From NCBI GenBank assembly GCA_019636515.1, contig JAHBXI010000002.1, positions 186,001 through 250,000 of the forward strand: DNA of 64,000 nt, written 5' to 3'. Source of the DNA: Phycisphaeraceae bacterium (GTDB lineage Bacteria; Planctomycetota; Phycisphaerae; Phycisphaerales; UBA1924). Below, piece by piece: positions 1 to 64,000 of this stretch (positions are counted from its first letter, which is position 1; every line of letters begins with the position of its first letter). The notes under the pieces were generated by a model that ran no database searches, was not told the origin of the DNA, and was given only the letters and a program-made list of their open reading frames with translations. A program made the position numbers and the translations under genes.

Positions 1-504
1 GGCATCGGGCGCCCCCGGATCGGCGGAGTTGCCGGGAATCGTGGCGATCGGGAATGTCCCGAAGGGAACCCGGGGGAGATGGTCCGAGGGCGAAGGGAAC
101 CCCTCGACCCCCTGGAACTCCGGCATGAATCGGCAGGTCCCGTCGAGTTCGAACCGTCGCCCGTGGTAGCGGCAGGTGATTCGTTTCTCGTGCCCGCCCT
201 TTTCGACCAGCGTGGTCCCGCGGTGGGTGCAGACGTTGGAGAGGGCGTGAACGCGGTCTTGCAGGTCGCGCGTCAGCAGGAGCGGCTCGTCGAGCGAGCC
301 CTCAAGCAGCGTCACGGGGCTGACCTGGCCGGGAGTCTTGACGAGCGAGTTGTCGCCGATGAACTGCCAGGAGGCCGGCAGGACGCGATCGACCATCGCC
401 CGATAGATCGATTCATCCGAATAGACACGGGCGGGCAGGGTGGCCGCCCTCGCGATGTCGGGGTTGATCTCGAAGGGCTTGAGACGATCCGGGGTGGTGG
501 CCAT
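1..504 (-). CDS. Rieske [2Fe-2S] oxygenase, N-terminal part (cut by window edge)
   Basis: First 168 residues of a Rieske-type oxygenase alpha-subunit-like protein; the rest, including any mononuclear-iron domain, lies beyond the left edge. The cluster-binding motif is complete: C92-T-H94, a 16-residue gap, then C111-R-Y-H114, which matches CxH-X16-CxxH. The ATG at 504 opens M-A-T-T-P-D. The family uses reductase-delivered electrons to hydroxylate or demethylate aromatic or amine substrates; the substrate cannot be told from this fragment. It is divergent from the phosphatase gene starting at 593, and the 88 bp between them must hold both promoters. A plain Rieske ferredoxin is less likely because about 60 residues of oxygenase-like sequence precede the motif. 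Confidence 0.85.
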   Translation of the reverse strand, partial: MATTPDRLKPFEINPDIARAATLPARVYSDESIYRAMVDRVLPASWQFIGDNSLVKTPGQVSPVTLLEGSLDEPLLLTRDLQDRVHALSNVCTHRGTTLVEKGGHEKRITCRYHGRRFELDGTCRFMPEFQGVEGFPSPSDHLPRVPFGTFPIATIPGNSADPGAPDA

Positions 505-592
505 GCGGGGTGCGTCCTGGATATCGGTATCATTGGCGCGAGATCCCCGGGCCATCGACCCGGCGACGCCCCGACTTGCCGTGAAGACCCGC

Positions 593-2260
593 ATGAAATT
601 CAGAAACAAACTGCTCTTGATGATGGTGGGGTTGGCGGTGGCGAGCAACGGCGTGCTCGTGGCCGTGACGACGCTCCGTTCGCGCTCGCTGCTCATGGAG
701 GAGATCCGCAGCAAGGTCCTGTCCATCGCGGCGACGACCGCTCGGATGATCGACGCCCAGGCCCACGAGTCGATCCGGTCCGGCGCGGATCTCGACGGCG
801 ACGCCTACACGTCCATCGAGTCCCTGCTCCGGGCCGTCCGGGACGCCAATCGCCGCGACGATGTCGAGGTGAAATTCGTCTACACGCTCCGGCCCGTGGA
901 AGGGCGCCCGGGCGTTTACGCCTACATCGTTGACGCGGAGGAGCGAGGCTCGCCCGACAAGTCGGATGTTCTGGAGGAACACAAGCCGTCGGACCCCTCG
1001 CAGGCGGCGTTCCCCATCGACCGCGATGATGTCCAGATCGGCGCCGACGCGTACGGGACGTTCCTGAGCGCGACTTCCCCGATCCGTGACCGGTCCGGCA
1101 CGGCCCGCGCGCTGGTCGGCGTCGACGTGGTCATCGAGGAAGTCCTCGCCCGGACGCGACGCCTCTTGTACATCGGCCTGGGCGGCATGGCGATGGCGGG
1201 CGGCGCCGCGGCGGTGTTTGCCGTGTACCTCTCGCGGCGAGTCTCCCGCGCCCTGGAATCGCTGATGGCCGCGGTGGAGCGCGTCGCCTCCGGCGACCTC
1301 GACGCCAAGGCCCCCCTGGGCGGCGGCGACGAGTTCGCTCGGGTCGGGGCGGCTTTCAACGAGATGGTCCCGCAGTTGCGGGACGGCCTGAAAATCAAGG
1401 AGAGCCTCGCCCTGGCGATGGAGGTGCAGCAGGCCCTGCTTCCGACCACCCCGCCGGCCGTGGACGGGATCGAGATCTCCGGCCGGAGCATCTACTGCGA
1501 CGAGACCGGCGGCGACTACTACGACTTCCTTGAGTTGTCGGACGTTGCCCCCGATACCCTCGCCATCGCGGTGGGGGACGTGACCGGGCACGGGATCGCC
1601 GCCGCCCTGCTGATGACCACCGCCCGCGCGCTCCTGCGCGGGCACGCCGGGCAAGGTGGGAGCCTCGCCCAGGTGATCACGCACATGAACCGTCACCTGT
1701 CGAGCGATTGCCAGGCCGGACGGTTCATGACCATGTTCTACCTGGTCATCGACGCGAACAAAAGGGATCTTCGCTGGGTCAGCGCGGGACACGACCCGGC
1801 CATCGCCTACAACCCCTCGACGGACGTGTTTGTCGAACTCGCCGGGGCCGACATCCCGATGGGGCTTGATTCCGACTGGGAGTACCAGGAGTTTCAGCGC
1901 TCCGGGTGGATCGACGGGCAGGTCCTCGTGATCGGCACCGACGGGATCTGGGAGTCACGCGACCCCGAGGGACGCATGTTCGGCAAGACGGGCCTGCGTG
2001 AGATCATCCGATCCAACGCCCGCCGGCCGTGCGGCGAGATTGCCAAGGCCATCACCGACACGCTCGCAAAGTACCGCAAGGGACGTTCGCAGGAGGATGA
2101 CGTCACCCTGGTCGTCATCAAGTTCGTTCCCAGGGCCTCTCCCCCGAGTTCGGATCAACAGCGGGAGGGCGATCATCCGACGGAGAGGGACGCAAACGCC
2201 CTCGGATCGGCCGGGAACGGGGCAACGCTCCGTGAAGGGGAATCGCCGGCGGACCATTGA
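593..2260 (+). CDS. Membrane sensor PP2C/SpoIIE-type serine phosphatase with HAMP domain
   Basis: 555-aa protein. A transmembrane helix (about residues 7-28) and a second one (about 192-214) flank an extracytoplasmic sensor of the Cache type; a HAMP linker (215-265) and a SpoIIE/RsbU phosphatase domain (285-510) follow. Metal-binding acidic motifs are visible: E-T-G-G-D-Y-Y-D near 304-311, V-G-D-V-T-G-H-G near 327, G-T-D-G-I-W-E and E-D-D-V-T-L near the end. Family members dephosphorylate STAS anti-sigma antagonists in partner-switching cascades. A STAS protein is encoded at 36556 in this window, but pairing them is a guess. About 45 polar residues trail the domain. ATG 593 is chosen because it opens directly into the membrane helix; GTG 581 is in frame upstream. 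Confidence 0.9.
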   Translation: MKFRNKLLLMMVGLAVASNGVLVAVTTLRSRSLLMEEIRSKVLSIAATTARMIDAQAHESIRSGADLDGDAYTSIESLLRAVRDANRRDDVEVKFVYTLRPVEGRPGVYAYIVDAEERGSPDKSDVLEEHKPSDPSQAAFPIDRDDVQIGADAYGTFLSATSPIRDRSGTARALVGVDVVIEEVLARTRRLLYIGLGGMAMAGGAAAVFAVYLSRRVSRALESLMAAVERVASGDLDAKAPLGGGDEFARVGAAFNEMVPQLRDGLKIKESLALAMEVQQALLPTTPPAVDGIEISGRSIYCDETGGDYYDFLELSDVAPDTLAIAVGDVTGHGIAAALLMTTARALLRGHAGQGGSLAQVITHMNRHLSSDCQAGRFMTMFYLVIDANKRDLRWVSAGHDPAIAYNPSTDVFVELAGADIPMGLDSDWEYQEFQRSGWIDGQVLVIGTDGIWESRDPEGRMFGKTGLREIIRSNARRPCGEIAKAITDTLAKYRKGRSQEDDVTLVVIKFVPRASPPSSDQQREGDHPTERDANALGSAGNGATLREGESPADH

Positions 2261-2665
2261 CTCCGAGCCGACGCGGCCGTGTCCTGACGCAAAGGCCTGA
2301 CGAACAGCACGAGGGGCCCGGGCGTGGTGCCCGAGCCCCCTTGATGCGGTCGCCCATCGGTGGAGGGACCGTTCGCCGACGGGCGCCGATCGCCGGTCGT
2401 GGCCCCCCGTCTCTCTCACTCCCGTTCGGGCGGCGGCCAGCGGAATCATCGAAAAGGCCCCGGACCACGATCGGGCGGTCCGGGGCGTGGGTCGTCGGCC
2501 CCGTCGCGGCGGACGACGGGGCGGGGAGTTGCTCCGGCGGTCGCGGGGGCTGATCCAGCACCACGCGTCGTCGGATTCGAGACTCGGCCCGGGTTGTCGT
2601 CGGACCCGGGCCGGGCCAAAGAGGCGGCGGTCGCGTTGGCTCCCGACGCCCCGGAGTGGTGTGGC
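2261..2665. other. Intergenic region between convergent genes
   Basis: No credible gene. It holds a minus-strand terminator (2457-2486) and an imperfect plus-strand hairpin at about 2313-2339 (GGGGCCCGGGC with GCCCGAGCCCC, one mismatch, no T-tract) that could end the phosphatase transcript. Confidence 0.6.
2452..2486 (-). terminator. Rho-independent terminator of the fibro-slime gene
   Basis: Perfect 10-bp arms GCCCCGGACC/GGTCCGGGGC (2457-2466 and 2477-2486), followed on the minus strand by CTTTTC. It lies about 180 nt past the stop codon at 2666. Confidence 0.75.
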
Positions 2666-3592
2666 TCAGTCGTAAAGCCCGGTGCTCACCGGCGGCGAGA
2701 CATTGCGCAACTTGATGGTCGTTTCGATCCGGAAGTTGGACTCCGTGGTTCGACGCTCGGCATGGAAGACCTTGAGTTGGTAGACCTGCCCGTCGTTGAG
2801 CCACGACAACCGGTCCAGGTCGATCGTCTGCTCCTTCTTGGAGTGAAGCCCGCCCAGGTCGATGACCAGTTTGCCCGCGACGAACACCCACACGTCGTCG
2901 TCACCCGTGAAGGTGAAGACCTGGCCCTTGCCCTTCTCGAAGACGAACTCGGTCTCGACCTCGGTGGTGAAGTGGTAGTTCGACGGCACCCCCGACGGGT
3001 TGTTCGCGTAGTTGCCGTACAGGTCGCCGTTGATCGGGAAGAACCCGCCCAGGGACTTGTACGGCTCGTCGAGGGCCGAGTCGAAGACGTACCGGTTCGT
3101 GTTCGCGACGCGCTTCATGGTCAGGTTGATGTTCTTCGAGACGTTCACGCCCGGCACGTCGCGGTACCACTGGTTGAACGAGTCGTAACTGAAGATGCCG
3201 TTGCCGGTGTCGCCCGTCACCAGCGAGCCCGCCCTGTCACCCAGGGCCGCGTCGAACAGCGCGGGGTTGATGTTCTTGTTGTTCTTGTTCCGGTACTCGG
3301 TCGAGATCTTCTTCCCCCGCAGGCTGATCGGCACCGGCTTGCCGTCGGAGCCCAGCGTGTCGGAGACCAGGCCGACCGTGGTCGAGCCCGAGTACGCCTG
3401 GAAATCGTTGTGACCCCCGGCCTGCCCCTTGGCCTTGAAGTCCCGGATCGTCGCCGAGAGTTCCAGCGTCGAGGGAAGGTGCGCGTACTGGTCGGCGGCC
3501 AGGGCCGGCAGCGACGCCGACGCCAGGACCGATCCGGCCAGCAACGCCAGACCCGCCAGCCGCGAACGAGATTGAGTGACCTGCGATGCCAT
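2666..3592 (-). CDS. Secreted fibro-slime domain protein
   Basis: 308 aa. A Sec signal peptide with a hydrophobic core around residues 10-30 ends in A-L-A-A. The body matches the fibro-slime domain: an S-A-T-I-R-D-F start, the W-Y-R-D-V-P-G-V-N segment, G-G-F-F-P-I-N-G, the diagnostic G-D-D-D-V-W-V-F-V-A-G-K-L-V-I-D-L-G-G block, and a tail with F-H-A-E-R-R-T-T-E-S-N-F-R-I-E-T. The domain occurs in Fibrobacter, myxobacteria and planctomycetes on surface or slime-associated proteins; its biochemical activity is unknown. ATG 3592 has GGAGG upstream. The gene is divergent from murA. It lacks the R-R-R-R sorting tail found on other exported proteins in the window. Confidence 0.88.
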   Translation of the reverse strand: MASQVTQSRSRLAGLALLAGSVLASASLPALAADQYAHLPSTLELSATIRDFKAKGQAGGHNDFQAYSGSTTVGLVSDTLGSDGKPVPISLRGKKISTEYRNKNNKNINPALFDAALGDRAGSLVTGDTGNGIFSYDSFNQWYRDVPGVNVSKNINLTMKRVANTNRYVFDSALDEPYKSLGGFFPINGDLYGNYANNPSGVPSNYHFTTEVETEFVFEKGKGQVFTFTGDDDVWVFVAGKLVIDLGGLHSKKEQTIDLDRLSWLNDGQVYQLKVFHAERRTTESNFRIETTIKLRNVSPPVSTGLYD

Positions 3593-3908
3593 GAATTGCC
3601 TCCGTGGAGAAACTTCCTGAAAACCCGCCCTCTCGGCGGTCTTCAACAACCCACGGACAACGATCCGATTTGAACCCGCCCCCGGCAAGCCCCGGGTGTC
3701 CTCCGAGACCTCGTGGGGGTCGGTCGGCGCGGGTCGTGCCGGTTTCGACGTCATCCTCGAAGGAAAACAAGGCCGCACGGGCTTTGGTCCGATGTATGAT
3801 CGGACGTCGCGACGCGGTTCGCTCGATTCGTGAGGTTGCTCTGTGCAACCCGGGGGATGGCAGGCCCCCCGCGGGTGGGCCAGAGCCCCGAAAGGACGGA
3901 GGTTGTTG
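3593..3908. promoter_or_regulatory. Divergent intergenic region, fibro-slime gene / murA
   Basis: 316 bp with no coding signal. The SD for the minus gene (GGAGG on the minus strand) is at its left end and the SD for murA (GGACGGAGG) at its right end. A TATGAT hexamer near 3795 is a possible -10 for murA. Confidence 0.4.
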
Positions 3909-5243
3909 ATGGATTCGTTCGTGATCGAGGGTGGCCGCCGGCTGGCGGGGAAACTCCGGATCAACGGCAGCAAGAACGCCGCTCTCCCTCTCATGGCCGC
4001 CGCCCTGCTCACCGACGAGCCGGTGACCCTCCGCGATGTCCCCGACCTGGCCGACATCCGCAACATGCTCCGCCTCCTGGCGGAACTGGGGTGCCATCGG
4101 GTGAACGAAGGGGACGACCGGCGGGTGATGACCCTTCACGCCACGGACCGTTCCAACAGCCACGCCCGCTACGACATCGTGCGCACCATGCGGGCGGGGG
4201 TCTGCGTCCTGGGTCCGCTCCTGGGCCGCCGGGGGACATGCCGTGTCTCGATGCCCGGCGGATGCGCCATCGGCGACCGGCCCATCGACCTCCACCTCCG
4301 CGGGATGCGGGCCCTTGGCGCTGAAGTCTCGATGGACGCCGGGGACATCGTCGTGACGGTGCCGCCGGGTGGACTGGTCGGGGCGACCATCTTCCTCGGA
4401 GGGCCGTTTGGATCAACCGTTCTGGGCACCGCCAACGTCATGTGCGCCGCCGCCGTCGCCAGGGGACGCACCGTGATCGAGTCCGCCGCCTGCGAGCCCG
4501 AGGTCGCCGACCTGGCCGCCCTCCTGGTGCGCATGGGCGCGAGAATCTCGGGGGCGGGAACCCCGCGGATCACCATCGACGGCGTCCCCCAACTCGGCAA
4601 AGCCGACCACACCATCATGCCCGACCGCATCGAGGCGGGCACCTTCTTGATGGCCGCCGCCATCACCAACGGCGACCTGGTCCTGGACAACTGCCCGACC
4701 GACACCCTCCTGGCCACCATCGACCGCCTGAACGCCATCGGCGTCGAGGTCGAGCCGATCGAGTTCCTCCGCCCGGCCGGGCATCCGGCCGATCCGCAGC
4801 GCCAGGCCGTCCGCGTCACCTGCGGACGAGTCATCAGGCCCGTCGAGGTCACCACCCAACCCCACCCCGGGTTCCCCACCGACCTCCAGGCGCAGTTGGT
4901 GGCTCTTCTCACGCTCGCCGACGGCAACTCGGTCATCACCGAGCGGATTTTCCCCGATCGATTCCTTCACGTCGCCGAACTCACACGCATGGGAGCCAAG
5001 ATCTTCCGCCAGGGTCCGACCGTGATCGTCTCGGGCGTCCGGGAGTTGCACGGCGCGCCCGTCATGGCCAGCGACCTGCGGGCCTCGGCCTGCCTCGTCC
5101 TGGCCGGCATGGCCGCGCAGGGAACCACCACCGTCAACCGTGTCTACCACCTCGACCGCGGCTACGAGAGCATGGAGTCAAGGCTGCGCGATGTGGGAGC
5201 CAGGATCACCCGTGTTTCGGTCAAGGAAGGCGCCGGGGAATAA
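3909..5243 (+). CDS. murA: UDP-N-acetylglucosamine 1-carboxyvinyltransferase
   Basis: 444 aa, close to the usual 420-450. MurA transfers enolpyruvate from PEP to UDP-GlcNAc in the first committed step of peptidoglycan precursor synthesis in the cytoplasm. Visible hallmarks are N-G-S-K-N near residues 19-23 (Lys22) and P-G-G-C-A-I-G with catalytic Cys119, the residue alkylated by fosfomycin in sensitive enzymes. ATG 3909 follows GGACGGAGG at good spacing; longer in-frame starts exist but lack that support. A strong terminator follows directly. The enzyme implies a peptidoglycan wall, in line with current views of planctomycetes. Confidence 0.97.
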   Translation: MDSFVIEGGRRLAGKLRINGSKNAALPLMAAALLTDEPVTLRDVPDLADIRNMLRLLAELGCHRVNEGDDRRVMTLHATDRSNSHARYDIVRTMRAGVCVLGPLLGRRGTCRVSMPGGCAIGDRPIDLHLRGMRALGAEVSMDAGDIVVTVPPGGLVGATIFLGGPFGSTVLGTANVMCAAAVARGRTVIESAACEPEVADLAALLVRMGARISGAGTPRITIDGVPQLGKADHTIMPDRIEAGTFLMAAAITNGDLVLDNCPTDTLLATIDRLNAIGVEVEPIEFLRPAGHPADPQRQAVRVTCGRVIRPVEVTTQPHPGFPTDLQAQLVALLTLADGNSVITERIFPDRFLHVAELTRMGAKIFRQGPTVIVSGVRELHGAPVMASDLRASACLVLAGMAAQGTTTVNRVYHLDRGYESMESRLRDVGARITRVSVKEGAGE

Positions 5244-5246
5244 CAC

Positions 5247-5283
5247 GCCCGGCCGCTTCAGGCGAAGACGGCGGCCGGGCTTT
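5247..5283 (+). terminator. Rho-independent terminator after murA
   Basis: Perfect 10-bp arms GCCCGGCCGC/GCGGCCGGGC (5247-5256 and 5271-5280) followed by TTTG, 4 nt past the murA stop. It separates murA from the convergent M28 peptidase gene. Confidence 0.75.
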
Positions 5284-5302
5284 GATCACCCGCCGGCCAC
5301 CA

Positions 5303-7360
5303 TCACTGGTTGCTTGTCCGGCGAGACTTGAGCGTCGCCGTGACCGTGACTTCCTGGCCGTCGCGGACCAGCACAATCTCGACCTTGTCTCCGGGCTCGT
5401 GCTTGGAGAGCAGCGGCATCCACGACTGCACCGTGGAGATTGACTCCCCGTTCCACTTGATAAGCCGGTCGTCCTTGCGGATTCCCGCCTCCGCCGCGCT
5501 CCCTCCCTCGGAGACATCCCCGACCAGAATCCCGTCCTCGCCCGCGTAGTCGCCGGGCGTGATGCCAAAACGCACGCGTGTTCGCGGGGCCGAGGCTCGG
5601 TCGCCCATCGCGGCCGAGGGCTGGGACTCGGCGTCCCCGTTGTACACGAAGTTTTCCCGCCGCGTCGCCGCCGCGAGCGCGATGCTCTGCACCAGCGAGA
5701 CGACCCTCGCCGCCCCCGGGGCGTTGAGGGTGTCGGCCGTGTCCGAAGGGGCGTGGTAGTGCTCGTGCAGGCCGGTAAAGAAAAACAGCACCGGGATCCC
5801 CGCTCCGTAGAACGAGGCGTGATCCGACGGGCCGTACCCGCCCGGTTTGGGCGCGACCCGCAGGCCCGACGAGTCGATCAGCGGCTGTATGAAGTCGAGC
5901 AGCCCGTCGGCCGTCCCGACGCCTCCCAGTTCCAGCGGCGGCTGCTTCGGGTCGTCGCCCCGGTATCGGCCGATCATGTCCATGTTGATCATCAGGGCGT
6001 GGCGGTCCTTGTCGGCGATCATGTTCCGCGTGTAGTGCCGCGAGCCGATCAGGCCCGATTCCTCGGCCGTGAAGCCCATGAACAGGATCGACCGGCGAGG
6101 CTGGTCATCGGGCATCGAGGCGTACGCCGCCGTCATTTTTTCCGCGACCATCAGCATCCCCGACGTCCCCGAGGCGTTGTCGTCGGCGCCGGGATGGACA
6201 CGGCCGCGAGACCCCGCCCCGCCGAGCGATCCGCCAGTCCCGTACCCGATGTGGTCGTAGTGCGCCCCGATCACCAGGTACTGGTCCGCCAGGTCTCCCG
6301 TCCCGGGCAGGATTCCGCCCACGTTGGACGTGATGATCGGCTCGCTGACCAGCGAGGTCTTGAGCGTGACGTTCACGCCCGGAAGGTCGGCCACCGAACC
6401 ATGCTCGGCGACCAGCGCCACGTCGTCGGCGAGCCGCCGCAGATCCATCAGCGAGCGGCCCGCCGGGTCCGCCGCTCGAACAAGCCGGTCCGCCCGGTCG
6501 ATGGAGAGCATCACGACGGGCACATCAACGGGCTTGCCCGCGGGCTTGGTGCTGTCGATGGTTTCCAGTCGGCCCGTGCGCTCATCGTTGGCGCCGGGCG
6601 GGTTGACAAGGATCACACCGGCCGCCCCGCGCTTGACCGCCTGCTGGATCTTGGGCTCCAGCGCGGCGTTGAACGACCAGCCGCGATCGTCCCACCGGCT
6701 TGTCCCCTCTTCGGTCATCGGCTCGAAGCGAAGGACCACCGCGATCTTGCCGGTCAGGTCCGTGTTGGCGGGGTACGAGGCGTACCCGTCGCGGCCGATG
6801 TTGAGGCCGTACCCGACGAACACCAGCGGGCCGGTCGCCTCGCCGCTCCCCGAGAAGCCCAGGACCGTGAAGTCCTTGCCCATCTCAAGGTTCTCGGGTG
6901 TCGGCTTGGTGACCGCAAAGGACGACGACGCCAGCGAGATGGTTGATCCGAACGGGAACGGCTGGCGGTACGAGGTAAACGCCGTCTCCGACCCGCCACC
7001 CTCATCCCCACCCCCACCCCCACCCTCGGAAGGGAAAGCCGGCTTCAGGCCGAGTTTGCGGAACTGAAACTCCAGGTACTCGGCCGCCAGTTCGATCCCC
7101 CGAGAGCCGGGAGCACGGCCTTCGAAGAACGGGTTGGCGAGCGTCCACGCGTGGTTGTTGAACCGGATCGTGTCCGCCGACAGGGTGTCGAGGTTCTCCG
7201 CCGATTCGGGCCGCGCGTCCGCCGCGGGCGTCAAGAAGACGCCCAGCGCGACCGCCGTGACGGCAAGTCCACCGATCCGCGGAACACGCCGACGGATCCG
7301 AGATGGAAGGGCGGGCGTGCTTCGGCTCGCGCGTGGACCCGCGGACACGGACTTGTTCAT
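5303..7360 (-). CDS. Secreted M28 family zinc aminopeptidase with PA and PDZ domains
   Basis: 685 aa. An arginine-rich N-region and hydrophobic stretch (about 28-46) form the signal peptide. A PA-type insert (about 200-300) is followed by the M28 catalytic core with a full set of metal ligands: H367 (G-A-H-Y-D-H), D393 (G-A-D-D-N), the E433-E434 pair, D461 (N-M-D-M-I-G) and H536 (H-E-H-Y-H). A PDZ domain occupies about 600-680. M28 enzymes are two-zinc exopeptidases, here probably periplasmic or extracellular. A glycine-rich linker (about 112-123) is encoded by short CCCCCA repeats. ATG 7360 is preceded by GAGGAATCTC. A perfect TATAAT lies about 95 nt upstream. Confidence 0.92.
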   Translation of the reverse strand: MNKSVSAGPRASRSTPALPSRIRRRVPRIGGLAVTAVALGVFLTPAADARPESAENLDTLSADTIRFNNHAWTLANPFFEGRAPGSRGIELAAEYLEFQFRKLGLKPAFPSEGGGGGGDEGGGSETAFTSYRQPFPFGSTISLASSSFAVTKPTPENLEMGKDFTVLGFSGSGEATGPLVFVGYGLNIGRDGYASYPANTDLTGKIAVVLRFEPMTEEGTSRWDDRGWSFNAALEPKIQQAVKRGAAGVILVNPPGANDERTGRLETIDSTKPAGKPVDVPVVMLSIDRADRLVRAADPAGRSLMDLRRLADDVALVAEHGSVADLPGVNVTLKTSLVSEPIITSNVGGILPGTGDLADQYLVIGAHYDHIGYGTGGSLGGAGSRGRVHPGADDNASGTSGMLMVAEKMTAAYASMPDDQPRRSILFMGFTAEESGLIGSRHYTRNMIADKDRHALMINMDMIGRYRGDDPKQPPLELGGVGTADGLLDFIQPLIDSSGLRVAPKPGGYGPSDHASFYGAGIPVLFFFTGLHEHYHAPSDTADTLNAPGAARVVSLVQSIALAAATRRENFVYNGDAESQPSAAMGDRASAPRTRVRFGITPGDYAGEDGILVGDVSEGGSAAEAGIRKDDRLIKWNGESISTVQSWMPLLSKHEPGDKVEIVLVRDGQEVTVTATLKSRRTSNQ

Positions 7361-7671
7361 GAGATTCCTCGCTGGTTTGATTCATCGGATCCGGGCGTGG
7401 CGCCCGCGCCGGCCCGTCCCGCCGCGCCGTCCCACCGTGCCGCGACGACCGCGATTATAGAAGCCGCCGCCCTCTTCGCGCGACGGAACCTCCCCGGCAC
7501 TTGCCCCGCGGTCACGCGGGCGAACCGGCCCGTGCGCTATCGTTCCGCCCACTTGGTTACGGCGGGTTTTTATGGATCGCGGGTTGTCGGGACGCCGTCC
7601 CGCCGCATCTTCTCCCCGCCGTGCGTCGAATCGCCAGTAAGCCGAGCCGGCACGCCCGGCGCACCACCGCC
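7361..7671. promoter_or_regulatory. Divergent intergenic region, M28 peptidase / gcvP
   Basis: 311 bp with no credible gene. On the minus strand it carries a perfect -10 TATAAT at 7454-7459, pointing at the M28 gene. On the plus strand TATCGT near 7539 could serve gcvP, giving a leader of roughly 120 nt. Confidence 0.45.
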
Positions 7672-10608
<2,937 letters not shown>

Positions 10609-10676
10609 GGCCGGTGGTTCAGCCGGATTGCAACGACCAGCGCCGATAGTCCGGTGGTGTCACCGGGCGCCCGGGC

Positions 10677-11861
10677 TCATTCCTTCATCTGCTTCATCTC
10701 GTCGCGAAGGATCGCCGCGAGTTCGTAGTTCTCCGTCTCGATCGCCTTGGCCAGGCGAGCCCGCAGTTCCGCCATCGGGCTGATCGGAAGTTTGGGCACC
10801 AGCGAGTCACGCATCGACCGCAGCATCTGCACTTCCCCCGACATGTCGAACGCGTTGGGCTCATCCTCCATCTCGAAGTGGCTCTTGAGCGCTTCGAGTG
10901 CCTCGTCGATCGCGTGCAGCGCGGCCTTGGGCTCGTTGTCGGTGATCGCCTGGCTCGCCAGCGCCCGGGCACGCACCATCAGGATGTACGGCCGGAACTG
11001 CTCCAGGAACTCCCGGTCCGATTCGTCCTCCGCGTGGTCACGGCAAAGGTCCAGCACCCGCAGGTTCCGGGTCGTGTCCCGGATCACCGCGTAGTAGTCC
11101 CCCAGCGCCATCATCGCCACGTACCGGTGGTAGTACTGCACCGCTTCCTCACGAAGCGATTGGCAGTCGTCCGACGAGAGCCGGGCGGTCCCTTCCTTTG
11201 CGTCGTCACTCCCCGAGATAGGCTCCGCGTCCGGGTGATGCTCGGTATCGCCAACACCGTGTCCAACAGCCTCGGAATCCGCGGTCCCATCGTCGTCGGG
11301 CTCGTCGGACGGGGATTCCCCGGTCTCTCGGGTTGGGTTCTCCGGACCCTGTTTCTCGGGGCGCTGGGTTTCCGGACGGCGAGGCGGCCTCGGGTCTTTT
11401 CCCCCCCCTTCCCGTGCATCGTCGAGTTTGGCCTCGAAGTACTCGAGCAGGCTTTCAAACCCCATCGGCCTGGTCCCGTCGGGGCGACCGGTGATGTGCA
11501 TTTGAAGGATGCCCAGGTCGAGCCGCACCTGGATCCGCTCGTCCCCGTCGTCGGCGATGATGCGGCGGGCGTTGATCTGGTCGGGGTTATACGACCACGC
11601 TTCCAGGATCTTCGAGATATCAGCGCCGCGCACGGGTTCGGGGTCTTCACCTTCGTGAGAATCGTGTTCGTTATCGGCGTCCGCGGGTACGCCCGTGCGA
11701 TCGCCGGGAGACGGGACCGACCCGGCGGAACTCGCAGAGCCCGGCGCGGCCTGGGATTCCGGCGTGGTCTTGGAATCGCGGGGTTCCGGGGCGTCCGGGG
11801 GCTCGGGCGTTCCCGGTTGTTCCGGTGGTTTCGGGGGTTTTGGGGGTCGGTTGGCGGGCAT
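10677..11861 (-). CDS. UVR-motif protein with disordered acidic middle
   Basis: 394 aa, no recognised full-length family. The N-terminal 60 residues are proline-rich and disordered. A compact segment (about 75-140) begins D-I-S-K-I-L-E-A-W-S-Y-N-P and includes R-L-D-L-G-I-L-Q-M. An acidic, low-complexity stretch (about 140-220) leads to a helical region with Y-Y-H-R-Y-V-A-M-M-A-L-G-D-Y-Y. The last 30 residues form a UVR motif (R-L-A-K-A-I-E-T-E-N-Y-E-L-A-A-I-L-R-D-E-M), the helix-hairpin seen in UvrB, UvrC and McsA. Function is not assigned; a protein-interaction role is plausible. ATG 11861 is preferred over TTG 11927, which lies inside a 12-bp palindrome. An 8-base C tract at 11401-11408 lies within the gene. 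Confidence 0.75.
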   Translation of the reverse strand: MPANRPPKPPKPPEQPGTPEPPDAPEPRDSKTTPESQAAPGSASSAGSVPSPGDRTGVPADADNEHDSHEGEDPEPVRGADISKILEAWSYNPDQINARRIIADDGDERIQVRLDLGILQMHITGRPDGTRPMGFESLLEYFEAKLDDAREGGGKDPRPPRRPETQRPEKQGPENPTRETGESPSDEPDDDGTADSEAVGHGVGDTEHHPDAEPISGSDDAKEGTARLSSDDCQSLREEAVQYYHRYVAMMALGDYYAVIRDTTRNLRVLDLCRDHAEDESDREFLEQFRPYILMVRARALASQAITDNEPKAALHAIDEALEALKSHFEMEDEPNAFDMSGEVQMLRSMRDSLVPKLPISPMAELRARLAKAIETENYELAAILRDEMKQMKE

Positions 11862-12170
11862 CGGGTGGGTGCGCAAGTGTACGGGCGCGGCACCATTCAC
11901 AAGGGATCGGCCCGGCCGGCGTGTCAATTGACAATGGCCTGGGAACAGGCTTCCCAGGCCCTACGGGCCGCACGAAAAAAAAAATCGGCAGATTCCTTGC
12001 ACGCTCCGTAACCCGTGGCACCTTGACATGCGGAGGATAGTGCGAGAGTCCCCCTTCAAGAGACAAGGTCTCGCAGACGATGGAACCCAAGGACGGGTTC
12101 GAGCGGATAGTCAGGAAATAGGCCACGCTCGTGGTCCATTGCGGCCTTGCGCCGCGGAAGGCGGGTACGC
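11862..12170. promoter_or_regulatory. Divergent control region between UVR-motif gene and sigma factor
   Basis: 309 bp without a gene. It holds TACACT on the minus strand (11876-11881; a likely -10 for the UVR gene, 14 nt from its ATG), the 12-bp palindrome TGTCAATTGACA (11922-11933), a perfect 10-bp dyad (11936-11960) and an A10 run near 11985. Confidence 0.55.
11922..11960. promoter_or_regulatory. Tandem palindromes, candidate operator
   Basis: TGTCAATTGACA (11922-11933) is self-complementary. Two bases later a second dyad has arms GGCCTGGGAA/TTCCCAGGCC around a 5-nt spacer. Neither is followed by a T-tract in either direction, so they read as protein-binding sites or an mRNA hairpin, not a terminator. 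Confidence 0.5.
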
Positions 12171-13082
12171 GTGAGTCGTCTTCGTGAGGCCCGTTCGGCC
12201 CCAAATTGTGTCCAATCGGACTTGCAGATTTACCTGCGCGAGATTAACCAGACCGCCCTCCTCTCCGCCGAAGAGGAAAAAACCCTGGGCTGGGCGATCA
12301 TCAACGACAACTGCCCGGCGTCCCGCGACCGCATGGTCCGGGCCAACCTGCGGCTGGTCGTGGCCATCGCCAAAAATTACTCCAACCGCGGGCTGCCCCT
12401 CCAGGACCTTATCGAGGAGGGGAATATCGGCCTGATGAGAGCCGTGGAGGGGTTTGATCCCGCCCAGGGCGCCCGGTTCAGCACCTACGCCTCCTGGTGG
12501 ATCAAGCAGGCCATCAAGCGGGCGCTCATCAACGCCAGCCAGCCCGTCCATATCCCGGCCTACATGGTCGAACTGGTCGCCAAGTGGAAGGTCGCCTTCC
12601 GGAAACTCGAGCAGGACCTGGGGACCACCCCGTCCCTCCAGGACATGGCCGCCGCGATGGAACTGCCCCTGCGCAAGGTCCGCATCATCCGACGGGCCGT
12701 CAAGGCCTTCCAGACCCCGGCCCAGGAAGCCAGCGCTTCATCCAGCGGCCTGACGGGGATGGCCGAGATGCTCGCCGATTCCCGTCACGGGGCACCGGAG
12801 GATTCGGTTCTCCGCTACGAGGAACTCTGTGTCCTGCAGCGCCTTCTGGACACCATCGACGAGCGGGAGGCCAGGATCCTGCGGCTTCGCTTCGGCCTCG
12901 ACGGCGAGCCCCTCACCCTCAAGCAGATCGCCGACGAGGTCGGTATCAGCCGGGAGCGGGTTCGCCAGATCGTGGACGAGGCACTCACCAAACTGAATCA
13001 GCGTCTCAGCGACGATCGGCCGACTCGGTTCTTCGATGAATCCGAAGACCAGGCGACCGAAGAAACATCCGAAGCGGATTGA
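12171..13082 (+). CDS. Sigma-70 family RNA polymerase sigma factor, primary-like (group 1/2)
   Basis: 303 aa with regions 1.2 to 4 and no long region 1.1. Region 1.2 is [11 protein letters not shown]. Region 2 contains [12 protein letters not shown] and [13 protein letters not shown], the -10 recognition and melting part. Region 3 follows, and region 4.2 ends with [20 protein letters not shown]. The short N-terminus suggests a group 2 or compact RpoD-like factor. GTG 12171 is chosen because GGAAGG lies 10 nt upstream; TTG 12147 is the alternative. A strong terminator follows. Whether it is the main housekeeping sigma cannot be told from one window. Confidence 0.92.
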
Positions 13083-13154
13083 CTCCAGGTCGCTCGAGTC
13101 GGTCGGAGCGGCTCACGATCTCTCTTCGATTCCCTCCTGGGGCGGGACCAGCAA

Positions 13155-13188
13155 GCCCGGTCGCTCACGCGGCCGGGCCTTGTTTTTT
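13155..13188 (+). terminator. Rho-independent terminator after the sigma factor
   Basis: Arms GCCCGGTCGC/GCGGCCGGGC (13155-13164 and 13169-13178) with a single T-G wobble and a 4-nt loop, then CTTGTTTTTT. Confidence 0.85.
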
Positions 13189-13249
13189 CAGACCCGCGGA
13201 TGCCGGGGATCCACCCGCCTGCCGGCCGAAACTGCTACCATCCGCGGCC

Positions 13250-14857
13250 ATGAATCGAACCATTCGATCGGCGCTCGGACGCGCCTTCGCGTCCCGGGTG
13301 GTCGCTACCCTTCTGACGGCCACGGTTCTCGTCGCGCCGCCTCTCCCGGCCCGAGCCGACGAGCCCATCGAACGCGTCAACGCCCCGTACTCGGGTGTCC
13401 GGACCGACCGCCGAAGCGACCTGGTCATCCTCCCTCTTCTGGCGGCGATGGATGAACCCCCCCGCGCGGTGAGCGACGCCGACGCCCTGCCCCTGATCGT
13501 GCCGGGCCAGGTGGCATGGCCGGAGGCGGCCGCCTGGGCGACCGCCCCAAACCAGAAAGCCCTCATCGACGGCTTGTACAAGGTCACCGAGGCGAACGAC
13601 TTCAAGGACTCGATGATCTTTGCGTTGCCGTACGGTGTCGAGGACGTCTCCCCGGACCTGGTCAAGGCCCGTATGTATGTCGAACTGGGTGATCCGCCCC
13701 TGCTGGCGGCGGCGAATATCCAGTACCTTCCCGCGATCCGGACGATGACCCGGCTTGCTCACGTCGAGGCGATACGCCGATCCTCGGAGGGAGACGTGCT
13801 GGGCGGGATGGAAGTGCTCGCCAGGATCGCGTTCTTCGGTCGGCAGTTGGCCGAGCGGCCCATGCATGCCGAGGTGTATCTGGGCTACATGATGATCTGG
13901 CAGGCGATGGAGCGGATGGCCGACATCGCCTACACGGATTTCCGTGGGGCCAGGTCCATCCTCTCGTCGGGACAGGCCGCCAGGCTCCCCGATTTCATCA
14001 ACCGGCTTGAAGAGGATCGCGGCGTCTTTGCGATCGACCGCCTCCCGTTCCCGACCGGGAACCGAGCCGCCGCCGAGCAACTCATCTCGCGGGTTATGCA
14101 GCAGCGCGGCGGGATCAACCAGGAGACCTTCGCCGCGACCATGGCTCGCATCAGCGCCGGGGGACGGCCCCTGAGGCTCTTTGGGGAGGCCGGCCGGTGG
14201 CAACTGACGGCGGCGACCCAGCGAGACTGGTTCGCGACCCTGGAGGAACTGGGAAAGTTGTACGACGACTGGCAGTCGCGTTGGAGGCTCGACCCGTTCG
14301 ACCCGCGCATGCTCCAGCCTTTTTACGCGACGAACCTGGACAAGAACCAGTTCCCGGTGCTGGCCGCCTCGGCCCCGGCGATCAGCGACCTGTTCCCGAT
14401 GCGCCAGTTTGTGCGCACGAGCATCGCCGGTGTCCGTCACGCCCTGGGCGTCCTGGCCTTCCAGTACGCCAACCGCGGCTGGCCTCCGCACCTGAGTTCC
14501 ATACGTCCCAACTTCATACGCGCCATCACCTCCGACCCTTTCAACCCCAACCGCGCCCGTGGGCAGCAGCCGCCTTTCGAGTACTTCGTGCCGATCCGTG
14601 ACTCGGTGGATCCCGGCCCTCGCGATGAGCGCCGACCGCACGAGATGGTCGTTTTCGTGGCCGGCGGGCAGAATTTCACCATCCGGCTCCGCGAGGACAC
14701 CTTCGTCCTCTACTCAACGGGACCCGACGGCGGTCGGAACAACGCCGATCGGATCCAGAACGTCTGGCATGTCGTCAAGGACACCGACTTGCTTTTGTGG
14801 CCGCCCGTGTCCTCTCTCTGGCGGCAGCATCTCAAGGACGTCGGGGCCCTCAAGTGA
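13250..14857 (+). CDS. Secreted protein of unknown function with pseudopilin-like C-terminus
   Basis: 535 aa, not recognised. Residues about 1-38 form a signal peptide ending P-A-R-A-D-E. The body is mostly helical, with conserved-looking N-Q-K-A-L-I-D-G-L-Y-K and R-M-Y-V-E-L-G-D-P-P-L-L-A-A segments. The last 50 residues resemble the C-terminal calcium-loop region of type II secretion major pseudopilins: L-Y-S-T-G-P-D-G-G-R-N-N-A-D-R followed by L-L-L-W-P-P. There is no prepilin cleavage motif at the N-terminus. ATG 13250 is supported by TACCAT (13236-13241) ending 8 nt upstream, with no Shine-Dalgarno; a leaderless message is likely. It precedes trxB by 81 bp. Confidence 0.7.
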   Translation: MNRTIRSALGRAFASRVVATLLTATVLVAPPLPARADEPIERVNAPYSGVRTDRRSDLVILPLLAAMDEPPRAVSDADALPLIVPGQVAWPEAAAWATAPNQKALIDGLYKVTEANDFKDSMIFALPYGVEDVSPDLVKARMYVELGDPPLLAAANIQYLPAIRTMTRLAHVEAIRRSSEGDVLGGMEVLARIAFFGRQLAERPMHAEVYLGYMMIWQAMERMADIAYTDFRGARSILSSGQAARLPDFINRLEEDRGVFAIDRLPFPTGNRAAAEQLISRVMQQRGGINQETFAATMARISAGGRPLRLFGEAGRWQLTAATQRDWFATLEELGKLYDDWQSRWRLDPFDPRMLQPFYATNLDKNQFPVLAASAPAISDLFPMRQFVRTSIAGVRHALGVLAFQYANRGWPPHLSSIRPNFIRAITSDPFNPNRARGQQPPFEYFVPIRDSVDPGPRDERRPHEMVVFVAGGQNFTIRLREDTFVLYSTGPDGGRNNADRIQNVWHVVKDTDLLLWPPVSSLWRQHLKDVGALK

Positions 14858-14938
14858 ACAGGGCCGGATCTTTCCTACTCGGGCGTTCCACGGGGTCGCC
14901 CGGCCGGCCGGGGTGCTCCGGCCCGATGGGCTCAACGC

Positions 14939-15931
14939 ATGACGGCGAACCAGGTGCATAAGGTGGTGATCGTCGGGTCGGGTCCGGCGGGATGGACCGC
15001 GGCGATCTACGCCGCGCGGGCCAGTCTTTCCCCGCTCTGCTGCGTCGGGGTGCTTAAGTCCGATCCGGGGCCCATCCTCCCCGGTGGGCAGTTGATGCTC
15101 ACCACCGAGGTCGAGAATTATCCCGGATTCCCCGAGGGTGTCCGCGGTCCGGAGATGATGCGGCTGTTCCAGGAACAAGCGGTGCGATTTGGCGCGAAGG
15201 TTGTCCCCGAGCATATCGCCTCGTGCCGGTTCTCAGACGACCCCGCGTCGGTTCCGCACGTTCTTCACACCGAATCGGGCGGAGAGGTCCACGCGCGAGC
15301 CGTGATCCTGGCGACCGGGGCGACGGCCAACTGGCTCGGCCTCGAGAACGAGATGCGACTGGCCACTTCGGGGGGTGGCGTCTCGGCGTGCGCGGTCTGC
15401 GACGGGGCGCTCCCGCCGTTTCGCGGACAGCCGCTGGCCGTCGTCGGAGGCGGTGATACCGCCATGGAAGAAGCGACTTACCTGACCAAGTTCGGGTCGG
15501 TCGTGTACGTGATCCATCGCCGCGACACGCTCCGCGCCAGCAAGATCATGCAGGAGCGGTTCCTCTCCCGACCCAACGCCCGCGTCCTGTGGAACAAGGG
15601 CGTCCTCGACGTGCTGGGCGACTCGCGCATCACCGGCGTCGCTCTCAGGGACACGGTTACCGGCGAAGAGTCCACCCTCGAGGTCAAGGGCCTGTTCATC
15701 GCCATCGGCCACACCCCGGCGACCCGGTTCCTCAAGGGCTCGGGGATCGACCTTGACTCGGGCGGCTACATCACGCTCGCCACGAGGGGGAGCCAGACGA
15801 ACATCCCCGGCGTCTTTGCCGCCGGCGACGTCGCCGATCCGCACTACCGCCAGGCCGTCTCGGCCGCGGGGATGGGTTGCATCGCCGCCCTCGACGCCGA
15901 ACGATGGCTGGCCGCGGCCGGCGTGGATTGA
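14939..15931 (+). CDS. trxB: Thioredoxin-disulfide reductase
   Basis: 330 aa, typical of the low-molecular-weight bacterial enzyme. It carries electrons from NADPH through FAD to thioredoxin. The FAD-binding G-S-G-P-A-G is at about residues 13-18, the redox-active pair C151-A-V-C154-D is intact, the NADPH-binding G-G-G-D-T-A is near 169-174, and the second FAD motif G-V-F-A-A-G-D-V lies near the C-terminus. The E-N-Y-P-G-F-P segment near 59-65 is characteristic. No thioredoxin gene is adjacent. Confidence 0.95.
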   Translation: MTANQVHKVVIVGSGPAGWTAAIYAARASLSPLCCVGVLKSDPGPILPGGQLMLTTEVENYPGFPEGVRGPEMMRLFQEQAVRFGAKVVPEHIASCRFSDDPASVPHVLHTESGGEVHARAVILATGATANWLGLENEMRLATSGGGVSACAVCDGALPPFRGQPLAVVGGGDTAMEEATYLTKFGSVVYVIHRRDTLRASKIMQERFLSRPNARVLWNKGVLDVLGDSRITGVALRDTVTGEESTLEVKGLFIAIGHTPATRFLKGSGIDLDSGGYITLATRGSQTNIPGVFAAGDVADPHYRQAVSAAGMGCIAALDAERWLAAAGVD

Positions 15932-15978
15932 CGTGAGCGGCATAGGGGGCGTCTCGAATTCCCGGGCGCACAAGCCCA

Positions 15979-16527
15979 TCAATCGTCGTTGTGTGTGAGC
16001 GAGCCCGTGACCGATCGGCCAGTGCCCGGGACGTTCGACGCCATCGAGGCTCGCACGCCGAATTCGTGTACCAGCCGGCCACCCTCGTGCGCTGCGTTGG
16101 CCATGATCAACGCCCCCGCGCCGTGCAGGAGCAGGTACGCGGCGCACCCGGTCACGAACGCCCGCCTCGGCCACCGATCGACGTACCGCAACGACGCCAC
16201 GGTCCACGCCGTGAGCAGCACCGCGAGCATCACAAACACGTTCCGGGCCGCATGGGCAAGTCCCTCGTGGCGTTCGAGCACCGCCGCCGCCCCCGGTACC
16301 CCGTCGGCCACATCCTCCGCGGCCTCACCGGTCCAGAGGGCCAGCAGCAGCGACACGGTGCCCGCCACGACGGTCGCCCATGCCCCGATGAGCAGCCCGG
16401 CCGACCGGCGCTTCATCACCATGGCGAGGACGACGAGTACGGGCGCGAAGAACAGCAGTCCGAGCGGCATATGCACCACGATCGGGTGAGCCGCATCCCA
16501 GCGTGGAATCGGAGGTAAACCGAACAT
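15979..16527 (-). CDS. DUF2231-type multi-pass membrane protein
   Basis: 182 aa with four predicted membrane helices (about 18-38, 44-66, 95-116, 128-150). Histidines sit at the membrane edges: A-H-P-I-V-V-H near 14-20, E-R-H-E-G-L-A-H-A near 85-93, and a late A-A-H-E-G-G-R-L-V-H-E-F. That helix-plus-histidine layout is typical of DUF2231 membrane proteins, some of which are thought to bind haem. ATG 16527 has the strong Shine-Dalgarno AAAGGAGC. The region upstream (16555-16580) is unusually AT-rich, with a short inverted repeat AGATA/TATCT that could be part of a promoter or operator. It is convergent with trxB. Confidence 0.75.
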   Translation of the reverse strand: MFGLPPIPRWDAAHPIVVHMPLGLLFFAPVLVVLAMVMKRRSAGLLIGAWATVVAGTVSLLLALWTGEAAEDVADGVPGAAAVLERHEGLAHAARNVFVMLAVLLTAWTVASLRYVDRWPRRAFVTGCAAYLLLHGAGALIMANAAHEGGRLVHEFGVRASMASNVPGTGRSVTGSLTHNDD

Positions 16528-16626
16528 GATCGCTCCTTTGAAGGGACCACGGGGATATTAGAGATATAATTATCTGAATTCTACTCGTGCCGTCACCCGA
16601 TGGGATCGAACCTTCCCGCGGAAGAC

Positions 16627-17661
16627 TCACCCTTGGAACAACTCCCTGAGCCAGGTCACTTCAGGCTCGGTCATCGGCGGGTCCTCCGCCGCTCGGAGGT
16701 TGCACAGGGCCTGTCGTTGGTTGCGGAATCCCGGGATGGCCGACGCCACCCGCTCATGGGCGAGCACCCACCGGGAGGCGATCGAGGAGAGCATCGCCGT
16801 CACGTCCGATGACCCGCCGGCGAATCGCTCCCTCACGAGGGAGAGTTTTTGCCGGACGGTTCTGAGCGTGTCGGGGTTGAAGTCCTTACGTCCGCGGCGG
16901 TAGTCCCCCTCGTCAAACGACGGGGGCCGATCGGGGTCGAACTTGTCGAGCAGGATCCCCTGATCGAGCGGACCAAAGGCGACCAAGGCGCAGTCGTGCG
17001 CTCGCATCAGCGATTCCAGCCGCCCCCCGGGCCTGATGTACTCGTCGTACCTCAGGTTGGCCTTGTTCTGGAGGATCCGGGGCTTGAGCACGGGGATCGC
17101 GCGTTCGAAGTCCTCGACCGTGTACGCGGACTGGCCGACCGCCCGCACCTTTCCTTCCTTTACCAGATCGTGCATGGTCCGGGCCGCCTCGGGGAGATAG
17201 TCGTGGTCGGGGACGATGTTCCCCCGGGCGTCGTACCCCGCGGCCACGTACGACCCGTGGTGGAAGTAGTAGATATCGATGCGGTCCGTGCGCAGGTTGC
17301 GCAGCGACTGCTCGCACTGGTTGCGGATGTGCCGGGGTTCGTAGGCGTGAATCGCGGTTCCCCGGAAGTGGCCGACCTTGGTGGCGATCACCTGGGTGTC
17401 ACGGTTGACGCCGAGTTTGCGGAAGCACTCGGCCAGGGTCCGCTCGGCCCGGCCGTTGCCGTAGATATCGGCGTTGTCCCAGTGGTTGACGCCCCCGTCG
17501 ATCCCGGCCTTGACGCCCGCCAGGATGTCGTCGTCGTTGACGTCGGACCATCCGATCGGGGCGCCGGTCGAGGTCGACCAGTTCGGTCCGCCCATCGTCC
17601 AGCACCCGAACCCGATCTCGGAAATCGAAAGACCGGTCCCGGGGATGTCTCGGTATCGCAT
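16627..17661 (-). CDS. Aldo/keto reductase
   Basis: 344 aa, a TIM-barrel NADPH-dependent oxidoreductase of the AKR superfamily. The catalytic tetrad is in place: D62 and Y67 (W-D-N-A-D-I-Y-G), K95 (V-I-A-T-K) and H134 (Y-Y-F-H-H). It resembles the YajO/Gpr-like branch; substrate unknown. ATG 17661 is preceded on the minus strand by TACGCT (17668-17673), ending 6 nt before the start, and no Shine-Dalgarno, so the transcript is probably leaderless. It is the last of three minus-strand genes (fumC, hydroxyacid dehydrogenase, this one), each with its own -10-like site. Confidence 0.9.
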   Translation of the reverse strand: MRYRDIPGTGLSISEIGFGCWTMGGPNWSTSTGAPIGWSDVNDDDILAGVKAGIDGGVNHWDNADIYGNGRAERTLAECFRKLGVNRDTQVIATKVGHFRGTAIHAYEPRHIRNQCEQSLRNLRTDRIDIYYFHHGSYVAAGYDARGNIVPDHDYLPEAARTMHDLVKEGKVRAVGQSAYTVEDFERAIPVLKPRILQNKANLRYDEYIRPGGRLESLMRAHDCALVAFGPLDQGILLDKFDPDRPPSFDEGDYRRGRKDFNPDTLRTVRQKLSLVRERFAGGSSDVTAMLSSIASRWVLAHERVASAIPGFRNQRQALCNLRAAEDPPMTEPEVTWLRELFQG

Positions 17662-17723
17662 GATGAGAGCGTACACGCCCCGCGCCGACGCGGTTCCGAG
17701 CAAGGCCCGGGTTTCGGCATGGC

Positions 17724-18914
17724 TCAGTATTCCGCGGCCACGTCCACCACGTTCAGGAGCGGCTCGCCCGCCCCGAACCGCCTCATGTTGTCGGCGTACA
17801 GCGCCCACCAGCGGCGGTCGGTCAGTTCTCCATCGGCGGAAATGTGCGGGGTGATGACCACGTTTGGCGCGGACCAGAGAGGGTGCCCATCGGGGAGCGG
17901 CTCGGGGTCGGTGACATCAAGGCCCGCTCCGGCGAGTCGGCCAGACGTGAGCGCCTCGATCAGCGCCCCGGTGTCCACGATCCTTCCCCGGGCCATGTTG
18001 ATGAGATACGCCCCGGGCTTCATGCGGGCGATCATCGCCGCGTTGAACAGGCCGAGGGTTTCCCTCGTGAGCGGGACGCAGATCACCACGACGTCCGCCT
18101 CCCCGATCATGGCGGGCAGATCGTCCGGGGAGCCAACCCGATCCACAAAGGGCGGGGAGGGCGACTGGCTCCGGCGCGTCGCGATGAGGCGCATCCCGAA
18201 TCCGTGCGCCCGGCGGGCGACCTCTGTACCGATCCCGCCGAGACCGACGACCAGCATCGTCCGACCCGAGAGCGTGATCGCCCGTTCGGACGGTTCCCGA
18301 CCCGTCCAGAGGCCCTTGGACTGAGCCTGTGCGTAGTGAGGAAGGCGGCGGGTGAGGCTCAACAGCATCGCCATCGCGTGGTCCGCGATCGCCGGGCCAT
18401 GCACGCCACGCGAGTTGGTCAGGACGATCGAGGGGCGTTCCGCCAGGCCCCGCATCGAGACGATCCGCTCAACCCCGGCACTGGGAGAGTGGATCCACGA
18501 AAGGCGGACGGCTCGTTCGAGGAATTCGGCGGTCACGAGACGCCCATCAACGCCGTCGGCCACGGCCGCGTGGTCCAGGGCGGATTGCCGGTCGAGGTTC
18601 CGGATCACCCGGATGTTGGGCGCGGCCCTGGCCGCTTCGTCCAACTGCTCATCGGTAAGCGGACCGGCGAGAAAGGTGAGGGCGATCGTGGCTCGCTCGG
18701 CGGGGTCCGGCGGCATCGGGCGAGCAACCCGGGCGTTGCGTTCGCTTCCGATCGGCTCGTCCGCGGACGGCGGGGGGAAGGATGTCTCCGGCGGGGTCGC
18801 GGGCTGGGACTGCCGCGATTCGTGTCCTCCGGGCGTCGGCCGCTCCACGCCCGGGTACGGCGCCGGCGTCGTGATCAGCGCTCCGACCATTACAGCCAGC
18901 ACGACGGTCTTCAT
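17724..18914 (-). CDS. D-2-hydroxyacid dehydrogenase family protein with N-terminal export signal
   Basis: 396 aa. Residues 1-20 (M-K-T-V-V-L-A-V-M-V-G-A-L-I-T-T-P-A) look like a Sec signal peptide and are followed by a Pro/Ser-rich linker to about residue 72. The rest is a D-isomer 2-hydroxyacid dehydrogenase: Rossmann motif G224-L-G-G-I-G229, then I-A-T-R-R247-248 where NAD-preferring members have an acidic residue, suggesting NADP(H), and the catalytic triad R309, E338 and H357. ATG 18914 is supported by TACGCT (18921-18926) ending 6 nt upstream and a TTGTGG -35 exactly 17 bp further. An exported NAD(P) enzyme is odd, because cofactor is scarce outside the cytoplasm. Confidence 0.85.
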   Translation of the reverse strand: MKTVVLAVMVGALITTPAPYPGVERPTPGGHESRQSQPATPPETSFPPPSADEPIGSERNARVARPMPPDPAERATIALTFLAGPLTDEQLDEAARAAPNIRVIRNLDRQSALDHAAVADGVDGRLVTAEFLERAVRLSWIHSPSAGVERIVSMRGLAERPSIVLTNSRGVHGPAIADHAMAMLLSLTRRLPHYAQAQSKGLWTGREPSERAITLSGRTMLVVGLGGIGTEVARRAHGFGMRLIATRRSQSPSPPFVDRVGSPDDLPAMIGEADVVVICVPLTRETLGLFNAAMIARMKPGAYLINMARGRIVDTGALIEALTSGRLAGAGLDVTDPEPLPDGHPLWSAPNVVITPHISADGELTDRRWWALYADNMRRFGAGEPLLNVVDVAAEY

Positions 18915-18920
18915 GCCGTC

Positions 18921-18949
18921 AGCGTACCGGCGACCCGCGCCGTCCACAA
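18921..18949 (-). promoter_or_regulatory. Promoter of the exported hydroxyacid dehydrogenase
   Basis: TTGTGG, 17 bp, TACGCT on the minus strand. The -10 ends 6 nt before the ATG, placing the start of transcription at or next to the start codon. Confidence 0.6.
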
Positions 18950-18962
18950 CGAGCCGGGATGA

Positions 18963-20465
18963 TCAACCGCCCGCGCTGCCTTCCCCGCCGGGCAACGTCA
19001 TCGACCACGGGTCAAGGTGCCGATCGATATCCGCTCGGGAGATCTCGCCCCCCGCAAGATCCCTCGTCCCCGCCACCGTCTCGTACGCGAGTTGCCGGAC
19101 GGTCTTGCCCTGCCGGAGAGCCTCCTTGGCAAGCGCGGCCGACTTGTCGTACCCGATGACCGGCACCAGGCTCGTACACATCGCCAGGCTTCCCTCGATC
19201 AACGAGGCGCACCGCTCCGGGTCGGGCCTGAGGTCGGCCAGCAGGTTCCGGTCGAACATCTCGCACGCACGGGCGAGCAGGTGGATCGAGTCGAGCACCG
19301 AGTAGGCCATCATCGGCATGGCCACGTTGAGATCGAGCAGCGATCCGACGCCTCCCAGACCTCCGCACGTCACCGCCGCGTCGTGTCCGATCACCTGGCA
19401 GCAGACCATCATCATCGATTCGCAGATCACCGGGTTGACCTTGCCGGGCATGATCGACGATCCCGGCTGCACCGCCGGTAGCGCGAGTTCCCCGATCCCG
19501 CACCGCGGACCCGACCCAAGCCATCGGATGTCATTGGCGATCTTGGTCAGCCCCACGGCGATCGTCCGAAGGTGCCCGGAAGTCTCGACGTACGCGTCCT
19601 TGGCGTGCTGGGCCTCGAAGTGGTTGACCGCCTCCCGGAAGCAGATCCCGGTCTGCCCGGTCAGGTCCGCCGCCACGCGGCGCCCGAACTCCTCGTGACA
19701 ATTGATGCCGGTCCCCACGGCCGTTCCTCCGATCGCCAGTTCCCCCAGCGTGTGCAGCGCGCGGTGGAGACGCTCCTCCCCGTGGCGGACCTGCGAGGCG
19801 TACCCCGAGAACTCCTGCCCCAGGCGGATCGGTGTCGCGTCCTGCAGGTGCGTCCGGCCGATCTTGACAATCCGGTCCCACGACGCGGCGTGCGACTCGA
19901 GCCGCTCGGCCATGCGCTGCATCGCCGGCAGGAGCGATTCGTTGATCGCGATCGCCGCCGCCAGGTGCATCGCCGTCGGGAACGTGTCGTTGGACGATTG
20001 CCCCATGTTGACGTGATCGTTCGGATGCACGCCGCCCTGCGCGATCCACGCCGGGTCCTTCGACCGTCCGATCGGCTGTCCTCGTCGTACGCACACGAGG
20101 TTGGCGAGCACCTCGTTGACGTTCATGTTCGTCGAGGTCCCCGAGCCGGTCTGGTAGACGTCGACGGGGAAGTGCCGGTCGAGCCCCCCGAACGCCGGAA
20201 GACCGTCCTGGACCTCCCGGCACGCCTCGACAATCGCGTGCGCCCGCTCCTGGTCCAGGCGGCCGAGTCCGTGGTTCACCCGGGCGCACGACGCCTTCAG
20301 CACCGCGTACGCCCGGATGATCCCCCCCGGCACCGCCCGCCCCGACACCGGAAAATTCAGCACGGCGCGCTGCGTCGAAGCCCCGTACAGCACGTCGCTC
20401 GGGACGTGCATTTCTCCCATCGTGTCCTTCTCAATCCGCGTCTGCCCGTTGGTTGGCGTGGCCAT
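18963..20465 (-). CDS. fumC: Class II fumarate hydratase
   Basis: 500 aa, slightly longer than the usual 460-470. It interconverts fumarate and malate in the TCA cycle without an iron-sulfur cluster. The superfamily signature G-S-S-I-M-P-G-K-V-N-P is present, as are T-G-S-G-T-S-T-N-M-N-V-N-E and the G-R-T-H-L-Q-D-A-T-P active-site segment. ATG 20465 is chosen over the much longer upstream frame, because the enzyme starts normally with R-I-E-K-D-T-M-G-E soon after. TACACT (20471-20476, minus strand) ends 5 nt before this ATG, with no Shine-Dalgarno. The terminal G-G-E-G-S-A-G-G is a flexible tail. Confidence 0.96.
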   Translation of the reverse strand: MATPTNGQTRIEKDTMGEMHVPSDVLYGASTQRAVLNFPVSGRAVPGGIIRAYAVLKASCARVNHGLGRLDQERAHAIVEACREVQDGLPAFGGLDRHFPVDVYQTGSGTSTNMNVNEVLANLVCVRRGQPIGRSKDPAWIAQGGVHPNDHVNMGQSSNDTFPTAMHLAAAIAINESLLPAMQRMAERLESHAASWDRIVKIGRTHLQDATPIRLGQEFSGYASQVRHGEERLHRALHTLGELAIGGTAVGTGINCHEEFGRRVAADLTGQTGICFREAVNHFEAQHAKDAYVETSGHLRTIAVGLTKIANDIRWLGSGPRCGIGELALPAVQPGSSIMPGKVNPVICESMMMVCCQVIGHDAAVTCGGLGGVGSLLDLNVAMPMMAYSVLDSIHLLARACEMFDRNLLADLRPDPERCASLIEGSLAMCTSLVPVIGYDKSAALAKEALRQGKTVRQLAYETVAGTRDLAGGEISRADIDRHLDPWSMTLPGGEGSAGG

Positions 20466-20597
20466 GGCCCAGTGTAGTCGCCGACAGAATGAACGTACCA
20501 TGTCGGACTCTCGGTCACGCGTGCAATCGGCCGGACCCAGGGGCGTTCTGCCGGTGTTGCCCGCCATGACCCGGCGAACGGCCCTGGGAGTTGTGCC

Positions 20598-21518
20598 ATG
20601 AATCCGATCGCAAACGTGAGGAATGGGAGGAAGAACGGGTTGGTCGTGTGGCTTGCGGCGCTGGCCGGCATCGCGAGCGCCGGCGCGTCCGCGCCGCAGC
20701 CCGCCGAAGATCTCCTCCGCGGTCCGGATATCAAGGATGCGTCCGAGAACCGGGCCTCCCTCGTGCAGCGCGATTTTTCCGGGACCCTTGTCCGACTTGA
20801 AGAACGTCCCGAGGTGGCCGCCCTGGCCCTGCTGGGCCTTGGCGTTGATGAACGGGCCGCCGCCGATGCCGTCCTTGAGGTTCACGCCACCGCCGTCGGC
20901 GTGTTCGCCCTTGAGCACTACGACCTTTTCCTCCGTCTTCAGGCCGCGCGACAGGGCGGGGCGAGCGACCAAGCCAGGTCGCTGCTCCGGGAAATCAACG
21001 ACAAGGCCAGGCCGCTGCTTCTCCCGCCGCTGGCCCAGCGTGTGGCCGACGCGCTCCCGCAAGCAACGCGAGACCGTTACCTCTCCCTGGTGCGTGAGTA
21101 CCAGCGGGCCCTGATGGCGGAGGATACCGTCGGGCCTCGCGGAGCGCGTATCCGTCCGGGCGGACCGGATCAAGGCGGGTCGTCGATCGACTCGACCGGA
21201 TCTCCCGGAATCTCCTCGCCCGCGCGCGACGGTCCGCTGGTCAGGCGCCGCGCCGAGTTGAACCTCCTTCTCCGCGAGATGGGCAGGTCGTTTTCGACAT
21301 TGCTCGATGAACGTCGGGAGAACGCCGACGCGTTTCTAAAGTCCATCGACGCGACCCCGGAGCAGGACAACCGCATCCGGGGCAAACTCCGTGAGTTCGC
21401 CGCCGAGACGAACTTCAAGCCCACGCCCGGGCAGCGAGCCACGCTCGCGAGGGAGATCCTCGCCGAACTGACCCCGGAGCAGCGGAGAAAGGCCCTGCGT
21501 GTCCACCTCGATCGGTGA
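20598..21518 (+). CDS. Secreted helical protein of unknown function
   Basis: 306 aa, not recognised. The signal peptide (about 1-30) ends A-S-A-G-A-S-A. Two predominantly helical halves (about 40-165 and 205-306) are joined by a Gly/Pro/Ser-rich linker. The C-terminal half carries two T-P-E-Q/T-P-G-Q elements (D-A-T-P-E-Q-D-N-R-I and L-T-P-E-Q-R-R-K-A-L) reminiscent of LTXXQ/Spy-like periplasmic proteins, but the match is too short for a family call. ATG 20598 has GGGAG about 8 nt upstream. It is divergent from fumC and convergent with the Gfo/Idh-like gene. Confidence 0.65.
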   Translation: MNPIANVRNGRKNGLVVWLAALAGIASAGASAPQPAEDLLRGPDIKDASENRASLVQRDFSGTLVRLEERPEVAALALLGLGVDERAAADAVLEVHATAVGVFALEHYDLFLRLQAARQGGASDQARSLLREINDKARPLLLPPLAQRVADALPQATRDRYLSLVREYQRALMAEDTVGPRGARIRPGGPDQGGSSIDSTGSPGISSPARDGPLVRRRAELNLLLREMGRSFSTLLDERRENADAFLKSIDATPEQDNRIRGKLREFAAETNFKPTPGQRATLAREILAELTPEQRRKALRVHLDR

Positions 21519-21564
21519 GGCGCGGCGTCCGGACCTCTCGACCACCCGCGGTACGTTCGGTCCA

Positions 21565-22683
21565 TCAAACCGCGTTGAGCATTCGGCGGATGGTGGCGGG
21601 GCTTTCGGGCTGTCCGGTTCGGCACGAAAGCAGCGCGGCCTGTCCCATCGCCAGCGCGGCGGTTACGTCGGCCGGGGGCTCGGGAAAGAGCGTGTCTTCG
21701 AGGAGTCGGCGGATCGAGTCGGCGAGCACACCTACGCACGCCGGCGAGAAGCCGGTGACGGCAGGGACGGATCCCGCGCGGATGTGCTCCGCCGATCGGG
21801 AGGCCCGCTTGCCGGTGGGCTTGCGCGGCGAGTCGGGTCCCGATGGAGAACCGGACCCGCGCGAGGCCGACCGTCGAGATCGCATCTCGTCGAGTTTCCG
21901 TCCGCCGGGGTCAATCCATTCGAATCCGTCATCAAAGAGCCGGATCCTCCCGCCGGGTCCGATGATCGTCGTCGTGTTGTTCCATCGCCCCGCCTGATTG
22001 CTCGCCACCACCGCCGCCGCGCGGCGTCCGCTGAAACGAAGGTTCGCCGTGACCGTGCCGTGCAGTCCGGCGAGCGTTTCACCCGGCTCGGCCGCGCCGG
22101 GCCCCGAGGATCGCGAGGATGGCGGCGCCAACGCGGCGTCGATCGTGTCCGGCTCTCCAAGCATGAGGTGGACCAGGTCCATCGCCGCGAACAGACGCGC
22201 GCCCAGCGTTCCCTCGCCGGGCATCCCCAGGCTCTCATGCACCACCACGCCCGCCTCCCCGAACGAGCCGAGCATCTCCGGCGCCGAGCGCAACGGCTTG
22301 CTGAATCGGACCAGCGGCATGAAATGCACGGGCGTCGCGGCTGTCCCGGACGCCGACGCCGGGCGGTCCCCGGCCACGGGCGCCAGCGCCGAATCGGGGA
22401 TCGGCTCGATCGTCGCGATTTTCATCGAGGTCGGCGCCAGCCGCGCAAAGTCCAGGTCCGGGGGAGACAGGATCAGCAGAATATCCGCCCGCGGCTCCGA
22501 AAGAGACTGGCGAAGGTCGTCCACGGGCTCGCAACCGAGCATCCCCGCCACGGTCGTCGTCTGCCCGCGTGACGGCGAGCCGCCACCGACCACCGCCAGG
22601 TCCGCCGCCGCCGCGATCGCGCGCAGAAACTCCGCCTGCATCGGTTCGCACCACGCGATCATGCTTGCCGATTTCCGTGGCAT
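21565..22683 (-). CDS. Divergent Gfo/Idh/MocA-like oxidoreductase
   Basis: 372 aa. It shows the outline of a Gfo/Idh/MocA protein: an N-terminal alpha/beta part (R-A-D-I-L-L-I-L-S-P-P-D near 80), a middle segment ending H-E-S-L-G-M-P-G-E-G-T-L-G-A-R-L-F-A-A-M-D-L-V-H-L-M-L-G, and a beta-sheet part with T-V-T-A-N-L-R-F-S-G-R and I-I-G-P-G-G-R-I-R-L-F-D-D-G-F-E-W. The glycine-rich nucleotide motif and the E-K-P motif are not recognisable, so it may have lost dehydrogenase activity. ATG 22683 is favoured over ATG 22692 because TACGAT (22691-22696, minus strand) ends 7 nt upstream of 22683 and overlaps 22692. Confidence 0.6.
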   Translation of the reverse strand: MPRKSASMIAWCEPMQAEFLRAIAAAADLAVVGGGSPSRGQTTTVAGMLGCEPVDDLRQSLSEPRADILLILSPPDLDFARLAPTSMKIATIEPIPDSALAPVAGDRPASASGTAATPVHFMPLVRFSKPLRSAPEMLGSFGEAGVVVHESLGMPGEGTLGARLFAAMDLVHLMLGEPDTIDAALAPPSSRSSGPGAAEPGETLAGLHGTVTANLRFSGRRAAAVVASNQAGRWNNTTTIIGPGGRIRLFDDGFEWIDPGGRKLDEMRSRRSASRGSGSPSGPDSPRKPTGKRASRSAEHIRAGSVPAVTGFSPACVGVLADSIRRLLEDTLFPEPPADVTAALAMGQAALLSCRTGQPESPATIRRMLNAV

Positions 22684-22845
22684 CGCGCGCATCGTAGTGA
22701 CCCGGCGCCCCCGACGCGCTCCGCCGGAGGCCCAACGCAGGATCGCTCGCGTGCGCCGGCAGCGGCCCGGGCGTACCATGCGACCCGCATCCCGCGATGG
22801 AAGCGGGGTGATCGTCGCCGTCACACCCTTGCGGGCCATCAGCAC

Positions 22846-24234
22846 ATGCTTGACGACACGCACAACCCGAGCCTCCGATCGTGGGTTGATTCGGCCAACG
22901 ACCCGGGAACCGATTTCCCCATCCAGAATCTTCCCCTGTGCTCGTTCCTCCGCGAGCACGACGGCCACGAGCACGTCCACGACGGCGTTGCCATCGGTGA
23001 GCACATCCTCGATGTCACCGCGCTCTGGGAGGCCGAGGTCTTTCCCGGCGAGCCGGCCGAGGGTGATCCCGACGCCCAGCGTGCCGACGACCTGATCGAG
23101 GTCCTGTCTCGCCCGCACTGGATGGGGTTGCTCTCCAGGCCGGACCTGGTCCCCGTGCTTCGGAGCCAGTTGCAGCGGTTTTTGCTCGACGGTCCCGCGG
23201 GAGGACAAAGAGATCGCCGCCTGCGCCGGCATGCCCTGCTCTCGGTTTCGGAGGCGCCGTTCATCCCGCCGGTCTCGTTCCTGAATTTCACCGATTTCTA
23301 CGCGTCCATCCACCACGCCACCACCGTCGGCTCGATGTTCAGGCCCGACAACCCGCTGCTGCCCAATTACAAGCACGTCCCCATCGGGTACCACGGCCGC
23401 GCCTCATCCGTCGTTGTCTCCGGGACACGGGTGCGAAGGCCTTCCGGGCAGCAGTCGCCCGCCGAGGATGACCCCGCGTCACGCCCGTCGTTCGGCCCTT
23501 GCCGCATGCTCGATTACGAACTCGAAGTCGGCTGCGTGGTCGGCAAGGGTAACGCCCTGGGCGAACCGATCCCGATCGATCGGGCGGGTTCGCACATCTT
23601 CGGGCTGGTGCTGGTCAACGATTGGTCCGCGCGGGATGTTCAAAAATGGGAGTACCAGCCGCTGGGCCCGTTCCTGGCCAAGAATTTCGCGACGACGGTC
23701 TCGCCGTTCCTGGTGACCTCCGCCGCGCTCGAGCCGTTCCGATGCCGGGGATGGTCCAGGGCACAAGGCGATCCCGACCCGCTGGCGTATCTCACGGACC
23801 CCGCCGATCGCGAGCGCGGCGGCTTCGACATCACCCTCGAGGCATTCCTGCAGACCGCCGAGATGGCGGGCAAGGGGCTGTCCCCTGTCCGCCTGTCTCG
23901 CGGGGGATTCCGCGATATGTACTGGTCCTTTGCGCAGATGATCGCGCACCATACCGTGAACGGGTGCAATCTCCAGGACGGAGACCTCATCGCCAGCGGG
24001 ACCGTCTCCGGATCCGACCCCGGCTCCCGCGGATGCCTGCTCGAACTGACATGGGACGGTGTCGATCCGGCATCACGAAAGCCGCGTCCTCGCCGGCCGA
24101 TCGAACTGCCCACGGGAGAGAAACGCACGTTCCTGGGCGACGGGGACACCGTCATTCTGAAGGGGCGATGCGAGCGAGAAGGGTACCGGTCGATCGGCTT
24201 TGGCGAATGCCGCGGGACGATCATCCCGGGATGA
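22846..24234 (+). CDS. fahA: Fumarylacetoacetase
   Basis: 462 aa, within the range for bacterial FahA (about 420-460). It hydrolyses fumarylacetoacetate to fumarate and acetoacetate, the last step of tyrosine/homogentisate breakdown. Typical features are the N-terminal SH3-like domain with N-L-P-L-C-S-F, then N-F-T-D-F-Y-A-S-I-H-H-A (catalytic His region), D-Y-E-L-E-V-G-C-V-V-G-K-G-N metal-binding acidic residues, and V-N-D-W-S-A-R-D-V-Q-K-W-E-Y-Q-P-L-G-P-F-L-A-K-N-F. No other tyrosine-catabolic gene is next to it. TACCAT near 22776 could be its -10, giving a leader of about 60 nt. Confidence 0.95.
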   Translation: MLDDTHNPSLRSWVDSANDPGTDFPIQNLPLCSFLREHDGHEHVHDGVAIGEHILDVTALWEAEVFPGEPAEGDPDAQRADDLIEVLSRPHWMGLLSRPDLVPVLRSQLQRFLLDGPAGGQRDRRLRRHALLSVSEAPFIPPVSFLNFTDFYASIHHATTVGSMFRPDNPLLPNYKHVPIGYHGRASSVVVSGTRVRRPSGQQSPAEDDPASRPSFGPCRMLDYELEVGCVVGKGNALGEPIPIDRAGSHIFGLVLVNDWSARDVQKWEYQPLGPFLAKNFATTVSPFLVTSAALEPFRCRGWSRAQGDPDPLAYLTDPADRERGGFDITLEAFLQTAEMAGKGLSPVRLSRGGFRDMYWSFAQMIAHHTVNGCNLQDGDLIASGTVSGSDPGSRGCLLELTWDGVDPASRKPRPRRPIELPTGEKRTFLGDGDTVILKGRCEREGYRSIGFGECRGTIIPG

Positions 24235-24262
24235 TGATGCCCGGCCGCGTGGCGGCGGAGTC

Positions 24263-24958
24263 TCAGACACGAACCACCGTCGCGGACGGATCGAACCGCA
24301 CCTTCTTCATCGACGCGAACGGATCGCCGGCCGATCGGTACCCCGCCGCGGCCACCACCGTCGCGAGGTACCCTCGCTCGGGAAGCCCGAGAATCAGGTC
24401 GTACGCCGCCGCGTCGAACCCCTCCATCGGGCAGGCGTCGACGCCCAGGCTCGCCGCCGCCGACAGGAAAAAGCCAAGCGCGATGTACACCTGCCGAGCG
24501 GCCCACGCCGAAGGGTCAAAGTTCGGCCGCGGCTGGACGATCGAGCCCAGCATCGCTCCGCGAAGCCCATCCAGGGTTGAAGCCGCCACCCCGCGAACCT
24601 CGACGATCCGGTCGATATGCCGCTGAATGTCCGCCTCGGTCATGGCGGCTCGCCGCGCGAAAACCACCAGGTGCGAGGCGTCGGTGATCTGCGGCTGGCC
24701 GTACGAAGCCTCGCGCAGCCGGGACCTCGTCGGCGGGTCCGTGACCACCACGAACCGCCAGGGCTGAAGCCCGTACGACGAAGGGGAGAGAACCGCCGCT
24801 CGCTCCAGCGCCGACCACGTCGGCTCGTCGATCCGCCTCGACGGATCGAAGGCCTTGGTCGCGTATCTCCAGCCCAGGGCATCAAGGAGCGTGCGAGCGG
24901 GGATCGGCCCCGGATGTCCGCCGGCATGATCGGCACTCGCGGCGTGGTCGGTGGTCAT
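24263..24958 (-). CDS. Nitroreductase family flavoprotein (NfsB-like)
   Basis: 231 aa, the usual size for FMN-dependent NAD(P)H nitroreductases. Recognisable parts are the R-Y-A-T-K-A-F-D FMN-contacting start (about 31-38), S-P-S-S-Y-G-L-Q-P-W-R-F (about 58-69), and the late C-P-M-E-G-F-D with G-L-P-E-R-G-Y, as in NfsB-type enzymes. The natural substrate is not predictable; members reduce quinones, nitro compounds or flavin. The ATG is preceded by ACGAGG. It lies 43 bp downstream of ptsH on the same strand and could be the last gene of the hpf-ptsN-ptsH run. Confidence 0.88.
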   Translation of the reverse strand: MTTDHAASADHAGGHPGPIPARTLLDALGWRYATKAFDPSRRIDEPTWSALERAAVLSPSSYGLQPWRFVVVTDPPTRSRLREASYGQPQITDASHLVVFARRAAMTEADIQRHIDRIVEVRGVAASTLDGLRGAMLGSIVQPRPNFDPSAWAARQVYIALGFFLSAAASLGVDACPMEGFDAAAYDLILGLPERGYLATVVAAAGYRSAGDPFASMKKVRFDPSATVVRV

Positions 24959-25001
24959 GGATACCTCGTGTCGTGCCCTCTTACCCGACCGCGCCCCGCG
25001 G

Positions 25002-25277
25002 TCACTCTTCCTCGAACCCGCCGTCCACGAGCGCCTTGAGCGCCGCGGCGGCGGCTTGCGCGTCGGGGCCTTCCGTGACGATCACCAGTTCCGTCCCCTG
25101 TCCCGCCGCGAGCATCATCATCTGCATGATGGACTTGCCGTCAACCTCGGTGTCGTCACGCATGACCCGCACCTCGCTGGTGTAGAGGTTGGCCGTGTCC
25201 ACGAACGACATCGCGGGCCGGGCGTGGAGCCCGAGACGGTTGACGATCGTGACCTTGATTTCGTGGCGATTGGACAT
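25002..25277 (-). CDS. ptsH: HPr phosphocarrier protein
   Basis: 91 aa. The active-site motif G-L-H18-A-R-P-A is intact; the regulatory serine lies in D-G-K-S49-I-M-Q-M-M, the position phosphorylated by HPr kinase in organisms that have one. HPr relays phosphate from enzyme I to IIA domains. It lies downstream of ptsN and hpf, with no sugar permease genes, which points to a nitrogen-type or purely regulatory PTS. The C-terminal F-E-E-E tail is acidic. Enzyme I is not in this window. Confidence 0.93.
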   Translation of the reverse strand: MSNRHEIKVTIVNRLGLHARPAMSFVDTANLYTSEVRVMRDDTEVDGKSIMQMMMLAAGQGTELVIVTEGPDAQAAAAALKALVDGGFEEE

Positions 25278-25360
25278 GTCCCGAGTCGATCCGCCGGAAT
25301 GCTCCCACCCCGCAAGGCGTGTCCCCTATCCCCCACCATGCTCACCCGTGATCTACAACC

Positions 25361-25855
25361 TCACCCGGCGTACTTGCGTGCATCGGTCTCTTCCAGGAGT
25401 GCCCAGGCCTCTTCGGGCGTCTGGCACTGCCGAAGCAGTCGGCGGAACACGTCGCTGTCCACGTGCTTGAAGATCGCCTCCATCGCCCGCAGGTGCTCGT
25501 TGGGCTGGTCCTCCGGGGAGATCAGCAGCATGACGATGTACACCGGCTGTCGGTCGAGCGAATTGAACTCGACCCCTTGCGGGCTGATCCCCAGGGCCGC
25601 CTCCACCCGCGTCACGCGGGAGTCCTTGGCGTGGGGGACGGCGACCCCCTTGCCGAACCCCGTCGTGCTCTTGAGTTCCCGCTCGATCACCCGAAGCAGG
25701 ACCTGGTCTCGGGTCCCGGCCTCGAGCCCACCCTGACTTGCCAGGGCGTCGACCAGTTCACCGACGACCTGGTCGCGCTCACGACCCTTGAGCGGCGCGA
25801 CCACGGCGCCGCGGCGCACGATGTCGGTCAGTTTCACCAAGCGGTGGCTCCTCAT
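25361..25855 (-). CDS. ptsN: PTS IIA component, nitrogen-regulatory type
   Basis: 164 aa from ATG 25855. A single EIIA (fructose/mannitol-type) domain carries the phosphorylatable His75 in A-V-P-H-A-K-D. The order hpf-ptsN-ptsH resembles the rpoN-hpf-ptsN-ptsO locus of proteobacteria, so a regulatory IIA-Ntr role is more likely than sugar uptake. Start choice is uncertain: ATG 25879 is possible upstream, while AGGAG lying 7 nt before TTG 25840 (next to GTG 25837) suggests the true start may be there, opening V-K-L-T-D-I-V. Confidence 0.88.
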   Translation of the reverse strand: MRSHRLVKLTDIVRRGAVVAPLKGRERDQVVGELVDALASQGGLEAGTRDQVLLRVIERELKSTTGFGKGVAVPHAKDSRVTRVEAALGISPQGVEFNSLDRQPVYIVMLLISPEDQPNEHLRAMEAIFKHVDSDVFRRLLRQCQTPEEAWALLEETDARKYAG

Positions 25856-25887
25856 TCCAGAAGGGACGGCGTGCCCCAAAGACGGGC

Positions 25888-26190
25888 CTAGTGCTTCTTC
25901 AGTTTTTCCTTGAAGTCCTTGAGTTGCCTCGCGGCTTTTTCCACGGTCTCGTCGATGACCGCGTACAGGTCCGGACCCTTGGCGTGAGAGATGAAGTCCG
26001 CGTGCTTCTCGACGTCGGCCACCACCTCCACCGAGAACTCCTGCGTGTGGTGTGCGTGCGCCCGGTGAATCGTCACCCGCACCTGCTGGAGGCCGTCAAA
26101 GTACTTGGAGAGTTTGGACGCCTTCTGCTCCCCGTACTCCCGGATGGCGGGTGTGATCTCGATGTCTCGGCCCACAATGTCGATGCGCAT
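25888..26190 (-). CDS. hpf: Ribosome hibernation promoting factor, short form
   Basis: 100 aa, the short HPF/YfiA fold without the long-form dimerisation domain. It binds the 30S decoding region and helps form inactive ribosomes in stationary phase. Typical features are M-R-I-D-I-V-G-R-D-I-E-I-T-P-A-I-R at the start, the strand-helix pattern through F-S-V-E-V-V-A-D-V, and D-L-Y-A-V-I-D near residue 75. The ATG is preceded by AAGGGC. It is the first gene of the hpf-ptsN-ptsH run (32-bp gap to ptsN); TATGAT on the minus strand at 26283-26288 is a candidate -10. Confidence 0.93.
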   Translation of the reverse strand: MRIDIVGRDIEITPAIREYGEQKASKLSKYFDGLQQVRVTIHRAHAHHTQEFSVEVVADVEKHADFISHAKGPDLYAVIDETVEKAARQLKDFKEKLKKH

Positions 26191-26369
26191 GCACTTGCCC
26201 TTTCACCGTCGATGGCCCGCGGAAGCGAAACGCCCTCGGCGAGTCGCGCGTTGGTTGCTTGGTCACGATGGTCTACAACCCGATCATAACCGTGAATCCC
26301 CCCGCCTTTGAAGGCCCATGGACCGCGGCGAACGTGCCTGAAAAACCGTCCCGCACCGCCGCCGAAAGC

Positions 26370-26399
26370 AAAGCGGGGCATCCGCCTGGGACACCCCGC
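26370..26399 (-). terminator. Likely terminator of the tRNA-Ile transcript
   Basis: On the minus strand GCGGGG (26399-26394) pairs with CCCCGC (26378-26373) around a 15-nt loop, followed by TTTGCTTTC. It starts 7 nt past the mature tRNA 3' end. Confidence 0.6.
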
Positions 26400-26405
26400 C
26401 GTCAA

Positions 26406-26479
26406 TGGGCCTGATTGGATTCGAACCAACGACCTCACCCTTATCAGGGGTGCGCTCTAGCCAACTGAGCTACAAGCCC
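26406..26479 (-). tRNA. tRNA-Ile (anticodon GAU)
   Basis: 74 nt including the discriminator A; CCA is not encoded. The acceptor stem GGGCTTG/CAGGCCC pairs throughout with one G-U. The D-arm TAGCTCAGTTGG, the anticodon loop C-T-GAT-A-A closed by CACCC/GGGTG, and the T-loop GGTTCGAATCC are all canonical. It is a single gene, not inside an rRNA operon spacer. Confidence 0.96.
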
Positions 26480-27162
26480 TCTCGAACGGGGAGTGTAGAC
26501 CGTTGCCGTTCGACAGTCACCCCTCCGTGTATCTCGGCCATTACCCGTACAAAATACATATAAAATTCGTACAAATTGGTTCAATTCGCATCAATACAGA
26601 GAATGATGGCTCGAATTGGTGTCAAATTGGGTTCTCATTCCGGTGTTCTTGGACTATACTGCGACCCACAGGACCGGAGATTGGGGCAGGATGCTCGGGC
26701 TCCGGGACAAGGCATCGGCGATCGGACGTGGCCCGGTCGCTTCGAGGAGATCAGGGGGCTCGGTCGGGAGTTGCGCGGGTTTCCCGCGACGCAAGTCCAC
26801 GTCATACTAGAATTTAAGGTCAAGAGGCGTGAGCCGACGAGCGGTCGGTGCGTTCGGCTCATGCCGAGTCTTTCGGTACGTCGAGGTTTCCGCGCCCATG
26901 CTGGGCGAGATCAAAAACCGCGTTTGTTCGGCAATCGAAGGTGGTCTCGGCAACGCATTGACGTGTGCCGTACGTACATAGGAAGTGGGGGCATTCACCC
27001 CTGGATTTGAAAGAGATCGTCGGTTTCATCACATCGCGCAAGAAGGCCACGGGAAATCGGTCGGGTGGGCGGTATCTGCTCGGGCGCGTGGCCGAGGAGC
27101 GCAAGGGTTTGCCAGGAAGAGGCGGGCAACAGGACCCGTCCAAACACAGAGGAGTTCACGAG
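26480..27162. other. Long intergenic region before a PEP-CTERM-like gene
   Basis: 683 bp with no credible gene. The first 200 bp are AT-rich compared with the rest of the window (26540-26640) and hold TATACT near 26656 as a possible -10. The last part carries GAGGAG, the Shine-Dalgarno of the next gene. Short frames here have no recognisable protein features. Confidence 0.5.
26492..26520 (-). promoter_or_regulatory. Promoter of tRNA-Ile
   Basis: GTGACT, 17 bp, TACACT on the minus strand (-10 at 26492-26497). The -10 ends 12 nt before the mature tRNA. Because a stable RNA gene needs no ribosome-binding site, this independently supports TACACT as a -10 sequence in this organism. Confidence 0.65.
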
Positions 27163-28263
27163 ATGAACAAGAGACTGATCGCACTTGTGGCTTTGGCCGG
27201 GGCTTCGACCGTCGCGATGGCGAACCCCGCGGGGTACATCGTCTTCACGTCGAAGACCAACGACGCCGTGATGTACTACAGCCAGGACAGCGGCTCGGTG
27301 TCCACGCTGGTTTCGTTCGCGGACCCCGACGTCCGCCTGGCCGAGATCCTCCGGGCGCCGACCGGTGACTACTACGTCTCCAGCGGGCCGTTCCCCGTGG
27401 ACACCGCCAACAACAAGTCCGCCATCTACCGCATCGACAACGTCTTTGCCGCCCTGCCGACGGTGACGACGCTCTCGCAGGACTACCCCCTCGCCAACCC
27501 CACGGGCATCGCCTGGCACGGCCCCTCGGGCGGCATCGCGTACACCAACAACGCCCAGAGCGAATACAACCCCGTCAACCCCTACCGCGGTGTTCGCGTC
27601 ATCAACGCCACCACGGCCGTTGACGTCGGCTCCTACCAGCAGATCGCCAACACCGATACCACCCGTCCCACGCTCCGCACCGCCGACGACATCACCAAGA
27701 ACCCCTGGGGCGGCGCCAACGACTACTACGTGACCGGCATCAACGGCGGCGACCTGACCCCCGGACCCGACGGAGAGGCGAGCACCATCTGGAAGATGTC
27801 TTTTGACGGCGCGCTCGTCGGGACTCCCTCCCTGCTTGTGAACTTCGCCGACACCGCGTCGACCGGCCTGGCCAACTCCCTGCACTTCATCCGCACGGCG
27901 ACCATCAAGCAGTCGGCCAACGAGATGTTCGTCGTCAACGCCCCCGTCGCCGTCGGCGCGACCAACGGCATCTACAAGATCATGCTCGACGCCAACGGCG
28001 ACTTCGCCGGCGTTTCGCTCCTGTTCCAGGACAACGTCAACGCCCCGCGCCCCGACGCCATCGAGTACAACCCCTTCACCGACAAGGTCGTCTTCTCGGA
28101 TGAGACCACCGGCAATATCTACCAGATCAACCCCGACGGCACCGGGTTCGAGACCGTCGCCACCGGCGTCGGCGCCCGCGGCTTCTACTTCGTCCCGGCC
28201 CCCGGTTCGCTCGCCCTGGTCGGCCTCGCCGGCCTGGCCGCGTCCCGCCGCCGCCGCGCCTGA
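27163..28263 (+). CDS. Exported PEP-CTERM-like protein, beta-propeller type
   Basis: 366 aa. A signal peptide (about 1-21, ending V-A-M-A) precedes repeated beta segments of about 40 residues (for example D-A-V-M-Y-Y-S-Q-D-S-G, N-K-S-A-I-Y-R-I-D-N, G-N-I-Y-Q-I-N-P-D-G) that suggest a propeller-like fold. The tail F-V-P-A-P-G-S-L-A-L-V-G-L-A-G-L-A-A-S followed by R-R-R-R-A has the PEP-CTERM layout (short motif, hydrophobic helix, basic cluster) with P-A-P in place of P-E-P. Such tails direct cleavage and surface attachment by an exosortase-type enzyme. ATG 27163 has AGGAG 11 nt upstream. The next gene is a paralog. Function unknown. Confidence 0.82.
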   Translation: MNKRLIALVALAGASTVAMANPAGYIVFTSKTNDAVMYYSQDSGSVSTLVSFADPDVRLAEILRAPTGDYYVSSGPFPVDTANNKSAIYRIDNVFAALPTVTTLSQDYPLANPTGIAWHGPSGGIAYTNNAQSEYNPVNPYRGVRVINATTAVDVGSYQQIANTDTTRPTLRTADDITKNPWGGANDYYVTGINGGDLTPGPDGEASTIWKMSFDGALVGTPSLLVNFADTASTGLANSLHFIRTATIKQSANEMFVVNAPVAVGATNGIYKIMLDANGDFAGVSLLFQDNVNAPRPDAIEYNPFTDKVVFSDETTGNIYQINPDGTGFETVATGVGARGFYFVPAPGSLALVGLAGLAASRRRRA

Positions 28264-28566
28264 GCCGATTCGAAAGGGCCTGATGCCGACATCGGGTCCG
28301 GGCCTTGTCAAAGGCCTGTCAATCTGACATTCCCGCCGCTCGCCTGGAAACGGTCGAGCGGCGATTCACTCCGCGGGATGCGGCCCCAGGCGAGCGGCGA
28401 ACAGACTACCATCGTTCCTTATCGGGGATCGGGAGGCGATTGGCGGGCCGGTTTTGCAAGGCGGCACTCGCGGGGAACATGGGCGGCGGGCGTGGGTTGA
28501 TCCGCCCGGATTCGGACTTGATCGAACGTCGATCAGCGGGCATCGAACACGAGGAGGAGAACAGGT
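28264..28566. other. Intergenic region between the two propeller-type paralogs
   Basis: 303 bp with no gene. TACCAT at 28407-28412 is a candidate -10, giving a leader of about 150 nt. GAGGAGGAG just before 28567 is the ribosome-binding site of the next gene. Confidence 0.45.
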
Positions 28567-29643
28567 ATGCGATCCAACACGGCCATCGGACTTTTGGCGC
28601 TCGCGGGGCTTGCCGCGATTTCGCACGCCGGCGTCGGCAACATCATCTATACGACCGGCGACATGACCATCAAGTACTACAACAACGGCGTGATCAGCAC
28701 GCTGTACACGATCCCCGCGTCCCCTTCGGAGGGGCTTGGCGGGATCGACCGGGGACCCAGCGGGGAGTACTACGTGACCGCCGGCCAATTCCCGGTCGAC
28801 CTGGCGGACAACAAGTCCGCCATCTACCGAGTGGACAACCTGTTCGGCGTCGCGTCTCATACCACCGTCTCCCAGGGCTTCCCCCTGGCCAATCCCACGA
28901 CGCTGAAGTACAACTTCAACAACAACAAACTCGTGACGGTCAACAACCCCCAGAGCCAGTACAACCCGGCGAACCCCGTCCGCGGCCTGCTGTCGGTGGA
29001 CGCGACCAGCGGGTTCGCCGTCACCGCGTACAACCAGAACAACCTCAACCCGCCGCCCCAGCCCTTCACTTCCAACGATATCGTCAACAGCCCCTACGCC
29101 GCCAACCAGTACTTCGTCGCCTGCCTGAACGGCGGAGATTCGGACTTTTCGTTCCCCGACTCGTCGGCCAGCACCCTCTGGAAGTTCGACTACAACACCA
29201 CCACCGAGGTGGCCACCCCCACGCTGCTGGTGAACTTCGCCGACCTGGCGGCGACGGGCCTTTCGGCCAAACTCAACCTTGTCCGCACCGTGGACGTCAA
29301 GCCGTCGACCAATGAGGTCTTCTTCGTCGATGCCAACACCGGCGTCTACAAGGCGCAACTCGATGCCAACGGGGACTGGATCCCCGGCACCGTTCAACTC
29401 CTGGTGGCCCAGGGCGTCCAGTTCCCACGCCTGGGCGGCGCGAAATGGAACCCCTTCACCGATAAACTCGTCTTTACCGACGAGGCCACGCAGGGCTTCT
29501 ACCAGATCAACACCGACGGCTCGGGCCTTGAAACGCTCGCCGGCCCGGGCGAAAACGTCTTTGGTGTCTACTTCATCCCATCCCCCGGGTCCGCGGCCTT
29601 GTTCGGGCTGGCCGGCCTGGCACTGGCCCGCCGGCGCCGCTGA
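28567..29643 (+). CDS. Exported PEP-CTERM-like protein, paralog of the preceding gene
   Basis: 358 aa. A signal peptide (1-21, ending S-H-A) leads to the same repeated beta segments as the preceding protein: N-K-S-A-I-Y-R-V-D-N, S-T-L-W-K-F-D-Y, T-L-L-V-N-F-A-D, K-W-N-P-F-T-D-K-L-V-F and F-Y-Q-I-N-T-D-G-S-G-L-E-T. The tail F-I-P-S-P-G-S-A-A-L-F-G-L-A-G-L-A-L-A then R-R-R-R is the PEP-CTERM-like sorting signal, here with P-S-P. A very strong Shine-Dalgarno (GAGGAGGAG) and a strong terminator suggest good expression as a single-gene unit. Tandem duplication is the likely origin. Function unknown. Confidence 0.82.
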   Translation: MRSNTAIGLLALAGLAAISHAGVGNIIYTTGDMTIKYYNNGVISTLYTIPASPSEGLGGIDRGPSGEYYVTAGQFPVDLADNKSAIYRVDNLFGVASHTTVSQGFPLANPTTLKYNFNNNKLVTVNNPQSQYNPANPVRGLLSVDATSGFAVTAYNQNNLNPPPQPFTSNDIVNSPYAANQYFVACLNGGDSDFSFPDSSASTLWKFDYNTTTEVATPTLLVNFADLAATGLSAKLNLVRTVDVKPSTNEVFFVDANTGVYKAQLDANGDWIPGTVQLLVAQGVQFPRLGGAKWNPFTDKLVFTDEATQGFYQINTDGSGLETLAGPGENVFGVYFIPSPGSAALFGLAGLALARRRR

Positions 29644-29657
29644 TTCGTCGCCGCGAT

Positions 29658-30704
29658 TTATCCCTTCGTTCGACCAGGACCACCACCACCACGACCCCGC
29701 CCCGATGGGCGGGGTTTTTTTCGCGCCCCGGGCGCTGAGGCTCTCGGCCCGGCGTACACCCCGAGAATCCCGCGTGCCAGTTTCTTGACCTGCCCGGCCA
29801 GTTCAGGGGGCCGGCGCACCACCGCGTGCGGTCCCATCGACAGGACCCACCACACGATTTCATCCAGCCCTGAGACCGTGCAGCGGAATGTCATGGAACC
29901 GTCCTCGTGGTGGCTGGTTTGCTGGGTCGGGTGCCAGATCGTGTCCGAGACCGTCGGCGCGAACTCCGCGTCGAACCAGACCTCGACCTGGTGCTCGGGC
30001 CCGCGCATCATCCTCCACGCGTTGCCCAGGTGCGAGGCGAGGTCAAAGCCCGCCGGGCGAGTGAACCGCTCGCCCGTCGGGGCGACGGAGGCGAAGCGGT
30101 TGAGTTTGAGCGTCCGGATCTCTCCGCGGCCGGTGTGTTGCCCCACCGCGTACCACGCCCGGACGCAGAAGAACAGCGCGTAGGGATGGAAGTCGAACTC
30201 CGACGTCGAAGAGAGCGAGTCGTACCGGCACCGCACGACCGCGGCCGCGCGGACGGATTCGGCGAGCCGGTCGTACACGTCCCGGGCTTCGGTCGGGTCG
30301 GCCCCGGCGGCGGTGCGCACGCGCACGCCATCGAGCATGGCGCCGACTTCCTCCCGGGTCTCGACGGGCAGGACACACCGGAGTTTCTCGATCGCCCGTG
30401 TCGCCGCCGTCAGGTACGGGATCGCTCCCTGACCGGCGATCCGCTCGCACAGCACGGCCAGGGAGAGGGCCTCTTCCACGGTGAGTTGCACCGGCGGGAG
30501 GAAGACCCCGTCACGCGATCGGTACCCCCGGCGTGCCCGGTCGTACTCGCACGGCAGCCCCACCGATGACAGGCCCCGCACGTCGCGGTAGATGGTCCGC
30601 ACATCGACGCCGAATTCTCGCGCCAGGCTCGGGGCGTCCCACCCCGGCCGGGAATTGATCAGCCACAGCATCCGGAGCAGGCGGTGAACGCGCGTGTGAT
30701 CCAT
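29658..30704 (-). CDS. WYL-domain transcriptional regulator (HTH-WYL-WCX)
   Basis: 348 aa. An N-terminal winged HTH (about 1-60; W-D-A-P-S-L-A-R-E-F-G-V-D-V-R-T-I-Y-R-D-V-R-G-L is the recognition region) is followed by a WYL domain (about 140-215, containing H-P-Y-A-L-F-F-C-V-R-A-W-Y-A-V-G-Q-H) and a WCX-type C-terminal extension to about residue 320. WYL domains bind nucleic acids or other ligands and regulate DNA-damage, phage-defence or metabolic genes. The final 25 residues are Arg/Gly/Pro-rich and overlap the neighbouring terminator, so they may be dispensable. ATG 30704 has GAGGTTCCGAGGG upstream. No target is evident. Confidence 0.88.
   Translation of the reverse strand: MDHTRVHRLLRMLWLINSRPGWDAPSLAREFGVDVRTIYRDVRGLSSVGLPCEYDRARRGYRSRDGVFLPPVQLTVEEALSLAVLCERIAGQGAIPYLTAATRAIEKLRCVLPVETREEVGAMLDGVRVRTAAGADPTEARDVYDRLAESVRAAAVVRCRYDSLSSTSEFDFHPYALFFCVRAWYAVGQHTGRGEIRTLKLNRFASVAPTGERFTRPAGFDLASHLGNAWRMMRGPEHQVEVWFDAEFAPTVSDTIWHPTQQTSHHEDGSMTFRCTVSGLDEIVWWVLSMGPHAVVRRPPELAGQVKKLARGILGVYAGPRASAPGARKKPRPSGRGRGGGGPGRTKG
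29695..29721 (+). terminator. Strong Rho-independent terminator, overlapping a coding tail
   Basis: Perfect 8-bp arms CCCCGCCC/GGGCGGGG, 4-nt loop CGAT, then seven T. It lies inside the last codons of the convergent WYL regulator gene. Confidence 0.9.
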
Positions 30705-30927
30705 CCCTCGGAACCTCCCCTCGACGGCGGCGGCGCGGATCCGATCCGGACGATCCGCGAGAACCAATGTACACGCAAGCCTTCGCCCTGACACCGGGCT
30801 ATCAGGGTCGAGACATCGACCCCTGACAGCATCGTGTCATGCGTGATGCCCAGGCTGCTGGCCGCCGATCACCAGGCGCACGAGATTATCACATCGGCGG
30901 GCACGACCCGCCGGTGAGGGGGTTTCG

Positions 30928-32418
30928 ATGCGTGGGGATCCGAGGTTCTACCTGGGTTTCGTGGTGGCGGGTGTGTCGGTGGTCATACCCGGAGCGGGCG
31001 TGGCCGATGGCGTGCCCCCGCGTCCGTCCGAACGCCCGCGGGCGAGCGATTCCCCGCGCTGGTCCGCGCCGCGTGGGCACCGCCTGGCCGACTTTGCCGC
31101 CGGCCTGTACTTCCCCGAGGGCCAGGCGGTCCTGCAGGTGATCGGCGACTCGATCAACGCCACCAACAGCGTCCACGGGATGCAGGTCGGCTACCGCGAC
31201 CGGCTCGACGTTCCCTTCAACGCGTGGGTCGTTCACGCCGACAGCGGCAACTCCGACATCGGGTACACCAACGCCCAGGGGTCTCTGGCCGTGAACGCCA
31301 TCCGAATCCCGGGGGATTTTTTCTCGAACGGCATGAGGTCCATCTCGCCCGTGCGCACTCGCGACGCGGTCTGGTCCGGGGACGTGGCGTGGGGCGGGAC
31401 GATGTCCGATTCGTTCCTGCTGAATTTCCGCATGGCGGGGATGAAGCAGGGCAACCCGTTTGCCTCGTCGTTTCCGGTCGGCGCCCGCATGATCATGTTC
31501 GAAGGCCCGACCCAGGTCGGCGGGTTCGAGGCCGTCGGGATGCGCGGCCCGGCGACGATCTCGTCGGGGTTCTACACGCGCCCCGACCCCGTCGCCGGCG
31601 CGATCACGTGGATCGACCGCGCGCTGGGCGCCGGGACCGGCGATCCGGGGTTTCGGCTCAAGTCCGACCCGTCCACCGCCGAGTCCACGCCGGGCGCGCA
31701 CTCGCTGATCCACCTGGGCACGCGGTTCCGGGCCGCGAAGCCCTCCGGTGTGCAGATGCAGTTCCTCTCGCACGGCGGCTGGAACGCGGCCGACCACGTG
31801 AATCCCATCCGATTCACCGACGAGGCCCTGCGGCAGTTCTACTCCGCCACCGACCCGCCGACGCACTTCATCCTCTGGATCGGGCAGAACCAGACCGCGC
31901 AGGAGTCCGCCGATTTTTACCAGGGGAGTTTCGAAGTCTTCAAGCACGATGTCGAGGCGATCATGGACCGCCACGACGCGGTGCTGGCCGCGATGGACGC
32001 GCCCGCCCCGCGGTGGCTCCTGGTCTCGCAGTACAAGACCGGGTACGACGAATTCCACCACGTGCTGATGTGCGAGGGGCTATACGCGATCTCCCTCGGG
32101 CGAGAACGCGTCTCGTTCCTGAACCTTTACCGCCTCACGGGCGGGGAATCCTTCAACCAGGCGGCGTTCCTTTCCGACGGCGTCCACCCGAACCACTCGG
32201 GCGTCCTGCACCTGGGGGCGATCATCAACGCCGAACTGCGGTCGGCGGTCGTCTGCCTGGCGGACTTTGACGGGTCCGGCTTCGTTGATTTCGACGACTA
32301 CATCGCGTTCGTACTCGCCTTCGAGGATGGGGATGGGGCGTGCGACCTCGACGGGTCGGGCTTTGTCGACTTTGAGGACCACGATTTCTTCGTGTACGTG
32401 TTCGAGCAGGGGTGCTGA
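30928..32418 (+). CDS. Secreted SGNH-hydrolase-like protein with GC-type dockerin C-terminus
   Basis: 496 aa. A signal peptide covers about 1-27. V-I-G-D-S-I near residue 71 and D-G-V-H-P-N-H-S-G near 413 match the block I (GDS) and block V (D-x-x-H) motifs of SGNH/GDSL esterases, so Ser and Asp/His of a triad are present. The last 55 residues hold two calcium-loop repeats, D-F-D-G-S-G-F-V-D-F-D-D and D-L-D-G-S-G-F-V-D-F-E-D, ending E-Q-G-C. This is the dockerin-like tail found on many Phycisphaerae secreted proteins. Substrate unknown; acetyl or acyl ester cleavage on a carbohydrate is plausible. ATG 30928 has GAGGGGG upstream. Confidence 0.78.
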   Translation: MRGDPRFYLGFVVAGVSVVIPGAGVADGVPPRPSERPRASDSPRWSAPRGHRLADFAAGLYFPEGQAVLQVIGDSINATNSVHGMQVGYRDRLDVPFNAWVVHADSGNSDIGYTNAQGSLAVNAIRIPGDFFSNGMRSISPVRTRDAVWSGDVAWGGTMSDSFLLNFRMAGMKQGNPFASSFPVGARMIMFEGPTQVGGFEAVGMRGPATISSGFYTRPDPVAGAITWIDRALGAGTGDPGFRLKSDPSTAESTPGAHSLIHLGTRFRAAKPSGVQMQFLSHGGWNAADHVNPIRFTDEALRQFYSATDPPTHFILWIGQNQTAQESADFYQGSFEVFKHDVEAIMDRHDAVLAAMDAPAPRWLLVSQYKTGYDEFHHVLMCEGLYAISLGRERVSFLNLYRLTGGESFNQAAFLSDGVHPNHSGVLHLGAIINAELRSAVVCLADFDGSGFVDFDDYIAFVLAFEDGDGACDLDGSGFVDFEDHDFFVYVFEQGC

Positions 32419-32500
32419 CGACGACCGGCGCGCTGGAAGCGAGCCGCCAGCGCGACACGCATCCCGCGCACGCACGATGGCTTCAACCGTCACGCGGGAA

Positions 32501-33439
32501 TCACGTATCGAGTTTGCGCAGGAGCAGCCCGAATTCGGTGAGCCGTTCGCGGATTTCCTTCAGGCTGGTGGCGCCGAAGTTCTTGACGCCCATGAGTTCG
32601 GCCTCGGTGTGGCTCGCCAGGTCGCCCAGCGTCTGGATCCCAAGCAGCGACAGGGCCTTGCGAGCCCGAACCGAGAGTTGCAGGTCCGACACGGGCTTGC
32701 CCAGGACGGCCTCCTGGCCGGTCCCCTTGTATTGCTCGATCAGGGCGCGGCGAGCCGCCCGCTGGGCGTCCTCCTGGCCCTGGCCCAGCCGCAGGCCCCG
32801 CGCCGTCAGCATGCGCTTGATCTCGACCAAACTCGTCTCCCCGAAGTTCTTGTAACTCATCAGTTCCGGCTCGGTGATCCGGAGCAGGTCGCCAAGCGTG
32901 CGGATGTTCATTTTCTTCAGGCACGTCCTGGCGCGCACCGACAACTCGAAGTCGGTCACGGGCGTGTCGAGCATCGCCTTGCGCTTGAACGCGTCCCGGT
33001 CCTGCTCTTCCTCCACGATCATCTCGCGGCTCGCCTGAACGTCTTTCATGTACAGCCGCGCGCGGGGGTGGTTCGGATGCGTGTCGAGCACCTGCCGCAG
33101 GCACCGCTCCGCACGGACAAGGTCGGACTGATCCTCGTACAGGACCGCCAGATTGATCAGGGCGTTGATCGGGGCCGGGGGATGTTCGCACGCGCGCTCG
33201 TACAACGCCAAAGCCTCTTCTTCCTCGCCGACCAGGTCGAGCAGGTACGCCAGGTGGAAGAGCGTCTCGGGGTTTTCCGGATCGGCCGCCACGGCTCGGC
33301 GGTACTCGGCGATCGCCCCGGTCTTGTCCCCGGCCTGGTCCAGTTTCCGTGCCGCCGCCACGTGCCGGGAGGCGGTCTGGGTGTCTCGGGGGGCGGCGTC
33401 GGAGACGCCGATCACGGTGTCAAGGGGGTCGTGGGACAT
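32501..33439 (-). CDS. TPR protein fused to two RNA polymerase alpha C-terminal domains
   Basis: 312 aa. Residues about 25-145 contain tetratricopeptide repeats (for example A-G-D-K-T-G-A-I-A-E-Y-R-R-A-V-A-A-D-P). Two alpha-CTD-like domains follow at about 160-220 and 245-305, each with the L-S-V-R-A-R core, G-D-L and K-N-F-G-x-T-S-L helix-hairpin-helix. In E. coli alpha-CTD, R265 and N268 contact DNA; the Arg is kept in both copies, while N268 is Thr and Lys. It could bridge promoters or RNA polymerase to a protein partner; it is not RpoA, having no assembly domain. Divergent from lpxA, with TATAGT on the minus strand near 33496 as a -10. Confidence 0.85.
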   Translation of the reverse strand: MSHDPLDTVIGVSDAAPRDTQTASRHVAAARKLDQAGDKTGAIAEYRRAVAADPENPETLFHLAYLLDLVGEEEEALALYERACEHPPAPINALINLAVLYEDQSDLVRAERCLRQVLDTHPNHPRARLYMKDVQASREMIVEEEQDRDAFKRKAMLDTPVTDFELSVRARTCLKKMNIRTLGDLLRITEPELMSYKNFGETSLVEIKRMLTARGLRLGQGQEDAQRAARRALIEQYKGTGQEAVLGKPVSDLQLSVRARKALSLLGIQTLGDLASHTEAELMGVKNFGATSLKEIRERLTEFGLLLRKLDT

Positions 33440-33558
33440 CGGCCGGTTGCTCCAGGGTGCTCGCCGGCGCAACGCCGCCGGCAGCAGGTGGCAACTATAG
33501 GAGCCGACCCGCCCTCCGTCGGGCCGACGTCCATTCCGGCTCCTAGCCTTTTTCCCAC

Positions 33559-34446
33559 ATGGCCATTATCCACCCTTCCGCGTCCGTTTCACCCCAGGCC
33601 GTGCTCGGTGATGAGGTCCAGATCGGGCCTCGCTGCGTCGTTGAGGGGGAGGTGACCATCGGGGCCGGTGCTCGCCTGATCGGCGACGTCTACGTGGTCG
33701 GCCCGGCTCGAATCGGAGAAGGCACCACGATTTACCCCTTCTGCTGCCTGGGCTTCCCGGGGCAGGACTGGAAGTTCAAGCCGGGCGACCCCACCCCGGG
33801 GGTCACCGTCGGGCGCGATTGCATCCTCCGAGAGCACGTCACCATCCATGCCGCGACCAGGCCCGATCGACCGACCACCGTCGGAGACCGATGCATGTTG
33901 ATGGTCAATGCCCACCTGGGCCACGACGCCCGGATCGGCAACAACGTGGTCATGGTCAACAACTCCGCCCTGGCCGGGCACTGCGAACTGGGCGACAGCG
34001 TCACGCTTTCTTCCTCGGTCGGCGTGCATCAGTTCGTCCGCGTGGGCCGGTTTGTGTTCATGTCCGCGGGCGTTTGTGTTTCGATGGATGTTCCCCCGTT
34101 CTGCGTTGCCCCCGAAACGCAACGCCTGGAGGGGATCAACCGCGTCGGCCTCCGCCGGGCGGGGTTCCCCAGGGACCACATCACCGCCATCGACGAGGCC
34201 TTCCGCAAGGCCTTCCGCCCCGGCAATCTATCCCGGGCCCAGATGCTCGAGATCCTCGACACCCTGGGCGCGGGCTGTCCGCCGGTGGAGGAGATGGCCG
34301 AGTTCGTCCGACAAAGCAAACGTGGGATATGCCCCGGGTCGGGCCGTCCACCCCGGCTCTTCGCCCCGCTGCTTCACCGGATCCGCCGTGGACGGGGCAT
34401 TGAACCCGTCGCGGAGGCGCCCGACCACCAGGACCCGATGGCGTAG
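33559..34446 (+). CDS. lpxA: Acyl-ACP--UDP-N-acetylglucosamine O-acyltransferase
   Basis: 295 aa, a little longer than the usual 255-270 because of a basic C-terminal extension. It performs the first acylation of lipid A synthesis. The left-handed beta-helix hexapeptide pattern runs through the first 190 residues, and N-A-H-L-G-H-D, containing the catalytic base His, is present, as is the following N-N-S-A-L-A-G-H. A helical C-terminal part (about 205-260) has the expected F-R-K-A-F-R. The enzyme implies a lipid A outer membrane. TAGCCT (33544-33549) ends 9 nt before the ATG, without a Shine-Dalgarno. Confidence 0.93.
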   Translation: MAIIHPSASVSPQAVLGDEVQIGPRCVVEGEVTIGAGARLIGDVYVVGPARIGEGTTIYPFCCLGFPGQDWKFKPGDPTPGVTVGRDCILREHVTIHAATRPDRPTTVGDRCMLMVNAHLGHDARIGNNVVMVNNSALAGHCELGDSVTLSSSVGVHQFVRVGRFVFMSAGVCVSMDVPPFCVAPETQRLEGINRVGLRRAGFPRDHITAIDEAFRKAFRPGNLSRAQMLEILDTLGAGCPPVEEMAEFVRQSKRGICPGSGRPPRLFAPLLHRIRRGRGIEPVAEAPDHQDPMA

Positions 34447-34508
34447 ATCCCAAGGCTTCGCGCTGTTCTCCATGACCAGGCCGCAACGAGTTTGAACGAC
34501 CCTCCACG

Positions 34509-35462
34509 ATGACGACTCTCGATGCCATACGACTCGCCGGCCTGCCGTGGTCCGCCACGACCGCCCGAGCCGACGACCCCGCCATCGTCTCCGACGTGTC
34601 GATGTGCGTCCTGGCGAGCAGTTCATCGGGAAATTGCACCGCCCTTCGATGGAGGGAGAACGGATCGGTCCGCGTCTGCCTGCTCGATGCCGGCCTTTCG
34701 CCCAGGAAGACCCGCAACTGGCTGCGCGGTGTCGGAACCAACCTGGCGCAGGTCCGCTCGATCCTGCTCACCCACCTCGACCGCGACCACTGCCACGTCG
34801 GCTGGACCGGGGGGCGCATCCCCGGGCACATCACCGTACGCCTGCACGGCCGTCACCTTTCCAGGGCCGAAGAGGAAGGCCTCCATCACCACCCGATCGT
34901 TGCGTTCAACGACCGGATCGAACTTTCCCCCGCCGTACGCGTCCGGACCGTGATGATGTCGCACGACCGCCTGGGTGTCGCGGCCTTCCGGTTCGATTTT
35001 TCATCTCCCGGAGGCGTGGTTTCGCTTGGGTTTGCGACCGACCTGGGGCACGTGACCGACGACCTGGTCGAGTGCCTCAGCGGCGTGAACGTGCTCGCCA
35101 TCGAAAGCAACTACTGCCCGATGCTCCAGGCCGCCTCCGATCGGCCCGCGTTCCTCAAGCGGCGAATCACCGGCGGGCGAGGGCACCTGAGCAACCACGA
35201 GTGCTTCGCGGCGATTGAGCGGATCGCCCCGCGCGGGCACGTGGTCCTGCTTCATCTGTCCCGGCAGTGCAACCGCCCGGAACTGGTCTCGGAACTGCAC
35301 GCCGGGTCCGGCTATTCGGTGACGATCGCCCGCCACGACCGGCCCACCGGATGGGTGAATGTCGGAACGGCGGACCCGGTGGTTTCCGCGGACCTCCATC
35401 CCGTGGTCGTGCCCGGCCTTGATCGTTCGGACCCGCAACGGAAGTCCATGGTTCCACGATAG
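34509..35462 (+). CDS. MBL-fold metallo-hydrolase, WalJ/YycJ-like
   Basis: 317 aa. The start S-M-C-V-L-A-S-S-S-S-G-N-C and the core L-L-T-H89-L-D91-R-D-H94 are typical of the YycJ/WalJ branch of metallo-beta-lactamase-fold hydrolases. The usual H-x-H-x-D-H is H-x-D-x-D-H here. Later metal ligands follow in M-M-S-H-D, A-T-D-L-G-H and L-L-H-L-S. The family includes candidate 5'-exonucleases. ATG 34602, just before C-V-L-A-S, is an alternative start giving 286 aa, closer to family length; neither start has a good Shine-Dalgarno. It is followed after 1 bp by the methyltransferase gene. Confidence 0.82.
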   Translation: MTTLDAIRLAGLPWSATTARADDPAIVSDVSMCVLASSSSGNCTALRWRENGSVRVCLLDAGLSPRKTRNWLRGVGTNLAQVRSILLTHLDRDHCHVGWTGGRIPGHITVRLHGRHLSRAEEEGLHHHPIVAFNDRIELSPAVRVRTVMMSHDRLGVAAFRFDFSSPGGVVSLGFATDLGHVTDDLVECLSGVNVLAIESNYCPMLQAASDRPAFLKRRITGGRGHLSNHECFAAIERIAPRGHVVLLHLSRQCNRPELVSELHAGSGYSVTIARHDRPTGWVNVGTADPVVSADLHPVVVPGLDRSDPQRKSMVPR

Positions 35463-35463
35463 A

Positions 35464-36426
35464 ATGCGCCGAACCGACATGGATTCGGATGCCCATACAC
35501 CCGGATCGGCGGCGGGCTCTGCGCCCGCTCCTGTTCCCTCGCACACGCCGCCCTTCTCCTCCCGCGCCGTCCGCCGGGTGGCCAGGTTCGCCGACCAGGT
35601 CCGCGCGGCCCTGGGCCTGCGCCGAACCATCCATGCCGGTGGCGCACGCTACATCGAGACAAACTCCGAGCCTCTCCGCCGGGCGTTGTCCCGCCGGGGC
35701 AGCGGCAGCAAGGAATTCATCGTTGAGTTTGCCGACGGCTACCGGCACCTGATCCATTGCACGCCCCACCGCGTCTACGCCGACATCATGGAACCGAGAC
35801 TTCTTCCCTGCTACGAAATGCTCCTGTCGTGCCTGCGGCCGGGCATGAGGGCGCTGGACTTCGGCTGCGGGACCGGGTACGGATCGGCGTGGCTTGTGGA
35901 CGTGGTCGGGCCGTCGGGCGCCGTCGTCGCGCTGGACCGCGACCTTGAAAGCATCGTCTACGCGCAGAGGCGCTACGCGGCCCCGAACGCGGCCTTCGAG
36001 GTCGGGTGGACCAACGCCCTCTCGGGAGAAACCGACGGGGCCTTTGACGTGGTCGTCTCTCTCGACGCGTTCCGCGAGGATGATGATCCGCACGCCGTGG
36101 TCCGAGAGTTATGGCGGGTGCTTCGACCCGGCGGATGGATGCTCATTGTCACTCCGGCACCCCTGGGCCCGGCGAGCAAGAACGGACCCGGCGCGCCGCG
36201 TGCCTTTGAGCCGCGCGAGTTGTCCGACCTCGTCAAAAGAGCCTGCGAGGACCAGATCCGATCCGACGCCCCGGAAGGACAATCACCCGGTCCCATCCAG
36301 TGGGACGAAGGTTCGGGTCCCGACCGCCAGGCCGAGGACGATCAAAGCGCGGGCACCGCCGAGCCGGTCGCCACTTCCGCCGCCCCGGACCACTCGGGCA
36401 TCCTGATCAGCAAGCCTGGTCGGTAG
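35464..36426 (+). CDS. Class I SAM-dependent methyltransferase
   Basis: 320 aa. A Rossmann-fold methyltransferase domain occupies about 115-250: A-L-D-F-G-C-G-T-G-Y-G-S (motif I, SAM binding), V-V-A-L-D-R-D (motif II acidic residue), F-D-V-V-V-S-L-D-A (motif IV) and L-R-P-G-G-W-M-L-I-V-T-P. This is the Methyltransf_11/UbiE-like pattern. N- and C-terminal extensions are low in complexity. The substrate is unknown. It starts 1 bp after the MBL hydrolase stop, so the two are probably co-transcribed. ATG 35479 is an alternative start. Confidence 0.85.
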   Translation: MRRTDMDSDAHTPGSAAGSAPAPVPSHTPPFSSRAVRRVARFADQVRAALGLRRTIHAGGARYIETNSEPLRRALSRRGSGSKEFIVEFADGYRHLIHCTPHRVYADIMEPRLLPCYEMLLSCLRPGMRALDFGCGTGYGSAWLVDVVGPSGAVVALDRDLESIVYAQRRYAAPNAAFEVGWTNALSGETDGAFDVVVSLDAFREDDDPHAVVRELWRVLRPGGWMLIVTPAPLGPASKNGPGAPRAFEPRELSDLVKRACEDQIRSDAPEGQSPGPIQWDEGSGPDRQAEDDQSAGTAEPVATSAAPDHSGILISKPGR

Positions 36427-36555
36427 TATTGCGGGCGGCGGCGCACAGGGAATCCAACTAGAATCCGTACAAACGACCTTCGAGCCGTTGCCGATCGGAT
36501 TCCGCGACGGATGGGCGTGCCTTACGCTATCCTTAGATTGTTTCAGGGAGGTCGC

Positions 36556-36915
36556 ATGGCGACGCAATGGTCGGATTCAATCGTCGTGTCGGACCTTGAG
36601 GACGAGCCCGCCCTCTCGGATGAGTTGTCGTCCCTCTTTGACCGCGCGAGCAAACTGGCGACCGACAAGGTCCCGAACATGGTTCTCAATTTCTCGCGTG
36701 TCACGTACATCAGTTCTTCGAATCTGGCCCAACTCCTCAGGCTGCGCAAGCGCCTGACGGAGGCCTCGCGGCAGATACGCATCTGCTCCATCTCGGATGA
36801 GGTGTGGTCGGTGTTGCTGGTCACCGGGCTGGACAAGGTCTTCCGTTTCTCACCCGACGTCATGACCGCGCTGGCCGGGCTTCAGATCGAGTCGGAAAAG
36901 GCGGCGAAGGAGTGA
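36556..36915 (+). CDS. STAS-domain protein, anti-sigma-factor antagonist type
   Basis: 119 aa covering one STAS domain. The fold signature V-L-N-F-S-R-V-T-Y-I-S-S-S-N-L-A-Q-L-L near residues 47-65 contains the Ser cluster where the switch-protein serine is phosphorylated in RsbV/SpoIIAA proteins. Family members release a sigma factor by binding its anti-sigma kinase when dephosphorylated by a SpoIIE-type phosphatase. A phosphatase of that kind is encoded at 593; no RsbW-like kinase is in the window. ATG 36556 has a clear GGGAGG Shine-Dalgarno at 6 nt. Confidence 0.88.
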   Translation: MATQWSDSIVVSDLEDEPALSDELSSLFDRASKLATDKVPNMVLNFSRVTYISSSNLAQLLRLRKRLTEASRQIRICSISDEVWSVLLVTGLDKVFRFSPDVMTALAGLQIESEKAAKE

Positions 36916-36966
36916 GGGGCCTGGCATGCCGGGGCATTCCGGGGATCGTGTCGAGCGGATGCGTGC

Positions 36967-37026
36967 GCGGGCGTGATCGCGGGCGTGATCGCGGGTGTGA
37001 TCGCGGGTTGGGTCGTGGGTTGGGTC
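36967..37026. repeat. Five tandem copies of a 12-bp repeat
   Basis: GCGGGCGTGATC twice, then GCGGGTGTGATC, GCGGGTTGGGTC and GTGGGTTGGGTC, head to tail with no gaps. It lies between the STAS gene and the ABC ATPase gene. The period is a multiple of three, but no credible protein uses it. Confidence 0.9.
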
Positions 37027-37120
37027 GCTCGGATTGCCAGGTTCGAGCGATCGGCACGAGGCGCTCGCGACCGGCCCTGATCGCCATCTCCCTTGGCGCG
37101 CGCCGGGGGGGGTGCCGTCG

Positions 37121-37969
37121 ATGACCACCGCCCAGTCCCAATCGTCCGCGATTCCGCCATCGGAGAATCCATCCGCCGCGGCCCGGGCGCCCCTGGCCCT
37201 GGACTCGGGGAATCAAGCCTCCGGGACGGCGATCCCCGTCCCGGTCGCGCAACTGATCGACATCCGCAAGACATACTTCAAGCCCGACGGATCGGTCATG
37301 GTCGAGGCCCTGCGGGGCGTGAACCTCTCGATCCCGCGCGGCGAGTACGTGGCGATCATGGGCGCGTCGGGGTCGGGCAAGTCCACCCTGATGTACCTGC
37401 TGGGATGTCTCGACCGGCCGACTTCGGGGGCGTACCTGCTCGACGGCAGGAACGTCGCGCGGATGCACGATGAGGAACTGTCGGCGTTCAGGGGCCGCAC
37501 CATCGGCTTCATCTTCCAGTCCTTCAATCTCATCCCTCAACTCACGATCGAAGAGAACGCCGAGGTCCCTCTTTTTTACCAGGGCCTTGAGAAGTCCGAG
37601 CGCCGGGAACGCGCCATCGAGGCCCTCCGCATGGTCGAACTCGACCACCGCCTGGGGCACCGCCCGAGCGAACTCTCCGGCGGACAGCAGCAAAGGGCCG
37701 CCATCGCCCGGGCCCTGGTGACTCGGCCCCTGATCCTCATGGCCGACGAGCCAACCGGGAATCTCGACTCGGCGACGGGCCTTGCCATCCTTCGGACCTT
37801 CGAGCGCCTGCACGAGGCAGGCATGACCATCGTCATGGTGACGCACGATCCGGCCATCGGCCGCCGCGCCGGCCGCGTGATCTTCATGAAGGACGGAGAC
37901 GTGGAATCAGACCTCCGGGCAGACCGCCCGGACCCGGTCTCCGATCCTGATCAGGCCCCGGGGCACTGA
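37121..37969 (+). CDS. ABC transporter ATP-binding protein, LolD/MacB type
   Basis: 282 aa. The ATPase domain (about 43-265) has Walker A G-A-S-G-S-G-K-S-T, Q-loop F-I-F-Q-S-F-N-L-I-P, signature L-S-G-G-Q-Q-Q-R and Walker B L-I-L-M-A-D-E-P-T-G-N-L-D, plus the switch His in V-T-H-D. The Q-S-F-N-L-I-P-Q-L-T and T-G-N-L-D-S wording is characteristic of the LolD/MacB/FtsE group working with FtsX-like permeases in lipoprotein or peptide export. An Ala/Pro/Ser-rich extension of about 40 residues precedes the domain. No permease gene is adjacent. A G-run lies just before the ATG. Confidence 0.9.
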   Translation: MTTAQSQSSAIPPSENPSAAARAPLALDSGNQASGTAIPVPVAQLIDIRKTYFKPDGSVMVEALRGVNLSIPRGEYVAIMGASGSGKSTLMYLLGCLDRPTSGAYLLDGRNVARMHDEELSAFRGRTIGFIFQSFNLIPQLTIEENAEVPLFYQGLEKSERRERAIEALRMVELDHRLGHRPSELSGGQQQRAAIARALVTRPLILMADEPTGNLDSATGLAILRTFERLHEAGMTIVMVTHDPAIGRRAGRVIFMKDGDVESDLRADRPDPVSDPDQAPGH

Positions 37970-38158
37970 CCCGAGCCGCGGGATCCGCGGGTGGCATCCG
38001 GATGGCAAACGCACCCCGGCGTCACGGGAACCCGAACACCGGCTCACCGCCGTTGGCGGGCGGACGCCCGGGGGAGCCATTCCTATAGTGCGGACCCCAT
38101 CCGGCGCGGCGGGCCAGGCCGTCCGTTGCGCGCGGTCGGGTTTCCCCCGGAGCCGCTC

Positions 38159-39448
38159 GTGCCGTACACCCTCCGCCCGGAAGATGGCCTTACCGTCGAC
38201 GCCGACAGCGCCCGCTACGTCGCCGGGCATGTCGACACCGGCGACCGCTGGGTCTTGAACTTCGGGCCCCAGCATCCCGCGACGCACACCACGCTCCGTC
38301 TGGTTCTTGAACTCGACGGGGAGCGTGTCGCCCGGTGTACCCCCCACATCGGTTACCTGCATTCGGGGTTCGAGAAACTCGGGGAGCACCTCGATTTCAA
38401 CCAGTACGTCACGATTGTCTCGCGGATGGACTACCTCTCACCCATCCACAACGACATTACCTGGCACCTGGCCGTCGAGCGGCTCTTTGGCATCGACATC
38501 ACCCCTCGCTGCAAGGTCCTGCGGACCATCATGAACGAACTGGGCCGCATCCAGAACCACCTGCTCTGTGTCGCCGCGGCCGGCCTTGACCTGGGCGCCC
38601 TCACCGGGTTCCTCTACGGCTTCAACCCGCGGGAGAAGATTTACGACATCATGGATTTCATCTCCGGGCAGCGGTTCCACCCCGACTGGACCCGGGTCGG
38701 CGGCCTGATGCAGGACCTTCCCGACGAGCAGACCTTCAAGCGGATGGTCAAGAACCTCATCCGGGAGGATCTTCCCGTGGCCCTGCGAGACATCGAGGGG
38801 CTCCTGAACCGCAACCGGATCTTCGTTGACCGCACCCAGGGGATCGGCGTCATCTCACGGGAAGAGGCCATCAACTGGTCGCTCTCCGGCCCGTGCGCCC
38901 GCGCCAGCGGCGTTGCCCGCGACCTGCGCAAGGACATGCCCTATCTCTGCTACCAGGACAACTGGGACGGCCAGGGAGCCGGCGCCGTCGGCTTCAACGT
39001 CGCCGTCGCCACCGACGGGGACACCCTCTGCCGGTACCTCGTCCGACTCGAGGAGATCAAGCAGTCCATCGGCATCATTGAACAACTCATCGACGCCATC
39101 CCCCAGGGTCCCGTTGACACCTTCGCGGATTCCAAGGTCGTCAAGCCCGACAAGAAGGACGTCTACGGATCCATCGAGGGGCTGATCCAGCACTTCGAAC
39201 TCATCATGTCCAACCGCGGGTGGAAGGCCCCCGTCGCCGAGGCCTACGGCTGGAACGAAGGCCCCAACGGAGAGCAGGGGTTCTACATCGTTTCCGACGG
39301 CGGGCCGCGGGCCTGGCGAGTCAAGACGCGGCCGGCCTGCTTCATCAACTACCAGGTCATGCAGAAACTGACCGAGGGGCACATGCTCGCCGACATCGTC
39401 GCCATCCTCGGGTCGATCAACGTCGTCGCCGCCGAACTCGACCGATGA
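38159..39448 (+). CDS. nuoD: NADH-quinone oxidoreductase subunit D
   Basis: 429 aa, the normal size. NuoD is the 49-kDa-type peripheral-arm subunit of complex I and forms the quinone site with NuoB. The conserved N-F-G-P-Q-H-P-A-T-H-T-T-L-R segment, the H-I-G-Y-L-H-S-G-F-E-K loop, and the end N-V-V-A-A-E-L-D-R are all present. GTG 38159 is chosen because it opens V-P-Y-T-L shortly before the domain; longer frames read through intergenic sequence. TATAGT near 38083 is a plausible -10. It stands alone: neither neighbour (ABC ATPase, apt) is a nuo gene, unlike the usual nuoA-N operon. Confidence 0.94.
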   Translation: MPYTLRPEDGLTVDADSARYVAGHVDTGDRWVLNFGPQHPATHTTLRLVLELDGERVARCTPHIGYLHSGFEKLGEHLDFNQYVTIVSRMDYLSPIHNDITWHLAVERLFGIDITPRCKVLRTIMNELGRIQNHLLCVAAAGLDLGALTGFLYGFNPREKIYDIMDFISGQRFHPDWTRVGGLMQDLPDEQTFKRMVKNLIREDLPVALRDIEGLLNRNRIFVDRTQGIGVISREEAINWSLSGPCARASGVARDLRKDMPYLCYQDNWDGQGAGAVGFNVAVATDGDTLCRYLVRLEEIKQSIGIIEQLIDAIPQGPVDTFADSKVVKPDKKDVYGSIEGLIQHFELIMSNRGWKAPVAEAYGWNEGPNGEQGFYIVSDGGPRAWRVKTRPACFINYQVMQKLTEGHMLADIVAILGSINVVAAELDR

Positions 39449-39482
39449 CAAGGGCGGCGGCCGTCTGGTATCGTCCGTGGCG

Positions 39483-40001
39483 ATGGACCACCTTCGCACA
39501 CTGATCCGCGATGTCCCGGACCACCCCAGGCCGGGGATTGTCTTCAAGGACTTCACGCCCCTGCTGGCCGACCCGCGCGGCCTGGCCCTGGCCGTTGAAC
39601 TGATGGCCAACCCCTACCGCGGCATGGGCGTCGATGTCGTTGTCGGGGCCGAGTCACGGGGTTTCATCTTCGGGATCGCCATCGCCCAGGCCCTCTCCGC
39701 CGGGTTTGTCCCCGTGCGCAAGCCGGGCAAACTCCCCGGGCCGGTTCACGCCGTCGAGTACGCCCTTGAGTACGGACAGGACCGGCTCGAGATGCACACC
39801 GACGCCATCGCGCCCGGACGGCGCGTCCTGCTCGTGGATGACCTGCTCGCCACCGGCGGAACCCTCCGCGCCTGCTGCGAACTGGTCTCCCGCACCGGGG
39901 CGGGGATCATGGGCATCACGGTCCTGATCGAACTGACCGCGCTCCGCGGGAGGGCCGCCTTCAGCCGCTTTGGCGAACTCCACTCGGTCATCCAGTACTG
40001 A
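39483..40001 (+). CDS. apt: Adenine phosphoribosyltransferase
   Basis: 172 aa, typical length. It salvages adenine to AMP with PRPP. The PRPP-binding signature V-L-L-V-D-D-L-L-A-T-G-G-T is intact at about 119-131, the start P-G-I-V-F-K-D-F-T-P-L-L and the A-E-S-R-G-F-I-F-G segment are diagnostic, and the R-K-P-G-K-L-P motif is present. TATCGT (39469-39474) ends 8 nt upstream of ATG 39483, with no Shine-Dalgarno, so it is likely transcribed leaderless and separately from nuoD, which ends 34 bp before. Confidence 0.95.
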   Translation: MDHLRTLIRDVPDHPRPGIVFKDFTPLLADPRGLALAVELMANPYRGMGVDVVVGAESRGFIFGIAIAQALSAGFVPVRKPGKLPGPVHAVEYALEYGQDRLEMHTDAIAPGRRVLLVDDLLATGGTLRACCELVSRTGAGIMGITVLIELTALRGRAAFSRFGELHSVIQY

Positions 40002-40063
40002 CCGTTGGCGTGATCGAGAGCCACCCCGTTGCGCGCCGTGCGAGGCCCTCTCACAAACGACAA

Positions 40064-40092
40064 ACCCCCGCCCGGGTCTTCCCGAGCGGGGG
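40064..40092 (-). terminator. Rho-independent terminator of the PEP-CTERM-like gene
   Basis: On the minus strand CCCCCGCTCGGG/CCCGGGCGGGGG (one G-T wobble) with loop AAGA, followed by TTTGTCGTTTG. It lies 48 nt past the stop codon. Confidence 0.8.
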
Positions 40093-40140
40093 TGCTGGTT
40101 CGGTCTCGTACTTCAAGGGACGACTTCTCGTCACGCTCGA

Positions 40141-40866
40141 TCAGCGGCGGCGGCGGGCCGCGGCCAGGCCGCCCAGGCCCAGGAGGGCGAACGCACCCGG
40201 GGCCGGGATCTCGACGCGGATCGTCCCCACGTCGCCCGTCTCACCGTCGATCGTCACGCCCGCCGTCGAACCCGAGGTCTCGTAGCCCTTGAACGAGGTG
40301 ATCTCGTCGGGCGTTCCGTTGATGCCGTCGCGGATCATCAGGACGATGTCGCGGGTGTCCGTGTTGCCGCTCAGTTGGATACGGAACTTGTAGACCACCG
40401 CGACCTTGTTCGTGTTGAAGTTGGTGCCCAGGGCGCCGGGGGTGTTCTGGGAGGTCGAGATACCGGCGTTCACGCTGTTGCCGGTGTCACCCTTGGCGTC
40501 GATGCGGAGGCTGTTGACCGCCTCGAAGATCTGCTGCGTCTGGCCGCCGAAGTCAAAGCCCGCGAGGCGGCCGTCGGTCGCGCTTCCCTTGCCGGGGGTC
40601 AGGTCGACCGTGTCGTTCCCGCCGTTGTCCCAGCCGCCGGCGTTCGTGCTGATGATGTTGTACCGGGCGCCCGAGATCCCGTGGTAGGAGTCCGGGATGC
40701 TCATCTTGACGCGCACCAGAACCGCCGAACCGGGGGTCACCGTGATGTCGTTCACCCACGTCGAGTCATCGCTCGAAAACTCGAGGGAGAGGTTGGGGTC
40801 GGGACGGGCGGTGGCGACCGTGGCCATACCAGCGACAGCGACGAGACCGATAGCCAGCTTCTGCAT
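40141..40866 (-). CDS. Exported PEP-CTERM-like protein, 240-aa family, copy 1
   Basis: 241 aa. A signal peptide (about 1-20, ending A-T-A) precedes a beta-rich domain of the cohesin/immunoglobulin-like type (V-T-P-G-S-A-V-L-V-R-V-K-M-S-I-P, then I-S-G-A-R-Y-N-I) and a highly conserved core G-K-G-S-A-T-D-G-R-L-A-G-F-D-F-G-G shared with the copies at 41721 and 43840. The tail I-P-A-P-G-A-F-A-L-L-G-L-G-G-L-A-A-A then R-R-R-R is a PEP-CTERM-like sorting signal. ATG 40866 has AAGGAGA upstream. Function unknown; a surface or matrix protein is likely. Confidence 0.82.
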   Translation of the reverse strand: MQKLAIGLVAVAGMATVATARPDPNLSLEFSSDDSTWVNDITVTPGSAVLVRVKMSIPDSYHGISGARYNIISTNAGGWDNGGNDTVDLTPGKGSATDGRLAGFDFGGQTQQIFEAVNSLRIDAKGDTGNSVNAGISTSQNTPGALGTNFNTNKVAVVYKFRIQLSGNTDTRDIVLMIRDGINGTPDEITSFKGYETSGSTAGVTIDGETGDVGTIRVEIPAPGAFALLGLGGLAAARRRR

Positions 40867-41720
40867 GATGAATCTCCTTCCAACAAAGTGGACTTGTCTG
40901 AGTTCGGATGGCGAGGGGTTCAATCCCTCGCACTCATCTCACCCACTCGGAAATATGAATCACGCCGGAGATTCCGCCAGCGGACTTTGGGAAAAATCTT
41001 CGCGTCGCGACGATTCCAGGGATTGATCCGGGGAGCAAGATCGCCAAACCCGCCTCGGAGATCCCCGCGCACGTCGTCCGGATGGCCCTGGACGTGTCGG
41101 ATCGAGGATCCATCCCCCGATCGCTCGTCTCGCCACGGGCCGACCTGGCCTTCAGGCATGATGAATCGACGCCGGATGCACTCGGAGTCACGCCCCTGGG
41201 AAGGTCGGGTGGATCGTGGCCGACTCCCGGGCTCTTGGCGGGGGCGGATGGGGTGTGCCATCCGTGGGATTGTGTGCCCGCCGCGATGGGCTTGGTCTAT
41301 GGCGTCGCTCCATCGGCCGGATGGCCGGCTCGTGGCCTGTTGCGGGTGCGTACGCCGCCGGCCTCGCATTTCCTGATGAAGGTATCCGGGCAAAGCCAAA
41401 CAAAATGCTAATAAATAGCGACGGCTCTGTCCTTCGCCGGGAATCAGTCCAATCAAATCACGACGAGCAGGGAACCGGCCGCGTCGGGCACGCGAATCGG
41501 ATGGGGCCGAACGTCGGCGGCCCTGCCGTGCCTGTGGTTGATTGGCGGCCTGGGCGTGCCGGGAGGCTTGGTGTGGGTGGATTGTGACGCTTCCGCGGCC
41601 GCCGAAAGGCGACCGGCGAGGGATTTGGGGCGATGCCGCTGGCTTTTCGTCGGCCTTCGTGCATCGTCAACACAGTTCATTCGCACACGTGCTTTTACGC
41701 AGCAATCAGGAGATTGAGAA
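40867..41720. other. Long intergenic region between two paralogs
   Basis: 854 bp between divergent copies 1 and 2. No reading frame here looks like a protein. An AT-richer patch at 41380-41460 may contain promoter elements, but no clear -35/-10 pair was seen. AGGAGA at the right end is the Shine-Dalgarno of copy 2. Confidence 0.45.
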
Positions 41721-42440
41721 ATGAAGAACGTTCTTGCAGTCCTCGCGGTCGCCGGCCTCGCCTCCACGTCGATGGCGAACCACGGCGTGGTGCTCCAGGT
41801 CTCCCTGGATAACTCGGCCTGGTTTGACAACATGAGCGTCCCGATGACGACCGACAAGGTCTTCGTCCGCGTGATCATGAACATCCCGGACCAGTACCAC
41901 GGGATCTCGGGCGCCCGCTACAACATCACCTCGCTCCCGGGCGAGTGGGATGTCGGCGGCAACGACTCGATCGACTTCACCCCCGGCAAGGGCAGCGCGA
42001 CCGACGGCCGCCTCGCGGGCTTCGACTTCGGTGGCCAGACCCAGGTGGTCTTCGAGACGGGCAACCAACTCCGTATCGACGCCAAGGGTGACACGGGCAA
42101 CAACCCCAACGCCGGTATCTCGACCTCGCAGAACACCCCCGGCGCCCTGGGCACCAACTTCAACACCGGCAAGTCCGTCGTGGTCTACAAGTTTGCCGTC
42201 AACCTCCACACCAACCGCAACGACGGGGACAAACTGACCCTCCGGATCATGGACGGCGGCGAGAACGGCTCCCCCGACCAGATCACGTCCTTCAAGGTCT
42301 ACGAGAACTCGGGTTCAACGGCCGGCATCCAGGTCGATGATGAGACGGGCGGCACGTCCGTGATCACCTTCGTCCCGGCTCCGGCTTCCCTCGCCCTCAT
42401 CGGCCTGGGTGGCCTGGCCGCGGCCCGCCGTCGCCGCTGA
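41721..42440 (+). CDS. Exported PEP-CTERM-like protein, 240-aa family, copy 2
   Basis: 239 aa. It has a signal peptide 1-19 ending S-M-A, then the same domain as copies 1 and 3: D-Q-Y-H-G-I-S-G-A-R-Y-N-I, G-K-G-S-A-T-D-G-R-L-A-G-F-D-F-G-G and G-I-S-T-S-Q-N-T-P-G-A-L-G-T-N-F-N. Nucleotides 42075-42167 are identical to 44194-44286 of copy 3. The tail F-V-P-A-P-A-S-L-A-L-I-G-L-G-G-L-A-A-A with R-R-R-R is the sorting signal. AGGAGATTGAG gives a strong ribosome-binding site, and a strong terminator follows. Function unknown. Confidence 0.82.
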   Translation: MKNVLAVLAVAGLASTSMANHGVVLQVSLDNSAWFDNMSVPMTTDKVFVRVIMNIPDQYHGISGARYNITSLPGEWDVGGNDSIDFTPGKGSATDGRLAGFDFGGQTQVVFETGNQLRIDAKGDTGNNPNAGISTSQNTPGALGTNFNTGKSVVVYKFAVNLHTNRNDGDKLTLRIMDGGENGSPDQITSFKVYENSGSTAGIQVDDETGGTSVITFVPAPASLALIGLGGLAAARRRR

Positions 42441-42479
42441 TCGCACCGATCAGACGACCGCATAGTGAAGTCTTCTAAG

Positions 42480-42509
42480 CCTCGCCCGGGAAACCGGGCG
42501 AGGTTTTTT
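42480..42509 (+). terminator. Rho-independent terminator after copy 2
   Basis: Perfect 10-bp arms CCTCGCCCGG/CCGGGCGAGG, GAAA tetraloop, then six T. Confidence 0.93.
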
Positions 42510-42574
42510 CTTGGCCATTCGCGTGAGTGTTGATCGCGCTCGACCCCCCTTGATTGTCGCGGTACCCTCCGGGC

Positions 42575-43570
42575 ATGTCGTTACCCACCGACGCGGCCGT
42601 TCCCGGTCCCGCCATTGCGAGAGTTGTCCCCGAAGCGTCCCTGATTGACTGCATGGGCGGCTCTTCTCGGTGGGAGGTCAAGGTCCACGAGCACGGATTC
42701 CTCGCCCTGCTCGACGTCATGCCGCGGCTGATCCCAGGGGGGATGACCGTCGATTCCGCCGTCGTGCAGGCCGCCCGGGTTTCCTATGGCCAGGGAACCA
42801 GGCAGGTCCATGAAGACCGCGGCCTGATCCGCTACCTCCTGCGGCACCGCCACACCACGCCCTTCGAGATGGTTGAATTCAAGTTCCACGTGGCGATGCC
42901 GATCTTTGTCGCTCGCCAGTGGATACGCCATCGGACGGCGAGCGTCAACGAGTACTCCGCCCGTTACTCCATACTTCCGGATCGCTTTTACGTCCCTCCG
43001 CTGGAGGCCATCCGGAAGCAGTCGGCCTCCAACCGCCAGGGAGGCGAGGAGGTCTTCAACGTTCTCGCCGGTGTGGGGGGGGAGGCCCCCGATGCCAGGG
43101 ATGAACTGCGCACCGCCGAGGATTTTCTGGCGTACCTCCGGGACGTGGAGGGGTACTACGCCCGCTATCTGGCACTGGCGGAAAAGGGCGTCAGCCGCGA
43201 ACTGGCCAGGATTGGTCTTCCCGTCAACATGTACACCGAGTGGTACTGGAAGTGTGACCTGCACAACACGCTGCGATTCCTGAGCCTCCGTCTCGATTTG
43301 CACGCCCAGGCGGAGATCCGCGCGTACGCCGCCGCCATGCACTCCCTATTATCCGAACTTATTCCGTACACCCTGGAGGCATGGAGGGATTACGAGTGGG
43401 AATCGATGCGCCTGTCCCGTCTGGAGATCGAGGCGGTTCAGCGGTGGCGGGCCGGTGGATCCCTTGAACTGGAATCCTCGAACGCCCGTGAGCGTGCCGA
43501 ATGGCGGGCAAAGTCCGAAACTCTCGGCTTCACGGATTCCAAACAAACAACTCCGGAAGGAACCCGTTAA
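42575..43570 (+). CDS. thyX: FAD-dependent thymidylate synthase
   Basis: 331 aa, longer than the common 220-250 and similar to the long ThyX forms. It methylates dUMP with methylene-THF and reduced flavin, replacing ThyA. The ThyX motif is intact as R-H-R-T-A-S-V-N-E-Y-S-A-R-Y-S near residue 116, preceded by H-T-T-P-F-E-M-V-E-F-K-F and Q-W-I-R. The C-terminal part has L-R-F-L-S-L-R. TACCCT (42563-42568) ends 6 nt before ATG 42575 and no Shine-Dalgarno is visible, so the message is probably leaderless. It sits between two PEP-CTERM-like paralogs with no other folate gene nearby. Confidence 0.95.
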   Translation: MSLPTDAAVPGPAIARVVPEASLIDCMGGSSRWEVKVHEHGFLALLDVMPRLIPGGMTVDSAVVQAARVSYGQGTRQVHEDRGLIRYLLRHRHTTPFEMVEFKFHVAMPIFVARQWIRHRTASVNEYSARYSILPDRFYVPPLEAIRKQSASNRQGGEEVFNVLAGVGGEAPDARDELRTAEDFLAYLRDVEGYYARYLALAEKGVSRELARIGLPVNMYTEWYWKCDLHNTLRFLSLRLDLHAQAEIRAYAAAMHSLLSELIPYTLEAWRDYEWESMRLSRLEIEAVQRWRAGGSLELESSNARERAEWRAKSETLGFTDSKQTTPEGTR

Positions 43571-43729
43571 GGATACCGCCTCGTATGCGCACGAGGTAGA
43601 TAACGGTGATTTCCACCATCAAATCTCAAAAACAACGGGAACCAACGGCGTTCGGCTGCGGAAAGCATGTGGATTTGCCGCGCGAGGTCTGGGGTTCGCA
43701 TTTTTTGCGATTCCGCGCGGAAAATACCC

Positions 43730-43758
43730 TTGCAACTTGCCGCGATCGCCCGTATCCT
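43730..43758 (+). promoter_or_regulatory. Promoter of PEP-CTERM-like copy 3
   Basis: TTGCAA, exactly 17 bp, TATCCT. The expected transcription start near 43765 gives a 75-nt leader with its own GAGGAG, in contrast to the leaderless housekeeping genes. The 150 bp before it are AT-rich. Confidence 0.65.
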
Positions 43759-43839
43759 CTGGGTGGGTCAGGTGAACTCGTTTCCGCAGGGTTTCACCTT
43801 TGTTTCCGTGTTTGCATTTTTCATAGTGAGGAGATTGAC

Positions 43840-44559
43840 ATGAAGAACGTTCTCGCATTGATCGCCGTCGCCGGCCTGGCTACGGCCGCTTCGGCCCAGT
43901 CGAAACTGGACCTGGTCTTCTCGACCGATTCGGGCACGACCTGGTTTGACAACGTCAACGTCACCCCCGGCTCGACCGTGTGGGTTGGCGTCATCATGAG
44001 CATCCCGACGCAGTACTACGGGATCTCCGGCGCCCGCTACAACATCGTGTCGAACAACGGCCAGTGGGACATCGGCGGCAACGACACGACCGATTTCACC
44101 CCCGGCAAGGGCAGCGCGACCGACGCCCGCCTCGCCGGCTTCGACTTCGGTGGTCAGACCCAGGTCGCCTTCGAGGCGGCTGGCAGCCTCCGCATCGACG
44201 CCAAGGGTGACACGGGCAACAACCCCAACGCCGGTATCTCGACCTCGCAGAACACCCCCGGCGCCCTGGGCACCAACTTCAACACCAACAAGTCGGCCCT
44301 CGTCTACCGCTTCGCCGTCAACACGCACGGCGGCCGCCCCGGCGCCGGCGAGCAGTTGATCTTCCGGATCGAGGACGGCACGTCGGGCGTGAACCAGATC
44401 ACGTCCTTCAAGGGCTACGAGACCAGCGGTTCGACCTCGGGCTCCGACATCCTCGGCGGCGTCGAGGGTGATACCGGCACGATCACCTTCGTTCCGGCTC
44501 CCGCCTCGCTGGCCCTCGTCGGTCTCGCCGGCATCGCCGCCGGCCGCCGCCGCCGCTAA
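43840..44559 (+). CDS. Exported PEP-CTERM-like protein, 240-aa family, copy 3
   Basis: 239 aa. The signal peptide (1-19, ending A-S-A) is followed by the family domain with V-T-P-G-S-T-V-W-V-G-V-I-M-S-I-P, Y-G-I-S-G-A-R-Y-N-I and G-K-G-S-A-T-D-A-R-L-A-G-F-D-F-G-G. Its tail F-V-P-A-P-A-S-L-A-L-V-G-L-A-G-I-A-A-G then R-R-R-R matches the other copies. It shares a 93-nt identical block with copy 2. ATG 43840 follows GAGGAGATTGAC and a recognisable promoter at 43730. Function unknown; all three copies are probably surface-anchored. Confidence 0.82.
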   Translation: MKNVLALIAVAGLATAASAQSKLDLVFSTDSGTTWFDNVNVTPGSTVWVGVIMSIPTQYYGISGARYNIVSNNGQWDIGGNDTTDFTPGKGSATDARLAGFDFGGQTQVAFEAAGSLRIDAKGDTGNNPNAGISTSQNTPGALGTNFNTNKSALVYRFAVNTHGGRPGAGEQLIFRIEDGTSGVNQITSFKGYETSGSTSGSDILGGVEGDTGTITFVPAPASLALVGLAGIAAGRRRR

Positions 44560-44611
44560 GAACGGCCACGCACGTCGGCTGTGTTCTCGCCGGCGCTTCT
44601 CTTGATCTCCA

Positions 44612-44645
44612 GCCCCGCTCGGGAAACCGGGCGGGGTCTTTTTTT
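44612..44645 (+). terminator. Rho-independent terminator after copy 3
   Basis: Arms CCCCGCTCGG/CCGGGCGGGG (one wobble), GAAA loop, then TC and eight T. Confidence 0.92.
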
Positions 44646-44749
44646 TGGACCTTCCCGGGAGGTATTTGGCGGATTCAAACTCGGGTCTGCAAAGGGCGTT
44701 CGACCATGAACAAGGTCCATGGGCGGGGTCCGGAACGGGAAAATCCCTC

Positions 44750-44778
44750 TTGCTTCGGATCGAGCGATCGCCGATAGT
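44750..44778 (+). promoter_or_regulatory. Promoter of the super-Shine-Dalgarno cassette
   Basis: TTGCTT, exactly 17 bp, GATAGT. With the terminator at 45085 it defines a transcript of about 330 nt. Confidence 0.5.
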
Positions 44779-44979
44779 ATTGTGTCGGAATCCCGAGGCG
44801 GCGCGGCGAGCGTGAACCCACGTTCCCGGCCGAGGTCGGCTCCGGCGTCGGGAGGCGGCCGAATCGCGACGGCACTTCCCGTCACGTGCCCCGGGCGACG
44901 GCCCTGGGCGGAAAGAGGTCGGCGGCGGGGCGTCACCCCCGCGGCGGCTGACGGGTCTCTTTCAGAAGGAGGTGATCCA

Positions 44980-45018
44980 GTGTTGATTTCTGACTGTATG
45001 AAGGGCCTGCGCTGGTAA
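44980..45018 (+). CDS. 12-codon mini-ORF with near-complete anti-Shine-Dalgarno match
   Basis: GTG-initiated peptide M-L-I-S-D-C-M-K-G-L-R-W and stop. Its start codon follows a 16-nt stretch (44964-44979) that would pair with essentially the whole 3' tail of 16S rRNA; the GGAGG core is 7 nt from the GTG, an optimal distance. No homology is recognised. Extending the frame upstream to 44719 gives a low-complexity Arg/Gly-rich sequence with no support. purB begins 183 nt downstream, beyond a terminator and with its own -10. Confidence 0.45.
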   Translation: MLISDCMKGLRW

Positions 45019-45084
45019 ACGCGGCTCGACGGAGCCGCGAAGCGCGGCCCGGTACGCAGACCCTGTACGATTGATGCGTACACG

Positions 45085-45117
45085 CCGGCGGTCCCTGACG
45101 GGTCCGCCGGTTTTTTT
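45085..45117 (+). terminator. Rho-independent terminator of the mini-ORF cassette
   Basis: Arms CCGGCGGTCCC/GGGTCCGCCGG (10 of 11 paired), loop TGAC, then seven T. Confidence 0.9.
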
Positions 45118-45200
45118 ATGCGGATCCGGGCGCGGATCACGTTCACGGGTCCATCCGGTGGGGCGGTTCTCCGCGTGCCGCATGGCGGCGATAATCACCC

Positions 45201-46685
45201 GTGACTTCCCCTTATGACACGTACGTCTCCCCACTCGCGACGCGAAACGCCAGCCGGGGCATGCTGCGCCTGTGGTCGCCCCGGCACAAGTTCAACACCT
45301 GGCGTCGGGTCTGGCTGGCGGTGGCGGAAGCCCAGCACGAACTCGGGCTGCCGGTGACCAAGGAGCAGGTCGAGGAACTGCGCGCCGTGGTCCAGCGTGG
45401 CATCAGCGACGCCGAGATCTCCGCGGCGGAAAGGTACGAGCGAGACCTGCGGCATGACGTGATGTCCCATGTCCACGCCCTGGGCGACTCGTGCCCCCTG
45501 GCCCGCGGCATCATCCACCTGGGCATGACGAGCCAGGACGTGGTGTGCAACGCGGACGCCACGATCATTATGGACGCGACCAACCTTTGCTTGGATAAGT
45601 TGGCACGGGTCGTATTCGCGCTTGCCGCGTTCGCGGGGCGTCATGCCGGAATGGCGGCGATGGGTCTTACGCATTATCAGCCGGCGCAGCCGACGACGGT
45701 GGGTCGCCGAGCAGTCGGTTGGGCGTACGACTTGACGATCTGCCTACGCGAAATGAATACCGGCTCAAGGTGGATGCCCATCCGGGGATTGCGAGGCGCC
45801 ACGGGAACTCAGGCGTCGTACCTGGCGCTGTTCGAGGGGGATGGCGCGCGGGTGGACGCTCTGGAGCGCCGGTTCGCCGAGAGATTTGCGAACCACACCG
45901 CGTTGCATGGGCCGCTCGGGCAGACGTATCCCCGCGTCGAGGATGCGTTCGCGCTGGGTGTTCTTGCCTCCTGCGCCGCCGTGCTGCACAAGATCGCGAC
46001 GGACATCAGGCTGCTGTGCAACCGGAAGGAGGTGGACGAGCCCTTCGAGGACAAGCAGATCGGGTCCAGCGCGATGCCGTACAAGCGCAACCCGATGCGG
46101 TGCGAGCGGATCTGCGGCCTCACACGCTTTGTCATGAACCTCGTCGGCAACGCCTACGACACCGCGGCGACGCAGTGGCTGGAGCGGACGCTGGACGACT
46201 CGTCCAACCGCCGCCTCTCCCTGCCGGAGGCGTTCCTGGCCCTCGACGGCGCCCTTGACCTCATGCACAACGTCGCCTCGGGCCTTCTCGTCCACGAGGC
46301 GATGGTCCGCCGAAACCTCATGGCCGAACTGCCGTTCATGGCGACCGAGAACATCCTGATGGCGTGCGTCAGGGCCGGCGGCGACCGCCAGCATTACCAC
46401 GAACTCATCCGTGTTCACGCGCAGGCCGCGGGGATGCGGGTCAAGCACGAAGGCCTTGAGAACGACCTTCTCGACCGACTCAGGGCGGACCGTGCCTTCT
46501 GGTCACGCGCCCGCGGCGGCTCGCTCTCCGACGAACTCGACTGGGACGGGCTCCTCGACCCCATGAAGTACATCGGGCGAAGCATCGAGCAGACCGAGCG
46601 TTTCATCAAGGATGTTGTCGAGCCCCTCCGCGAACAATACAAGCACGTTATCGCCCCGCTCGACGACAGCGGGCCGAGGGTCTGA
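45201..46685 (+). CDS. purB: Adenylosuccinate lyase
   Basis: 494 aa, in the range of the longer PurB group. It cleaves SAICAR and adenylosuccinate, acting twice in AMP synthesis. The superfamily signature G-S-S-A-M-P-Y-K-R-N-P is present, with H-L-G-M-T-S-Q-D-V near residue 110 and G-L-T-H-Y-Q-P-A-Q-P-T-T-V near 155. GTG 45201 is chosen because GATAAT (45190-45195) ends 5 nt before it and there is no Shine-Dalgarno, fitting the leaderless pattern. The partner gene purA is at 58022 in this window, not adjacent. Confidence 0.95.
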   Translation: MTSPYDTYVSPLATRNASRGMLRLWSPRHKFNTWRRVWLAVAEAQHELGLPVTKEQVEELRAVVQRGISDAEISAAERYERDLRHDVMSHVHALGDSCPLARGIIHLGMTSQDVVCNADATIIMDATNLCLDKLARVVFALAAFAGRHAGMAAMGLTHYQPAQPTTVGRRAVGWAYDLTICLREMNTGSRWMPIRGLRGATGTQASYLALFEGDGARVDALERRFAERFANHTALHGPLGQTYPRVEDAFALGVLASCAAVLHKIATDIRLLCNRKEVDEPFEDKQIGSSAMPYKRNPMRCERICGLTRFVMNLVGNAYDTAATQWLERTLDDSSNRRLSLPEAFLALDGALDLMHNVASGLLVHEAMVRRNLMAELPFMATENILMACVRAGGDRQHYHELIRVHAQAAGMRVKHEGLENDLLDRLRADRAFWSRARGGSLSDELDWDGLLDPMKYIGRSIEQTERFIKDVVEPLREQYKHVIAPLDDSGPRV

Positions 46686-46712
46686 TGGCTCCCCCGGCTC
46701 GCGCGGGCTGGT

Positions 46713-48341
46713 TCAACCGGGCGGCTCGGGAAGGCGAAGCACCGGGAAGTCCTCACCGGCCCGCAACTGGTCATCGAAAAAGTTCCAGGTCGCCAGGCCG
46801 TCCTCGCTGCGGGGTTCGAGAAGCAAGACCGCCAGGTTTCCAAGCGGCTGGGCGGTTCGGACGATCGTCCACCCCGGGGGAAGAGCCATGGGGAGCGTTC
46901 GCGCCGTGGCGGCGACGTCAACCAGCACGTGACCCTGGAAGGCCCGCGAGGCGGGGTTGGCCGATTCGACTCGGTACACCTCGGCCTGGACGTTCAGCGC
47001 CACGTCCGACGTGTCAAAGCGGATCCCGTGTACCGCCAGCGTTTCAAGGACGCGCCCGTGCCCGGGGGGGATGGCGTACCCCCAGGGCCGCGCGACCGTG
47101 ACGGTCGGTTCGAAGCGATCCCAGAGAGTTACTTCGTAGTCGCGCGGGGCCTGGGTCGGGCGTCGCCGTCCATCGGTCACTTCTTCGGCATACCCGGCGA
47201 TGGTCACGGTCCCGGGCCAGGGGGATTCCCGGGATCTCACGGCCACCGGCTCTCCGCGCCGAAGGTCGGACTGGGCGTCGCGGTCGGCGCGATCCAGGAG
47301 TTCGCGGATGTCCGCCGCGTGCCGGGCGGCGTGGGTGAGCGATGACATGACAAACTCAACCGTCGCGCCGACGCGATGGTCAAAGGGCGCGTACGAGTAG
47401 GTCTCGACCAGGATGCTCAGGCGGTTTCGCAGTCCGACGTAGTTGGTGCCGTAGCGCGGCTGGGCGGGAAAAGTCTCCCAGCGGGTGCGCGGGGTTGGTT
47501 CCCCGGCCCATTCGCCGTTGAAATTGCCGTACCAGAAGGCCTTGTACCCGGTCCTGGCCTCAAAGTCCGCGACGATGCCGGGGAAGAGCACGCCGCGCGT
47601 GTGGTCGATGATCCTCGCGTCGCCGGCGGGAACCTTCGCCCCGGCGTAGGTCACCAGGTAGCGGTGGAACGACCCGTTGGTGATGTGGCAGTCGATGACC
47701 ACGGCGGGGTCCCATCGGTTGATGGTCCGGAGTAGAGATCGTGTTTCGGGCGCCGCGGCCTTGACGAAGTCCCGGTTGAGATCAAGGCCCTGGGCGTTTT
47801 CCCGGACGCCGACCACGTCGGGGCCGTTCTGGGATCCGCGCTGGCCCGCGGCCATGCGTTCGTTGCCGTCGGCGTTGTAATTTGGGACAAGGAGGATCAC
47901 GAGGTGGTCGAGCAGCAGGCGGTGTTCCGGGGCGCTTGGGTTCAGGAGGATTCTCCTGGCGAGCATCGGCAGTGCTTCCTTGCCGTCGACTTCGCCGGCG
48001 TGGATGTTGCCCAGTGCCAGGACCACGATCCGATCATCGGTGACGAGGATGCGCTCGTTGGATTCCGGATCATCGTGGGATGTTTGGATCGGCGGATCCG
48101 CGATCACCAGCATCGGGATGGTGCGGCCTTCGAAGGTTGTGCCCATCGAGAGCAGGCGTGCGGCCGGGGAGATCGCGTCGAGACGCTCCAGGAGGCCGAT
48201 CACGTCGTCGTGCCGGGAAGTCTGTTCATAGTTGGTGCGTTCGGCGACGGTCAGGAGATCGTCCGCAACGCCCGGCGGCGGCTCGATGAGGGTACACGCG
48301 GCGTTCAGGAGCACCGCCAGGAGCGGCAACGCCGGCGTCAT
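46713..48341 (-). CDS. Secreted M14 family zinc carboxypeptidase-like protein
   Basis: 542 aa. A signal peptide (about 1-26) precedes an M14 catalytic domain: G-N-I-H-A-G-E-V-D-G-K-E supplies the HxxE zinc ligands, L-D-L-N-R-D-F the substrate-binding Asn/Arg, and V-I-D-C-H-I-T-N-G-S the third zinc His. L-S-I-L-V-E-T-Y-S-Y is at the expected place of the catalytic Glu region. About 180 further residues are beta-rich. It probably trims C-terminal residues from peptides outside the cytoplasm. ATG 48341 has GAAGGAAG upstream; the much longer upstream frame is antisense to the divergent dockerin gene. Confidence 0.85.
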   Translation of the reverse strand: MTPALPLLAVLLNAACTLIEPPPGVADDLLTVAERTNYEQTSRHDDVIGLLERLDAISPAARLLSMGTTFEGRTIPMLVIADPPIQTSHDDPESNERILVTDDRIVVLALGNIHAGEVDGKEALPMLARRILLNPSAPEHRLLLDHLVILLVPNYNADGNERMAAGQRGSQNGPDVVGVRENAQGLDLNRDFVKAAAPETRSLLRTINRWDPAVVIDCHITNGSFHRYLVTYAGAKVPAGDARIIDHTRGVLFPGIVADFEARTGYKAFWYGNFNGEWAGEPTPRTRWETFPAQPRYGTNYVGLRNRLSILVETYSYAPFDHRVGATVEFVMSSLTHAARHAADIRELLDRADRDAQSDLRRGEPVAVRSRESPWPGTVTIAGYAEEVTDGRRRPTQAPRDYEVTLWDRFEPTVTVARPWGYAIPPGHGRVLETLAVHGIRFDTSDVALNVQAEVYRVESANPASRAFQGHVLVDVAATARTLPMALPPGWTIVRTAQPLGNLAVLLLEPRSEDGLATWNFFDDQLRAGEDFPVLRLPEPPG

Positions 48342-48521
48342 GGAGTGGCTTCCTTCAAATCCACGGATGGTCCTTCTTCGATGGGTGATCGAGTGGTAGG
48401 ATGGGCAAAACGCAAGAGGTCGAGGCCTCGGGAACATAGCATGGTGGCGTGGCGCGAGTGGCTCCCCTCCGGGTGGCTCCCCGCACCGGGGCCAGTGGCG
48501 ATCGGAATCAGGAGACGGCAC

Positions 48522-49223
48522 ATGATGAAGAACCGCGGAACGGGAGGGGTTCGGGGTGTCGAGATCACCGCCGCGGTCCTGGTGACGGCGGCCGTGTCGG
48601 GCCTTGCCGCGCCGGCCCTGGCCCACGACATGATGTTTGTCGGGCGCACATCGACCGGCAAACTCACCATATTCATCGAGGACGGGATCCTGCCGAACAT
48701 GATGGTCCCGTCGATCTTCCCGGAATACCCGGGCTGGATCCAGCCCGAGTTCGGCTTCGAGACGATCGGGGAGGATGTCCCCGAGTACAACCTGTACACC
48801 ATTTCGTCGCAGTCGAACGTGGTCCTGAAACTCGTGGCGAGCGATCCGGGGGTGTACCTGCAGAAGCCGCAGTTCGCCGGCCCTCTCGGGATCGGGGAAA
48901 CGTATACCTTCGGGAACCCGTACTTTCACCTGCATCCGATCTGGACGATCGATGACGTGGAGATCGGGCGCGTGTACGCGATGACCTTCGTTCTTCAGGA
49001 CACGAGCGGGCAGTACGCCGACAGCAACCCGTTCACCCTGACGTTCGGATGCACGCCCTGCCCGGCCGACTTTGACCTCTCCGCGTTTGTTGACCTTGAC
49101 GACTTCATCGAGTTTGTCGCGGCGTTCATCGACGGGGACGATCGGGCCGACTTCGACGGGTCCGGCTTCGTGGACACGGACGACTTCGACGCGTTCGTCC
49201 GCGCGTTCGAGGCCGGGTGCTGA
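48522..49223 (+). CDS. Secreted protein with GC-type dockerin C-terminus
   Basis: 233 aa. The signal peptide (about 1-35) ends P-A-L-A. The N-terminal domain (about 36-175) is beta-rich and unrecognised, starting H-D-M-M-F-V-G-R-T-S-T-G-K-L-T-I and containing Y-F-H-L-H-P-I-W-T. After C-T-P-C come two calcium-loop repeats, D-F-D-L-S-A-F-V-D-L-D-D and D-F-D-G-S-G-F-V-D-T-D-D, and the terminal E-A-G-C, the same tail as in the protein at 30928. The tail is probably an anchoring or interaction module. AGGAGACGGCAC precedes the start. TAGGAT near 48397 may be its -10. Confidence 0.75.
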   Translation: MMKNRGTGGVRGVEITAAVLVTAAVSGLAAPALAHDMMFVGRTSTGKLTIFIEDGILPNMMVPSIFPEYPGWIQPEFGFETIGEDVPEYNLYTISSQSNVVLKLVASDPGVYLQKPQFAGPLGIGETYTFGNPYFHLHPIWTIDDVEIGRVYAMTFVLQDTSGQYADSNPFTLTFGCTPCPADFDLSAFVDLDDFIEFVAAFIDGDDRADFDGSGFVDTDDFDAFVRAFEAGC

Positions 49224-49271
49224 CGGGTCGGCGTGGCGAAGCACGAGCCGAGATCCTCGCGGGGCGCGTGA

Positions 49272-50549
49272 TCAGGCGCCTGCGGTTCGAGTCGGCGGGT
49301 CTTGCTCGTCGGTCTCCGAGTCGAGAGCGGGGCGAGAGTCGAAATTCATGGCGTAGCACCCCGCCCAGTGCGGGTAGAGCGTCTGGCATCGGTATCCGAC
49401 AAACGCCTCGGGATCCCAGCCCGAGAGTTCAAAGAGCGCTTCGGTGAGTTGGGCGTGACGGGCGTACAGGTCCGTGGCCGCGTGGCGGATGCCCGGGCCC
49501 AGCACCCTGGGCAACGGCCCGCCGGGAAGGGCGTCGTACCAGTTGTTCGCCCGCGGCGAGCCGGACTCGCGAGGCCACAACAGGAGGTCAAGGGTCGGGA
49601 CGCAGCGCATCGCGAGTGTCCGCTCCAGGTACACGTCAAAGACCGCTCCTCGGGCGGGAACACGAACGTTGAATCGCATTTCCTGCACGCCGCCGCCGAG
49701 CATCGCGTTGTGGTCGTCGTCCGGGGCGTTGGAGGCGAGCACCACGTCCGCCGACTCGCCCGGCGTGCGAGGTTCGACGACCGCGTGGACCTCCCGGCTG
49801 TGGCGTCGGCTGGTCACCAGCGCGAGTGGCTCGGTGCAGAATTCAAGCAGGACTCTCTCCCCGGAAAGCAGGGCCGGGGCGGGCGTCGGGGAGATGGAGG
49901 AGTGGTCCTGGTCCGCGGAGGGCGGGTCGATGCTCCGTCCGATCACCAGCGGCATCGCATCGGGGCGTGCCCTGTAGCCGATGACGCCGTGACCCCCGAA
50001 GACCTGCAGGGTTGACTCGCGGCCGGGGCGTGGCCGGACCATGAGCACGATGGCGCGGGTGTCCATGACGCGGCCGAGCGAATCGGCCGCGGCTTCGAAC
50101 AGCCGCCGACGGCGCTCCTGCTCTTCACCAGGAACCGGGGAGGAAGGCTCGGACTCGTAGACCGGTCCCCCCAGCGTTCTCAACAGGCGTGCCTGGCTGA
50201 CGCCGATTTGCCGCAAGGCCTCTTCAATCTGATCGGCCGCCACGGGCAGGCCGCTCGACGGTTCGCTGGTCAGGCCCGAGGACTGGGCGCCGCGTACGAG
50301 TTGCCGGATCGCCGCGACACCCGGCCCGCGGGCCAACGCGCCCATCGGGTCCGCGGAGAGTCGAGAGGCGGTCAACGCCCTTTGAGCCGTCCCGCGATCA
50401 ACGTTCAGAAACGCCGCGAGGCCCCGCGCGGTACGGTTTTCTTTGGGAACGGCCGCGATCAGCGATGCGAGTTCGCCCGAGAGCCTTCGGCCGAGGAGTT
50501 GCAGACGGACACGATCCGCTTCGGAGATTCCTGGGATGACCCTGGGCAC
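49272..50549 (-). CDS. Putative HTH-containing regulator of unknown family
   Basis: 425 aa. Residues about 40-70 (N-R-T-A-R-G-L-A-A-F-L-N-V-D-R-G-T-A-Q-R-A-L) look like a helix-turn-helix. About 120-165 may be coiled or helical, and the C-terminal 260 residues (from V-M-D-T-R-A-I-V-L-M-V-R) form an alpha/beta domain with no recognised motif. GTG 50549 has AAAGG 5 nt upstream. The 25-bp dyad at 50655-50679 lies about 105 bp upstream, in the position of an autoregulatory operator. I could not assign a family; a DNA-binding regulator is inferred from the HTH alone. Confidence 0.55.
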   Translation of the reverse strand: MPRVIPGISEADRVRLQLLGRRLSGELASLIAAVPKENRTARGLAAFLNVDRGTAQRALTASRLSADPMGALARGPGVAAIRQLVRGAQSSGLTSEPSSGLPVAADQIEEALRQIGVSQARLLRTLGGPVYESEPSSPVPGEEQERRRRLFEAAADSLGRVMDTRAIVLMVRPRPGRESTLQVFGGHGVIGYRARPDAMPLVIGRSIDPPSADQDHSSISPTPAPALLSGERVLLEFCTEPLALVTSRRHSREVHAVVEPRTPGESADVVLASNAPDDDHNAMLGGGVQEMRFNVRVPARGAVFDVYLERTLAMRCVPTLDLLLWPRESGSPRANNWYDALPGGPLPRVLGPGIRHAATDLYARHAQLTEALFELSGWDPEAFVGYRCQTLYPHWAGCYAMNFDSRPALDSETDEQDPPTRTAGA

Positions 50550-50654
50550 GGATACCTTTCAAAATGCAAACACAACATCTATTGAACGGAAGATCGTAAG
50601 CGTACCTCGGGGATTGGTGGCAAGTCGAACCGCATTGGGAGCGAATCGCGCGTG

Positions 50655-50679
50655 AATTTTGTCAATCAGTGACAAAATT
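50655..50679. promoter_or_regulatory. Perfect 25-bp dyad, candidate operator
   Basis: Arms AATTTTGTCA and TGACAAAATT, perfectly complementary, with the 5-nt spacer ATCAG. A further TGTCA half-site follows at about 50681. The AT-rich content stands out, and the spacing fits a dimeric HTH protein. Confidence 0.6.
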
Positions 50680-50783
50680 GATGTCACTCGGAGACGGATC
50701 CGAGTCTCGCGAGTATCACCATGAGAAGTCCAAGAGTTGTCACCGCACCGGGGTCAACCGAGTTACCGTTTTTCCCACCAGAG

Positions 50784-50813
50784 CCCCCGCGCGTTGCGGG
50801 GGTTTCTGTTTTT
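50784..50813 (+). terminator. Orphan Rho-independent terminator
   Basis: Arms CCCCCGC/GCGGGGG with a 5-nt loop, then TTTCTGTTTTT. No plus-strand gene ends just upstream, so it either terminates a small RNA or insulates the epimerase gene. Confidence 0.65.
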
Positions 50814-50924
50814 GAGTTCCGATGCCTTCCATCGCGCCCTCGCAGGCGTGATGGAGGGCGCGGGGGAACGGCGGGCGCGGGCGAGCCTCGAATCCGTGCC
50901 GACAGTTGATAAACTGGCTCCGGA

Positions 50925-52016
50925 ATGAAACTGCCCGCCGATGTCGTGAGCCGATTGCGAAGCAAGTACCAGGGACGGTCCGTGTGCGTTACCGGCGGGG
51001 CCGGGTTCATCGGTGGCCATCTGTGCGATGCGCTGCTGGCGCTTGGCGCGACGATCACGGTGCTCGACGACCTTTCGAACAGCACGGCCGAGCACGTCGC
51101 CTCGCTGATGGACCTGGAGCCTCGGCGGGTTCGATTTGTACACGGGTCGGTCCTTGACGACGACGCGCTGATCGAGGCGAGCGGGCGGTCTTCGGGTGGC
51201 GATGGCTGCCAGATCGTTTTTCACCTGGCGGCGATCGGGTCGGTGCCCAAGTCGGTGGCGAACCCGCAGCGCGCCTGGTCGGTCAACGCCACGGGGACGC
51301 TCCGGGTGCTCGTGGCGGCTTCGTCCCGGAGCGCGGGTGGGCATGGGCCGTCGGCCGAGCGCGTGGTCCTGGCGTCCTCGTCGTCGGTCTACGGTGATCC
51401 GGCGGTCAGCGTGGGAGCCTCGCTCCCACCACTTCCAAAGACCGAGACCATGCTTCCCAGGCCGCTGTCGCCCTATGCGGCGAGCAAACTCGCGGCGGAG
51501 AGTCTGATGGCGGCGTGGTCGCATTGCTACGGGGTTTCCACCGTCTCGCTGCGATATTTCAACGTCTTCGGTCCGCGTCAATCCCCCGATTCCGAGTACG
51601 CGGCGGTGGTTCCGGCGATGGCCAAGCGGCTGCTCTCCGGACACCAGGCGTCGATCTTCGGGGACGGCAAGCAGGGGCGCGACTTCACGTACGTCGGCAA
51701 CGCGGTCCTGGGGACGTTGCTGGCGGGCGTGGCGGAGTGGCCGTTCCGCGGCGAAGCCGTGAACGTCGCCGCGGGACGGCGCACGACGGTGCTGGAGTTG
51801 GCGCAGATGCTCGCCAGGGCGTGCGGCGCTGACGGGCGTTCTCCGGAGTTTCTTCCCGAGCGTTCCGGTGATGTACGTGACTCGCTGGCGGACCTCGGGC
51901 GAGCGCGGGAGATGCTTGGGTACGAGCCGGTGACCAGCCTCGAAGCGGGGATCGTGGAGACCATGGCGCACTACCGGACGATCTTTGGAATTGGAGCGGG
52001 CTCTCGACCGTCGTGA
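50925..52016 (+). CDS. NAD-dependent epimerase/dehydratase, UDP-sugar 4-epimerase type
   Basis: 363 aa. An extended SDR enzyme: V-T-G-G-A-G-F-I-G-G-H binds NAD, V-L-D-D-L-S-N-S follows strand 2, the catalytic S-S-S-V-Y-G-D and Y-x-x-x-K (S-P-Y-A-A-S-K-L-A-A-E) are intact, and R-Y-F-N-V-F-G-P-R-Q leads to the substrate domain. The wording is closest to the WbpP/UDP-GlcNAc or UDP-glucose 4-epimerase group, used for surface polysaccharide precursors. TAAACT (50910-50915) ends 9 nt before the ATG. The next gene overlaps its stop codon by 4 nt. Confidence 0.9.
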   Translation: MKLPADVVSRLRSKYQGRSVCVTGGAGFIGGHLCDALLALGATITVLDDLSNSTAEHVASLMDLEPRRVRFVHGSVLDDDALIEASGRSSGGDGCQIVFHLAAIGSVPKSVANPQRAWSVNATGTLRVLVAASSRSAGGHGPSAERVVLASSSSVYGDPAVSVGASLPPLPKTETMLPRPLSPYAASKLAAESLMAAWSHCYGVSTVSLRYFNVFGPRQSPDSEYAAVVPAMAKRLLSGHQASIFGDGKQGRDFTYVGNAVLGTLLAGVAEWPFRGEAVNVAAGRRTTVLELAQMLARACGADGRSPEFLPERSGDVRDSLADLGRAREMLGYEPVTSLEAGIVETMAHYRTIFGIGAGSRPS

Positions 52017-52294
52017 CCCGCTGGCGATCAAGAACGTGGCGGGGGCGCGTCGGGATGATGCGAGCCCGGCGCCCGTTCGGATGGAGCCCGATGCGCTGGT
52101 TCATGGACACGATCGGCGGGTTGTGGCAACTGGCTCGATTGGCCTGGATCACGGGCTTTCGCTTCCGTGGTCCGTACTGGCGGTGGCGATTCCAGACAGC
52201 GTTCGGTCGCGGCGTGCCGGCCTCGCGGCTTGAGATGGCCCTGTCGTTGCTGGACTACGGCCGCTGGATGCACCGGATGCGGCGTCGCTCCTGA
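52013..52294 (+). CDS. Small basic conserved-looking protein
   Basis: 93 aa, overlapping the epimerase stop by 4 nt (GTGA), which implies translational coupling. It is very rich in Arg and Trp: W-I-T-G-F-R-F-R-G-P-Y-W-R-W-R-F-Q-T-A-F-G-R-G and Y-G-R-W-M-H-R-M-R-R-R-S at the end. From memory of the family pattern it resembles a short protein found in other planctomycetes, which I could not check. ATG 52091 (opening M-R-W-F-M-D) is a possible later start, and the first 26 residues look less protein-like. Function unknown; nucleic acid or membrane-surface binding would suit the charge. Confidence 0.6.
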   Translation: MTRWRSRTWRGRVGMMRARRPFGWSPMRWFMDTIGGLWQLARLAWITGFRFRGPYWRWRFQTAFGRGVPASRLEMALSLLDYGRWMHRMRRRS

Positions 52295-52530
52295 CGCCGC
52301 ATCGCTTGCCAGGGTGTCAGGAAGGCGATCTTATAAGACTTTGTAAAGCACGGACCTATTCCGCCCGATCAGAGTGGTTTCCCCGCAAGGCGGGGGTCTC
52401 ATACCGGCCGTGCGTGTATCCTTGTGGCCCTGGGCAAAGACGCCCGATTCGTTGGTCGGCCCGGCGAATGGGTGCCGACCGAACGCCGGATTCCGGAGAC
52501 GCCGAGCCACCGGGTACTTGAACTGGAGTC

Positions 52531-52980
52531 ATGAGCATGTCCTCGAGCAACACCAACGGCGGGACCTTTGCCAGGGCCTTTCTGCCCGGGCTGATCGTGG
52601 GCCTGGTGGTCGGCGGGTTTGCCGGCGCCTTGCTTTCAGGCCTGGGCGGCCCGGGCAATGTCAAGGCCGTTGGTGGGGGGAGCAACCAGAATTTCCCTTC
52701 ACCACGATTCGACCCCTCTGGCGATGAGCGAGAGGTGCTTCAGGATGGCGAGACGGATGAACGCGTCCCGCCCGCCGATGCCCCTGCTCCCAGCCAGGAG
52801 CCGGAGAATCCCGGCTCGACGCCGCCGGTCGAAGGAGAATCGCCCCGGGGTTCCGGGTCTGGCGAGGAAAATGATCCGCGTCGGGAGGTGTCTTCGAGTT
52901 CTTCAGCGCCCGCCGGCGCAAAGACGATCTCGGGGTATGGCGGCGGCTCGGCCGACCCGTCGGTTATCGACCCCAAGTAA
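52531..52980 (+). CDS. Single-pass membrane protein with disordered extracytoplasmic tail
   Basis: 149 aa. One glycine-rich membrane helix (about 15-40: [19 protein letters not shown]) is followed by about 100 residues rich in Pro, Glu, Ser and Gly with no predicted fold. No family recognised. ATG 52531 has CTGGAGTC upstream. TATCCT (about 52417) is a likely -10, giving a leader of about 100 nt that can fold into a perfect 7-bp stem GGTCGGC/GCCGACC (about 52454-52480). The 3' end is 92 bp before the glycosylase gene. Confidence 0.6.
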
Positions 52981-53071
52981 GTGCTCAACATGCCCGCCGC
53001 GTCGAGCGAGCGAGCGTTTCATGCGATTGGCGTGTAGGATGCGGGGCCGCTCGACCAGAGCGAAGTTCGCC

Positions 53072-54028
53072 ATGCCGACCGATCGCTCTTCCATCGCCCG
53101 TGTTGTCCGAGTTCACGCCGAGACGATCCGTCTTCTTGGCGTGGACTTTGTTCCCGTGGGCACGCGAGGCAAGGAGGCCCCGGCAGGCGTCCCATCAATT
53201 GACAGGCAGATGAGCGGGCCAGCCGAAAGTCCGGTCGAAGGGCCAGCCGAAGGGCCGGTCGGCAGGTCCGTCACGCCCAGGAGCGATTCGGAGGAGCCGG
53301 GTCCGCGAATGGAACTCCCGTCGATCGAGGTCAAGCCAAAGGCCATCGGAGAGTCCCTGCTGGCGTTCACGATTTCTTCCGGTGGCGAGCCAGCCTGGGA
53401 GCCGCGTGAACGCGTCGAGCGTGAGCGGCGGCTTGCGGCCATACGGCATCGCTATGAGTCCGATGCTCCTCACAAGCACTTTCATACCGTGCATACGAAC
53501 ATCGTGTTCGGGGAAGGTGACCCTTGCGCTCGTTTGATGTTCGTGGGCGAGGCTCCGGGGGAGGAAGAGGACCGAACGGGCCGCCCGTTCGTGGGGCGAG
53601 CCGGGCAGTTGCTTGACAAGATGATCGCCGCGATGGGGCTTGGCCGGCAGGACGTTTATATCGCCAATGTTCTTAAGACGCGGCCTCCCAACAACGCGAC
53701 GCCGACGCTGGAGGAATCGCGTTTGTGCGCCCCGTACCTGTACGAGCAGATCGGGGTGGTTGCCCCGGAAGTGATTGTCACGCTTGGTCTTCCGGCGACA
53801 CGCACGATCCTGGGAACCACGGAAACGATGGGTCGTCTGCGGGGTCGATGGGCGACGTTCTCGCCGCCATCGGGGGACCGCGAGTTCGCGGTGATGCCCA
53901 CGTACCACCCGGCGTACCTGCTCCGGAACTACACGCCACAGGAGAGGGCCAAGGTCTGGTCCGACCTGCGCCTGGTGATGGATCGCCTGGGGCTCGGGCG
54001 AACATCGGATCCGGCGGGGCTTGGCTGA
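53072..54028 (+). CDS. Family 4-like uracil-DNA glycosylase lacking the Fe-S cysteines
   Basis: 318 aa. The UDG fold is clear in the C-terminal 200 residues: [23 protein letters not shown] (active-site motif 1), [14 protein letters not shown], and [11 protein letters not shown] (motif 2 His). Family 4 normally binds a 4Fe-4S cluster through four Cys. Here the N-terminal CxxC is absent (H-K-H-F-H-T-V-H-T instead), the K-C-R-P Cys is Thr (K-T-R-P-P-N-N), and only the L-C-A-P-Y-L Cys remains. A Pro/Glu-rich, partly repetitive N-terminal extension covers about 30-100. TAGGAT (53035-53040) is a likely -10. Confidence 0.85.
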
Positions 54029-54361
54029 ACACCGAGCCGCTCGTCAAGGACCACGGTAAAAAGCGGACGATAAGGTGTTTACCCAATTCAAAAAAATCGG
54101 TCTTGAAGGAACCCCTGGGGACTTGCCGCGAATGGTCTTGTGGAGAAGGATGTTGTGGTGAATCGAGTTCACCGCATTTCCGGCCCTCACCATCGTGATT
54201 CTGTTTTTTTTGATCGCGGCCAAATTGTGCGATGACGTGTCGATGATGATGTGGTAGGATCCAGGCGTTCGACGGCTTATTCTGACCCCCACGAGACCCG
54301 GTGCTTCGGTTCGTCCGAGTGCCGGGTTTTTTCTTGGCTTTGCCGCGGGTGATCCACGCCG
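54029..54361. other. AT-rich intergenic region with orphan promoter and terminator
   Basis: 333 bp with no gene. It is AT-richer than its surroundings. It holds a perfect hairpin GGTGAA/TTCACC (about 54158-54174), a T8 run near 54205, and a promoter-like ATGACG-17 bp-TAGGAT (54232-54260) followed 36 nt later by a terminator (54296-54332). Confidence 0.5.
54296..54332 (+). terminator. Orphan Rho-independent terminator
   Basis: Arms ACCCGG/CCGGGT with an inner TCGG/CCGA stem, then six T. No gene ends within 250 bp upstream on this strand. Confidence 0.7.
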
Positions 54362-54793
54362 TCAGCGGCTTGGCGTCTCTCGCCGCGTGATGGACGTGAT
54401 CCAGTACGCGGGCGTCGCGTTCCAATCGGTGGTGAACTGGACCATCACGGAGTCACCCACCGAGAGGCCGTCGAGCGTCACGCCCGGCCCGATCGGGAAG
54501 GGCATCGCCATTTTCTTCATCCCGACTCGCCCATCGGACGCGACAAAGTCGGCGATCTCCTCGTGGAGAATGATGAGTTGCGTCCCCGGTCGGTCGGGCT
54601 TTGGCATCGCCTCGATCACACCCTCCACCGTGTACGACCGGACGGGAACTTCGGAGCGGGCACGAGTTGGAGGGGGAGAAGTGTCCGAGCATCCGGCGAT
54701 GCACAAGGGGAGAAGGAAAGCGGCCAGGGCCACGGCGGCGCATTCCCGGCGGGGGCAACAGCAAGCGGCTCGAAGCCGTGACGGAAGAAGCAT
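54362..54793 (-). CDS. Lipoprotein with CusF-like copper-binding domain
   Basis: 143 aa. A signal peptide with lipobox L-C-I-A-G-C (Cys about 35) indicates a lipid-anchored protein. Residues about 55-140 match the CusF/copper-binding fold: V-E-G-V-I-E-A-M-P, L-I-I-L-H-E-E-I-A, the Met-rich G-M-K-K-M-A-M-P-F-P-I that supplies metal ligands, and L-D-G-L-S-V-G-D-S-V-M-V-Q-F. Planctomycetes often encode such proteins beside Sco-type factors; none is next to it here. It probably binds Cu(I) at the cell envelope. Upstream lies another minus-strand gene at 54945. Confidence 0.78.
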   Translation of the reverse strand: MLLPSRLRAACCCPRRECAAVALAAFLLPLCIAGCSDTSPPPTRARSEVPVRSYTVEGVIEAMPKPDRPGTQLIILHEEIADFVASDGRVGMKKMAMPFPIGPGVTLDGLSVGDSVMVQFTTDWNATPAYWITSITRRETPSR

Positions 54794-54913
54794 GGCGGTA
54801 TTGAAGGCGGATCGCCGAGCCGGGGAAAGCGAAGACCCGCGCGTGTCACGTGCCCGGCGGCCGAATCCAAGCCGTCAAAGGAGGCGGTCGAATCCGACAA
54901 TCGATCGAGACTG

Positions 54914-54948
54914 TCGATTCAGACTGCCGATTCAGGCGTCCGATTCAG
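54914..54948. repeat. Three direct repeats of CGATTCAG
   Basis: CGATTCAG at 54914, 54928 and 54941 (spacing 14 and 13 bp), ending in the stop codon of the gene at 54945. Too short to assign a role. Confidence 0.5.
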
Positions 54949-55262
54949 GCGGACTTGACGGAGAGGTACTGCTCAACGCTCTTGAAATCGGGGAGCAGGT
55001 CGGCGGTGAAGGTCATCGTCCACGACTGGCCGCTGACCACGCGGACGACCTTCGCGCACGGGACGCGGCTGGTCCAGTCACGGTTGCCGCGGTTGTAGAC
55101 GTTGAGGGTCTGCTGGCGACGGCGGTGTCCGCGCCGGAGGGCCTTGGCATTGGCCGGATCGCGCCGCATGAGTCTTTCGATGGTCGAGATCCGGCCTTCG
55201 CCCCTGGGGGCCTTGGTGATGGTGCAGGTGATCGTCTGGCCGGGCTTGATGGAGTCGAACAT
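54945..55262 (-). CDS. Small conserved-looking basic protein
   Basis: 105 aa from ATG 55262, with M-F-D-S-I-K-P-G-Q-T-I-T-C-T-I-T-K-A-P-R at the start, I-E-R-L-M-R-R-D-P-A-N-A-K-A-L-R-R in the middle, then R-R-R-Q-Q-T-L-N-V-Y-N-R-G-N-R-D-W and D-F-K-S-V-E-Q-Y-L near the end. The even, charged and well-ordered composition marks it as real. I associate this layout with an uncharacterised planctomycete family, unchecked. No catalytic motif is seen; nucleic-acid binding would fit the charge. The longer frame to 55328 adds an unconvincing N-terminus. Confidence 0.65.
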   Translation of the reverse strand: MFDSIKPGQTITCTITKAPRGEGRISTIERLMRRDPANAKALRRGHRRRQQTLNVYNRGNRDWTSRVPCAKVVRVVSGQSWTMTFTADLLPDFKSVEQYLSVKSA

Positions 55263-55434
55263 GGCGTGATCCTCGATCAAAATAGACCGGACGCGTGCTG
55301 GGTCCGGGGTCGGGATGATAGTCACCACGCGGCGGCCGGAACAGTGACGGCGGGGTCGTCGGGCGGCCGGACGTGGCGGCCGGGCGTGGCGAAGGGATGG
55401 GGGAGGGAGCGGACTCGACTCCTACACTCTCAAC

Positions 55435-56802
55435 ATGACCGATCCGACCGAATCGTCATCCAACCCCCCATCCGGACAATCCCCGACCACGCCGTTCAAT
55501 GCGTCCCTCGCGCACCACGCCAAGCCCCGGCTGCGGCCGGTTCGAGGATTCCCGGCCAAGGCGGGGGAGCAGATGGTGCTTGGTCTGGCGGACGCGAAGC
55601 AGATCAGCGATCGGGTGGTATTCACGATGCCCGCGGCGCAGTTGATCCTGCCGATGCTCGACGGGAACCGGACGATCGACGAGATCGTGACGGCGGTGGG
55701 CCGCGGCCTGACCCGTCCGACGGTGGAGCAGTTGGTGGCTCAACTGGACGACGCGGGCCTTCTGTTCGGGCCGACGTTCGAGGCGATGGCGGAGAAGATG
55801 CGTCGCGACTTTGACTCGTCGGCGAACCTTCCGCCGGCGTCAACGGCGGCGTTGGCCGAGTCGCTGGCGAAGCAGGAACTTGGGGAATCCGCGGCGGAGG
55901 CTCAACTGGCGGAGGTTGGGGCGACGAAACTTCGCGAGTTGTTCGACCAGTGGATCTCGAAGGCTCTGGAGAAGGTCGAGAATCCGAGTCTGAACGTCCT
56001 TCCGAAGGCGATCATCGCGCCTCACGTCGACTACCCGCGCGGGTGGCTGAACTACGCGTCGGTGTGGGGTCGCCTGCGCGTGGTGGACCGCCCCGACCGG
56101 GTGGTGATCCTTGGGACCAACCACTTCGGGGAAGGGACCGGGGTGGTGGGGTGCGACAAGGGGTACGTGACGCCGCTGGGGACGTGCGAAGTGGACGGGG
56201 ACCTGGTGGGGGCGTTGCGTTCGCGGCTGGGCGACGCGCTGTACGAGCACCGCTACGACCACGAGCGTGAACATTCGATCGAGTTGCAGATCCCGTGGGT
56301 GCAGCACGTCCTGGGGCGAGACGAATCGGGGAACTTCTGCAAGGTCTTCGGGACGTTGGTACACGACCCGACGGTGAACGCCGGGGAGCCGTACGACGGC
56401 CAGGGGATCTCGCTCGACGCGTTCGTTGAGGCGCTTCGGTCGGCGCTGGACGAACTGGGCGGGAGCACGCTGGTGGTGTCGTCGGCGGACCTGAGCCACG
56501 TGGGCCCGGCGTTTGGCGACAAGCAGGCGCTCGCGGGTGAAGAGCCGGCGGCGGTGGAGTTTCGCAACAAGGTCTTCCAGCACGACCGTGACATGCTCAA
56601 CCTGGTTCGTGAGAACAAGCCCGACGAACTGGTGGCCTCGATGGCGTGGCAGCAGAATCCGACGCGGTGGTGCTCGGTGGGGAACCTCGTGGCGGCCATG
56701 CGGACGGTTCGTCCCGATTCGATCGAGATCGTGAACTACGCCGCGGCGATGGACGAGCAGGGACTTGGGATGGTCTCCAGCGCGGCGGGCGTGATGAACT
56801 GA
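55435..56802 (+). CDS. MEMO family protein (AmmeMemoRadiSam system B) with PqqD-like N-terminus
   Basis: 455 aa. The C-terminal 290 residues are a MEMO1 domain: I-I-A-P-H-V-D-Y near 195, V-V-I-L-G-T-N-H-F-G near 220, H-E-R-E-H-S-I-E-L-Q-I-P-W near 280 and V-S-S-A-D-L-S-H-V-G near 345, the conserved His/Asp/Glu sites of this nonhaem-dioxygenase-like fold. The first 120 residues resemble PqqD (I-S-D-R-V-V-F-T-M-P-A-A-Q-L-I-L-P-M-L-D-G-N-R-T-I-D-E-I-V), a peptide-carrying module of RiPP and radical-SAM systems. TACACT (55423-55428) ends 6 nt before the ATG, with no Shine-Dalgarno. The radical-SAM and AMMECR1 partners are not in the window. Confidence 0.85.
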   Translation: MTDPTESSSNPPSGQSPTTPFNASLAHHAKPRLRPVRGFPAKAGEQMVLGLADAKQISDRVVFTMPAAQLILPMLDGNRTIDEIVTAVGRGLTRPTVEQLVAQLDDAGLLFGPTFEAMAEKMRRDFDSSANLPPASTAALAESLAKQELGESAAEAQLAEVGATKLRELFDQWISKALEKVENPSLNVLPKAIIAPHVDYPRGWLNYASVWGRLRVVDRPDRVVILGTNHFGEGTGVVGCDKGYVTPLGTCEVDGDLVGALRSRLGDALYEHRYDHEREHSIELQIPWVQHVLGRDESGNFCKVFGTLVHDPTVNAGEPYDGQGISLDAFVEALRSALDELGGSTLVVSSADLSHVGPAFGDKQALAGEEPAAVEFRNKVFQHDRDMLNLVRENKPDELVASMAWQQNPTRWCSVGNLVAAMRTVRPDSIEIVNYAAAMDEQGLGMVSSAAGVMN

Positions 56803-56861
56803 GGGCCGGCGCGGCGGCGGCTGGTCACGCCGATTCCCCGTGCCGAGGCTAGACTCGGCGC

Positions 56862-57593
56862 GTGGAGCAAACCCCGGATCACAAGCACGCGGCGCACGGC
56901 TGGACCACGGCCCTCGCGGGTCGGTTCCTGGTCTTCGAGGGGCCGGACGGGTCCGGCAAATCCACGCAGTTGCGTCGCCTGGTCGAGTCGTGCTCGTCGG
57001 CCGGGGTCGGCCTGATCGAGGTCCGAGAGCCGGGGGGCACGTACGTCGGGGAACGCATCCGGGAGGTGCTGCTTGCCAGGGCGACCGGTGACCTGTCGAT
57101 GCGGTGCGAGATGCTGCTGTACATGGCGAGCCGGGCGCAACTGGTTGAGGAGAAGATCGCCCCCGCACTGCGAGCGGGTCGGCTCGTGATCGCGGATCGG
57201 TTCGTCAGTTCGACCATCGCGTATCAGGGAGCGGCGGGCGGCCTGCCGATCGAGGAGATCCGCGCGGTGGCGGCCTGCGCGGTCGGGGGGCTTGTGCCGG
57301 ACCTGGTCATCATCTTTGACGTGGATGAAGTGACGGCCCGGCGGCGGATGAACCCGCTGCTGCATGCTGAATCCGGGCAGGCCTCGGTGCCCGATCCCTT
57401 GTCGGCGGAGGGCGCGGGCCGTGTCCTTGACCGGATCGAATCGCGAGACGTCGAGTACCACCGCAAGGTGCGCTTTGGCTACCTGGAGCAGGCTCGTCGG
57501 GATCCGGGTCGGCACCTGGTCGTCGATGCCTCGCGGGGCCCCGATGACGTCTGGGCCGACCTGGTGGCGGGTCTGAAGGATCGATGGGGATAA
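56862..57593 (+). CDS. tmk: Thymidylate kinase
   Basis: 243 aa. It phosphorylates dTMP to dTDP. The P-loop F-E-G-P-D-G-S-G-K-S-T lies at about 25-35, the D-R-Y/F-type motif is D-R-F-V-S-S-T-I-A-Y-Q-G-A near 113-125, and R-E-P-G-G-T near 54-59 matches the family. An insertion (about 170-188, H-A-E-S-G-Q-A-S-V-P-D) lengthens the lid region. GTG 56862 is chosen because TAGACT (56850-56855) ends 6 nt upstream and there is no Shine-Dalgarno. It complements thyX at 42575 in dTTP supply. Confidence 0.94.
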   Translation: MEQTPDHKHAAHGWTTALAGRFLVFEGPDGSGKSTQLRRLVESCSSAGVGLIEVREPGGTYVGERIREVLLARATGDLSMRCEMLLYMASRAQLVEEKIAPALRAGRLVIADRFVSSTIAYQGAAGGLPIEEIRAVAACAVGGLVPDLVIIFDVDEVTARRRMNPLLHAESGQASVPDPLSAEGAGRVLDRIESRDVEYHRKVRFGYLEQARRDPGRHLVVDASRGPDDVWADLVAGLKDRWG

Positions 57594-57650
57594 TGGAGAG
57601 CCGCGAGCGTTCGGGTCAGGGCACGAAAACTCATGGCTTTCGGATGACCG

Positions 57651-57821
57651 TCAGTTTTTCTTTTGATCCGCGCCTTCGCCGTGGGGCTTGGCCGCCGGGA
57701 CGCGGATGGCGGTCCCGCACATGCGGCACCTCACCGTTCGTCCGCGAGCGGTCCCCGGCACGGAGAGCACCTTGCGGCAGGTGAGTTTCGGGCACATGAT
57801 TTTGACGGTGTCGGGGGTCAT
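57651..57821 (-). CDS. 56-aa zinc-ribbon protein
   Basis: Short gene with two cysteine pairs: C-P-K-L-T-C near residues 10-15 and C-R-M-C-G near 32-36, separated by L-S-V-P-G-T-A-R-G-R-T-V-R. This is the layout of small planctomycete zinc ribbons with C-P-x(2-3)-C, V-P and V-R-C-x-x-C-G. A Lys/Gly/Asp-rich tail follows. It starts M-T-P-D-T-V-K-I-M and lies antisense between tmk and purA. No Shine-Dalgarno is evident. Function unknown; protein or nucleic-acid binding is likely. Confidence 0.65.
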   Translation of the reverse strand: MTPDTVKIMCPKLTCRKVLSVPGTARGRTVRCRMCGTAIRVPAAKPHGEGADQKKN

Positions 57822-58003
57822 GGCGAGATGGGGTCGGTTCGTGCATCGGCGCGCGGAGGCCCGACCTTGACCCCGAGGCGCGTGTTCGGCTCCACTTCAC
57901 GGCCGCGGTGCTTGGTGGGCGAGGTCTCTGGTCCTAAAATTCGTGTTCGGCGCGAAGGGCGATTCATTCCGGACAGATTTGGCCTGATGTTCGTTCTTTG
58001 TAA

Positions 58004-60180
<2,177 letters not shown>

Positions 60181-60254
60181 GGCAGGGGTGACGGGCGCCG
60201 GCATCGGCTATCGTCTGCTCGCGTCTTTTTCGGGCGACGGACGGAAACAAGACC

Positions 60255-61148
60255 ATGGTCAAACGACTGCTCCTTGGGCCGGTGCTGATCGTGCTGATGC
60301 TGGGGCTGTGCCTGGCGGATGAACGGGTCGGCTCGGCGTCGGCGCCGTCGTGGCTGGGTTCGGGGACATTCCCGCCGGGGACGGTGATCTGGCCGGCGTG
60401 CCTGGCACTGGCGTGGGGCGGCGCGCTGGAACTGGCCCGGATGCTGCGGGCCAAGGGGGTTGTCGCGTCGAGGTTCGTGACCCCGCTGGCGGCGGGCGTG
60501 GGCATGGCCGCGTGCGGGACGGCGCTGGTCTTCGAGGATCGGTCGCTGACGGTGGCGGCGATGACGATCGCGGCGACGATATCGCTGATCGCTTCGCAGA
60601 CGTACTACTCCAGGGCGAGGACCTTCGAGGGAGCGCTGGCGTCGGCGGCGGGGGCGATGCTGGCCTTTGTCTACCTGGGCGTGATGTTCGGTTGCGTGGC
60701 CCTCATCCGGTCCGAGCACCCGGTCTGGATCCTGGTGTGGGTCTTGCTGACGACCAAGAGTTCGGATATCGGCGCGTATTTCACGGGACGGGCGATCGGG
60801 CAGCACAAACTCATCCACTGGCTCAGCCCGGGGAAGACTTGGGAGGGGCTGTTCGGGGGTACGATCTTCGCGGGCCTGGTCGGTTGGGCGGGCCTCTGGG
60901 CCCTGGAGCGGGCGTGCGGCCTGGCGGTTCCCGCTCCGTGGACCGGGGGGTTGGCCGGGATGCTCTTTGCGCTGGTGGGCCAGATGGGGGACCTGGGTGA
61001 AAGCCTGTTCAAACGCGACGCGGGGCTCAAGGATTCGGGGGAAACAATCCCCGGGTTCGGTGGTTTTTTGGATGTCCTGGATTCGGTGATCCTTGTCGCC
61101 CCGGTTGCGTATTGGTGGTTGAGGCTTGTTCATCCGCCGCCCGTATGA
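60255..61148 (+). CDS. cdsA: Phosphatidate cytidylyltransferase
   Basis: 297 aa with seven to eight predicted membrane helices. It makes CDP-diacylglycerol from phosphatidic acid and CTP, feeding all phospholipid synthesis. The family signature S-L-F-K-R-D-A-G-L-K-D-S-G-E-T-I-P-G-F-G-G-F-L-D-V-L-D-S is complete near the C-terminus, and S-D-I-G-A-Y-F-T-G-R and S-P-G-K-T-W-E-G are present. It lies 74 bp after uppS; uppS-cdsA is a common bacterial order, usually followed by dxr, which is not seen here. Confidence 0.95.
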   Translation: MVKRLLLGPVLIVLMLGLCLADERVGSASAPSWLGSGTFPPGTVIWPACLALAWGGALELARMLRAKGVVASRFVTPLAAGVGMAACGTALVFEDRSLTVAAMTIAATISLIASQTYYSRARTFEGALASAAGAMLAFVYLGVMFGCVALIRSEHPVWILVWVLLTTKSSDIGAYFTGRAIGQHKLIHWLSPGKTWEGLFGGTIFAGLVGWAGLWALERACGLAVPAPWTGGLAGMLFALVGQMGDLGESLFKRDAGLKDSGETIPGFGGFLDVLDSVILVAPVAYWWLRLVHPPPV

Positions 61149-61200
61149 GAAGTGGCCGCTGCGGCACGGGCACGGGTCGGTTCGCCGGATACACTGTGGT

Positions 61201-62001
61201 ATGTCGGCGGTTGGCCTCTCGGAGTGTCGAATGACGGTCACGCAGAAACTGCTCAAGATCTTCCTGGTCGATAAACAACTGCGCGGGCTGCAATCGCGCC
61301 TGCGAACCTCGGAGAAGTATCTCACGGAGCAGTCGTCGGGCCTCAAGGCGCTGGAGGAGCGCCAATGGTCTCTTGAAGCGCAGGCTCGTCAACTGGCGGC
61401 TTCGGCGGCGGAGCGCCAGGGCGAGGTCGCCCGGCTGGATGAAAAACTCCTGACGGTGCGGGGACGGATGGAGTCCTCCCAGAACCACAAGGAATACAAG
61501 AGTTTCCTGGCCGAACTCAACACGTACAAGGCCGATCGTGACAAGGCCGAGACCCAGGCCCTTGAGTCGATGTCCAAGTCGGATGAACTGCGGGCCGCCA
61601 TCGCCGAGGTCGAGGCCCAGCGGGAAGAGAAGGCCAAGATCGTCGTCATCGCGACCGATGAGCGTGACCGCCGCATGATGGAGATCAAGGACCGTCTTCA
61701 AGAACTCCAGCGGGAGCGAGACGCCCTGGCGGCGGACATCCCCAAGGACCCGCTTCGCGAGTTCGAGCAGTTGGTGCGTGCCCGGGGTGACGACGCGATG
61801 GCCCAGATCGAGATCCAGGACCGCAAGCGTCACGAGTACAACTGCGCCTCGTGCATGATGTCGATCCCGGTGGAGACGATCAGTTCGGTGCTGGGCTCGG
61901 GCCGACTGACCCTGTGCGTGTCGTGCGGGTGCATCCTGTACGTCACCGACGAGGATGCCAAGCGCCTCCAGGAACCGGCGGGCAAGGGCAAGGGTCGCTA
62001 G
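61201..62001 (+). CDS. Coiled-coil protein with C4-type zinc ribbon
   Basis: 266 aa. Residues about 10-190 form a long coiled coil (for example E-E-R-Q-W-S-L-E-A-Q-A-R-Q-L, S-Q-N-H-K-E-Y-K-S-F-L-A-E-L). Residues about 205-245 hold the ribbon, N-C-A-S-C-M-M-S-I-P and L-C-V-S-C-G-C-I-L-Y. The architecture matches the DUF164/zf-RING_7 family, whose members have been linked to RNA or DNA transactions without a firm function. ATG 61201 is supported by TACACT (61190-61195) ending 5 nt upstream; ATG 61231 with GGAG is the alternative. Confidence 0.8.
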   Translation: MSAVGLSECRMTVTQKLLKIFLVDKQLRGLQSRLRTSEKYLTEQSSGLKALEERQWSLEAQARQLAASAAERQGEVARLDEKLLTVRGRMESSQNHKEYKSFLAELNTYKADRDKAETQALESMSKSDELRAAIAEVEAQREEKAKIVVIATDERDRRMMEIKDRLQELQRERDALAADIPKDPLREFEQLVRARGDDAMAQIEIQDRKRHEYNCASCMMSIPVETISSVLGSGRLTLCVSCGCILYVTDEDAKRLQEPAGKGKGR

Positions 62002-62087
62002 ATCCGTGGGCGAGGGGGGCTGACCGGCGTTGGTGGCCTGGGCGGCGATGATCCCTTGCGGGAGCGTGTTTTCGCGGGCGTGTGTGC

Positions 62088-63467
62088 TCAGGCTTTCTTG
62101 AGCAGGGACGGACCGCGGAACGACGATCCGAGGATGCCTCGGGAATCGGCCTTCATCCAGTCGTCGAGCAGCGAGGCGTAGACCGACCGGAAGTCAATCT
62201 TGTACTTGAGGTCGCCGTCGTCCAGATCGGTGAGCGATGGGTGTGCCCCGTGGACGCCGGAGCGGACCATGGGACCAAAGAGGAACATCGGGGCGGCGGT
62301 GCCGTGGTCGGTGCCCTGGCTGGCGTTCTGCGCGACGCGTCGTCCGAATTCGCTGAAAGCCATGGTGACGACGCGGCGATCGTTCTCCTGCGCCTTCATC
62401 TCGTCGTGGAAGGCCTTGACGGCGTTGGCAAAGTCGCGGAGCAGGTTGGCGTGGCGTCCCTGCTGGCCGCCCTGGCCCGAGTGGGTGTCGAACCCTCCGT
62501 GGGTGACGTAGTAGACACGGGTCTTGAGTCCGGCGCGGATCATGCTCGACACCATCGAGAGTTGGCGGCCCAGGTCGGTGCCGGGGAACTGGGTCTGCGG
62601 GCGAAGGGTCACGGCCTTGCGGATGAGTTCGGAGGAGACCTGCGCGTCGAGGTTGGTGCGCATGAGAAAAGCGGCGGCCGAGTCGGGGCGTGCCTCGGTG
62701 GCCGAGGGTTCGCGGCGGGCGATCGCGGTGTACGGATCGCGGAGCGAGTCATGGATGTCCTGGCCGGACCAGCGGAAAAGTTCCGCGGACTCAAAGGCGA
62801 TGGGTTTGACGGCCCGCCCCTGCATCGCCAGTGGCGCGGAGCGGCCGATGGCGACGCCGGGGCTGTCGGTGGTGGCGGTTCGTGCCTGTGCCTGGGAGTC
62901 GCGCGGGGGTGGAGCGCGGCGTGACGTTCCCGCCGGTCCCTCGGGACGGCCGCTTTCGCCCTTGCCGTACCCGCAGCACTCGGCGTCGAAGTACCTGCCG
63001 AGCCAGCCGTCGCCGGTGGCGGAGGTGTCGGCGGTCTGCCATATGTCCATGGACTTGAAGTGAGAGCGGTTGGGATTGGGGTATCCGACGCCCTGGACGA
63101 TGGCGGCCCGTCCGTCGTCGAACAGGTCGCGCAGCGAGGTCATCGAGGGATGCAGACCGATGCCGTCGGATCCGGAGAGTCGAAGGGCTTCGCGCTCGGG
63201 GATGGCGATGCCCGGCCGGGCCTTGTAGTACTGGTTCATTCCGAAGGGGACGATGGTGTTCAGGCCGTCGTTTCCCCCGCCGAGTTGGACGACGACCAGG
63301 ATGCGTTCGTCGGGGACGCCCGGGGCGCTGGAGAGCCCTCCCAGCGCGGCGTGGAGGGCGTGCGCCGACCCGTGGATGAAGGCCGGGACGGCCAACGTGG
63401 ACGACGCGAGCGTCAGCGATGTCCCGAGGAACTCGCGGCGGGTGAAGGCGGGGCGGTCGATGGTCAT
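62088..63467 (-). CDS. DUF1501 protein with Tat-type signal
   Basis: 459 aa. The N-terminus F-T-R-R-E-F-L-G-T-S-L-T-L-A-S-S has the twin-arginine motif. The body matches DUF1501: V-V-V-Q-L-G-G-G-N-D-G-L-N-T-I-V-P near residue 60, L-H-P-S-M near 105, Y-V-T-H-G-G-F-D-T-H near 322 and F-S-E-F-G-R-R near 377, the conserved Asp/His pattern of an alkaline-phosphatase/sulfatase-like fold. The family is abundant in planctomycetes, nearly always beside a DUF1800 partner, as here. A low-complexity insert spans about 170-215. Function is unproven; the pair is probably exported. Confidence 0.9.
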   Translation of the reverse strand: MTIDRPAFTRREFLGTSLTLASSTLAVPAFIHGSAHALHAALGGLSSAPGVPDERILVVVQLGGGNDGLNTIVPFGMNQYYKARPGIAIPEREALRLSGSDGIGLHPSMTSLRDLFDDGRAAIVQGVGYPNPNRSHFKSMDIWQTADTSATGDGWLGRYFDAECCGYGKGESGRPEGPAGTSRRAPPPRDSQAQARTATTDSPGVAIGRSAPLAMQGRAVKPIAFESAELFRWSGQDIHDSLRDPYTAIARREPSATEARPDSAAAFLMRTNLDAQVSSELIRKAVTLRPQTQFPGTDLGRQLSMVSSMIRAGLKTRVYYVTHGGFDTHSGQGGQQGRHANLLRDFANAVKAFHDEMKAQENDRRVVTMAFSEFGRRVAQNASQGTDHGTAAPMFLFGPMVRSGVHGAHPSLTDLDDGDLKYKIDFRSVYASLLDDWMKADSRGILGSSFRGPSLLKKA

Positions 63468-63533
63468 GGTCGTTTCCCTTGTCGATCGGGCCGGAAGGGG
63501 CGTGCTTCTGGTCGCCCGGGTCGGGGCGGGCGG

Positions 63534-64000
63534 TCAGCAGAGTTGGTACTCGGGCATCGTCGTGGTCACCAGGAGAAGGGCGGTCACGACGTCGGGGGTG
63601 ATCGTTCCTCCGCGGGAACGGGCGAACGCGACGAGGGACTCCCGGGCCGCGGGCGGTATTCCTCCGAGCGTCAATTTCAGGAGGTAATCGACCACTCGCC
63701 CGGGATCGTTGGCCGCGGAGGCGTCGGCACGGGAGAGTTCGGAGAGCAGGCCGGTGGGATCGAACCTGGCCGAGTCGGCGGTGGCGTCGTATCCCACGGG
63801 CTTCTTTCCGGTGAGCAGGTAGGTCAGGATGTTCTGCCGGACGTAGATGGTGGAGGTGTTGATCCAGGAGCGACCTGCTTCCCATCCCTTGACGCTCGGT
63901 GGGAAGAAGATGCTCTGGCCCATCAGGTCGAGGGCGTCGTTGAGGATGCCCAGGTCGCGGACCGGGGTGTTGAGCGAGCGGATCGCGCCGACGACGAGCA
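63534..64000 (-). CDS. DUF1800 protein, C-terminal part (cut by window edge)
   Basis: The last 155 residues of a DUF1800 protein; the N-terminus lies beyond the right edge. Diagnostic segments are V-V-G-A-I-R-S-L-N, then M-G-Q-S-I-F-F-P-P-S-V-K-G-W-E-A-G-R-S-W-I-N-T-S-T, the tail V-D-Y-L-L-K-L-T-L-G-G-I-P, and the end M-P-E-Y-Q-L. It ends 66 bp before the DUF1501 gene on the same strand, so the two form the usual DUF1800-DUF1501 operon. Confidence 0.9.
   Translation of the reverse strand, partial: LVVGAIRSLNTPVRDLGILNDALDLMGQSIFFPPSVKGWEAGRSWINTSTIYVRQNILTYLLTGKKPVGYDATADSARFDPTGLLSELSRADASAANDPGRVVDYLLKLTLGGIPPAARESLVAFARSRGGTITPDVVTALLLVTTTMPEYQLC

Follow-up and report, generated by a model that had tools for sequence, protein, structure and literature searches.

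Trp-type attenuators combine a strong Shine-Dalgarno (SD) sequence with an open reading frame (ORF) of about 14 codons whose stop codon lies amid complementary segments. They end in an intrinsic terminator, and the released RNA can act in trans, as does rnTrpL of Sinorhizobium, a liberated trans-acting attenuator RNA. The mRNA-like domain of tmRNA (ssrA) is likewise structured, with a pseudoknot beside a short ORF and a stop codon in or near a helix, and is present in one copy per genome. Dual-function small RNAs (SgrS/SgrT, RNAIII/hld, Spot 42) are stand-alone regulatory RNAs that also contain a short translated ORF, and in the ribosomal-protein mRNA pseudoknots of rpsO/S15 and the alpha operon/S4 the fold encloses both SD and start codon, with early coding sequence as a pairing partner. 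To our knowledge, few regulatory RNAs have been described from Planctomycetota.

The locus described here lies in a 64,000-nucleotide stretch of DNA from a Phycisphaeraceae bacterium (the window, by which we mean the whole stretch analysed). Comparative sequence analysis indicates that its SD block, its micro-ORF and its hairpins together form a single stand-alone RNA gene, which is conserved across Planctomycetota. Unlike trp-type attenuators, this RNA is associated with no biosynthetic operon or any conserved downstream gene, has a putative promoter of its own and a constitutive-looking terminator clear of the switching stems, and encodes no run of one regulatory amino-acid codon in its micro-ORF; its SD and start codon lie inside a predicted pseudoknot with ORF codons. 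Unlike tmRNA, it lacks a tRNA-like domain and uses a conventional SD and start codon, and the true tmRNA is found elsewhere in the genome. In contrast to the dual-function small RNAs, its ORF is part of the conserved fold, its peptide is not conserved between families, and its SD is a complete anti-SD complement; in contrast to the rpsO/S15 and alpha operon/S4 pseudoknots, no ribosomal-protein gene follows and the RNA is not cis-regulatory.

The elements of the locus are listed in Table 1. The preliminary description had proposed a promoter-to-terminator cassette around a 12-codon ORF, and on inspection of the sequence all of its elements were found where it had placed them, including the hairpin behind the stop codon, which begins 1 nt past it. 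Absent from that description are a pseudoknot that joins the P2 loop to ORF codons, the mutual complementarity of four segments near the stop codon, and the occurrence of the RNA across the phylum.

Table 1. Elements of the RNA gene and of its flanking signals, with positions in the window.
Feature	Position	Strand	Basis
Sigma-70-like promoter pair, TTGCTT / 17 nt / GATAGT	44750-44755, 44773-44778	+	Sequence; layout recurs in homologs
Predicted transcription start	~44785	+	Position estimated
Variable 5' domain, GC-rich hairpins and conserved cGACGaC-type motif	44785-44880	+	Alignment of 20 relatives, weakly aligned here
Stem-loop P1, GCCCCGGGC-GACG-GCCCTGGGC	44888-44909	+	Compensatory changes, 20 close and 51 wide sequences
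Stem P2	44918-44952 (44918-44923/44947-44952 and 44925-44929/44938-44942)	+	Covariation, 20-sequence set
Possible P2 extension in the window's genus, GAAAGAG / CTCTTTC	44911-44917 / 44957-44963	+	By eye
P2 loop, pseudoknot 5' strand GTCA	44932-44935	+	Matched versus permuted loop/ORF pairs, 126 homologs
SD block AAGGAGGTGATCCA, complement of the mature 16S rRNA 3' tail	44966-44979	+	Own 16S end; duplex energy
Micro-ORF, GTG start, 12 codons MLISDCMKGLRW, TAA stop	44980-45018	+	Start, frame and stop in 126/126 homologs
Pseudoknot 3' strand TGAC, within the ORF	44991-44994	+	Same loop/ORF permutation tests
Helix P3, a GGGCCTGCGC (last ORF codons) : d GCGCGGCCC	45003-45012 : 45042-45050	+	Covariation
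Hairpin b:c inside P3, loop GACG	45020-45039 (45020-45027 / 45032-45039)	+	Covariation
Small hairpin TACGCA...TGCGTA between P3 and terminator	45053-45080	+	Fold; sequence not conserved
Intrinsic terminator CCGGCGGTCCC-tgac-GGGTCCGCCGG-T7	45085-45117 (stem 45085-45110)	+	Sequence

DNA counterparts of positions 44886-45050 were found in more than 20 relatives. A covariance model built from 20 sequences, including the window's own, detected the RNA in 129 of the 397 class genomes searched, and almost every one of these has a single copy. When 392 genomes of the phylum were searched with a wider model under strict filters, 40 matched and 352 did not; the matches include ten families from outside the class, and the out-of-class homologs that were read have the same layout. 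Carriers include many Phycisphaerae metagenome-assembled genomes (MAGs), one Gemmataceae MAG and the isolate Tautonia sociabilis. As a control, 33 genomes from outside the planctomycetes in which the 13-nt block occurs were searched, and none gave a match to the RNA. The preliminary description had made its case depend on the presence of block, ORF and hairpins in relatives, and all three are conserved there. A copy of the window-family type is also borne by a MAG labelled Deltaproteobacteria (JAJCZP010000298.1), probably on a mis-binned contig.

The 3' end of the 16S rRNA, read from the 16S gene of the window's own genome, is TGGATCACCTCCTT / TGGATCACCTCCTTTCT. A complement of about 16 nt to this tail had been proposed; the block is indeed present, and its contiguous run is 14 nt, the leading AG adding nothing. 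This run occurs once in the window. The energy of its duplex with the 16S tail is −26.3 kcal/mol, compared with −15.9 kcal/mol for the best of the 42 genes predicted in the window with every candidate start allowed, which bears out the claim that no other gene there has so strong a site. Only two of the 4858 start-like triplets in the window reach −26.3, and these are the overlapping GTG and TTG of the site itself. Across the class AGGAGGTG is nearly invariant; the 16S tail is invariant among the genomes read, which leaves no room for covariation between block and tail. In single-sequence folds, the predicted openness of the block is slightly above that of the rest of the RNA (0.39 vs 0.33). 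Guiding of the rRNA precursor is not favoured, because conservation of the block covers the mature tail AAAGGAGG and goes no further: the 3' spacer complement CTTAGAAAGG is not part of it. An origin as the antisense strand of a 16S gene was also rejected, as an Rfam scan found no rRNA in the window.

Such a block might act as a ribosome sponge or brake, in which the RNA mainly sequesters free 30S subunits by 13-14 nt of tail pairing while the ORF clears or holds the subunit, a role like that of 6S RNA with ribosomes as the target. A sponge or sensor for 30S subunits was among the functions first suggested, and the conservation of the SD fits it. The block spans the whole single-stranded tail, is nearly invariant and lies far above every other SD in the window, and no 6S RNA exceeded the Rfam cut-off in 13 genomes (the window's own and 12 relatives). 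However, a pure sponge needs neither a conserved ORF frame and stop nor early codons that pair with the P2 loop, and by itself it leaves the frame-locked start, stop and spacing unexplained; moreover, some homologs shorten the pairing, for example to AAAGGAGGTGTTT in L127 and AAGCGAGGTG in L073, while the 16S tails read stay unchanged. On this balance, a sponge seems to us rather unlikely.

The micro-ORF that had been proposed appears genuine. A start codon stands right behind the SD in all 126 distinct homologs (103 GTG, 17 ATG and 6 TTG), and an in-frame stop follows after 6-33 codons, with a median of 11. Because the start codon was used in locating the ORFs of this set, the frame statistic outweighs the start count: the distance from the start to the GCTGC of helix a falls into one modulo-3 class at 79 of 92 loci (mostly 20, 23, 26 or 29 nt), and differences in ORF length among homologs preserve the reading frame. 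In one clade the stop codon lies upstream of helix a.

Within the window's family the peptide follows the strongly conserved pattern xDC[TM][KR]GLRx, and elsewhere the peptides are clade-specific (M(E/D)xGxCTRWLL, xxxxIGxL[LP], MxGDKP, MTHCDCKCGLL, MCSSDNQRRLA). In family f6 (L071 and L110) an in-frame extension has lengthened the micro-ORF to 32-33 codons, and the peptide is Cys-rich (MIELCTPRPGGKCCCGDSCDGNCCCGRKRIGLR and a relative). The locus could accordingly be a micro-peptide gene, as had also been suggested, or a dual-function RNA, yielding a product of 6-33 amino acids at a high rate, such as a cysteine peptide serving metal or thiol chemistry. Conservation within the window's family, the occurrence of Cys in 91 of the 126 peptides and the two in-frame Cys-rich versions are consistent with such a product. 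Yet other families share few or no residues with it (MVGTIGELL, MQGDKP, MTSESKKLL), and since the peptide is conserved within but not between families, whose ORFs range from 6 to 33 codons, a single phylum-wide peptide function is unlikely. In addition, the ORF codons are engaged in RNA pairing, and Cys is almost always encoded by TGT (124 TGT and 18 TGC over all homologs) despite the preference of the window's genes for TGC (79%, against 21% TGT), a bias that suggests nucleotide-level constraint on the ORF. We consider the peptide an unlikely reason for the existence of the gene.

Compensatory changes were found in P1, P2 and P3 among the 20 close sequences, which include the window's own. 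In the 51 wide sequences, 91.8% of P1 cells were paired and all 4 of its pairs had changes on both sides. When P1, a:d and b:c were taken together, 90.4% of cells were paired and 83 cells carried double changes, compared with 30.5 after shuffling (0 of 500 shuffles); this signal collapses in the slid controls. Covariation in the hairpins flanking the block and ORF, raised earlier as a possibility, was found for a:d and b:c in the close and wide sets. Mutual complementarity among a, b, c and d allows an alternative arrangement, a:b plus c:d, which pairs 89% of cells, with little covariation beyond that of the primary pairing. Folded without a ribosome, 117 of 126 homologs have their final ORF codons paired with sequence past the stop. 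When a ribosome was modelled at the stop, the freed strand was predicted to re-pair downstream in 104 of these 117, a figure for GC-rich sequence that stands without a shuffled control. As in an attenuator, a short ORF with its SD and stop codon lies amid stems that are predicted to be mutually exclusive. The P1 and P3 loops and the 5' domain of homologs repeatedly contain a GACG(G) motif (other clades have GAACGTGG), which may be the binding site of a common partner.

The P2 apical loop complements the opening ORF codons, a pairing that was assessed over 126 homologs. Matched loop/ORF pairs scored 10.84 on average, compared with 8.82 (sd 0.18) when the ORFs were permuted (reached in 0 of 5000), although the permutations leave some within-group relatedness in this statistic. 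At least five Watson-Crick pairs were formed in 52 matched cases, compared with 21.4 on permutation (maximum of 32 in 2000). Matched exceeded permuted scores within each of five peptide groups, where the observed value was attained by 0 to 144 of 5000 permutations. Scores were at background level when loops were reversed or later codons were used. The signal comes from the apical loop; a test that took in all of P2 carried no information, being dominated by GC-rich stems. A stronger argument for this covariation-supported pseudoknot than these permutation statistics is the many different sequence solutions: CUGGUUA:UAACCAG (L198), GGACUUC:GAAGUCC (L288, L302), UCACUC:GAGUGA (L064, L125), ACCACC:GGUGGU (L128), ACAGUC:GACUGU (L002) and CGUACAG:CUGUACG (L035). 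The window's own pseudoknot has only 4 bp, GUCA:UGAC. The SD and start codon fall between P2 and the 3' strand, and so inside the pseudoknot span.

Of 121 homologous loci, 38 have a promoter-like pair and 60 a perfect-stem terminator; shuffled sequences gave 4.3 and 0.4, respectively. The recurrence of both in relatives is consistent with the independent transcription unit envisaged in the preliminary description. In the window, purB (adenylosuccinate lyase) is co-directional and starts 84 nt past the T-run, which, with the attenuator-like combination of SD, short ORF, alternative stems and terminator, might point to a leader or attenuator that acts in cis on the gene behind it. However, the downstream neighbours vary among genomes (purB, a peptide-release-factor domain, a sigma factor, MobA-like and cohesin-domain proteins among others) and are convergent at 10 of 21 loci, by simple longest-ORF gene calls that make single assignments rough; the conserved downstream gene of an attenuator is thus missing. 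The terminator also sits beyond the switching helices. Since the neighbouring genes vary and are often convergent, we conclude that the RNA is not a leader; the ribosome-stalling leader suggested earlier finds no place here, and regulation of purB in cis is very improbable. In three genomes from two families (L159, L162 and L163), the gene immediately upstream of the RNA resembles an ABC-3 type metal permease, an assignment tested with Pfam for L163.

No Rfam 15 family reached its gathering threshold at the locus or in 20 diverse homologs, and the matches at the locus under a relaxed E-value (CC2171, Xoo2 and others) were far below the cut-off. One structured copy per genome is also what a divergent housekeeping RNA such as tmRNA or RNase P RNA would give; the genome (G000) nevertheless has both elsewhere, a tmRNA at G000:C3:487585-487937 and an RNase P RNA (RF00010) at G000:C1:900507-900923. 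The window itself contains no RF00023 match and no ARAGORN tmRNA, nor an RF00013 match for 6S RNA. A chance origin is excluded by conservation, and we regard the chances of a disguised housekeeping RNA or a fortuitous sequence, taken together, as close to negligible. Literature searches yielded no description of such an RNA in the papers searched. We rate it as an RNA of a new class, its conservation, ORF and fold being well supported by the comparisons of homologs.

We tentatively propose, with slightly less than even confidence, that the locus encodes a free-standing RNA of ~330 nt, probably trans-acting, whose shape would depend on the loading of ribosomes and on their translating the micro-ORF. 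Without ribosomes, the RNA would take a closed form comprising the pseudoknot and helix a:d. Capture of a 30S subunit via full pairing with the 16S tail would open the pseudoknot, and the ribosome would then translate the 6-33 codons and stop between a and b; with a removed, d would pair with c instead. The RNA would in this way report or use ribosome loading and the translation of its own ORF, in the manner of a trp-type attenuator that has been detached from any gene downstream. The 30S sponge and the micro-peptide gene remain the main rivals to this ribosome-gated reading. More doubtful is its extension to a phylum-wide gauge of ribosome supply, in which free 30S subunits and the pseudoknot would compete for the complete anti-SD complement and translation of an expendable micro-ORF would toggle two forms, acting in trans on translation or on gene expression.

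The RNA has the look of a device by which the ribosomes of the cell are read or used, and not of a sequence that arose by chance. It would be a new kind of ribosome-facing RNA, near single-copy and phylum-wide, built on the ribosome's mRNA-binding tail, and the membership of its micro-ORF codons in the fold is part of what would be new. Because isolates such as Tautonia sociabilis carry the RNA, the question of how free ribosomes could be measured by a cell is testable by standard methods.

The region upstream of the locus holds two closely similar secreted-protein-like ORFs (41721-42440 and 43606-44559, both +) whose ends are almost the same (TFVPAPASLAL..., PEP-CTERM-like, then a run of arginines). 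ARAGORN calls a tRNA-Gly(GCC) on the opposite strand within the second of these (44034-44116, −), where the Rfam tRNA model is silent, and the call is probably a false positive. Between the two PEP-CTERM-like ORFs lies a ThyX-like ORF (42554-43570); these family names were assigned by reading.
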